Source: a virus. Taken from it: a stretch of 35,375 nucleotides of DNA. Both the position numbers and the translations under genes were made by a program. The notes below the pieces were generated by a model, which was given only the letters and a program-made list of their open reading frames with translations, ran no database searches and had not been told where the DNA came from. This document shows, in pieces, positions 1-35,375 of the stretch; position 1 is the stretch's first letter; every line of letters starts with the position of its first letter. The DNA lies in IMG/VR virus record IMGVR_UViG_3300030061_001526, positions 1-35,375 of that record; one strand, written 5' to 3'.

Positions 1-186
1 GACCATTCATTTGGAAAACTCGGTGGTAGAACCGTAGATGCTTTAAGTGCAGGTTTATTTAAAGGAGTGTATGATAAAGCATCACAAAACGCAAAAGATA
101 AAATTAACAAAATGAACGAAAAACAATTATATGTATTTATGACTAAATTGTGGAGTAAGTTTGGTAATCAGGTTAGGATAAGTTAA
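1..186 (+). CDS. C-terminal end of an unidentified protein (partial)
   Basis: The first 186 bases are open in one frame and end in TAA at 184-186, giving the last 61 residues of a protein that begins outside the window. The visible part is rich in Lys, Asn and Gly and ends in a moderately hydrophobic WSKFGNQVRIS tail. The next gene starts one base after the stop, so the two are surely cotranscribed. No family is recognisable from this fragment. Its position upstream of the tagged head-protein cluster makes a head or core role plausible, but the N-terminus that would carry the tag is not visible. Confidence 0.6.
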   Translation, partial: DHSFGKLGGRTVDALSAGLFKGVYDKASQNAKDKINKMNEKQLYVFMTKLWSKFGNQVRIS

Positions 187-187
187 A

Positions 188-622
188 ATGGCAATAAGTA
201 AAAAACAAATTATGGAAATGAATAAGAAGTGGAAAGACTTCCGTTTAACTGAATCAGCTAAGATTTTTAAAGACGGAGCACAACACGGATTCGATTTAAC
301 TGACTTTAAACCAGGTGGATTTAAAAAGTTTTTGACTGCATTAGGTATTCCTAAAATAGCAAAAGGTTCATCAACAGGTGCACCTTGGTCCGATGGAAGA
401 CCCTACTTTTGGAGAAACAGAGATATCATTATCATCACTGCAAACAATCCAATTACAGGTCAATATCATGCAAAAGGTAGAAGAAAAGCAGAAAAGAATT
501 ACGCATCATATGTAGGAATTGAAACAAAAAACCCAGAAGATATGGACAAAGTAGTTAAATTATTTAAACAAAACACATCTTATCGTAAAGGTGAATCAAA
601 AGGAAGAAGGGATTTTGTATAA
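188..622 (+). CDS. Putative internal head protein with N-terminal targeting-like peptide
   Basis: A 144-residue basic protein with no family I recognise. It starts MAISKKQIME, ten residues ending in I-M-E, which fits the (I/L)-x-E cleavage rule of T4-type prohead proteases. The body has a Gly/Trp-rich stretch (APWSDGRPYFWRNRDIII) that looks like a folded beta domain, and a very basic C-terminus (SYRKGESKGRRDFV) suited to binding DNA. It is one base from the upstream gene, and its stop overlaps the next start (TAATG). The context ahead of scaffold and capsid genes, plus the tag-like start, suggests a packaged internal protein. That role is inference. Confidence 0.7.
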   Translation: MAISKKQIMEMNKKWKDFRLTESAKIFKDGAQHGFDLTDFKPGGFKKFLTALGIPKIAKGSSTGAPWSDGRPYFWRNRDIIIITANNPITGQYHAKGRRKAEKNYASYVGIETKNPEDMDKVVKLFKQNTSYRKGESKGRRDFV

Positions 623-1443
623 TGAAAAATTTAAAAAACTTATCAGAAATAGAAACAAGATATGGAACTCGTAATATCAATGAATTAGAGTTTGATTCAC
701 CAGAAGAATTCGCAGCATACAAAAAGAAACATAAACTTCGTAAAGGAACTGTGGTTAAGGTAGCCGGTAAAGATAAAAAAATCGGTGATGATAGTGTAAA
801 AGGAAAAAGAATGCAAATCACTATGGACTTTCAAATGGCAAATAAAGAAGACCTTGAAAAATATGCAAAAAAATACAACTTAAAACTTGGAAGTGTTGGT
901 AATAATCCAAATTACGGGCTTGAAGCAGAATTTGAGGGAAGTGAAGAAGACTTAAAAAGGTTTATGACAAGTGATGACTACGGATTGGACGAAAAAGATT
1001 TTGATGACTATGCTAGAGAGTATGGTGACGTGTTAGATGATGACGAATCTGAAACTGAACCAAAAGCTGAACCACAAAGTTCTAATGAAGCTCCAGTAAG
1101 TGGAGAACCAAAAGTTGATTACTCTGAAATGGAAGATACTTTAAATGCTACATTAGACGATGTTGGATTTGGTGGACAAGACACATCAGGTTTAGAAGAT
1201 ATTATTTATACTTACGAAGACGATTTAGAGGAAGCAGGAGTTTTACGTGATATTCAAGATGACTTAGCCCTTTTGCAACAAATACAATCAGATGACCCTT
1301 CTAATCCAGAAGATGTTCCTTATGAAGAAAGAGAAAGGGCAGTTGATAGGATAAGAAGTAGATTTGAAAAAGCAGACATCATAGCAGAATCAGTAAATAA
1401 TTTAAGACAATTGTCAAAAATTACAACAAGGTATAACAAATGA
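622..1443 (+). CDS. Acidic putative internal head or core protein
   Basis: A 273-residue, strongly acidic protein starting MKNLKNLSE, a short Leu/Lys peptide ending in L-S-E that matches the prohead protease rule. A small alpha/beta-looking region around residues 70-120 (ITMDFQMANKEDLEKYAKKY) is followed by a disordered Asp/Glu/Pro-rich linker and a helical C-terminus. The last residues (NLRQLSKITTRY) closely mirror the first (NLKNLSEIETRY), so the protein carries the same short motif at both ends. Acidic disordered proteins beside scaffold genes are typical of prohead cores. The gene overlaps both neighbours by 1-4 bases, indicating translational coupling. No specific family is recognised. 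Confidence 0.72.
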   Translation: MKNLKNLSEIETRYGTRNINELEFDSPEEFAAYKKKHKLRKGTVVKVAGKDKKIGDDSVKGKRMQITMDFQMANKEDLEKYAKKYNLKLGSVGNNPNYGLEAEFEGSEEDLKRFMTSDDYGLDEKDFDDYAREYGDVLDDDESETEPKAEPQSSNEAPVSGEPKVDYSEMEDTLNATLDDVGFGGQDTSGLEDIIYTYEDDLEEAGVLRDIQDDLALLQQIQSDDPSNPEDVPYEERERAVDRIRSRFEKADIIAESVNNLRQLSKITTRYNK

Positions 1444-2498
1444 TTAAGATAAAAGATATCCTAAAAGAAAACCAAATTTTAATAACTGAAAAGTTTGCAG
1501 CAGGTAAACTTCGTGCATTAACAAATCACTGGCAAGGATTAGAATCCCAATTCTTTATGTGGGGAGCAAAACTTGGTGTCGAGTGGGATAAACTTACAGA
1601 TTCAGAAATTGAAACCAATACAAAACCAAAGAAAAAAGGTGTTGAGATTGCATATGTTGATAAGAAAGTTACCGTACCAACCAAAGGTAAAAAAGGATAT
1701 TGGTCAAGTGATGAATTTACATTAGAAAAGTTTACAGCAGTATTGGTATTGAAAGACGGAAAACCTATGTGGTGGACACACGACTATCTACCAGCAAACA
1801 AAGTTATGACTGCAACAGGTAAAAAACTTGTTGATGGTGGATATAGTAAAGGTAGAGTTGCGACAGTAGATGTCGGAACAAGAGACTTACCTTATCCGAG
1901 AAGAGATAAAACTTTTGGTATCAATCAATTAGGATACCAATCATTATCATCAGTAATGAAAATACCTGGAATTAAGTTTCATCACATCAATTTAGATGAA
2001 GACCAACCTTATATGGGTGCTGGAATCAAACGACAAATGAGACAAGCAGCACAATTCGGAGCAAGTAAATTCACAACTAATGATGAATTTAAAAGAATTA
2101 ATCAATCTTATTTTGATGACTTGTTAAGAAAAAGGTTAAACGACCCTAAAAAGTTAGCAGCAAAAGTTAAACAAGCTTCTAAGTTTTGTCAACAAATTAT
2201 TGACGCAGCTCTTGGTGGTAAAAAAGCAACAGGTAAAATTAAATCAGTTATCGATACTTACCAATCCAACAGAACAGCTCGTTCACAAGAATCAGAAGCA
2301 TATAGTTTAGCAGGAGCAGTAGGTGATGACTTAGCTCGTTTGTATACATATTATGGATATTACTTAGGTGCGCTTGAACAAGAAAAGCAAGACAAAATTA
2401 AATACGGAACAACAGACTTTAGTAGAAGTGATGTTGAATCATATGCAAAAGATGTTCAACAATACTACAATAATATCATAGCAGGTAAATTTAGATAA
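1440..2498 (+). CDS. Large putative internal head protein, function unknown
   Basis: A 352-residue protein that starts MIKIKDILKE, one of the clearest copies of the tag shared in this cluster, with L-K-E as the predicted cleavage site. The body looks like a real folded protein: aromatic-rich beta segments near residues 30-120 (WQGLESQFFMWGAKLGVEW, PMWWTHDYLP) and a helical second half. No nuclease, protease or transferase motif is convincing. The start overlaps the preceding stop (ATGA) and the stop abuts the next start (TAATG), so it is in a tightly coupled operon. A candidate for a co-injected effector, by analogy with T4 Alt and IPI; this is inference. Confidence 0.75.
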   Translation: MIKIKDILKENQILITEKFAAGKLRALTNHWQGLESQFFMWGAKLGVEWDKLTDSEIETNTKPKKKGVEIAYVDKKVTVPTKGKKGYWSSDEFTLEKFTAVLVLKDGKPMWWTHDYLPANKVMTATGKKLVDGGYSKGRVATVDVGTRDLPYPRRDKTFGINQLGYQSLSSVMKIPGIKFHHINLDEDQPYMGAGIKRQMRQAAQFGASKFTTNDEFKRINQSYFDDLLRKRLNDPKKLAAKVKQASKFCQQIIDAALGGKKATGKIKSVIDTYQSNRTARSQESEAYSLAGAVGDDLARLYTYYGYYLGALEQEKQDKIKYGTTDFSRSDVESYAKDVQQYYNNIIAGKFR

Positions 2499-2842
2499 TG
2501 GTTAAACTGAAAAGCATATTAAAAGAAATCACAAAAGACAAAGAAGAAGCATTTCCAGATTCAAGTTTGGGAAGTTCAACATATTCAAACAAAGAAGCTA
2601 TGAAATTTTCAATAGATAGTGTGAACAAAGCAGGAAAAATTATCGGACAAGCTCAGAAAAGAGTTGTAGATATATTTACATCAGATATGAAAAATGGTAG
2701 ATACGATAGAATAGATTTATCAAGAAGTATTCACAAAGGTAATATTAGAGACACGAGTTTTTCAAAAAGAGAAGTATTGAAAACTTTATTCTATGATTTG
2801 AAAGATAGATTTACAAAATATGGAAGACGAAAAAAGAATTAA
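2498..2842 (+). CDS. Small putative internal head protein
   Basis: A 114-residue basic protein starting MVKLKSILKE, again the shared ten-residue peptide ending in L-K-E. After the predicted cut the remainder is Lys/Arg/Ser rich and ends KYGRRKKN, suggesting DNA association. No domain is recognised. It shares its start with the preceding stop. It is the last gene before an intergenic gap that carries a late-promoter-like box, so it probably ends the first late transcription subunit of this cluster. Confidence 0.7.
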   Translation: MVKLKSILKEITKDKEEAFPDSSLGSSTYSNKEAMKFSIDSVNKAGKIIGQAQKRVVDIFTSDMKNGRYDRIDLSRSIHKGNIRDTSFSKREVLKTLFYDLKDRFTKYGRRKKN

Positions 2843-2844
2843 CT

Positions 2845-2854
2845 TATATTTATT
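2845..2854 (+). promoter_or_regulatory. Late-promoter-like box
   Basis: TATATTTATT lies 18 bases upstream of the ATG at 2872, in the only intergenic space of this cluster. It is a weaker match to the GATATTTATTATTG box found before capsid, neck, sheath and tube genes. A good ribosome binding site (AAGGAG) follows. Confidence 0.45.
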
Positions 2855-2871
2855 AACAAGGAGAACATAAA

Positions 2872-3513
2872 ATGGCAAAGTTAAAAGATTTAGTAAAAGA
2901 GAATTTCTCATTAGTGGGTGGAGTAGTTTCTACACCAGCGATTAATGCAGGGTATGGTTCTTTATCACAAATCGTAAAAGAAAAATATGGTGAACAAACA
3001 CAAAAAGTATCACCAAATCAAGTTAAAGAAGCTTTACAAAACTACAACAAGTTAGGGGAAGCTCTTTATCAACAACAATCATTAAAAGAAACCGCAAAGT
3101 CTTTATCTGAAATAGCAGAAATGGCAGCAACACATACGGTTCAAGAAACTGAAGATTGGTTTGACAAAGTTACGGTAAGTCGTAATATGAAAGAATTAAC
3201 CAATCATTCAAAATCATTTTCAAAGATTGCTGAAGAAGCATCATCAGTTCAACAAAGATTAGCTGGACTATATGAAGATATGGGTATGATTCTAAATCGT
3301 TACTACGATATACCAGAGAGTGTAGCAAAAGTTGATAATGATGAAGAAAAGAAAGACTCAATTGAAGAAGGTGATTACGACGCATTCTTCCAAAAAGCAA
3401 TGAAGAAATTTGGAATTTCATCACCAGATGAATTAGGTTCAGATGAGAAGAAAAAGAAATTCTTCAATTATGTAGATAAAAACTATTCAGCAAAAGCAGA
3501 AGGTAAATTCTAA
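2872..3513 (+). CDS. Helical putative internal head protein
   Basis: A 213-residue, mostly helical and acidic protein starting MAKLKDLVKE, which is the shared tag with Val in place of Ile/Leu at the cleavage motif. Residues 60-140 form long amphipathic helices with frequent Ala, Glu and Gln, suggesting a coiled-coil or bundle, and the C-terminus (DYDAFFQKAMKKFGISSPDEL) reads like a small helical domain. A strong AAGGAG site precedes the ATG, unlike the coupled starts around it, fitting a new transcript from the box at 2845. Its stop overlaps the next start. A head-core or internal protein by context; no family recognised. Confidence 0.72.
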   Translation: MAKLKDLVKENFSLVGGVVSTPAINAGYGSLSQIVKEKYGEQTQKVSPNQVKEALQNYNKLGEALYQQQSLKETAKSLSEIAEMAATHTVQETEDWFDKVTVSRNMKELTNHSKSFSKIAEEASSVQQRLAGLYEDMGMILNRYYDIPESVAKVDNDEEKKDSIEEGDYDAFFQKAMKKFGISSPDELGSDEKKKKFFNYVDKNYSAKAEGKF

Positions 3514-3875
3514 TGAAACTTAAATCATTGTTAAAAGAATCAAAAGTGTGGGAAAGAAAGTTTGGTGAGCCATTACCAACACTTGAAGACACCACAAGAG
3601 CATACAAGATGAAACAAGAAGACTTAAATGAGAAAGTTTCAACTTCGGACAAAGATGTTAAAAAAGTATCATCACTACTTGGTAAATCACCAAAAGATGT
3701 AGCAGCGTTTGTCAACAAGTATGACGGACTTGACGCAGACGATTTATTAGATGTATTAGATACAGCAAGAGCTGAACCACATCATATAAGAAGATATTCA
3801 CTTATGGTTATGGCTGCTATAAAAGGTAATCGTAGAGCATTAAAAGGTTTAGACCAATTATTTGGATTTTTATAA
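3513..3875 (+). CDS. Small tagged protein, putative internal head protein
   Basis: A 120-residue protein starting MKLKSLLKE (L-K-E site). After the tag comes a conserved-looking stretch, VWERKFGEPLPTLEDTTRAY, then two helical segments rich in Asp/Leu (YDGLDADDLLDVLDTARAE) and a basic, hydrophobic C-terminus. I believe similar proteins occur in uncultivated marine myoviruses but know no function. Start and stop are fused to neighbours. Packaging inside the head is inferred from the tag. Confidence 0.7.
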   Translation: MKLKSLLKESKVWERKFGEPLPTLEDTTRAYKMKQEDLNEKVSTSDKDVKKVSSLLGKSPKDVAAFVNKYDGLDADDLLDVLDTARAEPHHIRRYSLMVMAAIKGNRRALKGLDQLFGFL

Positions 3876-3876
3876 A

Positions 3877-4146
3877 ATGAAAAATTTAAAAAAACAATAC
3901 AAAAGATATTTTCGTGAAGAAGTAAAACCCGTAAAAGAAATCTCTTATTCATTTAACACTAATGATAAAAGAGACCAGGTTTCACCTATGGGATACAACT
4001 TGTTAAGAAAAGATGTTATACTTTTAAAAGATGCGGTAAAGTCATTAGAAAGGTCAGCTAAAAAACAACACCAAGCAGATACTCACCACGACTTAATATA
4101 TTTACTAACAAGAGCACACGAAGCTTACAAAAATTCAAAAAAATGA
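3877..4146 (+). CDS. Small basic protein of the tagged cluster
   Basis: I start this gene at the ATG at 3877, giving 89 residues, rather than at an upstream TTG at 3862 that lies inside the previous gene. The N-terminus MKNLKKQYKRYFREE is longer and more basic than the shared tag and ends in F-R-E, so it is only a loose match to it. The remainder is Lys-rich and helical. Its stop overlaps the next start (ATGA). No family is recognised. It could be a head-associated DNA-binding protein, but evidence is limited to position. Confidence 0.62.
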   Translation: MKNLKKQYKRYFREEVKPVKEISYSFNTNDKRDQVSPMGYNLLRKDVILLKDAVKSLERSAKKQHQADTHHDLIYLLTRAHEAYKNSKK

Positions 4147-4463
4147 TTAAATTAAAAAAACTAATAAAAGAAGACATAAAATCTTTCAATAGAGTTATAG
4201 ATTCAGAAGATTTAAACAAAATAGTCACTGGTGTTATTGGTGATGCTAAACGCAAAGTAAGTTCTATATATAAATTAACAAGAGATGTAAAATCTTATAT
4301 TCCGGCTGATGATGAATACAAAAGTCATAGACAAATGTGGAGAAAATTACATAAAGAAATTGATAAAGCAGCTGATAATTTAGAGAATGCATCCATAGAT
4401 TTACTTGACCTTAGAAAAAGATATTATAATTTTGTTGAGTCGGTAAAAAAAGTAAAAAAATAA
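4143..4463 (+). CDS. Small helical tagged protein
   Basis: A 106-residue helical protein starting MIKLKKLIKE, a clean copy of the shared peptide with I-K-E as predicted cleavage site. The remaining 96 residues are charged with long helices (DNLENASIDLLDLRKRYYNF) and a Lys-rich end (VKKVKK). It overlaps the preceding gene by 4 bases and is followed after 16 bases by the bS21 gene. No known family. Tag and location argue for an internal head protein. Confidence 0.7.
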   Translation: MIKLKKLIKEDIKSFNRVIDSEDLNKIVTGVIGDAKRKVSSIYKLTRDVKSYIPADDEYKSHRQMWRKLHKEIDKAADNLENASIDLLDLRKRYYNFVESVKKVKK

Positions 4464-4479
4464 AGAAAGAGAGTAAAGG

Positions 4480-4680
4480 TTGTTAAAAGTATATATCCGT
4501 AAAGGACAATCAGTAGAAAAAGCACTTAAAATATTCAAACGTAAAGTTAAAGACAGCAATATGATGTTTGAATTGAAAGAACGTTCCTTTTACAAAAAGC
4601 CATCGGCAATTAAAAGAGAACAAAAAAACAAAGCTAAACTACGAACCAAATACGAAAAATTAAAAAATCAAGACGATTAA
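4480..4680 (+). CDS. rpsU: Phage-encoded ribosomal protein bS21
   Basis: A 66-residue basic protein that reads as bS21 along its whole length: VYIRKGQSVEKALKIFKRKV corresponds to the N-terminal strand and first helix, ELKERSFYKKPSAIKRE to the conserved second helix with the YxKPS signature, and the Lys-rich tail follows. bS21 is a small-subunit protein near the anti-Shine-Dalgarno end of 16S rRNA and helps initiation. Viral copies are known in phages of aquatic bacteria and are thought to replace or supplement the host copy. The start is TTG at 4480; AGAAAGAGAG upstream is the likely ribosome site. It follows the tagged head genes and precedes a new late promoter, so it is apparently expressed late. 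Confidence 0.9.
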   Translation: MLKVYIRKGQSVEKALKIFKRKVKDSNMMFELKERSFYKKPSAIKREQKNKAKLRTKYEKLKNQDD

Positions 4681-4718
4681 AATAAATCACACAAAGTGTG
4701 TATATTTTTTACAAACTT

Positions 4719-4730
4719 GATATTTATTAC
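4719..4730 (+). promoter_or_regulatory. Late-promoter-like box before the scaffold gene
   Basis: GATATTTATTAC, one of the recurring late boxes, sits 106 bases upstream of the scaffold ATG. Just upstream a short hairpin (CACAC-AAA-GTGTG, 4688-4700) followed by TATATTTTTT may be a weak terminator for the bS21 transcript. Confidence 0.55.
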
Positions 4731-4738
4731 TAAATAAA

Positions 4739-4773
4739 TACACTATTGTATATTCATACAATCATATAGTGTA
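4739..4773 (+). other. Hairpin in the scaffold-gene leader
   Basis: TACACTAT (4739-4746) pairs perfectly with ATAGTGTA (4766-4773). Inside, TGTAT pairs with ATACA across a four-base loop, with an ATCAT bulge on the 3' side. The hairpin lies in the untranslated leader just after the late box and may stabilise or control the scaffold/capsid mRNA. Function is not shown. Confidence 0.4.
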
Positions 4774-4835
4774 AATCAACAAAACTATATTATAGTTCCA
4801 AATAACTATATTGAATCCAAAACGGAGAATTAACA

Positions 4836-6011
4836 ATGGATGATTTACTAAAAGACGCTATTGCGGATGCAAAGGCAGTTAGAGAAACTGCATTAGCAAA
4901 CGCTAAAATAGCACTTGAGGAAGCATTCACACCACGTTTGAAATCTATGCTATCTCGTAAAATCGAATCTGAAATGGACGCTGAGGAAATGGAAGATAAA
5001 GAAGAAGTGGAAGATGAAGATGAAATGAGAGAAGAAGAAGATGCTGAGGAAAGAATGGACGCAGATGAAATGGAAATGGACGCAGACGAAATGAGAATGG
5101 ACGCTGATGAAATGGAAATGGATGCTGAAGAAATGGAAGACAAAGAAGAATCTGAAATGGATGCGGAAGAAATGGCTATGGACAAAGAAGAATCTGAAGA
5201 CGCAGAAGAAAGTGAAGACGAAATGTCTGAACAAGAAGATGCTGAAGAAGAAGAAGAAATGGACGAAGCAGAAGACGCAGAAGAAGAAGATGAACTTGAC
5301 TTAGAATCAGTATTAGCTGAGTTAGAAGCTGACTTAAATAAAGATGAAGAAGATGAACTTGACGAATCTGAAGACAAAGAGGAAGAAGAGAAAGTCGACG
5401 AAAATGATGTATCATCTGAAATAGGTAAAGCAGATAACAAAGTTGCTGACGCAGCTAACGATTCTTCAAAAGTAGGACAAGGCCCTGAATCAGAAGGTTC
5501 AGACAAGGCCGCTGGAGCAGAACTAGGCGACCATAAAGTCGTTAAAGAAGTTGAAGACAAGGACGAAGAAGACCTTGACTTAGACGAAGTTCTTAAAGCA
5601 CTTACTGAAGAAGAAGACGCTGAAGAAGAAGCAGACAAAGTGGATGAACTTAAGAAAGAAATCAAAGAGACTCGTAGTGTTGTAAAATTCATGCGAGCAA
5701 AATTAAACGAAGTTAATTTATTGAATGCTAAACTATTGTTCTCGAACAAACTATTTAGAGCATTTGGATTGAACAACAACCAGAAATTAAAAGTTGTTGA
5801 AAACTTTGACAGAACTAAAAGCTTAAGAGAAGTTAAATTGGTTTACGCTACATTAGCAGAATCATTTAAAAGACCTTCTAAATTAAGTGAGTCAGTTGTT
5901 AAAGGTTCAAGTTCAAAACCAGTTGCTTCTACAAAAACAGCTAACGCTGAAGTATTGTCAGAAGGACAAGAGTTAAAAGCAAGATTCAAGAAATTAGCAA
6001 ACATACTTTAA
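4836..6011 (+). CDS. gp22: Prohead core scaffolding protein (gp22-like)
   Basis: A 391-residue protein directly upstream of the major capsid gene, as gene 22 is in T4. The N-terminal ~45 residues (DDLLKDAIADAKAVRETALA, then EAFTPRLKSM) match the style of gp22-type scaffolds. Residues ~47-250 are extremely acidic low-complexity sequence, including heptad-like MDADEME repeats. The C-terminal ~140 residues are basic and helical (VVKFMRAKLNEVNLLNAKLL) and probably contact the shell. Scaffolds of this family fill the prohead and are degraded by the prohead protease at (I/L)-x-E sites, several of which occur here. AACGGAG precedes the ATG. The extended acidic tract is unusual. Identification rests on synteny and composition. 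Confidence 0.85.
   Translation: MDDLLKDAIADAKAVRETALANAKIALEEAFTPRLKSMLSRKIESEMDAEEMEDKEEVEDEDEMREEEDAEERMDADEMEMDADEMRMDADEMEMDAEEMEDKEESEMDAEEMAMDKEESEDAEESEDEMSEQEDAEEEEEMDEAEDAEEEDELDLESVLAELEADLNKDEEDELDESEDKEEEEKVDENDVSSEIGKADNKVADAANDSSKVGQGPESEGSDKAAGAELGDHKVVKEVEDKDEEDLDLDEVLKALTEEEDAEEEADKVDELKKEIKETRSVVKFMRAKLNEVNLLNAKLLFSNKLFRAFGLNNNQKLKVVENFDRTKSLREVKLVYATLAESFKRPSKLSESVVKGSSSKPVASTKTANAEVLSEGQELKARFKKLANIL
5055..5138 (+). repeat. Four tandem 21-base units coding MDADEME-type heptads
   Basis: Four consecutive seven-residue units read MDADEME, MDADEMR, MDADEME and MDAEEME, followed by degenerate copies to about 5200. The 21-base units are similar at the DNA level, so the acidic tract probably grew by slippage or unequal exchange. 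Confidence 0.75.
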
Positions 6012-6024
6012 GGAGTAGACTAAA

Positions 6025-7692
6025 ATGAGTAAATTAAATTCAATAGAGTCATTAATGGACGGATACAATCCACAAAGACAACTATTAGAACAAACTCGTC
6101 AGTTAGTTAAGAAATGGGAACCAACAGGTCTTTTAGAAGGATTAGAAGACGAAACTAAGACTCACGGAATGGCAGTATTGCTTGAAAATCAAGCAGGACA
6201 GTTAATCCAAGAATCTTCAGTTACTGGTGGACAAAACGCAGAAGAATGGAGTGGAGTAGCACTTCCATTAGTAAGAAGAATCTTTGGTGAATTAGCAGCA
6301 CAAGAATTTGTGTCAGTTCAACCAATGAACTTACCTTCTGGTCTTATTTTCTACCTTGACTTTAAATATGGTACAACCCAAACAGGTAACCATACTAAAG
6401 CAAGTGACGTATATGGTAACACATCAGGTTCTAATGTTGACGCAAGTGGTGGTTTATACGGAGCCGGTAAATTCGGATATTCTATAAATGACGCTACAAC
6501 AGGCGATACATTACGTATTCACGCATCTACAACAGATGCTGACCAGTACACAACTGGTTCAGTTTCTTGGTCAGATGTTGACTACGAACCAGACCTTTCA
6601 GCATCAGTAGCATTAGGTAATGCAGTTGATAATGGATTGGTTAAAATTACTACTGGTATTGAAGCTTACACAAACCCAGACAAAGACGGAATTAGAGCAT
6701 TCTCTATTTCAGGTTCTGGATTTGATGAGTTCTTTCCAGCTTACACAAAGATAAATTCAGCAGAAACTGAAATTAGCTTTATTGTTAAAAAATCAGTAGC
6801 AACAGCACCATTAAGTGCTTCAGTAGCTTACCACAAACAGCCGGTAACAAATTACAGCAGAACTGATTTTGAAGCAACAGCAGCTCAAACAGCGCTAAAC
6901 CCTGAAACTGATATCGATATACCAGAATTAGACATTGCGTTAAAGAGCATTCCAATTATTGCGAAAACTCGTAAGTTAAAAGCAGTCTGGACACCAGAAC
7001 TTGCTCAAGACTTAAATGCATACCATTCAGTTGACGCAGAAGCAGAGTTAACATCACTATTATCAGAATATATTTCAATGGAAATTGACTTAGAAATTCT
7101 TGATATGTTGATGGCTAACGCTTCAGCTAAAACAGAACATTGGTCAGCAAGAGTTGGGCACGAATTCGATTCATCTGCAAATTCAGGAAATGGTGGATTT
7201 GTTGAGTCAAGTGGTGCTTCAAACGCTTACACTAAAGGTGACTGGTTCCAAACACTTGGAAACAAAATCCAAAGCGTAAGTAATGCAATACATCAGAAAA
7301 CACTAAGAGGTGGAGCAAACTTTATAGTTGTATCACCAGAAACTGCAACAATCCTTGAATCAATTCCAGGATATGCAACAGGTGCTGATGGCGACGCTAA
7401 CACAAATCAATTCGCAATGGGTGTACAAAAAGTAGGGGCAATTAATAACAGATACACTGTTTATAAAAACCCTTATATGTTAGAGAACTCAATCCTTGTA
7501 GGATTTAGAGGCGCTAACTTCTTAGAAACAGGTGCGGTATACGCTCCATATGTTCCTATGATAATGACACCGCTTGTATATGACCCGAAAAACTTTACAC
7601 CACGTAAAGGGGTAATGACAAGATACGCTAAGAAAATGGTTAGACCTGAATTCTACGGTAAAGTCGTAGTAGCAGACGTTAACTTTGTCTAA
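6025..7692 (+). CDS. gp23: Major capsid protein (gp23-like)
   Basis: A 555-residue protein immediately after the scaffold gene, with HK97-fold major capsid features of the T4 type. The N-terminal arm (residues 1-63) ends GQLIQE, so the prohead protease should cut after E63, like the E65 cut in T4 gp23. The new start SSVTGGQNAEEWSGVALPLV and the following LVRRIFGELAAQEFVSVQPM are typical of the family, as is the C-terminal PVMTRYAKKMVRPEFY-like ending (GVMTRYAKKMVRPEFYGKV). AAGGAG precedes the ATG, and the gene is followed by a strong terminator at 7734-7762. Highest-confidence structural call in the window. Confidence 0.95.
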   Translation: MSKLNSIESLMDGYNPQRQLLEQTRQLVKKWEPTGLLEGLEDETKTHGMAVLLENQAGQLIQESSVTGGQNAEEWSGVALPLVRRIFGELAAQEFVSVQPMNLPSGLIFYLDFKYGTTQTGNHTKASDVYGNTSGSNVDASGGLYGAGKFGYSINDATTGDTLRIHASTTDADQYTTGSVSWSDVDYEPDLSASVALGNAVDNGLVKITTGIEAYTNPDKDGIRAFSISGSGFDEFFPAYTKINSAETEISFIVKKSVATAPLSASVAYHKQPVTNYSRTDFEATAAQTALNPETDIDIPELDIALKSIPIIAKTRKLKAVWTPELAQDLNAYHSVDAEAELTSLLSEYISMEIDLEILDMLMANASAKTEHWSARVGHEFDSSANSGNGGFVESSGASNAYTKGDWFQTLGNKIQSVSNAIHQKTLRGGANFIVVSPETATILESIPGYATGADGDANTNQFAMGVQKVGAINNRYTVYKNPYMLENSILVGFRGANFLETGAVYAPYVPMIMTPLVYDPKNFTPRKGVMTRYAKKMVRPEFYGKVVVADVNFV

Positions 7693-7733
7693 GTAGTATT
7701 TAGTTAATATACTAAAAGCTGAATAAACATACG

Positions 7734-7762
7734 AAAAACCCCTATTAAGTTAGGGGTTTTTT
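7734..7762 (+). terminator. Rho-independent terminator after the capsid gene
   Basis: ACCCCTA pairs with TAGGGGT around a six-base loop and is followed by a run of T. An A-run on the 5' side makes it potentially bidirectional. Confidence 0.9.
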
Positions 7763-7770
7763 GTTTATAT

Positions 7771-7784
7771 GATATTTATATACA
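7771..7784 (+). promoter_or_regulatory. Late-promoter-like box
   Basis: GATATTTATATACA lies nine bases after the capsid terminator and 101 bases before the next ATG. It is identical to the boxes at 14567 and 14915. Confidence 0.6.
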
Positions 7785-7785
7785 G

Positions 7786-7877
7786 AGATTATTTCCAGCC
7801 CTGGCGACGGATGTCGTGGGTATTGTAATCTACAATTAAAGGATTTGGGAAGCAGGAAATCCCCAAATTGCATGGAG
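7786..7877 (+). promoter_or_regulatory. Structured 5' leader with two mutually exclusive helices
   Basis: AGATTA (7786-7791) pairs with TAATCT (7826-7831) and encloses small hairpins, including CGAC-GGAT-GTCG at 7805-7816. Downstream, GGATTT (7841-7846) can pair with AAATCC (7857-7862), or ATTTGGG (7843-7849) with CCCAAAT (7862-7868). These two helices share bases and cannot both form as simple hairpins. The ribosome site GGAG follows at 7874. The layout resembles a translational control element, but no riboswitch class is recognised. Confidence 0.4.
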
Positions 7878-7884
7878 AAAAAAA

Positions 7885-8358
7885 ATGGCAAATCAAACAA
7901 AAGTAAGTTTGAAAAGTAAACTAAGAGAATCAAATGCAAATTATATGGATGATTTATGTGATTCAATAGTTAGTTTAAGTGATACACAAACTATTACTGG
8001 TAATACAACTCAAAACGCTTTGATTATGGGTGTTCAAACAGTCGCAGCAGCAGGTGCAAACCAAGGCGCAGCAGGAGCAATCGTTCAAGGTAGTGGAGCA
8101 GTTGTAATCGTAACAGGTGCAGATGACGCAAAAGGTGTTAGACTACCTTTATTGTCAGATTGTACTGTTGGAGAAGCATATTTCGTAATGAACAATCTTT
8201 CAAATAAGACATTAGAAGTATATCCAGGTTCAGGTGACGCAGTTAATGTATCATCAGACAATACAGCGATTACGGTAGCAGCCGACACAATCAACATATT
8301 CATATGTATGGATACAGCTGAATGGTTCGGAGCAGAGTTACCACCAATAGCAGCATAA
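7885..8358 (+). CDS. Putative head decoration or fibre-like structural protein
   Basis: A 157-residue protein between capsid and neck genes with its own late box, leader and terminator. A short helical N-terminus is followed by a beta-rich Gly/Ala/Val/Ser domain. The segment GVRLPLLSDCTVGEAYFVMN, then LEVYPGSGDAVN and a W near the end, is a pattern I associate with small trimeric surface or fibre-tip proteins of marine phages. The isolated transcription unit fits a protein needed in high copy, such as a decoration protein. The call is by context and composition, not by a firm family match. It begins MANQTKVSLKSKLRE, which contains L-R-E at residues 13-15, a possible but weak prohead protease site. 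Confidence 0.55.
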   Translation: MANQTKVSLKSKLRESNANYMDDLCDSIVSLSDTQTITGNTTQNALIMGVQTVAAAGANQGAAGAIVQGSGAVVIVTGADDAKGVRLPLLSDCTVGEAYFVMNNLSNKTLEVYPGSGDAVNVSSDNTAITVAADTINIFICMDTAEWFGAELPPIAA

Positions 8359-8394
8359 TAATTTCAGTCCTGAAGCTGATTTATTACAAAATAA

Positions 8395-8424
8395 AAAGCC
8401 CCCTATTTTATAGGGGGTTTTTTT
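8395..8424 (+). terminator. Rho-independent terminator
   Basis: CCCCCTA (8399-8405) pairs with TAGGGGG (8411-8417), flanked by A-rich and T-rich runs. It closes the single-gene unit 7885-8358 and could also work on the other strand. Confidence 0.9.
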
Positions 8425-8445
8425 ATACACAAAAGTTTCATATTT

Positions 8446-8459
8446 GATATTTATTATTG
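8446..8459 (+). promoter_or_regulatory. Late-promoter-like box before the neck genes
   Basis: GATATTTATTATTG lies 40 bases upstream of the neck gene ATG, just after a terminator. It is identical to the box at 20076. Confidence 0.6.
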
Positions 8460-8499
8460 TAATATTACATAGTTTTTAATACCTTATAAGGAGATTTTA

Positions 8500-9669
8500 A
8501 TGGCTCAAGAAGCAATATGGCCAGGAAGTGGTTCTGCGATAATTCAACCAACAGGTTCCACACCTTTCGGAATATATGATACAGACTCAGAATTCATAAC
8601 TGAAGCCCCACAAGTTGCAAAGTGGTGTGCACAAAGACTTGGTTATCCAATAACCGCAGTTGAATTACAAGATACACAATTTTATGCTTGTTTAGAAGAA
8701 TCAATATCAGAATATTCTGCACAAGTTAATCAATTTAACATTCGTGACAACTTATTAAACCTAAAAGGACAAGCAACAAGCTCAAACTTTACTCACAAAA
8801 GAGTTAAATCAACTTTATCTGAGGTAATTTTTATCTCGGAAGAATATGGACAAGAAGCACAAGTTGGTGGAACGGTAGATTTTAAAAGAACCGCAGTATC
8901 TATAAATTCTGGAAGTCAAGTTTATGATTTAAATAATGTGATTAGTGAAGTAAGTCATTCTGGACAATCAATTGAAGTTAAAAGAGTTCATTATGAGGCG
9001 AGTCCAGCAGTAACGAGATACTTTGACCCATACGCATCAACAGGTCAAGGAACATACAATATGTTGGACGGATTTGGTTTTGGTAATATGTCACCAGCAA
9101 TTACTTTCGTATTACAACCAATTTTTGCAGACTTATTACGAGTTCAAGCAATTGAATTTAATGACCAGATTAGAAAATCTGCTTATTCATTTGAAATTCG
9201 TAACAATCAATTAAGAGTATTTCCCGTTCCAACTGAATCAGGTTCATTATGGGTAGAGTATATATTGACAGATGAAAGAGATAATCCTTTAAGAACGAGA
9301 TATAGTGGTTCAAGTGATGATACGGTAGTATCTGATTATTCAAATGCAAGATACGACAATATGGTTTATTCAAACATCAATGATGTTGGTAAACAATGGA
9401 TTAGAAAATACGCATTAGCATTATCAAAAGAGTTATTGGGAATCATTCGTTCTAAATACGGAACAATTCCTATTCCAAATTCAGAAGTTTCATTGGATGG
9501 AGATACGCTAAGAGCTGAAGCAGCAGCAGAAAAAGAACAATTAATAGAACAATTAAGAGAGAATCTTGAACAAACAAGTCGTAAAGCACTTATGGAAGCT
9601 AAACGAGATGAAAGTGAATTTGAACAAGAAACATTGAAGAAAGTTCCTTACCCAATTTATATAGGATAA
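8500..9669 (+). CDS. gp13: Neck protein (gp13-like)
   Basis: A 389-residue protein at the position of T4 gene 13. The region VAKWCAQRLGYPITAVELQD followed by FYACLEESISEYSAQVNQFN is a typical gp13-like head-completion signature: a small helical domain in which a conserved aromatic-acidic stretch organises the dodecameric ring under the portal. The middle is beta-rich and the C-terminal 60 residues form a charged helix (EKEQLIEQLRENLEQTSRKA). A strong AAGGAG precedes the ATG, with a late box before that. The gene ends four bases before the gp14-like gene. Expected role: connecting portal to tail terminator in the finished head. Confidence 0.75.
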   Translation: MAQEAIWPGSGSAIIQPTGSTPFGIYDTDSEFITEAPQVAKWCAQRLGYPITAVELQDTQFYACLEESISEYSAQVNQFNIRDNLLNLKGQATSSNFTHKRVKSTLSEVIFISEEYGQEAQVGGTVDFKRTAVSINSGSQVYDLNNVISEVSHSGQSIEVKRVHYEASPAVTRYFDPYASTGQGTYNMLDGFGFGNMSPAITFVLQPIFADLLRVQAIEFNDQIRKSAYSFEIRNNQLRVFPVPTESGSLWVEYILTDERDNPLRTRYSGSSDDTVVSDYSNARYDNMVYSNINDVGKQWIRKYALALSKELLGIIRSKYGTIPIPNSEVSLDGDTLRAEAAAEKEQLIEQLRENLEQTSRKALMEAKRDESEFEQETLKKVPYPIYIG

Positions 9670-9673
9670 ATAA

Positions 9674-10159
9674 ATGGCAAGTCGTTATTACCCACAGAAA
9701 GACTTGGACACCATAGATAAATTTAATAGAGAATTATTAGGTGAACCAAATTTAAGCAAAGATGGAATCATAAATCAAACCGTAGTTGTATATAAGGTTT
9801 CAGTTTATGATACTGAATCCAATATGTATGGAGAATCAGCTGAAGGTAAAGTTTATAAGCCAGGTGTTAATTTACCTTGTCTTGTAGACGCAGATGACTT
9901 TGATTTCAATACAGATGAGTTTGGGCCAGACCAAAGACAAAATGTTTCATTTGCATTCCAAAGAGATTATTTAGTTGAAGTTAATTTTAGACCAGAAATA
10001 GGTGATATAGTAAATTGGAATGATGGTTATTTTGAAATTAATGCTTTCAACGAAAACCAATTAGTAGGTGGAAACACAGACAATAATCACTCTATTGTAG
10101 CAACTGCACATCTAACAAGATTATCAATAACAAATATTGAACAACAAAGAGGTTTCTAA
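9674..10159 (+). CDS. gp14: Neck protein (gp14-like)
   Basis: A 161-residue protein immediately after gp13-like and before gp15-like genes, the T4 order. It begins with a basic aromatic segment (ASRYYPQKDLDTIDKFNREL) and has a beta-rich core with NFRPEIGDIVNWNDGYFEIN, characteristic of head-tail joining proteins of this type. It is shorter than T4 gp14 (about 256 residues). It couples to both neighbours (4-base gap; TAATG overlap). Assignment is mainly by synteny plus the core pattern. Confidence 0.65.
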   Translation: MASRYYPQKDLDTIDKFNRELLGEPNLSKDGIINQTVVVYKVSVYDTESNMYGESAEGKVYKPGVNLPCLVDADDFDFNTDEFGPDQRQNVSFAFQRDYLVEVNFRPEIGDIVNWNDGYFEINAFNENQLVGGNTDNNHSIVATAHLTRLSITNIEQQRGF

Positions 10160-11850
10160 TGGCAAGGAATAAACCAATACCAAGAAGTCAACGATTGGAG
10201 TTTAATCGTGGGACCAAAATCAGTCGTAATTCGCCTGGCGCAACAGATGATGTAAAAAACATATCCGTAAGTTTAATGGATATGGATAGCTCTATCTTAT
10301 TCTATTTCAATAATGTAATCAAACCAGAAGTAGAGGAAAACAAAGAAAAGGTAAAAGTTCCTTGTTTATACGCATCACCAGAAAGATGGGTATCAATTCA
10401 AAAGAACGGATACCTAAGAGATAAAAAAAATCAAGTTATATCCCCATTGATTGTTTTTAAAAGAACAGCTATGGAAAAGAACCAAGATATTCCTATTGAC
10501 AAAGTAGACGCCAACAAACCGAGAAACTTTTACGCATTTCAAAAAAAATATAGTAGTTTTAATCGTTACGATAAGTTTAGTGTATTACAAGAATTGTCAC
10601 CAGGTAGAGAATATTACAATGTAGCTATGCCAGATTATGTAACTCTAACTTATGAGTTTACGATTTTCACATCTTACATTGAACAAATGAACAAGATTAT
10701 TGAAAAGATAATGTATTCTGAGGGTTCATATTGGGGTGAGCCAGGTAAGATGAGATTTAGAACTCAAATAGAAAGTTACTCGGACGCTTCGGAGTTTGAA
10801 AATGAAAGACTTATAAAAACAACATTTACGGTAAATTTATTTGGTTATATATTACCAGAAACTTACAACAATTATACAACAACACAAAAGTATCTTACAC
10901 CAAAGAAAATTATAATGAGAGAGGGAGCTGATACTAAGATTGTGGACGATACTGGTAAATCAGTATTGGCACCAAATGCAGCAGTTGAGGGTGGAGACAC
11001 AACAAAAGATTTATTTTCTATATCCGTAACAAGTGGATTGACTTTAACACAAGGAACAGGTGTAACTATTTCAAACACAGGAGTTTCCTTTGATGGTTCA
11101 AGTCCACTAACACAAGCGATATCTATTGGGCAATCAGTAGGAACAACAGATAGTGTAAAGTTCAATCAGATAACGGCAAGTAGTGCAATACAAATTGGAG
11201 ATTCATCAACAAAATATAGTTCAACAGGTATTAGTGGTAGTATTGATATAACGGGTTCATTAGTTACAACAGGTAATATGACCGTAGCAGGAAATACTAC
11301 GATTAGTGGAACATTAACAGCTAACGAATTCCATACCGTAATGACTTCCGCTTCAATATTGTTTGAAAGTGGTTCAACAAAGTTTGGTAATTCAACAGAT
11401 GATAAACACGAATTTACAGGTAGTGCGCAAGTTACTGGTTCATTTGAATTGAATGGGTATCAAATTACAGAATTGTCAAATGATACCACATTGGGTGGAA
11501 GTAGCGCAGTAGCAGTTCCAACGGAAAATGCAGTAAAGACATACATAGATAATGAAGTTGGAAGTGTTCAATCATATTTAAGAAAACAATTTGTAAAAGT
11601 ATCATCTGGCATTTCTAATGCTTCAACGGCAAGTTTTAGTAGTGTTGCAAGTGCATCCGCTCCAAGTGGATACACAGCAACATCTGAAAATGACTTTATA
11701 TTTTTTATTAATGGGCAATATATGGAACACGACGCTTTATCAATACAACAAGCAGGTTCCAACTTTTTACTAATAGTTAACACGAGTGGTATAGGATACT
11801 CATTAGAAAGTGATGATGAAATTTTAGCAATTGGTAAATTTAATTCTTAG
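10159..11850 (+). CDS. gp15: Tail terminator (gp15-like) fused to a fibre-like C-terminal domain
   Basis: A 563-residue protein, roughly twice the T4 gp15 length. Residues 1-257 read as a gp15-type tail completion protein: ISVSLMDMDSSILFYFNNVI, then YVTLTYEFTIFTSYIEQMNK and IKTTFTVNLFGYILPETYNN, matching the ring protein that caps the tube and sheath. From about residue 270 (base ~10969) the composition changes to Ser/Thr/Gly-rich beta sequence of a fibre (SGLTLTQGTGVTISNTGVSF), ending in a compact domain (GYSLESDDEILAIGKFNS) that is repeated in the next gene. A fusion would place fibres at the head-tail neck. No stop or frameshift interrupts the junction. Confidence 0.75.
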   Translation: MARNKPIPRSQRLEFNRGTKISRNSPGATDDVKNISVSLMDMDSSILFYFNNVIKPEVEENKEKVKVPCLYASPERWVSIQKNGYLRDKKNQVISPLIVFKRTAMEKNQDIPIDKVDANKPRNFYAFQKKYSSFNRYDKFSVLQELSPGREYYNVAMPDYVTLTYEFTIFTSYIEQMNKIIEKIMYSEGSYWGEPGKMRFRTQIESYSDASEFENERLIKTTFTVNLFGYILPETYNNYTTTQKYLTPKKIIMREGADTKIVDDTGKSVLAPNAAVEGGDTTKDLFSISVTSGLTLTQGTGVTISNTGVSFDGSSPLTQAISIGQSVGTTDSVKFNQITASSAIQIGDSSTKYSSTGISGSIDITGSLVTTGNMTVAGNTTISGTLTANEFHTVMTSASILFESGSTKFGNSTDDKHEFTGSAQVTGSFELNGYQITELSNDTTLGGSSAVAVPTENAVKTYIDNEVGSVQSYLRKQFVKVSSGISNASTASFSSVASASAPSGYTATSENDFIFFINGQYMEHDALSIQQAGSNFLLIVNTSGIGYSLESDDEILAIGKFNS

Positions 11851-11858
11851 GATTAGAA

Positions 11859-12722
11859 ATGAGTATTCCTAAATTTATACTTAAAAACCCAATAACAATT
11901 GAAACACCAACAGGTGTTATATCAATCGTTGATAGTAATCCTTTTGGTTCACAAGCGTTCTTTTTAAAAAGTGATAAGAATGTTGAATTGAAAATTGGAC
12001 AAGTAGTAGCGACAAGCTCTAATGTTCAGTTTTCAAATGTAACGAGTTCAAACGTAGTTAAAGCTGGGAATTTATTTTTAGGTGAAGGATTTATTAGTAG
12101 TTCAACAGGTTTAGTTTCACACACCGGTAGTATGGTTATCACACAAGAACTAACCGGTAGTGGAAATATGACATTAAATGGTAGATTAACCGCTACAAAA
12201 ATTGAAGCAAACGTTAGTGAATCATTTACATTGTTTGAAAGTGGCTCAAGTATATTTGGAGACACTACAAATGATAAACATATGTTGACAGGTAGTGTTG
12301 ATGTGACGGGTTCATATAAACTAAATGGGTATCAAGTAGATGAGATATCAAATGATACTTCATTAGGGGGTAGTAGCACGACTTCTTTACCGACTGAAAA
12401 TGCTTCAAAGGGATACTTGACAACATTAAATGTTCCAAACAAATTGGCATATTTGAGGAAGTCATTTGCACATACGGCAAGTATTTCCAATACAGCAACC
12501 GCTAGTTTCAATGCTATTACGGCATCGGCACCAAGTGGAGTGACAACAACAAGTGAAGAAGATTTTATGTTTTTTGTAAATGGTATGTTGATTGAAGGAG
12601 ACGCATTGACTATACAACAGAAAACATCGACAAATTTAGAGTTAAGATTGAACATATCGGGCTTAGGATACTCTTTGGAGAGTGGAGATGAGGTCGTAGG
12701 ATTTGGTAAATTTAATAGTTAG
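11859..12722 (+). CDS. Fibre-like protein paralogous to the gp15 fusion domain
   Basis: A 287-residue protein whose last ~230 residues align along their length with the C-terminal half of the preceding product: LFESGSSIFGDTTNDKH versus LFESGSTKFGNSTDDKH, then NGYQVDEISNDTSLGGSS versus NGYQITELSNDTTLGGSS, and an end of GYSLESGDEVVGFGKFNS versus GYSLESDDEILAIGKFNS. The first ~50 residues (SIPKFILKNPITIETPTGVI) are its own, perhaps an attachment domain. Ser/Thr/Gly-rich beta repeats and the terminal domain suggest a fibre or whisker. Tandem duplication of the fibre domain is the simplest origin. It starts eight bases after the upstream stop. Confidence 0.7.
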   Translation: MSIPKFILKNPITIETPTGVISIVDSNPFGSQAFFLKSDKNVELKIGQVVATSSNVQFSNVTSSNVVKAGNLFLGEGFISSSTGLVSHTGSMVITQELTGSGNMTLNGRLTATKIEANVSESFTLFESGSSIFGDTTNDKHMLTGSVDVTGSYKLNGYQVDEISNDTSLGGSSTTSLPTENASKGYLTTLNVPNKLAYLRKSFAHTASISNTATASFNAITASAPSGVTTTSEEDFMFFVNGMLIEGDALTIQQKTSTNLELRLNISGLGYSLESGDEVVGFGKFNS

Positions 12723-12732
12723 ATATTTATAA
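12722..12732 (+). promoter_or_regulatory. Late-promoter-like box before the fibre gene
   Basis: GATATTTATAA begins at the last base of the upstream stop codon and lies 22 bases before the next ATG. Confidence 0.45.
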
Positions 12733-12754
12733 GTAGGAAAAATACAAGAGAATT

Positions 12755-14563
12755 ATGGCAAATATTAAGGGAAAACAACTATCGAGTAATTTAGCAGTAA
12801 CTAACGTTACGGCAAGTGGACACATTAGTGGAAGTAATACTTCTACGGGTTCATTTGGTAATGTGCAAGTCGTTAGAAGTATGACAGCAGCAAATGTTTC
12901 AGCATCAGTTATTCAAGCTACCCAAGGAACAATCGATATTCATTCATTGAGTGGATATGTTGCTAACGAAAATATAGACCATAGTTCAGTAACAATTACA
13001 GCAGGTAGTGGTTTAACTGGTGGTGGAGATATAACTTCCACAAGAACATTAGCAGTTGGAGCCGGAACAGGTGTTACAGTAAATGCTAATGATGTAGCGA
13101 TTGGACAGGCAGTTGCAGCATCAAGCACACCAACATTCGCAGGACTTACCTTAACGGGTAATTTAATATCAGATTCAATAATTAGTGGTAGTAGAATTGC
13201 CACAACAGGACAAATTACTGGTTCTACAATTTCCGCATCGGTTGTTCAAGCAACACAAGGGACAATAAATCACGATTCATTAGCAGGGTTTGTAGCAAAT
13301 GAACACATCAATCACACGAGTGTTGACATAACAGCTGGAGCAGGACTAACAGGTGGTGGAGATATTTCATCAACAAGAACTCTTGCAGTCGGTGCAGGAA
13401 CGGGTATTACTGTAAATGCCAATGATGTAGCAATTGGACAGGCAGTTTCTACAACTTCTAATGTAAAATTTGCAAACATTACAGGTTCGATTATTAGTGG
13501 TTCAAGTCTATTAGGTGTAGTTGGAACAGCAACACAAGGAACAATCAATCACGATTCATTATCAGGTTTTGTTGCAGACGAACACGTTGCTCACGGAGAT
13601 GTAACGATTACAGCTGGAGCAGGTCTAACAGGTGGTGGAACAATCGCATCTACAAGAACATTAGCAGTTGGAGCCGGAACAGGTGTTACCGTAAATGCCA
13701 ATGATGTAGCAATCGGTCAGGCAGTATCAACGACTTCCAATGTTTTATTTGCAAATATCACGGGTTCAATTATTAGTGGTTCAAGTTTATTGGGTGTGGT
13801 TGGAACAGCGACACAAGGAACCATTGACCACGATGGTCTGGCAAATTTTGTAGCAAACGAACACATAGACCATAGTGCAGTAAGTGTAACAGCGGGCGAT
13901 GGTTTAACTGGTGGTGGAACAATAGCTGCTAATAGAACTATAAATGTAGTGGGTGGAGACGGAATTACAGCTAACGCAAATGATGTAGCAGTAACTGCCG
14001 CACAAACAGCAATAACTTCTTTAATCAATTCAAGTTTAACAAAAATCGGAACAGCAACTGACCAAGAATATATTAAGTTTGACACTTCAAATGAAGTAAA
14101 TGTTCATATAAATAATTCAGAAAAGTTAAGTGTAACTACCGCTGGTGCAAATGTAACGGGAGATTTTGCAGCATCAGCAACATCTTCGGCAGCACATATA
14201 TTGGTAACAGGTATAATTTCTGGTTCTCAAATAGAAGCAAGTGGTGATGTTATCGCATTTAGTTCATCTGATAGAAGATTTAAAGATAATCTTGTTGTGA
14301 TTGAAGGTTCATTAGACAAGATAGGTAAAATAAATGGTTATGAATTTGATTGGAACGACAAACAAACCGCTTACAAAGGACACGACATTGGTGTTGTGGC
14401 ACAAGAAATAGAAGCAGTTTTACCAGAGGTCGTAACCACAAGAGGAGATGGATACAAAGCAGTCAAATATGACAAAATTGTTCCATTGTTAATCGAGTCA
14501 ATAAAAGAATTACAGAAAAAAGTTGAAGATATAGAAAAAAATTGTGATTGTTTGAATAAATAA
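12755..14563 (+). CDS. Tail fibre with S74 intramolecular chaperone
   Basis: A 602-residue fibre. Residues ~1-450 are beta-repeat sequence with a 93-residue unit (GLTGGGDISSTRTLAVGAGT then VNANDVAIGQAV) present about four times, typical of trimeric phage fibres. The last 100 residues form a peptidase S74 chaperone: SSDRRFKDN at ~504-512 carries the Ser and Lys of the self-cleaving dyad, GHDIGVVAQEIEAVLPEVV and AVKYDKIVPLLIESIKELQK are the signature helices, and a coiled coil ends the chain. Such domains fold the fibre as a trimer and then cut themselves off just before the SD motif. The closing CDC could make a disulfide or metal site. Probable receptor-binding or neck fibre; the receptor is unknown. 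Confidence 0.88.
   Translation: MANIKGKQLSSNLAVTNVTASGHISGSNTSTGSFGNVQVVRSMTAANVSASVIQATQGTIDIHSLSGYVANENIDHSSVTITAGSGLTGGGDITSTRTLAVGAGTGVTVNANDVAIGQAVAASSTPTFAGLTLTGNLISDSIISGSRIATTGQITGSTISASVVQATQGTINHDSLAGFVANEHINHTSVDITAGAGLTGGGDISSTRTLAVGAGTGITVNANDVAIGQAVSTTSNVKFANITGSIISGSSLLGVVGTATQGTINHDSLSGFVADEHVAHGDVTITAGAGLTGGGTIASTRTLAVGAGTGVTVNANDVAIGQAVSTTSNVLFANITGSIISGSSLLGVVGTATQGTIDHDGLANFVANEHIDHSAVSVTAGDGLTGGGTIAANRTINVVGGDGITANANDVAVTAAQTAITSLINSSLTKIGTATDQEYIKFDTSNEVNVHINNSEKLSVTTAGANVTGDFAASATSSAAHILVTGIISGSQIEASGDVIAFSSSDRRFKDNLVVIEGSLDKIGKINGYEFDWNDKQTAYKGHDIGVVAQEIEAVLPEVVTTRGDGYKAVKYDKIVPLLIESIKELQKKVEDIEKNCDCLNK
12929..14098 (+). repeat. Tandem fibre repeats, 279-base period
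   Basis: Units begin at 12929, 13262, 13541 and 13820 with the codons for TIxHDSL-like sequence. The last three are spaced exactly 279 bases (93 codons), and the first is 333 bases long because of an insertion. Nucleotide identity between units is visibly high, so recombination can change the number of copies. Confidence 0.85.
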
Positions 14564-14566
14564 TCT

Positions 14567-14580
14567 GATATTTATATACA
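14567..14580 (+). promoter_or_regulatory. Late-promoter-like box
   Basis: GATATTTATATACA begins three bases after the fibre stop and lies 18 bases before the next ATG, with AGGAG between. Confidence 0.55.
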
Positions 14581-14598
14581 AACCAAACAGGAGTTATA

Positions 14599-14880
14599 AT
14601 GGCAAAGAAAAAAGAAATTAAATTCACAAAAGAAGAATTAAGTTCATTACAGAGTTTAAAGGATTCTTATTCCAATGTTGAATTATCTTTGGGTAAAATA
14701 GAGGTTGCTCGTATGCAAACTGAACAAAGATTAGAACAAATTGAAAATGAGAAACTTCGTTTAGAAACTGAATATACTCAAACACAAATTCAAGAAAACG
14801 AATTAGTAAGTGAGTTGAATGAAAAGTATGGAGCAGGTAATCTGAATCCAGAAACTGGCGTCTTCACACCAGTAAAATAA
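14599..14880 (+). CDS. Small coiled-coil protein upstream of the tail sheath
   Basis: A 93-residue protein with a continuous predicted coiled coil over residues 10-78 (LSSLQSLKDSYSNVELSLGK, then EQRLEQIENEKLRLE), followed by a short conserved-looking tail (KYGAGNLNPETGVFTPVK). It has its own late box and ribosome site and is followed by another late box before the sheath gene. Similar small proteins are common in this position in marine T4-like phages, I believe, but the function is not known to me. A structural or chaperone role near neck or tail is likely. Confidence 0.65.
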   Translation: MAKKKEIKFTKEELSSLQSLKDSYSNVELSLGKIEVARMQTEQRLEQIENEKLRLETEYTQTQIQENELVSELNEKYGAGNLNPETGVFTPVK

Positions 14881-14914
14881 TTAGTCTTGGTAGTGAATTT
14901 TGAGATTTGTATAT

Positions 14915-14928
14915 GATATTTATATACA
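14915..14928 (+). promoter_or_regulatory. Late-promoter-like box before the tail sheath gene
   Basis: GATATTTATATACA lies 28 bases upstream of the sheath ATG, with AGGAG between. Identical to the boxes at 7771 and 14567. Confidence 0.6.
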
Positions 14929-14955
14929 ACGATTAACACATTTAGGAGAAATCTA

Positions 14956-17379
14956 ATGGCAGAAAGAATAGTAAGTCCTGGTGTATTTACCAGAGAAAAA
15001 GATTTATCTTTCTTACCACAAGGAATTTCAGAAATTGGAGCAGCATTAATTGGACGAACAGAAGATGGTCCGGCATTTGTTCCAACACAAGTAAGAAATT
15101 TCCAAGAGTTTGAAGAGATATTTGGTAAAGAAAACCAGAATTTTTACGTTCCTTTTACAGCAAAGGAATACTTACGAAGTGCAGGAACGGTAACCATCGT
15201 TCGTGTATTAGGACTTGGCGGATATCAAAATGATTTTATAGCATTAGGATTGTCAGGTTCATTTGGTGGGGCAACAAATCAACACCAAATAGCAGCAGTA
15301 TTAAAGCCGTCAGCAGGCGGTTTAACATATGACTTAAACGGAAAAACAAGTGCTTCATTTGTTAACTTAGGAAATACAGATGATAGTGGTAGTTGGAGTG
15401 GCGTTTCATTAAAATTAACAAATGGTTCAGGTGGATTCGATACCCACTCGTTCTCATTTAACACAAGTTCAGCAGAATACATTGATAAAGTATTTAGCAC
15501 AGACCCATTAACCACAGATAAGGGAGTGTATTTATACAAAAACTATAAAGACCTTCACACAATGGGTGGTATGGATTCAAACGTATCTGCAAGTATAGCG
15601 AGTGGTAGTGTAAATAGTTTCTTACAAGACTACAAGGTAGCAACTACACCTTCAATACAATCACAAATAGTAGGTGGAGCAAGAACAAATTTATTTAAAG
15701 TAAACACCCGTGCACACGGAACAAGTGCTAACTCTAAATTTAAATTAGCGATTCGTGACATTAAAGAACCAGCAGACGTAGTAGGTAGTGATTATGGTCT
15801 ATTTGGTATTGAAGTTAGAAGAAATAATCCAGGTCAAAACAATGATAATGAAGTCTTAGAAAGCTTCCCAAGTTGTAATTTTGATGAGAATTCACCAAAC
15901 TTCTTACCAAGACAAATTGGTGATAGATATGTAACTATTGATTCAAGTGGAAAATTATCTACAAATGGTGATTATCCAAATCAATCTAAGTTTATTTACA
16001 TTAGTGATTATGATAATTTAACAGGTCTATCAAAGGGATTAGTTCCTATGGGATTTGGAGCAGTATCATCACCGCACTACTCATCTCTTAGTCTTGGAGC
16101 TTTCACAGGTCTTGGAACAGCGGTTTCATCATCAACAGCAACGATAGCTTCAGCTTCATTTAAAAGAAGTCAGGTAAATTTAAGAGGAGCATTTGACGCA
16201 AATGTATTTTATGGTTTTGATTTTGATAAAGAAACTAATAAAGAATACTTAGCACCATTAATGGTTGCTAATAGTAATACAACAGGTAATGTTACTATGA
16301 GTTTAGAAAATATGTCAGGAAGTGCAGACGCTTCCACATTAGGAACAACATTTTCAAACGCAACTCAGTTTCTCACATTATCACAATCACACGCTGACCA
16401 AAGAAAGTTTGTAGTTCCTTTCCAAGGTGGTTTTGACGGATTAAATCCAGCAGTAACATCATCAGTTGGTTCAGCGATAACAGCAGCTAACTCACAAGGT
16501 CTTGATTTCACTACATCACTTTCAAGTGGTTCAGTAGCATTCAAGAGAGCAATCAATGCAGTATCTAATCCAGATGAGTTCGATATTAACTTGTTGGTAA
16601 CACCAGGTATTATCCACTCAATACACTCAAGCGTAACAAATCACGTAATTGATAAAGTTGAAGATAGAGCAGATTGTTTCTATATAATGGACGGGTCAGT
16701 ATATGGTCGTTCAATAGACAACGCAGTTAATGATATTAAATCATTGGATAGTAATTATGTAGCAACATATTATCCTTGGGTTAAAGTAATTGATGAAACT
16801 AAAAACAAACCAACTTGGGTTCCACCTTCAGTAGTATTGCCAGGTGTTTACGCAAATACTGATAGAGTAGCTCACGAATGGTTCGCACCAGCAGGTTTGA
16901 ATCGTGGTGGTTTACAAAGTGTAACAGAAGCTCAAACAAGATTGACACATAGTGAAAGAGATACATTATACGAAAATCGTATTAATCCTATCGCAACTTT
17001 CCCAGGTCAAGGTGTTGTAGTTTTTGGACAGAAAACTCTACAAGGAAAACCAAGTGCATTAGATAGAATCAATGTAAGAAGATTGTTGATTAGACTTCGT
17101 AAGTTTATCGCATCTACTTCAAGGTTCTTAGTATTTGAACAAAACACAAGCGCGACAAGAAGTCGTTTCTTGAATCTTGTAAATCCTTTCTTGGAATCAG
17201 TTCAAGCAAATTCAGGATTGACAGCGTTTAGGGTGGTAATGGACGAAAGTAATAATGGTCCAGATGTTGTGGATAGAAACCAATTAGTTGGTCAAATATT
17301 CATACAACCAACCAGAACAGCTGAATTCATAGTCTTAGATTTTGTAGTTCAACCAACAGGTGCAGCATTTGCAGACTAA
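14956..17379 (+). CDS. gp18: Tail sheath protein (gp18-like)
   Basis: An 807-residue contractile sheath protein. The start ERIVSPGVFTREKDLSFLPQ is the classic sheath N-terminus (SPGV-(F/Y)-(T/R)-E-x-D), and LIGRTEDGPAFVPTQVRNFQ is the next conserved block. The C-terminal third carries the core signatures: GRSIDNAVNDIKSLDSNYVA followed by YYPWVK, WFAPAGLNRG, a NRINPIATFPGQGVVVFGQK-like block (ENRINPIATFPGQGVVVFGQ), then LINVRRLLI-like RINVRRLLIRLRKFIA. The central ~400 residues are inserted surface domains, so it is longer than T4 gp18 (659). It forms the sheath that contracts to drive the tube into the cell. It is followed by a strong terminator. Confidence 0.96.
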   Translation: MAERIVSPGVFTREKDLSFLPQGISEIGAALIGRTEDGPAFVPTQVRNFQEFEEIFGKENQNFYVPFTAKEYLRSAGTVTIVRVLGLGGYQNDFIALGLSGSFGGATNQHQIAAVLKPSAGGLTYDLNGKTSASFVNLGNTDDSGSWSGVSLKLTNGSGGFDTHSFSFNTSSAEYIDKVFSTDPLTTDKGVYLYKNYKDLHTMGGMDSNVSASIASGSVNSFLQDYKVATTPSIQSQIVGGARTNLFKVNTRAHGTSANSKFKLAIRDIKEPADVVGSDYGLFGIEVRRNNPGQNNDNEVLESFPSCNFDENSPNFLPRQIGDRYVTIDSSGKLSTNGDYPNQSKFIYISDYDNLTGLSKGLVPMGFGAVSSPHYSSLSLGAFTGLGTAVSSSTATIASASFKRSQVNLRGAFDANVFYGFDFDKETNKEYLAPLMVANSNTTGNVTMSLENMSGSADASTLGTTFSNATQFLTLSQSHADQRKFVVPFQGGFDGLNPAVTSSVGSAITAANSQGLDFTTSLSSGSVAFKRAINAVSNPDEFDINLLVTPGIIHSIHSSVTNHVIDKVEDRADCFYIMDGSVYGRSIDNAVNDIKSLDSNYVATYYPWVKVIDETKNKPTWVPPSVVLPGVYANTDRVAHEWFAPAGLNRGGLQSVTEAQTRLTHSERDTLYENRINPIATFPGQGVVVFGQKTLQGKPSALDRINVRRLLIRLRKFIASTSRFLVFEQNTSATRSRFLNLVNPFLESVQANSGLTAFRVVMDESNNGPDVVDRNQLVGQIFIQPTRTAEFIVLDFVVQPTGAAFAD

Positions 17380-17407
17380 AAGTTGAAACTCTTAATCAGA
17401 GAATGAG

Positions 17408-17437
17408 AAAAACCCCCGATACTCTCGGGGGTTTTTT
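17408..17437 (+). terminator. Bidirectional rho-independent terminator
   Basis: CCCCCGA (17413-17419) pairs with TCGGGGG (17425-17431) around TACTC, with an A-run before and a T-run after. It closes the sheath gene on the plus strand and can also end the antisense gene 17566-18036. Confidence 0.9.
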
Positions 17438-17464
17438 GTTATGATAAGGGAAATAAATTCTGCA

Positions 17465-17485
17465 GGTGATTTACACCAAATCACC
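17465..17485. other. Perfect hairpin in the convergent intergenic space
   Basis: GGTGATTT and AAATCACC form an 8-base-pair stem around a five-base loop. It lies between the terminator and the antisense stop codon, in the 3' untranslated part of the antisense mRNA. The rest of 17438-17565 holds no gene that I can see. Confidence 0.4.
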
Positions 17486-17565
17486 AAAGGTTGTTTCTAA
17501 TCTCGTGAAACACTACATAACCCTTCGGTTCCAAATAAGTAGTCACCGAAAACCCACAAATCTAA

Positions 17566-18036
17566 TTACTTAGGATAAATAGCAAATGTATCAGCGTATT
17601 CAGCCAATGTATTGTGTTGATTTCTCACAAAACCATATTGTGGTTTGCTACCACCACGATATCTAATTCTATAATTACCAGTCATCATCATATTTCTGAT
17701 AGTTGGGTTATACCTAAATTCCATAGGAATACCCTTGTATAAAGCTTGTTCAAAGTAAGGAGCTTCATAATCTTCCAACCTAACAGCTGGTTGATTTTCG
17801 TTCATTACATATAAATCCATAGGATTATGAGCATATTGGTAATGAGTAATGGTATGAGTTCCATTTTCTACATACTCACCAGCATCATTGTAATACCCAT
17901 AATGGTTTGGGATTTCTCTCGTTACCAAAGTATCTTCATAATTCCTTGGCATAATACCTAACACGGCATCAGTTGTAAATTCATTTTGTTGTTCATCAAG
18001 AAATCTTTCATTTTCAATCATTTGTTCAATAGTCAT
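17566..18036 (-). CDS. Antisense early gene, unknown protein
   Basis: A 156-residue protein on the opposite strand to all surrounding virion genes. I choose the ATG at 18036 (MTIEQMIENERFLDEQQNE) rather than 18060 because AAAGGA lies 7 bases upstream of it. The protein is acidic and Tyr/Asn-rich (PNHYGYYNDAGEYVENGTHT, HYQYAHNPMDLYVMNENQPA), with a basic C-terminal part (GNYRIRYRGGSKPQYGFVRN). No domain is recognised. A consensus early promoter lies at 18069-18097, so it should be made early, and it is convergent with the sheath gene. Perhaps a host-takeover protein that inserted into the late region; the function is unknown. Confidence 0.75.
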   Translation of the reverse strand: MTIEQMIENERFLDEQQNEFTTDAVLGIMPRNYEDTLVTREIPNHYGYYNDAGEYVENGTHTITHYQYAHNPMDLYVMNENQPAVRLEDYEAPYFEQALYKGIPMEFRYNPTIRNMMMTGNYRIRYRGGSKPQYGFVRNQHNTLAEYADTFAIYPK

Positions 18037-18068
18037 TTCGTTTTCCTTTATCATTATCATAACACTAT

Positions 18069-18097
18069 AATATACAAATACTATTTGTAAATGTCAA
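18069..18097 (-). promoter_or_regulatory. Sigma70-type early promoter
   Basis: Read on the minus strand: AAGCTTGACA, a 17-base spacer, then TATATT. The predicted transcript starts near 18062 and serves the gene at 17566-18036. The spacer shares TTTACAAATAGTAT with the promoter at 31633. Confidence 0.85.
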
Positions 18098-18105
18098 GCT
18101 TTTTT

Positions 18106-18204
18106 TTAATTATTTTCTTCAAAGAGTTCTTCTTCACAATCATCACAAAGGAAAAAGCCGTCTATTTCAACGCCACACTCTTCACATATTATCTCATCAA
18201 TCAT
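18106..18204 (-). CDS. 32-residue zinc-ribbon microprotein, possibly leaderless
   Basis: A small gene missed by length cut-offs: 32 residues starting MIDEIICEECGVEIDGFFLC and ending in an acidic tail. Four cysteines sit as CEEC...CDDC with 9 residues between the pairs, a textbook zinc-ribbon or knuckle spacing. No ribosome site precedes the ATG. The promoter at 18210-18238 places the transcription start at about 18203-18204, on the ATG itself, so the mRNA may be leaderless. Its stop lies just upstream of the next promoter in the same direction. Zinc-ribbon microproteins of phages often bind nucleic acid or polymerase, but no specific function can be assigned. Confidence 0.7.
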   Translation of the reverse strand: MIDEIICEECGVEIDGFFLCDDCEEELFEENN

Positions 18205-18209
18205 ACTAT

Positions 18210-18238
18210 AATATAGTTATTACTAATGACAAAGTCAA
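18210..18238 (-). promoter_or_regulatory. Sigma70-type early promoter
   Basis: Read on the minus strand: AAGCTTGACT, 17-base spacer, TATATT, directly before the microprotein ATG. It is the start of the two-gene antisense island. Confidence 0.8.
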
Positions 18239-18247
18239 GCTTTTTCT

Positions 18248-18269
18248 AATAAAACTTCAATAAAACTTC
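18248..18269. repeat. Perfect tandem 11-base repeat, possible operator
   Basis: AATAAAACTTC occurs twice in direct succession, immediately upstream of the antisense early promoter. Its placement suits an activator or repressor site, but no binding protein is known. Confidence 0.45.
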
Positions 18270-18274
18270 TAAAA

Positions 18275-18294
18275 GTATATCATATTTGATATAC
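18275..18294. other. Perfect inverted repeat between divergent promoters
   Basis: GTATATCA and TGATATAC form an 8-base-pair inverted repeat with a TATT loop, flanked by A- and T-runs. It lies between the antisense early promoter and the plus-strand late box, so it may be an operator or an insulating hairpin. Confidence 0.4.
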
Positions 18295-18310
18295 ACTTTT
18301 TTTCATTTCT

Positions 18311-18325
18311 TTATATTTATTATTG
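18311..18325 (+). promoter_or_regulatory. Late-promoter-like box before the tail tube gene
   Basis: TTATATTTATTATTG is 33 bases upstream of the GTG start of the tube gene. Confidence 0.55.
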
Positions 18326-18358
18326 TATTAAAGAAAAATTCTTTGTAGGAGAGAGAAA

Positions 18359-18847
18359 GTGGCTGAATTATTAGACCCAAATGAAATATTTTTTACGCCT
18401 TTTGAACCAAAAACGAAAAACAGATTCGTTATGGAAATTGAAGGCATACCAGCGTTCTTGGTTAAAACAATGGCAAGACCGCAAATTACTTTTGAAGAAG
18501 TAGTTTTAGACCATATCAATGTAAAAAGATATGTAAAAGGTAAAGCTAGTTGGTCAACACTGGCAATCACTTTGTATGACCCAATCGTTCCAAGTGGAGC
18601 ACAATCAGTTATTGAGTGGATTAGATTACACCACGAATCAGTAACAGGTCGTGACGGATATTCTGATATGTATAAGAAAGATATTACTTTCAATGTATTA
18701 GGACCAGTTGGAGATAAAGTAGAAGAGTGGACATTAAAAGGAGCATTTATTACAGACGCAAACTTTAATGATTTAGACTACGCTTCATCAGACGCAGTTG
18801 ATATTGCACTAACTTTAAGATACGATTACGCAATCCTACAATTCTAA
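18359..18847 (+). CDS. gp19: Tail tube protein (gp19-like)
   Basis: A 162-residue protein with the size and pattern of T4 gp19 (163 residues). PKTKNRFVMEIEGIPAFLVK is the opening beta-hairpin, ARPQITFEEVVLDHINVKRY the conserved block contacting the next ring, then GKASWSTLAITLYDPIVPSG, and it ends DIALTLRYDYAILQF. It polymerises inside the sheath to form the DNA channel. The start is GTG with GTAGGAGAG before it. It is separated from the sheath gene by the antisense early island, an unusual interruption of the sheath-tube pair. Confidence 0.95.
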   Translation: MAELLDPNEIFFTPFEPKTKNRFVMEIEGIPAFLVKTMARPQITFEEVVLDHINVKRYVKGKASWSTLAITLYDPIVPSGAQSVIEWIRLHHESVTGRDGYSDMYKKDITFNVLGPVGDKVEEWTLKGAFITDANFNDLDYASSDAVDIALTLRYDYAILQF

Positions 18848-18858
18848 GGAGAAAAATT

Positions 18859-19074
18859 ATGTGGGCAATATTTAAAGACAATAATGAGTACAATGAGAAA
18901 TCAATAATTGGTTTCGGTGCATTTACAGTAATGGTTTTATTTGCGTTTGCAGATGTTGTTACTGGACTTATGGGTAAAGATTTAGTTATCAATGATGTAG
19001 TATACAATTCATTCCTATTCACTACATTGGGTAGCTTCGGTATCGCAGGTGCAGAAAAAGTTTTAAAAAAATAA
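18859..19074 (+). CDS. Small two-helix membrane protein
   Basis: A 71-residue protein with two hydrophobic segments (about residues 17-38, IIGFGAFTVMVLFAFADVVT, and 48-66, NSFLFTTLGSFGIAGAEKVL) joined by a short charged turn, and a Lys-rich C-terminus. Size and topology resemble small holins or envelope proteins. It lies 11 bases after the tail tube gene with a good AAGGAG site, thus is late-expressed. A holin role is possible but there is no neighbouring endolysin in this window, so the function stays open. Confidence 0.65.
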   Translation: MWAIFKDNNEYNEKSIIGFGAFTVMVLFAFADVVTGLMGKDLVINDVVYNSFLFTTLGSFGIAGAEKVLKK

Positions 19075-19112
19075 TAAGTTATTAATCTTAATTAATCAAG
19101 GAGTAAAACAAA

Positions 19113-19883
19113 ATGGCTGAAAATCAGTATGGATTTCCTACTGAAGTTCTATCTTTACCATCACAGGGATTATTATATTCCGAAGATAGTCCTTTGCGTA
19201 GTGGAACAATAGATGTCAAATATATGACAGCAAAAGAGGAAGATATCTTAACTTCCACAAATCTAATTCAACAAGGTAAAGTAATTGACAAACTTTTAGA
19301 AAGTGTAATTGCTAATCGTAAAATAAAACCAATGGAACTTTTAGTCGGTGACAAAAATGCACTAATGGTCGGAACTCGTATTTTAGGATACGGAAAAGAT
19401 TACAGAGTAGAAATTACAGACCCTGATACACAAGAAAGAGTTGAAACAACAATAGATTTAACAGAACTTAAACACAAAAAAATAAGTAAAAAGTTATACA
19501 AAAATGGTAACAAGTTTTCATTTACATTACCTAATTCAGAAAGAGTGGTTGAGTTTAAATTACTAACACAGCAAGATGAAAACGAAATCAGTAGAATTCT
19601 ACAAGATTACGAAAAAGTAGAAAAACTAACTGGTGTTAGTAATGAATTAACCACAAGATTCAAATACTACATATTATCTATTGACGGACAAGAAGAACAA
19701 CACATCATTGACAAATTTGTTGATAATGAGTTCTTAGCATTGGACGCTCGTGCGTTAAGAAAGTATGTTACTGATATCACACCTGACATTGAGTTGAAGT
19801 TTGACTATACAAGTCAAACAGGAAATCTACACAAAATAGATGTTCCACTCGGGATAGAATTTTTTTGGCCAGCCGCCGAGTAA
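19113..19883 (+). CDS. Baseplate/tail assembly chaperone (gp26- or G-like), zero-frame product
   Basis: A 256-residue protein between tube and tape-measure genes, the classic place of tail assembly chaperones. FPTEVLSLPSQGLLYSEDSP followed by VKYMTAKEEDILTSTNLIQQ matches, as I recall, the T4 gp26-like baseplate family (T4_baseplate). The rest is alpha/beta and ends DVPLGIEFFWPAAE. A seven-T run followed by a GC-rich hairpin covers the stop codon, and a second open frame (19858-20070) continues at once with no start codon of its own. I infer that a fraction of ribosomes make a longer fusion, as in lambda G/GT and Mu. The zero-frame product alone is complete and probably abundant. Confidence 0.8.
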   Translation: MAENQYGFPTEVLSLPSQGLLYSEDSPLRSGTIDVKYMTAKEEDILTSTNLIQQGKVIDKLLESVIANRKIKPMELLVGDKNALMVGTRILGYGKDYRVEITDPDTQERVETTIDLTELKHKKISKKLYKNGNKFSFTLPNSERVVEFKLLTQQDENEISRILQDYEKVEKLTGVSNELTTRFKYYILSIDGQEEQHIIDKFVDNEFLALDARALRKYVTDITPDIELKFDYTSQTGNLHKIDVPLGIEFFWPAAE

Positions 19884-20070
19884 TAGGGCGGCCATACACG
19901 AAGAACTCTTTAACATTGCCTATTATGGTAATGGATTCAATCACAACGAACTCTACAATATGCCAGTTCCTTTAAGAAGATTTTATGCTCAACAATTAAT
20001 CAAAGCAAAAGAAACCGAAAAGAAAACCTACGAAGAAATAAATAAGAACAAAAGATTCAAGAAATCTTAA
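19858..20070 (+). CDS. Frameshift extension of the tail chaperone (GT-like)
   Basis: Open frame of about 70 codons entered from the upstream gene, with no ATG, GTG or TTG in the first half. It reads AAIHEELFNIAYYGNGFNHN, then ELYNMPVPLRRFYAQQLIKA and a Lys/Glu-rich end. The IHEELFN...YYG...YNMP...LRRFY pattern is what I recall in short proteins beside gp26-like genes in marine myoviruses, so the frame is selected. It is most likely translated as the C-terminus of a fusion with 19113-19883 and would link chaperone to tape measure. Independent translation from the internal ATG (ATGCCAGTT) is a weaker alternative. Confidence 0.7.
   Translation, partial: NFFGQPPSNRAAIHEELFNIAYYGNGFNHNELYNMPVPLRRFYAQQLIKAKETEKKTYEEINKNKRFKKS
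19860..19892 (+). promoter_or_regulatory. Predicted programmed frameshift signal
   Basis: A run of seven T (19860-19866, codons GAA TTT TTT TGG) is followed after five bases by a six-pair, all-G/C hairpin, GCCGCC (19872-19877) with GGCGGC (19887-19892). Its nine-base loop contains the zero-frame stop TAA. In such AT-rich DNA this hairpin is conspicuous. The continuing frame needs a net +1 or -2 shift; -2 slippage is known in phage Mu tail chaperones. Confidence 0.75.
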
Positions 20071-20075
20071 AACTT

Positions 20076-20089
20076 GATATTTATTATTG
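20076..20089 (+). promoter_or_regulatory. Late-promoter-like box
   Basis: GATATTTATTATTG, identical to the box at 8446, lies 16 bases upstream of the ATG at 20106, with TAGGAG between. Confidence 0.55.
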
Positions 20090-20105
20090 AATAGGAGTAA
20101 TTTAA

Positions 20106-20369
20106 ATGGCAAAAAAATATAAATACACAGAAGAAAAAGTATTAAATGAATTCATAGGTGCACTATTAACAAATTTGATATCTAATAGAAAGTCAAAAAC
20201 AATACAAAGTCTATTGAAAAATGACCCGATAATTCGTAGATACGATTCTGAGATAAAAACTATCACAGATAAGATGAGGCGTGATGTCGAGAAAGCAAGA
20301 AAAACGGATAAAACTCTTGACGCAACAATGAAAAGAATTGAAAAGAAAAGAGCTTTAGCCCTAAAATAG
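20106..20369 (+). CDS. Small basic helical protein before the tape measure
   Basis: An 87-residue Lys/Arg-rich helical protein (KYKYTEEKVLNEFIGALLTN, then KMRRDVEKARKTDKTLDATM). It has its own late box and ribosome site and precedes the tape-measure gene by about 50 bases. No family is recognised. Possible tail assembly accessory; the evidence is position only. Confidence 0.65.
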   Translation: MAKKYKYTEEKVLNEFIGALLTNLISNRKSKTIQSLLKNDPIIRRYDSEIKTITDKMRRDVEKARKTDKTLDATMKRIEKKRALALK

Positions 20370-20420
20370 TCTTATTCATTATAATCAGTTACACAAGTTA
20401 AACTAAATACACACTAAAAT

Positions 20421-22004
20421 ATGGCGAAAAAGAAAAAACAAGAAAGATTCTTTTCATCCAGAGCGAGACAAAGAAAAGAGTTTGATAAAGAAATTGACGC
20501 ATTTTCAGATGTAGAAAGTCTTTATCAGAATATGCTTTCCATTATGAAGGAAATGGGAAAGTCCGGTCAAAAAAGATTAAACCAACTTAAAGAAGAAGGT
20601 AATCTATACAAAAAGACAAAAGACCTTGCAAACGAAGTATTTAATAAAAATTTCCAAAGACAAGATTTAGAAGATAAAATTCTTGAAGCCATAACAAAAG
20701 GTAATCACGAGGAAGCCGAAAGATTAAAAGTAGCAGACCTTATAAATGGTAGATACGAAAGACAAAACCAATTAGTCAATAAACAAGTATCACTCGCCGG
20801 AGACCTTGGTAGAAAAATAGAAGGGATATTTAGTAAAATACCTGGCGGTGGACTTCTTGCAGCTATGTTAGGTGTAGAGGGTTTAGGTGATAATATAGAA
20901 AAGGAAATAAGATTTAAAATAGCTGAAGGTGGTGGTTTAAAAGGAGCTTTACAACAAGAGGGTTTCGGTGGTCTTATTGGTCAATCACTTGGTAAAGCTG
21001 GACAAGGAACAGCAAAGGAATTTGAACAATTTGAAGGTCAGAGTATCCTTGGAAAACTGGGTATACTCGGTGAGAAGAAAGGTAATATAAATGCATTTTT
21101 AAGAAGTTTAACTGGTATGCAATTATTTGGTGGACTTGCAACAATCGGTGGTCTTATTGGAGCAGCAGCGTTAGCAACGAGAAATATAAGAGCCGGTCTG
21201 GAAAAAGGTTTAGGGTTTAGTGGAACGGGCAGACCAGTTATGCAAAGATTGTTCTTCGGAGAAACAGCTGACGCATTTGAAAATGAATTCGGTAAAGTTG
21301 ATTCACTATCAGCAGGTCTTGGAATTCGTATGGCAATTATGTCGAGAACTATGGGTTTATCAGTAGAGAATGCTGCAGCATTAACAAAAGAATTAGTTAT
21401 ATCAAGTGATTTAACACAAGAACAATCTCTTGATGTATTGGAAACCGTACAAGGTTTGGCAAAAGCTTCAGGTGTTGCACCAAAAGCAATCTTTGAAGAT
21501 ATGGCTCAGAACTCAGACTTGTTTGCACAATTTGCACAAGACGGAGCAGGTGGATTAGCCGAAGCAGCAATCAAAGCCAAAACACTTGGATTAAATTTAT
21601 CAGCAGTGAGTGCAGTTGCTAAATCATTATTAGATTTTGAAACATCAATAAGTAATGAATTTGAAGCACAAGTCTTAACTGGTAAAATGATTAATCTGGA
21701 TAGGGCTCGTGGGTTAGCACTACAAGGTAAAGCATCAGAATTATTAGATGAAATCGTTAAACAAGTTGGTGGAGAAGCAGAACTTCGTTCAATGAACATA
21801 TTACAAATGGAATCATTAGCAGGAGCAGTCGGACTATCAGTCAATCAATTACAACGAGTAGTTCAAGGTAATGAAGCAAGTTTAAAAAATCCAGTGGTGT
21901 CTAAACTTGATGAAACCAATGAAATTCTAAAAGCACAATTAGACACAGAACAAAGACAATTGTTAGGTCAACAAAAGCAAGACACAATGGTAACTTACGG
22001 ATAA
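20421..22004 (+). CDS. Tail tape-measure protein
   Basis: A 527-residue protein at the tape-measure position, after the chaperone frameshift pair. A basic, helical N-terminus (residues 1-130, many Lys/Glu/Gln) leads to Gly-rich segments and a hydrophobic stretch at ~236-252 (FGGLATIGGLIGAAALA) typical of tape measures, followed by Ala-rich helices (ENAAALTKELVISSDLTQEQ). It is close in size to T4 gp29 (590), implying a tail of roughly T4-like length, slightly shorter. It occupies the tube lumen and is ejected before DNA. No lysozyme or peptidase motif is seen. The ribosome site is weak. Confidence 0.75.
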   Translation: MAKKKKQERFFSSRARQRKEFDKEIDAFSDVESLYQNMLSIMKEMGKSGQKRLNQLKEEGNLYKKTKDLANEVFNKNFQRQDLEDKILEAITKGNHEEAERLKVADLINGRYERQNQLVNKQVSLAGDLGRKIEGIFSKIPGGGLLAAMLGVEGLGDNIEKEIRFKIAEGGGLKGALQQEGFGGLIGQSLGKAGQGTAKEFEQFEGQSILGKLGILGEKKGNINAFLRSLTGMQLFGGLATIGGLIGAAALATRNIRAGLEKGLGFSGTGRPVMQRLFFGETADAFENEFGKVDSLSAGLGIRMAIMSRTMGLSVENAAALTKELVISSDLTQEQSLDVLETVQGLAKASGVAPKAIFEDMAQNSDLFAQFAQDGAGGLAEAAIKAKTLGLNLSAVSAVAKSLLDFETSISNEFEAQVLTGKMINLDRARGLALQGKASELLDEIVKQVGGEAELRSMNILQMESLAGAVGLSVNQLQRVVQGNEASLKNPVVSKLDETNEILKAQLDTEQRQLLGQQKQDTMVTYG

Positions 22005-22008
22005 TATA

Positions 22009-23940
22009 GTGGCAAAAGAAAAATCAAATTTAATAAAATTAACGTCTAATCTGACAAGTTTTGATTACTCGGATGTTGGTGATTACAATAAAAACGGAAC
22101 ACCACACCCGATTGCAGATGTAGAAGCTCAATACGACAAATTAGATGTAGATGAAGGACAACTTATCAAAAGAGATATCGGTGAAAGATATACTTTCTCA
22201 CCAGGAGATAATGTATCCATAGATGGTGGTTTTGTTCGTGGTGGTGCAGCTACAAAAGTCCAAAGACAATTAGAAGACCAAAAAAGAATTGCTAAATTCT
22301 TAACCACACCAAAAGGTGCATTGTTCACTATAAAACAAGCAATATTACAAAACCAAAATTCAGATAGAGAAACCAATATTTACAATCCATTAAGTTTAAA
22401 TAAAAGTTTAATAGACACTTTATCAACAAGACCACAACGACACATTAATGAAGCAAAGATAAAAGACGCATTTAGTAGTTTAGGTGGATTCTTTAACTTT
22501 TTAGTAGGAAACAATACACTTGAACAAGGTAGAAAAAATGGTAATTCAGTAAGTAATAATAGAAATGTTGAAAATTTAAAACCAGATGTTGATAGATTTG
22601 GTGGTAAGGTAAAAATCTCAAGGGTAGGTAATTCACAAATTGGAACTACTATCAAAACTAAAAACGAGATTGACGTAAGTGGTCCTGAAACAGATAGAAA
22701 AGCAGAGTCCTATATACCATTTACAGACAGAAAAGAGCGTGGACCAAGATTACCAAGAAAAGATAAAGAGACCAACGGAACACTTTTTGTTCACGAGTTT
22801 TCAAAACAAAAATCGTATAAATCTGCATACACAGAAAATTTTAAATCGGACCTTAGAAGGCAAGACGATATAAAAGAAGAGAAAGCAAGAGACTATAAAT
22901 CAAATAAGGAAAATCCTTCTGGCGCTTCACTAAACTTACCAAGATATGATTCTTCAAATATTAGCAGCGTGACATTGGGGACGAATGTTCATCCAACAAA
23001 TATTACAAGAAAGTCAGAATTAAACACAGCTGCATTTTTTGATATTAAATCAAAAGGAACAAGAAAACTACAAGTAAAATATGGTGGAGAACTTGGTCAA
23101 ACTACAAAACTTGATAGAGTTACTGACCTACCAGAAGATTTTATAAAATTTAGAATTAGAGACGTCATTAATGGTAAGTGGATTATATTTCCTGCAATCT
23201 TTACGTCAGGCATAACTGATAATTCCCAAGCCAGTTACAATTCAATAAACTATATTGGAAGACCAGACGCAGTTCACATTTATCAAAACAGAACAAGAAA
23301 TGTTAGTTTTGGATTTAGAGTCGTGGCACTAAACGAAACTGATATACCAATCATATGGGAAAAGATGAATGCACTAAAAGGACTAACGGCACCACAATTT
23401 AAACGATTCTTTTCAGATTCAGTAGTAGACGAGACAAGGCCCGTAGCACCAATCATTAATTTAACTATTGGTGATATGTTCGTTAACACACCTGGTTATT
23501 TTACGAGTGTATCGGTTAATGTAGGAAGTTCTGCAACTTGGGAAACCAAAGACGGAAGACAATTCCCACACGTTTGTGATGTAACGGTTGAATTTACTTA
23601 TATCGGAAAAGAAGTTCCAACTATGTTGGGTAAACATTATGAAGATGAATCAAGTATAGCTAAGGCAAAAGATAAAGAATTTGCTAGACTCAAAGCCATA
23701 GAACGAAGAAAGGAAATATCAAGAAATTTATTAGAAAACCTTGAAAGTGGAAGGACTGATGTTCAGACTGATGTTCAGTTGGATATAACTGGACTATCTA
23801 ATCAACGAACATTACAAGACAGATTATTTGCAGATAACAGAACAAATTTAACCTTAAACACGGGAATACAACGTTCAACGGACCACACAACATCATATCC
23901 TGATGTTAGAACATTTACAATACCAGCTAGAAAGGGTTAA
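22009..23940 (+). CDS. Baseplate tube-initiator-like protein (gp48/gp54 type)
   Basis: A 643-residue protein with a GTG start four bases after the tape-measure stop. The first ~370 residues are polar and probably extended (many Asn, Lys, Arg). The C-terminal part holds a tube-like domain: DFIKFRIRDVINGKWIIFPA, SYNSINYIGRPDAVHIYQNR, RNVSFGFRVVALNETDIPII and LTIGDMFVNTPGYFTSVSVN with WETKDGRQFPHVCDVTVEFT, a beta layout shared by gp48/gp54-type proteins that cap the hub and seed the tube. The long N-terminus is not in T4 gp48 (364) or gp54 (320) and could thread into the hub or tube. The family call is moderate. Confidence 0.65.
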   Translation: MAKEKSNLIKLTSNLTSFDYSDVGDYNKNGTPHPIADVEAQYDKLDVDEGQLIKRDIGERYTFSPGDNVSIDGGFVRGGAATKVQRQLEDQKRIAKFLTTPKGALFTIKQAILQNQNSDRETNIYNPLSLNKSLIDTLSTRPQRHINEAKIKDAFSSLGGFFNFLVGNNTLEQGRKNGNSVSNNRNVENLKPDVDRFGGKVKISRVGNSQIGTTIKTKNEIDVSGPETDRKAESYIPFTDRKERGPRLPRKDKETNGTLFVHEFSKQKSYKSAYTENFKSDLRRQDDIKEEKARDYKSNKENPSGASLNLPRYDSSNISSVTLGTNVHPTNITRKSELNTAAFFDIKSKGTRKLQVKYGGELGQTTKLDRVTDLPEDFIKFRIRDVINGKWIIFPAIFTSGITDNSQASYNSINYIGRPDAVHIYQNRTRNVSFGFRVVALNETDIPIIWEKMNALKGLTAPQFKRFFSDSVVDETRPVAPIINLTIGDMFVNTPGYFTSVSVNVGSSATWETKDGRQFPHVCDVTVEFTYIGKEVPTMLGKHYEDESSIAKAKDKEFARLKAIERRKEISRNLLENLESGRTDVQTDVQLDITGLSNQRTLQDRLFADNRTNLTLNTGIQRSTDHTTSYPDVRTFTIPARKG

Positions 23941-23942
23941 AA

Positions 23943-24236
23943 ATGAGATACGATAATTCAAAACTATTAAGAGATGAAAACGGAACACGATATTTAAATC
24001 GTATTGAATATCCAGTTATTCCAATTCAAGATTCCGATATAAATATTCTTGGTGTTATAGGACAAAGATTTGATAACCTGGCAAACAAATACTATGGTAA
24101 TCCGCAATTATGGTGGATAATAGCCAGAGCAAACAATCAGAACAATGGTTCTATGTATACGGAAATCGGTAAAGAATATAGAATACCACAAGAAATACAA
24201 TTGATAATGCAAAAATTTAAAGAATTAAATGACTAA
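23943..24236 (+). CDS. gp53: Baseplate wedge protein with LysM-like fold (gp53-like)
   Basis: A 97-residue protein whose centre, QRFDNLANKYYGNPQLWWII followed by ARANN, is the LysM-like signature of T4 gp53 and related baseplate wedge proteins. The end EYRIPQEIQLIMQKFKELND agrees. It is shorter than T4 gp53 (196), matching the minimal form. gp53-type proteins clamp baseplate wedges around the hub. It starts three bases after the initiator-like gene and overlaps the hub start (TAATG). Confidence 0.8.
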   Translation: MRYDNSKLLRDENGTRYLNRIEYPVIPIQDSDINILGVIGQRFDNLANKYYGNPQLWWIIARANNQNNGSMYTEIGKEYRIPQEIQLIMQKFKELND

Positions 24237-27200
24237 TGAGTTTAGAAGCAAAACAAATTCATCCTGCAGTTCAGAAAGCACTCTTTCGTAAGATAGATGC
24301 TTTAAATAGAATTCGCTTAGGAACTAATAAATCTTTCTATACGACATCAACGGCATTGGATGTCCAAAAACAATCTAATCCAATCGAACAACAAATGGCA
24401 CGAATGTGTTGGGCAAGACTTACTGCAGCAGTGATAGACCCCGATAAGACAGGATTAGACGGATTAAACGACCAACCAATATACTTTTCAAGTTACATAC
24501 AAGAATCCCAAACTAACTCTGGCATTGAAAATGCAAACCGACCATTGACTTATAACAAAGAGTCTTCACGATTAGGGGAAAATCAACGCAATATATACAG
24601 AGGTGAAACCGGTATTACATCAGTTCAAGTTGACCAATTAAGTTTTTTTGTTAAAAAGATGACAATTAGTTTTGCTTGTCCAGACCCAATAGATTTTGAA
24701 AAAAGAATACAACCAATATTTTTAAGACACGGACAATATTGTGCAGTCGAATTTGGTTGGGGTATGAACGACTCAGATGTAAATACACCACCTTTAAGCT
24801 TTGACGACATTCAAAAATTGAATTCAAGTATTAAAGAAAGAAATTTAGCAAGCGCTGGTAATTACCAGTGTGATGTCGGTATTGTATCAAACTATACATT
24901 TTCACTAAATACAGACGGTGGATATGAGGGAACAATTGACATCTTGACTCGTGGTCAAAACATATTAAATCAAACATCACAAAACGATAACGATATAGCA
25001 AGAGATGTATTGAGTATTAAAAGTGGTATAAGTGATTTACAACTTTTAGAAAAAGTATCTAAAACAAATCCTGAAGATGTGCCAGAAGAATTAGAACAGG
25101 CAGCTGAGGATGTCAGTAGAGAACTTGAAGAGTTGCAACAGGCAAAAGTTACATTCAAAAGAACTATGGGAAATTTAGAAAATGTTCTTGATGATTATTT
25201 AAAAAGGTCAAAAGATGAAATTCTATCAATCAAAGGACTCGCAGGTAATGAATACGGAAACATAAATAATTTCCTTGAATTGCCGATAGATTTCCCACCA
25301 TTGTTATCACCAATGCTGGGTTGGATTCACTATAAATTTAAAAATGGTGTATTGAGAACAAAACCATCTACAATGGAAAATGTTTCAAAAGCTTTAGATT
25401 TTTTAGAATTTGACAAGTTTGACAAAGCAGCTAGGGACTTTATTCTTGGTGAAAATGATGAAGTCTTAAGCACATTTGTTCCTGATAATAAAGATACAGT
25501 AGACAATTACTTCGTATCTTGGGGTTGGTTTGAGGACCATATATTGAATAGTTTTTTCTCAATAAAGGTTGATGTTACGGCAGGAAAAACCACTCAAGAA
25601 GATGTATCATTACAATCCGTAAGAAGTGTAAATGAAGATAGTGGAACTAAACAACCTAATAAATGTCACATAGCACCAAAACTATTTACGAAAGGGTTGG
25701 ATACGGTAATTTTACCAGGTAGAACACACGAGAGCATTCGTCAAGGAATGCCATTTAGATTTCAAAAGTGGAACGAACATTACAACGCTCAACTTAAACA
25801 AGTTGCAGTTAGAGGTGTGTTTGAAATCATTGACAAAAAGTTTAAACCATTCGTTCCGACTTATACTGAAGAAATTGCAACAAACAACACTCAACAACCA
25901 ACTCTAAAGACTTCTTTTCCAGGAGATGCTGGCATTATAAGAAATATGGTTTTTCCAATTGGAAAATTTAAAGAACATTTTACCAATATGGAAACACTTA
26001 AACAAGGTTTGAGAAGTTTTTGGGCAGACGTGTCAAATCAGTATGGTAGCTTTTGGCAGTTTGGAATTGCACAAGACCAAAACAATACGGGTAGAATAGG
26101 TATTTATGACCAACTTTACAATCCAGAAGCACAAGATGTTAAATTATTCGTATCGGAAAATCAATCTTCAAGAGAAGACTTCATAAATTACAAATATGCA
26201 AAATATAAAGATGTGAAAACAGGTGAATTATCAACTGATAAAACTGACAAGATATTTAACTTTCCACTATATAGTAAGGATTCAATTGTGAAAAATTTTA
26301 ATTTAACGGTTAAAATATCTTCAAAGGCATCTACAATCGCCGTCTATGGTGGTAATACAAATGTGGCAACAGGAACTCAACGTTCAACCGATTACACAGA
26401 TGTGTCATTACAAGCATATTCATTACTACTAAATTCAACTCGTGAAGCTAAGACTTCCGAAGAGTTAAAAGAATTATCACAAAGACTAAAATCAGGCATT
26501 GTGACTGGTATGAAGTTTCCAATTGATGATGATATGATAGGAACTGGAACTTCTCAATATAACCAAGCATCAGGAAGTGAAGTTCAACCTTTGAATGAAG
26601 AAGGAATTAACTTCAAAAGTGTTCCTGAAAACAATCCAAGTGTAGAAGAAGTTATAAAAAGATTTCAAGAATTAGAAGACCAAAACGAATCAATAGGTAT
26701 TATGAATTGGTATGACCCAGATAGGCCAGGCGTAACTCGTTTATACGATAATAGAGGTAATATGAAACCTGAATACATTACCACTATGTTGTTTTTGATT
26801 AACAATTCTTTATACAGAGATGATAAATCAAATATACTAAATACGGTGCCAGTAATTCCGATTGATATTGATATGACAATAGATGGTGTGGGTGGTTTAA
26901 AACCATTTGACTTATTTATGGTTGATTATTTACCAAAAATATATAGAGAATTTTGTTACTTTCAAATATTTGATATTGGTCACACCATTACATCAGCTGG
27001 TTGGGAAACCAATATTACGGCTAAAATGAGAATGGATATGAAAAAGTATTTTGAAAAATATCCAGAACAAACAAAATCAGAAAGCTCCGATATCAAACGA
27101 TTTGCACTTTCTCTCAAAACGATAGAAGAATTAGAATTAGATGATGATAAAGTACAAAGACTAATTGGTCACATTGAGAGTGAAAACTCGTTAATAAATT

Positions 27201-27628
27201 TTGCAAGGGCAAAGTTATTTATACGTGACGCTTTCGATAAAGCTAAAGAAGGACTAAGTTCATTTACAAACAGAACAGCATTTAAATTAGATGGTTTTGG
27301 TGAAATAACAGGAAATGAAGAACTGGTTATCGTAAAGTACCCAACTTCTTACAAAATTCAACGATACTACTTGGACCAAAAGGGACCACTTGGATTATTT
27401 GATGTTATCAATCCTAACATTATAAGGCCACAATATGGCTCTCCAACAAATGTTGTTCAAGCTAAAAACATTAAGCGTAATAAGACACTAAGTGGTATCG
27501 AACTACATAATAGAAATATCAAAAAATATGAAAACGACATTAAAGATATACAAGTAGCAAAAACACAAGTGTTAGGTGGTGGTGAACCACAAGACCAACA
27601 AACTGATATCGAAACATATAGTGTTTAA
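24236..27628 (+). CDS. Large baseplate hub protein (gp27-like)
   Basis: A 1130-residue protein, far longer than T4 gp27 (391). An early block, VDQLSFFVKKMTISFACPDP and then YCAVEFGWGMND, is the first hub beta-barrel pattern (conserved VEFGWG). A late block, IPIDIDMTIDGVGGLKPFDL, FCYFQIFDIGHTITSAGWET and NITAKMRMDMK, is the second barrel, which fits trimeric hubs of contractile tails. Between them lie a charged helical insertion (~residues 270-330) and long alpha/beta inserts. After the hub core, residues ~950-1130 form a helical/basic tail. No lysozyme motif is present, so the cell-wall enzyme must be elsewhere. The size suggests fused accessory domains. Confidence 0.75.
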   Translation: MSLEAKQIHPAVQKALFRKIDALNRIRLGTNKSFYTTSTALDVQKQSNPIEQQMARMCWARLTAAVIDPDKTGLDGLNDQPIYFSSYIQESQTNSGIENANRPLTYNKESSRLGENQRNIYRGETGITSVQVDQLSFFVKKMTISFACPDPIDFEKRIQPIFLRHGQYCAVEFGWGMNDSDVNTPPLSFDDIQKLNSSIKERNLASAGNYQCDVGIVSNYTFSLNTDGGYEGTIDILTRGQNILNQTSQNDNDIARDVLSIKSGISDLQLLEKVSKTNPEDVPEELEQAAEDVSRELEELQQAKVTFKRTMGNLENVLDDYLKRSKDEILSIKGLAGNEYGNINNFLELPIDFPPLLSPMLGWIHYKFKNGVLRTKPSTMENVSKALDFLEFDKFDKAARDFILGENDEVLSTFVPDNKDTVDNYFVSWGWFEDHILNSFFSIKVDVTAGKTTQEDVSLQSVRSVNEDSGTKQPNKCHIAPKLFTKGLDTVILPGRTHESIRQGMPFRFQKWNEHYNAQLKQVAVRGVFEIIDKKFKPFVPTYTEEIATNNTQQPTLKTSFPGDAGIIRNMVFPIGKFKEHFTNMETLKQGLRSFWADVSNQYGSFWQFGIAQDQNNTGRIGIYDQLYNPEAQDVKLFVSENQSSREDFINYKYAKYKDVKTGELSTDKTDKIFNFPLYSKDSIVKNFNLTVKISSKASTIAVYGGNTNVATGTQRSTDYTDVSLQAYSLLLNSTREAKTSEELKELSQRLKSGIVTGMKFPIDDDMIGTGTSQYNQASGSEVQPLNEEGINFKSVPENNPSVEEVIKRFQELEDQNESIGIMNWYDPDRPGVTRLYDNRGNMKPEYITTMLFLINNSLYRDDKSNILNTVPVIPIDIDMTIDGVGGLKPFDLFMVDYLPKIYREFCYFQIFDIGHTITSAGWETNITAKMRMDMKKYFEKYPEQTKSESSDIKRFALSLKTIEELELDDDKVQRLIGHIESENSLINFARAKLFIRDAFDKAKEGLSSFTNRTAFKLDGFGEITGNEELVIVKYPTSYKIQRYYLDQKGPLGLFDVINPNIIRPQYGSPTNVVQAKNIKRNKTLSGIELHNRNIKKYENDIKDIQVAKTQVLGGGEPQDQQTDIETYSV

Positions 27629-27655
27629 ATAAATCATATTTTCACATAAATAAAT

Positions 27656-27668
27656 ACTATTTATAATA
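27656..27668 (+). promoter_or_regulatory. Late-promoter-like sequence
   Basis: ACTATTTATAATA lies in the 49-base gap before the polymerase-like gene, with TAAAGG before the ATG at 27678. An additional CATAAATAAATAC just upstream resembles the T4 late box TATAAATA. Confidence 0.4.
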
Positions 27669-27677
27669 AAGGTTATA

Positions 27678-28934
27678 ATGATTATAGTAAATACAAATAC
27701 ACTATTCAATCAACTCAAACAACACATACAGACAAAACCATTTGTATTATTGCAAATGTATTCAGATGTTAAAGCACATCCACAAGAAAATCGTGTAAGT
27801 TGTTATTATGTTGATTTTCAAGACGAGCAATATATTGTTCCGATTCACCATACCGAAAAATACCAAGATGAAATACAAATGATAAAAACCGAACAAACCA
27901 TATTCGTTCAAGACTTAAAGCAATATCAACACAACACATTAGTATTCGGTAAAGATATTCGTGATATGAATTGGTCTTATTATTTACAACACAATAAACC
28001 TTACGACATAGAACAACATTTAACTTCTGCGCATCATCATTACAATAGATTACATCACGATAAGAAAAACATCAATGATTTAATTCCATTGGTTAAACAC
28101 GCTCAATACTTTGAACCAATATCAAAACAATTATATGAACGATATGAACAACACGACCAAACCATATTGGAAAATTTATATCAAATAGAACGCAATGGAC
28201 TAAAAACATATGAAAAAATCATATACTCAGAATACAATCCATACACATCAACAGGTCGTCCAAGTAATCGTTTCGGTGGTATGAACTTCGCAGCTCTGAA
28301 CAAATCAGACGGAAGTAGAAAAGAATTCATCAGTCGGTTTAACAATGGAGTATTAGTCGAGATGGACTTCGATGCCTATCACTTACGACTAATCGGTGAA
28401 ATCATTGGATATAAGTTTCCAAAAGGTTCAGTCCACGAACATATGGCAAAACTATACGGATTACCTTATGATGAAGCAAAGGCATTATCATTTAAGTATT
28501 TATACGGAGGAATCACAGATGAGGTGTCGGACAACCCATTTTTCTCAAAAGTAAACGATTATATTAAATTACTTTGGCAAGACTATAAAACTAACAATTT
28601 TGTCAAATCTTATATTTATAATAGAAGAATATATAAAAAAAATCTACAAGATATGAATCCTAATAAATTGTTCAATTATATGATACAATTAATGGAAACA
28701 GAAAACAATATCAAGATTTTAAATATATTACAACCTAAGTTACAAGAATATAATAGTAAGTTAGTGTTGTATAATTACGACGCATTTTTATTTGACTTTG
28801 ATACCAAAGACGGATTAGAGTTTTTAAGTATGGTAAAACAGACAATTGAAAGTGATGGTAAGTATCCGGTTAAGATTAGCAAAGGGGTAAACTATCACGA
28901 AATGCAAGACATAACGGAGAAATTCAATGATTAA
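27678..28934 (+). CDS. Compact family-A DNA polymerase-like protein
   Basis: A 418-residue protein with the palm/fingers motifs of family A polymerases: TGRPS at 192-196 before an NFAAL...RKEF block (cf. TGRLSS...PNLQNIP), motif A LVEMDFDAYHLRLIGEI (Asp230), motif B KALSFKYLYGG (268-278, cf. T7 KxxxYGFLYG), and motif C LYNYDAFLFDF (Asp368, in place of HDE). Both metal-binding Asp are kept. The N-terminal ~165 residues look like a degenerate 3'-5' exonuclease domain without a visible DxE, and it is about half the length of Pol I. It sits between baseplate hub and tagged head proteins, behind a late box, not among replication genes. Activity and role are uncertain. Confidence 0.8.
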   Translation: MIIVNTNTLFNQLKQHIQTKPFVLLQMYSDVKAHPQENRVSCYYVDFQDEQYIVPIHHTEKYQDEIQMIKTEQTIFVQDLKQYQHNTLVFGKDIRDMNWSYYLQHNKPYDIEQHLTSAHHHYNRLHHDKKNINDLIPLVKHAQYFEPISKQLYERYEQHDQTILENLYQIERNGLKTYEKIIYSEYNPYTSTGRPSNRFGGMNFAALNKSDGSRKEFISRFNNGVLVEMDFDAYHLRLIGEIIGYKFPKGSVHEHMAKLYGLPYDEAKALSFKYLYGGITDEVSDNPFFSKVNDYIKLLWQDYKTNNFVKSYIYNRRIYKKNLQDMNPNKLFNYMIQLMETENNIKILNILQPKLQEYNSKLVLYNYDAFLFDFDTKDGLEFLSMVKQTIESDGKYPVKISKGVNYHEMQDITEKFND

Positions 28935-29187
28935 ATTAAAGGGTTTATTAAAAGAGTGGAACGATACTTCTTATAAATCATTACCAAAACGCTGGTCCAA
29001 AAACGTAAACGATACACGAGACGGACTTACTGAAATGGAAAGAAACGAGGGTATACCACACCCAACAAATCAAAAAACAGATTTCTCAAAACCAACCGTA
29101 GTTCATCTTTCCAAGAAAGAAATGGAAATACTATACACGCAAGGTCAAATCGAAACAGACGGATTAACAATAATTTATGAACAATAA
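28927..29187 (+). CDS. Small tagged protein, putative internal head protein
   Basis: An 86-residue protein starting MIKLKGLLKE, the same N-terminal peptide found in the 188-4463 cluster 24 kb away, with L-K-E as cleavage site. The remainder is polar (TDGLTIIYEQ at the end) with no family. It overlaps the polymerase-like gene by 8 bases and the next gene by 11, so all three are translationally coupled. The recurrence of the tag outside the head cluster is the best evidence that it is a functional module. Confidence 0.7.
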   Translation: MIKLKGLLKEWNDTSYKSLPKRWSKNVNDTRDGLTEMERNEGIPHPTNQKTDFSKPTVVHLSKKEMEILYTQGQIETDGLTIIYEQ

Positions 29188-31201
29188 TTGGAACAAAATA
29201 CTCAACGAGTTAAGTTATAGAGTTTCATCTGGCATTCCAGATTTATCTAATGACCAACACTTAATGAAATTATGGGACATTTTAAAAGAAGAGAAATGGT
29301 CCATTGAAGCGCGTGTTGAATTATTCGAAAATCTAACTGAAGCCAGAATGGTTGCAAATCCAAACCCAAGTCCGAACAAAAGAAAAAAGATGGTGACAAT
29401 ACCTTATGCCAGAACATTTTACGATAAACAAGGTGTAGACACAGACGCACTTTCAGATGACGAAATAGAAAGTATGGCAGCATCAGATGATAATTATGTT
29501 GAAATAGAACCAGAAGAAGCACCTGAAAAAAATAAAGACTTAAACCAAGACATAGCTGAGGAAACAACTAACGAATTTAACGAAGGAGATTTATCAGAAG
29601 ACGGAGTATCTGATGAAGACTTTGAAAACAATAAAAAAATAAAAAAAGTTGAAAACCCAATATCCATTGAAGAAATAGAAAGCAAATTACCTAAACCATT
29701 ACCATTTCCAAGAAAGTATTTAAAAGTTTTACATAGATTATTGAATACAAAAAACAAAGGAAAGATTACTATTTCAGATTTTACAGACGCAGCTGGTGGT
29801 GGAACACTTGAGTCAACCGCTGGAGAAATTATGAGTATGATAGGTATGTCCATTACTGATAATGAGAAAGCAAATGAATTCTTTGATATGATTGAGGCAC
29901 ATGCGAAGAACAATAAAGATACTATTATTAGTGAGTCTTGGGCTAGGTCAGGTAAAGAAGTTAGACAAGGTATAATAGATAGATATAATAGAGCTTTCGG
30001 AGAGGGAAATTGGAAATTCAAAAACGCAGCTTGGGATATCAAAGACGAAGTAGAAGCTCTTGGTATGGAAGATTACAGACGAGACAAAGGATTTTCTACT
30101 GATGTTTACTTTACACTTGAAGTTGACGGAAGAACAATTCTTGACGAAGTATCATTAAAAAAAGACAGAGACGCAAACTTGTTAAATTCAACATCAGGTA
30201 GAATGGCCGACATCATCATTAGAGGAAACGCCACTACTGAAGAATATGAAAGATATGATTCACTTTACGGAAAAAGAACATCAGAATTAAAAGAAGATGA
30301 TATTAAATTCTTGAAAGAAATAAAAGAAAAATATTATACTGAAGAAATTCCAGATAATGTTAAAGTTTCAGTAGTAAAAAAGAAACAAGCAAAAATGCAC
30401 AACGACAATTTATCAAAGAATAGTGATGCTATCAGAAAAGAAGTAGATAACTTCTTGTCAATGTCAGAAGAGGAACAACTCGTAGTAATGGAACGACTTC
30501 GTAAAGCTTTAAATCAGAAAAGTAAGAGTTGGGCCAAAGATAATTTAGATGATTATATAAAAATTATGGAAGAGTTGAAAAATACCGAAGGAGAATTATC
30601 ACTTGATAAAGTTAATGAGGCGATGTCAGCTCATTATACAAAAAAACATCCAGATGTTCCAGGAGATAAAAAACAAACAAAAAAGAACAGAACGAAAAGA
30701 AACGCTAAAACAAACACAAGAAACACACAAAAAACTTCGGCATTGTTTCAACAATTAAATCCTGAATCTGAAACCCAAAAAGATTGGGAAAAAATTGTTG
30801 AGAATTCACACGACCACGCAAAAGCAACTGCTGATTATTTGTTATCAAATGAAAAAGCTAAACAAGGATTATTAAAATCAATTAGAGAAGACTTTCCATT
30901 ACAGTCGTTAATGACTGGTGAAGAAAGTATGCACCTTGGAGGTTTAAGTGCAGACAAAGATACTCTAAAAGAAGTTTTTGGTGTTGATAGTTTTGAAGAA
31001 TTAGAACAAAACCTTACGGTTAGAGAAACACCACCGCCAGCTTCAATCGTTTATAGTGTAGAGGGTAAAGAATCAATTCCTATCGCAGAAATAAACACAA
31101 GACCAGACGGAATTGGTTATGGTGGAAGTTGGAAATTAGAAATGAAAGTTCACCCGAAGTTTGCAGAAGAATTAGAAAAACAAAATCAAAAAGGTAAATA
31201 A
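29177..31201 (+). CDS. Large acidic protein with possible nuclease-like core and N-terminal tag
   Basis: A 674-residue protein starting MNNNWNKILNE (L-N-E site), a variant of the tag. Residues ~85-170 are disordered and acidic. The middle (residues ~250-345) has GFSTDVYFTLEVDGRTILDE then VSLKKDRDANLLNSTSG; Asp309, Glu324 and Lys328/329 in adjacent strands recall PD-(D/E)xK-type nucleases, though spacing is not canonical. A Lys/Thr/Asn-rich basic linker (~520-550) precedes a C-terminal beta domain (IVYSVEGKESIPIAEINTRP, IGYGGSWKLEMKVHPKF). It overlaps its upstream neighbour and is fused by TAATG to the next. A packaged, injected protein is plausible; the enzymatic role is speculative. Confidence 0.7.
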   Translation: MNNNWNKILNELSYRVSSGIPDLSNDQHLMKLWDILKEEKWSIEARVELFENLTEARMVANPNPSPNKRKKMVTIPYARTFYDKQGVDTDALSDDEIESMAASDDNYVEIEPEEAPEKNKDLNQDIAEETTNEFNEGDLSEDGVSDEDFENNKKIKKVENPISIEEIESKLPKPLPFPRKYLKVLHRLLNTKNKGKITISDFTDAAGGGTLESTAGEIMSMIGMSITDNEKANEFFDMIEAHAKNNKDTIISESWARSGKEVRQGIIDRYNRAFGEGNWKFKNAAWDIKDEVEALGMEDYRRDKGFSTDVYFTLEVDGRTILDEVSLKKDRDANLLNSTSGRMADIIIRGNATTEEYERYDSLYGKRTSELKEDDIKFLKEIKEKYYTEEIPDNVKVSVVKKKQAKMHNDNLSKNSDAIRKEVDNFLSMSEEEQLVVMERLRKALNQKSKSWAKDNLDDYIKIMEELKNTEGELSLDKVNEAMSAHYTKKHPDVPGDKKQTKKNRTKRNAKTNTRNTQKTSALFQQLNPESETQKDWEKIVENSHDHAKATADYLLSNEKAKQGLLKSIREDFPLQSLMTGEESMHLGGLSADKDTLKEVFGVDSFEELEQNLTVRETPPPASIVYSVEGKESIPIAEINTRPDGIGYGGSWKLEMKVHPKFAEELEKQNQKGK

Positions 31202-31614
31202 TGAGAACTCAATTACTATGCACCTTTACTTCTAAATCAAAACTAAATGAAATCGTTGACATTATAGTTTCGTGTAATGATATTTTGTATGACAAGATTT
31301 ATGTATTTGAAAACAAAGATGATTCAAGTCAATTGATTTGCACTTACAATGTTGAGTTCATTGATAACTTTGAAGAAAATATCATTGATACAATCTCTTT
31401 ACACAGAAAAAAACAATCCAACACACTCTATACAATCAATGCACTAAACGAAGTCATTAGAGAAAAGAACGGCGGTGTATTGGACAAATCATATATGGTT
31501 GATTGGTTAGAATTTGAAAACACATTGTTGTTAACCAATGAAACCGGCCTATCAAAAATACCTACCAAGATACATCAAATCATAGATGTTACGACTTGGG
31601 CAGAAAAAAAATAA
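31201..31614 (+). CDS. Conserved unknown phage protein, end of the late operon
   Basis: A 137-residue alpha/beta protein starting MRTQLLCTFTSKSKLNEIVD, with FENKDDSSQLICTYNVEF and ISLHRKKQSNTLYTINALNE as conserved-looking blocks. I believe homologues are widespread in marine T4-like phages, without known function. The start overlaps the preceding stop. It is the last gene before the early region; the A-rich downstream sequence has no hairpin terminator of its own. Confidence 0.7.
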   Translation: MRTQLLCTFTSKSKLNEIVDIIVSCNDILYDKIYVFENKDDSSQLICTYNVEFIDNFEENIIDTISLHRKKQSNTLYTINALNEVIREKNGGVLDKSYMVDWLEFENTLLLTNETGLSKIPTKIHQIIDVTTWAEKK

Positions 31615-31632
31615 AAAAAATATAAAAAAAGC

Positions 31633-31661
31633 TTGACTTTTACAAATAGTATACATATATT
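31633..31661 (+). promoter_or_regulatory. Sigma70-type early promoter for the first non-coding RNA
   Basis: AAGCTTGACT, 17-base spacer, TATATT. Its spacer shares TTTACAAATAGTAT with the antisense promoter at 18069. There is no open frame downstream until 32040, so it appears to drive an RNA. Confidence 0.8.
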
Positions 31662-31667
31662 AAGGTG

Positions 31668-31997
31668 TAAGTTATTTGACAATTAGGTAGTAAATTCATC
31701 ACGTAAATCTTATCGTGTCCGGCGAGGGCGATGTTAACGGCGGTAAGACAGGTGGTTAGGTAAACAAAACAAACAAATCACTTTGGAAACTTAGTGTGGT
31801 TTGTTTCCGATATGCCAGTTGGATTGACATTGAATCAGATACTTGTTTTAGAAATATTACTTGGGGTTCTTTGCCAGTTGGGTGTCAAGGGGTTGATGAG
31901 AAAAGATGCTTTGGAAGCTGCGAAAGTAAGGCCTTAGATGTTTACTACCTTTGTTAAAAAAATCAAAGAAAAAGCTTGACATTGGCAAGCTTTTTTT
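31668..31997 (+). ncRNA. Structured non-coding RNA, class unknown (~330 bases)
   Basis: From promoter to terminator there is no open reading frame of note, yet the sequence is much richer in G than the surroundings and full of helices. TCTTATCG (31708-31715) pairs with CGGTAAGA (31741-31748). AAACAAATCAC (31771-31781) forms an 11-pair stem with GTGGTTTGTTT (31796-31806). Two copies of TGCCAGTTGG (31813, 31872) are each followed by complementary strands, TTGACA (31824-31829) and TGTCAA (31883-31888). It does not resemble tRNA, tmRNA or RNase P RNA. It ends in a 10-pair terminator. Possibly a regulatory or scaffold-like phage RNA. Confidence 0.65.
31969..31997 (+). terminator. Terminator overlapping an early promoter
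   Basis: AAAAAGCTTG pairs perfectly with CAAGCTTTTT around ACATTGG, followed by T. The 5' arm and loop contain the -35 box (TTGACA) of the next promoter, so one sequence ends the RNA gene and starts the next transcript. Confidence 0.85.
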
Positions 31998-32004
31998 GTA
32001 TATT
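31976..32004 (+). promoter_or_regulatory. Sigma70-type early promoter
   Basis: AAGCTTGACA, 17-base spacer, TATATT. It serves the small gene at 32040, whose AAGGAG lies 12 bases before the ATG. Confidence 0.88.
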
Positions 32005-32039
32005 ATAGTATGATAATAATGATAAGGAGAAATTAAAAA

Positions 32040-32264
32040 ATGGATATGGGAACTTTTGCTATGGGTTGTATGAACTACGAACTAAATAGGGATAATGGTA
32101 AATTACCTGAACACGACATTGAGTTTCAAGCCGAAACTGGCATTGGGCCTACCTATTTAAATGGTAGACCACAAACAAGACAAGAGCAGAGAGAAGCTCT
32201 TGAAGAAGACGGAAGAATGACTCACGACGAAATAGAGGAGTGGTTAGATTCTTTAGAAATGTAA
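32040..32264 (+). CDS. Small acidic early protein, unknown
   Basis: A 74-residue acidic protein starting MDMGTFAMGCMNYELNRDNG, with EEDGRMTHDEIEEWLDSLEM at the end, a probable amphipathic helix. A consensus promoter and AAGGAG precede it. No known domain. Small acidic early proteins of phages commonly bind host enzymes, but nothing specific is visible here. Confidence 0.72.
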   Translation: MDMGTFAMGCMNYELNRDNGKLPEHDIEFQAETGIGPTYLNGRPQTRQEQREALEEDGRMTHDEIEEWLDSLEM

Positions 32265-32273
32265 AGAAAAAGC

Positions 32274-32302
32274 TTGACATTGTCATTTATTCTTTGTATA
32301 TT
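32274..32302 (+). promoter_or_regulatory. Sigma70-type early promoter
   Basis: AAGCTTGACA, 17-base spacer, TATATT, beginning within ten bases of the previous stop. It serves the run of small genes from 32335. Confidence 0.88.
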
Positions 32303-32334
32303 ATATAAAGAAATAAAGGAAAAGGATAAAAATT

Positions 32335-32574
32335 ATGGTTATATACGGAAAAACATTAGAACTTAACGAAAATACAAACGACGCTTTGTATAATTTGTAT
32401 GAGATGAAAAGAGAAACTTTGGCTTTCAATGAGGGTGGAAACAAATATGGTTATGAAAACCTATTAGATGATACTGACTTCTTCACGCCAGTAGATTTCA
32501 CAGACACTTATAATGTCAAAGGTTATACAGATGAACAAGTTGTAGAAATATTAGGAGAATTTGTCCAATGGTAG
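32335..32574 (+). CDS. Small acidic early protein, unknown
   Basis: A 79-residue protein (VIYGKTLELNENTNDALYNL at the start; TDEQVVEILGEFVQW at the end), acidic and probably helical with aromatic residues. AAGGAAAAGGAT precedes the ATG. It overlaps the next gene by 7 bases and heads a coupled cassette of at least nine small genes. No family recognised. Confidence 0.7.
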   Translation: MVIYGKTLELNENTNDALYNLYEMKRETLAFNEGGNKYGYENLLDDTDFFTPVDFTDTYNVKGYTDEQVVEILGEFVQW

Positions 32575-32786
32575 ATAGAATAGAACAATTAATAAATACA
32601 TTAGAACAAGAGATTAACGACGGATATAATACCTTGCCAGATTATCAAGCAAATAATGAGGGTAAGACTTATGTCAATAGTGCTCAAGCGACATTGTATG
32701 AATTACAAAAACAGATAACAGAATTAAAACAAGGATTGAAATTAGGTAAAAACTTTTCATTACTTGGGGAGTCAACAAATGGCTAA
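32568..32786 (+). CDS. Small helical early protein
   Basis: A 72-residue protein, largely coiled-coil-like (VDRIEQLINTLEQEINDGYN, then LYELQKQITELKQGLKLG). It overlaps both neighbours by 7-8 bases. No family recognised. Confidence 0.68.
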   Translation: MVDRIEQLINTLEQEINDGYNTLPDYQANNEGKTYVNSAQATLYELQKQITELKQGLKLGKNFSLLGESTNG

Positions 32787-33000
32787 AGATGTGAGATATT
32801 ATGTAGATGTTTGTTTAGAGATATATGTGCCAGACCAAGGTTGTGGTGATAACGCTCTAATCAATGAATCCAAAGACGCTAATTGGTTTGCTAATGAGAT
32901 ATGTTCTCAGATACCAAAAGCAATAAACAAGAATTTTAAATATTCGGAAAGACCATATTCAGTAAATGATGCGACTTTCGTAAAACAACAAAGGGGTTAA
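32779..33000 (+). CDS. Small early protein, unknown
   Basis: I place the start at the ATG at 32779 (MAKDVRYYVDVCLEIYVPDQ), preceded by GGGGAG, rather than 15 bases upstream. The 73-residue product has a beta-hairpin-like start and a helix (ANWFANEICSQIPKAINKNF). It overlaps the previous gene by 8 bases. No known domain. Confidence 0.66.
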   Translation: MAKDVRYYVDVCLEIYVPDQGCGDNALINESKDANWFANEICSQIPKAINKNFKYSERPYSVNDATFVKQQRG

Positions 33001-33001
33001 T

Positions 33002-33106
33002 ATGCAAGAACCATATATAACATTAAGTGATTTAGTAGAAATCTTATCAACAGATTTAACACAAACAGAAATAGAGGCATTTCTATCTGAATGGGGGATT
33101 GCATGA
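33002..33106 (+). CDS. 34-residue acidic microprotein
   Basis: Starts MQEPYITLSDLVEILSTDLT and ends EAFLSEWGIA: a compact acidic helix-turn-helix-like peptide. AAGGGG just upstream is the ribosome site, and its stop overlaps the next start (ATGA). Coupling to neighbours argues that it is translated. Confidence 0.55.
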   Translation: MQEPYITLSDLVEILSTDLTQTEIEAFLSEWGIA

Positions 33107-33180
33107 TAATAATGACACCAGAGTTTCATTTTGTTATGGCACTATTCTTAGGTGCTTACATTTTATTGAATTGGAGGTAG
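33103..33180 (+). CDS. 25-residue single-pass membrane peptide
   Basis: MIIMTPEFHFVMALFLGAYI plus LLNWR: one hydrophobic helix with a C-terminal Arg. The start overlaps the previous stop (ATGA), and GGAGG at its own end serves the next gene. Plausible because of coupling, although too short for statistical support. Confidence 0.5.
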   Translation: MIIMTPEFHFVMALFLGAYILLNWR

Positions 33181-33181
33181 T

Positions 33182-33328
33182 ATGGATGCAATATTACATT
33201 TTTTCAAACACTTGATTGGGTTGTGTGGTGAAGCACACCCGAGTTTAATAATGGGTGGTGGAGTATTCATCACAACTATGACAATTTATTTTAGACAAAT
33301 AACAGATTATATAAGGAATTTATTTTAA
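33182..33328 (+). CDS. 48-residue putative membrane protein
   Basis: Two hydrophobic stretches (DAILHFFKHLIGLCG and SLIMGGGVFITTMTIYF), then a polar end (RQITDYIRNLF). GGAGG lies 5 bases upstream of the ATG, and the stop overlaps the next start (TAATG). Could be a small holin-like or superinfection-exclusion protein, but this is a guess. Confidence 0.55.
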   Translation: MDAILHFFKHLIGLCGEAHPSLIMGGGVFITTMTIYFRQITDYIRNLF

Positions 33329-33405
33329 TGGATATGATTGTAAATGTATTAATAATTTTCGGTATGGCGTGGGTCATATCAAGACCAACAAACAATATGA
33401 GGTAG
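33328..33405 (+). CDS. 25-residue single-pass membrane peptide
   Basis: MDMIVNVLIIFGMAWVISRP followed by TNNMR: one hydrophobic helix and a short basic tail, similar in design to the peptide at 33103. Coupled by TAATG to the upstream gene. Confidence 0.5.
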   Translation: MDMIVNVLIIFGMAWVISRPTNNMR

Positions 33406-33406
33406 T

Positions 33407-33493
33407 ATGTTAGAAAATTTAGTATCAGTAGGATTGACTACATTGTGTGGTGTATTGGCATTGTATACACTCGTTAGGAGTATGGAAAACTAA
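33407..33493 (+). CDS. 28-residue single-pass membrane peptide
   Basis: MLENLVSVGLTTLCGVLALY then TLVRSMEN: one hydrophobic helix. Preceded by GAGGTAG, and its stop overlaps the next ATG (TAATG). Third small membrane peptide of this cassette. Confidence 0.5.
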   Translation: MLENLVSVGLTTLCGVLALYTLVRSMEN

Positions 33494-33900
33494 TGCCAAC
33501 TGAAAAACAATCGTGGTTAAAAAAGTATGACTCTTATTATGCCGCAACCGAGTATAATAGAAAACATTACGGAAAAAGAATTAGACAATTAAAAAGAATG
33601 TTAAAAGACGAAAAGTTCTTGGAGTTCTTATCACACTCAGAAAACAAAGATGATATACTACATTATCTGGCAAAATCAACCGAGTTTGATATGTATATTG
33701 TATACACAGAACAAGGAGACCCTTATATCGCTGACAAAGATTTTGGACTAATCAATCATATGAAAAAAATGTTAAGAGTATTACAATCAGAACATTATAT
33801 AAAAAATAGTTCATCAAGACCACAAGCAAAAAGATACGTGGAAATGTATTTGTGGTATGATAAAGAACCACAAGATGACTTACCAGAGTTGCCTTTTTAA
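33493..33900 (+). CDS. Basic early protein, unknown
   Basis: A 135-residue basic protein (EKQSWLKKYDSYYAATEYNR, then KHYGKRIRQLKRMLKDEKFL), mostly helical, with an acidic-aromatic end (DKEPQDDLPELPF). The start is fused to the preceding stop with GGAG upstream. The charge pattern would suit nucleic-acid or ribosome binding. Last gene of the early cassette; an A-rich stretch and the second RNA gene follow. Confidence 0.7.
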   Translation: MPTEKQSWLKKYDSYYAATEYNRKHYGKRIRQLKRMLKDEKFLEFLSHSENKDDILHYLAKSTEFDMYIVYTEQGDPYIADKDFGLINHMKKMLRVLQSEHYIKNSSSRPQAKRYVEMYLWYDKEPQDDLPELPF

Positions 33901-33924
33901 AAAAAAATTAAAAAAAAATACATT

Positions 33925-33953
33925 TTGAGGTTTTTGTTTAATATATATAAATA
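33925..33953 (+). promoter_or_regulatory. Promoter for the second non-coding RNA, mixed early/late character
   Basis: TTGAGG, 17-base spacer, TAAATA gives a weak sigma70-type reading. The same place contains TATAAATA (33946-33953), the exact T4 late consensus. Either would start transcription near 33960. Confidence 0.5.
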
Positions 33954-33959
33954 TACTTA

Positions 33960-34473
33960 ATTGGTCTTAAGTATTAGTTATTTGACAATTTGGAATTTGG
34001 AAAAGTAGAAAGATTAATTACCTTTCTATGGGATTGGCTGAAAAATGGGTAGACATTAGAAGCCCATAAAGCAATCTACGACAAAGTTGTGGTGACTTGA
34101 TAGTTGGAAAATATTTTAACTATCTATATCGACAGATATTGTCTAATGTATTTCCGTAAAACAGACAAGATGATTCTTGTGACTCTATTGTAGGTAAGGG
34201 TAAAACTGAAATCCTACTGAATGGCTGAAAAATCTACACTTGGAGAGATAAAGCATTTATATAGAAATTGTATTCACATCAATGAGGAATAACCACCTTG
34301 AGATGAACTATCGTAACTGATAGATATAAAGTTTAGAGTATGAAAAATCCAAGACGGAAATTGTGAGTAATCATTAATCTCGCATCCCCTATAAAATTCC
34401 AAAGATTTAAAAGCCCCAGCGATTTTTAGTTTCCACCTTTATATAGACTTAAAAAACAATGGGGCTTTTTTTT
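33960..34473 (+). ncRNA. Large structured non-coding RNA, class unknown (~510 bases)
   Basis: No open frame over ~680 bases, but many perfect hairpins: ATACTTAA/TTAAGTAT (33953-33974), TAGAAAG/CTTTCTA (34006-34028), GATAGTT/AACTATC (34099-34124), ACAAGA-TGAT-TCTTGT (34165-34180), GTAGG/CCTAC (34190-34217) and CTATC/GATAG (34308-34323). TGGCTGAAAAAT occurs twice (34035, 34222), like a repeated tertiary motif. It begins with GTTATTTGACAATT, also found at the start of the RNA at 31668, and ends in a strong terminator. Size and style recall the large ornate phage RNAs GOLLD and ROOL, but membership cannot be shown by eye. Confidence 0.7.
34409..34473 (+). terminator. Long-loop rho-independent terminator of the RNA gene
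   Basis: AAAAGCCCC (34409-34417) pairs with GGGGCTTTT (34461-34469), then T-run. The 43-base loop itself can pair (TTTTTAGT with ACTTAAAAA, one bulge), giving a long composite hairpin. Confidence 0.85.
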
Positions 34474-34586
34474 ACAAAAAAGCAAAATAAATTACATTTT
34501 TACAAAGTTAGTTGATATATATTATTGTATCAAGGTTACTTGATTAACAAATGACAATTAAAAAATAAAAAATAGGAGAATGAAAA

Positions 34587-35236
34587 ATGGACTTAAATGC
34601 AATTCGCAAACGTCTCGGTCAATTACAGACCACAAACAATCGCACATCAAGCTTATGGAAACCACAACCTGTTTTGGTCGTCCAGACCCAATTGAAGAGT
34701 TCGCACAGAAACTCAAAGCAAGTGGTAATAAAGAAGATTATCAACTATCTAAGAAACTTGAAGCAAAGATGAGAACCTTTGCACCAGTTATCGTTAGAGG
34801 TGAAGAATCACAAGGTGTGAAACTTTGGGGATTCGGTAAAACCGTATATCAAGAACTACTATCAATTATAGCAGACCCTGATTATGGTGATATTACTGAC
34901 CCGGTAAATGGTCGTGATGTATCGGTTGAATTCATTTCAGCAGAAGAGAGTGGAGCAAGTTTCCCTAAAACAAACATTAGAGTGAAACCTAATCAAACAC
35001 CAATTTCTGACGAACCATCAGTCTTAGAGTTAGTAAAAACTTCTCAGAAAGACATTACTGATATTTATCAAGAGCAGTCTTATGACGACTTAACCAATGT
35101 TTTAAACGAATGGTTAAATCCAAGTGAAGACTCAACAGAAGAAGAAGTGAAAAAGGAAACTGTTTCAACTTCTGATTTAGGAACTTCTAAAGTGAAAGAC
35201 ACTTCAGAAGCTTTTGATGAATTATTCAATTCATAA
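34587..35236 (+). pseudogene. gp32: gp32-like single-strand DNA binding protein gene with frame-breaking deletion
   Basis: The gene starts normally (AGGAG, then MDLNAIRKRLGQLQTTNNRT and SSLWKPQP), which matches marine T4-like gp32 N-termini. At about 34670 the reading changes frame: the continuation FGRPDPIEEFAQKLKASGNK...MRTFAPVIVRGEESQGVKLW lies in another frame and proceeds to 35236. Compared with intact relatives I recall, roughly 30-40 residues of the OB fold between WKPQP and FGRPDP are missing. As written, the first frame runs into nonsense and stops by 34772; a shortened protein could only start at ATG 34655. The acidic C-terminal tail (ending EAFDELFNS) needed for protein contacts is intact. 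Either a true deletion or an assembly error. Confidence 0.8.
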
Positions 35237-35247
35237 ATAATAACAAT

Positions 35248-35274
35248 ATGGGGATTGATAGGTTCAGTCCCCAT
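35248..35274 (+). terminator. Hairpin between gp32 and the next gene
   Basis: ATGGGGA (35248-35254) pairs with TCCCCAT (35268-35274) around a 13-base loop. The tail TTAAAT is only weakly T-rich, so it is a leaky terminator or an mRNA-stabilising hairpin. Confidence 0.45.
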
Positions 35275-35293
35275 TTAAATATGGAGTATTAGA

Positions 35294-35375
35294 ATGTCAG
35301 TAAATGATGTATTGGCTAAAACATTAGCCGACTCTTTGAATAAAAAGTTCAAAGACACAAACAAAGTAGCATACT
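35294..35375 (+). CDS. uvsX: Start of a UvsX/RecA-like recombinase (partial)
   Basis: Only 27 codons are in the window: MSVNDVLAKTLADSLNKKFK then DTNKVAY. The Leu/Lys helix ending in N-K-V-A-Y resembles, as I recall, the N-terminus of UvsX/RecA-like recombinases of marine T4-like phages, where it precedes the ATP-binding core. Placement right after gp32, its partner in strand exchange, supports the call. The catalytic domain is outside the window, so this is provisional. Confidence 0.5.
   Translation, partial: MSVNDVLAKTLADSLNKKFKDTNKVAY

Follow-up and report, generated by a model that had tools for sequence, protein, structure and literature searches.

Evidence for a double manA RNA upstream of gp32 in a T4-like phage

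We conclude with high confidence that the stretch at 33925-34473 is a double manA RNA, in which two manA cores share a common central hairpin and are enclosed by a closing helix (P1) and an outer helix (P0), with a terminator-like hairpin behind them. The stretch lies in a window of 35,375 nucleotides (the whole DNA analysed), which is part of a 38.8-kb IMG/VR virus record of a T4-like phage. By capsid sequence the closest named relatives are Microcystis phage Mel-JY01 and the Flavobacterium phages immuto (51-56% identity; 43-56% when gp32 and capsid are taken together), which are too distant for a host to be named. Named phages show no useful DNA similarity to the window, and a scan of GTDB species genomes for the exact double-manA hairpin pattern turned up no occurrence, so that it gives no clue to the host.

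The RNA is flanked by a gene ending at 33900 and by gp32, starting at 34587, and ahead of the gp32 frames there is no open reading frame of 60 or more amino acids between 33901 and 34579. The predicted folding of the stretch beats that of 100 out of 100 dinucleotide shuffles (z -2.5). These results, together with covariation among 51 homologues, bear out the proposal of a first-pass annotation that a gene-free, strongly structured RNA is located here. The local hairpins that it listed are present in the sequence, as are the two repeat copies 187 bases apart (GATTGGCTGAAAAAT/GAATGGCTGAAAAAT, at 34032 and 34219). The repeat it singled out, TGGCTGAAAAAT, is the conserved CUGAAUAA region of manA, which occurs twice, and the two similar modules it postulated are both manA RNAs according to the Rfam matches. 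It was right about a large structured RNA and slightly short on its size, as the true RNA also includes a 5’-terminal hairpin (H0) and P0. The manA identity, the habit of manA of residing in 5’ UTRs and the recurrence of gp32 as its neighbour were not foreseen. Coordinates are summarized in Table 1.

Table 1. Features of the double manA locus, in window coordinates.
Feature	Position	Strand	Basis or remarks
Promoter-like block of the RNA (TACATTTTGAGG...ATATATATAAATA)	33918..33953	+	Conserved AT block; promoter activity predicted
H0, 5’-terminal hairpin TACTTAA/TTAAGTA	33954..33973	+	Perfect in window
P0, outer long-range helix	33990..33998 / 34394..34402	+	Strands pair; encloses whole unit
manA core 1 (5’ hairpin 34006-34028, helices 1b-1h)	34006..34186	+	RF01745 match 34006-34160; covariation
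P1, closing helix GGGAU/AUCCC	34030..34034 / 34384..34388	+	Start of core 1 pairs with end of core 2
Central hairpin (3’ hairpin of core 1 and 5’ hairpin of core 2)	34190..34217	+	Covariation
manA core 2	34197..34391	+	RF01745 48.8 bits, E 2e-11; passes gathering score in relatives
Terminator-like 3’ hairpin with U-tract	34409..34473	+	Outer stem variable; inner CGATTTTTAGTTTCCAC...AAACTTAAAAA near-invariant
Invariant hairpin segment GATTTTTAGTTTCCAC	34421..34436	+	Found in at least 120 viral stretches
Second promoter-like block, before gp32	34491..34529	+	ATATATTATTGTA exact at 34517-34529; conserved in relatives
5’ hairpin of predicted gp32 transcript, ATCAAG/CTTGAT	34529..34544	+	Sequence; recurs in several relatives
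gp32 gene (ssDNA-binding protein), frame broken in this record	34587..35236	+	PF08804 E 1.7e-9, C-terminal 188 aa

At curated gathering scores no Rfam family passes in a scan of the window. In a permissive scan the manA family (RF01745; gathering score 55.2 bits) was matched twice, by copy 2 with 48.8 bits (E 2.1e-11) and by copy 1 with 21.8 bits (E 0.0022), both under the gathering score; the copy 2 match keeps E 1e-9 with the whole window as search space. Relatives were collected with a gp32-based search of IMG/VR, and their equivalent stretch is 70-92% identical. Copy 2 was found in all 13 relatives scanned (51.7-73 bits) and lies above the gathering score in six of them (73.0 bits in the best, L021, then 68.1, 61.2, 59.3, 58.8 and 55.3 bits). 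Copy 1 was also matched at E<1 in 9 of the 13, its scores reaching 28.5 bits in close relatives and 39.9 bits in whole-record searches; the latter recovered the pair of copies from five records, and in four of these the two matches are full-length and overlap. The conserved manA elements (the CUGAAUAA stretch, the GUGGUG loop, the ACCA loop and the GGUA...AAUCC hairpin) are present, divided between the two cores. The double form is represented by 88 distinct sequences.

For the analysis of covariation we aligned 51 distinct units and used the structure of the manA model, extended by two long-range helices. Bases are paired in 88.3% of 5,233 cells, changes on both sides occur in 73 of 109 pairs, and there are 802 double-changed cells, compared with 258 in shuffles and 86-203 in slid controls. 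The covariation that the first-pass annotation had proposed looking for among gp32-adjacent homologues is thus strong, and it backs the manA consensus structure. Most manA helices of both cores are 96-100% paired and carry double changes, with weaker values for 1f, 1h and 2f2, which are poorly aligned in this set. The same holds for the alignment of H0, at whose position hairpins of varied sequence are visible by eye in the relatives and only 42% of cells are paired.

The central hairpin is paired in 51 of 51 units, with double changes in three of its five pairs, and coincides with the zone in which the two Rfam matches overlap in relatives (for instance 1813-2027 and 1997-2196 in G019). A separate closing helix for each manA copy is absent; P1 joins the 5’ strand of core 1 to the 3’ strand of core 2. 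P1 is paired in every unit, including nine that carry a GGAAU/AUUCC variant, and no sequence is half-changed. On a tree built without the P1 columns there were at least three concerted changes, the independent pairs being too few for a p-value. Since P1 runs between the cores and neither copy has its own closing helix, we regard the RNA as a variant rather than an ordinary member of the family. P0 is well supported, with at least six contiguous pairs in 51 of 51 units (mean 7.9, compared with 7.0 when arms were swapped and 4.9 when they were shuffled), a support that is good, not overwhelming.

Directly upstream of the RNA, the AT block at the equivalent of 33941-33948 is nearly invariant in the 51 relatives, and a second copy of the promoter-like block, 70% alike, precedes gp32. 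The exact T4-late octamer TATAAATA that had been reported here is present (33946-33953) but occurs in only 14 of the 51 relatives, and was rejected as a conserved feature. Within the window TATAAATA is found 14 times against 4.7 expected, with 10 of the 14 on the minus strand and most genes on the plus strand. As a separate observation, terminator hairpins containing the TTGACA -35 box of the next promoter occur at 31967-32004 in the window and upstream of manA in P-SSM2, S-SSM5 and MED4-213, so that elements of termination and initiation overlap at these hairpins.

The long composite terminator of the first-pass annotation corresponds to the terminator-like 3’ hairpin with its U-tract, the arms of which span 34409-34428 and 34450-34469. 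Its outer stem is 84% paired, with double changes in seven of eight pairs. Among the stretches listed, a few carry this hairpin without manA: right behind a promoter-like block before gp32 (L194 and L214, and as a variant in L024), ahead of other genes (L203, L285), or behind a gene and without a U-tract (L202, L216). The hairpin is therefore a separate conserved element and not merely the terminator of manA, and it need not be the manA expression platform. Possibly the GATTTTTAGTTTCCAC...AAACTTAAAAA hairpin, found in marine T4-like phages with or without manA and with or without a U-tract, represents an undescribed RNA element. Swapping of arms revealed no conserved antiterminator (own versus swapped arms, 13.8 versus 14.1 and 15.1 versus 14.9), and the mutually exclusive (antiterminator) expression platform by which riboswitches are recognized was not found. 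Another gp32 clade (L083, L095, L100, L102, L105, L112) has a different terminator, AAGGTGGTGAGG...CATCACC, behind its double manA, and often an extra hairpin domain as well.

In a pattern scan that did not depend on gp32, this gene was directly downstream of 39 of 45 double units, the remainder preceding Hsp20, zinc-ribbon and other genes; among all units with a readable neighbour, 73 of 83 precede gp32. A U-tract was scored by regular expression in 64 of these 73, and in the gp32 context the second promoter-like block comes after the U-tract hairpin. The methyltransferase context is arranged differently (L213, L217, L224, L247, L248): the end of the terminator-like hairpin and the ATG are only ~15-20 nt apart, too little to hold a promoter. 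Where Hsp20 follows (L093, L173), the hairpin lacks a U-tract. In either context the gene must share the manA transcript or else be silent. Two further units (L137, L149) are without a terminator, and in them manA is immediately followed by promoter-like sequence for the downstream gene. In more distant gp32 relatives (L069, L067, L063) the tandem manA-like RNAs are divergent and an additional domain separates manA from the hairpin; L067 and L069 also have a small gene between the tandem unit and gp32. The gp32 gene of the window itself lacks 109 nt at 34669-34670 relative to all compared relatives (e.g. L003), which breaks its frame; the junction is in no other fetched locus and reflects either an assembly error or a real deletion.

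For comparison we assembled 101 distinct single manA RNAs from cyanophage-type contigs and three isolate phages. A sigma70-like promoter lies within 90 nt upstream in 100 of the 101 (16% in a random control), and the RNA commonly sits 11-70 nt before a start codon. Among 93 neighbours gp32 formed the largest class (19), followed by transaldolase (10) and then others; manA also stands ahead of phosphomannomutase, 2OG oxygenase and Hsp20 genes. A free-standing single manA, considered on account of terminators behind the MED4-213 and S-SSM5 copies, was dropped as a candidate, as a start codon is close in most of the 93 cases.

With little more than even confidence, we favour a cis-acting leader or attenuator, composed of a two-core sensor and the 3’ hairpin, to which a bypass promoter is added in the case of gp32. 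We infer that the double manA would form the 5’ leader of a transcript starting just upstream, and that both cores may jointly sense a candidate ligand or protein. The folded state would then set, at or through the 3’ hairpin, the transcription or RNA that continues into the next gene, which is mostly gp32. In the gp32 context the promoter behind the hairpin would provide a dose independent of manA, to which the leader would add a conditional one. We prefer this reading because single manA is located in 5’ UTRs and because gp32 recurs behind the single and the double form; a leader in the same transcript also fits the methyltransferase and Hsp20 contexts. A possible but less probable alternative is a stand-alone noncoding RNA of ~510 nt that has its own promoter, ends at the 34409-34473 terminator and acts in trans through a bound metabolite, protein or RNA, gp32 being no more than an adjoining gene with a promoter of its own. 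The succession of U-tract hairpin and second promoter-like block in the gp32 context, which is that of most units, fits such a free RNA as well, and the two units without a terminator, the lack of an antiterminator in the arm swapping and the occurrence of the double unit before other genes speak for it. Against it stand the recurrence of gp32 behind both forms in distant phages, the contexts without promoter room or without a U-tract, and the position of most single manA RNAs directly before start codons.

We consider it improbable that the RNA is an autogenous operator, to which gp32 protein would bind in order to repress its own synthesis. T4 gp32 does repress its own mRNA via a leader pseudoknot (PMC535899), and both manA forms have gp32 as their neighbour more often than any other gene, but manA is found ahead of transaldolase and the other genes named above, and the RNA is ~115 nt upstream of the gp32 ribosome-binding site with a terminator-like hairpin between them. 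Kinship or analogy with the multimeric large phage RNAs GOLLD and ROOL, proposed by the first-pass annotation on account of size, phage location and a repeated module, is very unlikely: at E<=10 neither these two nor OLE matched, whereas manA did so at 2e-11. A decayed protein-coding sequence with chance hairpins, for which nothing was found in favour, is refuted by the excess of double-changed cells over shuffles and slid controls and by the absence of an open reading frame, and we give it practically no weight.

The loops of the two cores are divided in a manner that might bring them together. Core 1 keeps the canonical GUGGU loop and has GACA in place of the canonical manA ACCA, while core 2 carries UAACCA in another loop, in addition to GUUGUA/UAAC loops of its own. 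UGGU of core 1 is complementary to ACCA of core 2 in 49 of 51 units; both are nearly invariant, so that covariation provides no test of a contact. We suggest from these sequences that UGGU and ACCA may pair between the cores. More speculatively, and in our view rather unlikely, a free, phage-made double manA could use these loops to unite the cores into a composite binding site and act in trans during phage DNA replication.

The manA RNA was described as a riboswitch candidate only (Weinberg et al., 2010; PMC2864571). Its published neighbours are genes of mannose/fructose metabolism and nucleotide synthesis, ibpA and photosynthesis genes. The double form resembles manA in that both cores match the model, keep the CUGAAUAA stretch, the enclosing helix and the three-way domain, and retain the GUGGU loop (core 1), the ACCA/UAAC loops (core 2) and the GGUA...AAUCC hairpin; as described there, manA is likewise located at the 5’ end of transcripts in marine T4-like phages. 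It differs in having two cores with a common central hairpin and one closing helix between them, in window copies that score under the gathering score, in the terminator-like hairpin and second promoter-like block that stand between the double unit and the gene, and in its main neighbour, gp32, which is absent from the published gene list (PMC2864571). The common central hairpin, the cross-core P1 and the outer P0 are likewise not in the accessible part of the published manA description.

Like tandem-aptamer riboswitches such as that for glycine (PMC9481103), the RNA has two homologous domains in succession and one terminator-like hairpin, but here the domains are fused via the common hairpin and closing helix, and the sensor is a candidate. 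With the T4 gene 32 translational operator (PMC535899) it shares the location of a structured RNA upstream of gp32; compared by published description, that operator consists of a ~28-nt pseudoknot and UUAAA repeats located at the ribosome-binding site, and the double manA of a two-core fold of ~420 nt. Like GOLLD and ROOL it is a large ornate phage RNA, without a match to them in sequence or structure. The double form is unmentioned in the accessible literature naming manA, and manA is absent from a review of tandem riboswitches (PMC9481103). The manA family is thus known, and the double form is a variant that is apparently unreported, the absence of a report not being proof.

Should the double manA act in trans through a composite site, it would represent a phage regulatory RNA of a new kind rather than a leader. 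More generally, manA has counted since 2010 as an orphan among riboswitch candidates, its neighbours being a mixed set of genes, and the search is narrowed here in two ways. In these phage sets manA is most often partnered with gp32, the ssDNA-binding protein of replication, and this holds in two separate phage groups. The natural two-core form with a common closing helix, available in the 88 distinct sequences, is well suited to covariation analysis, ligand screening and structural studies.
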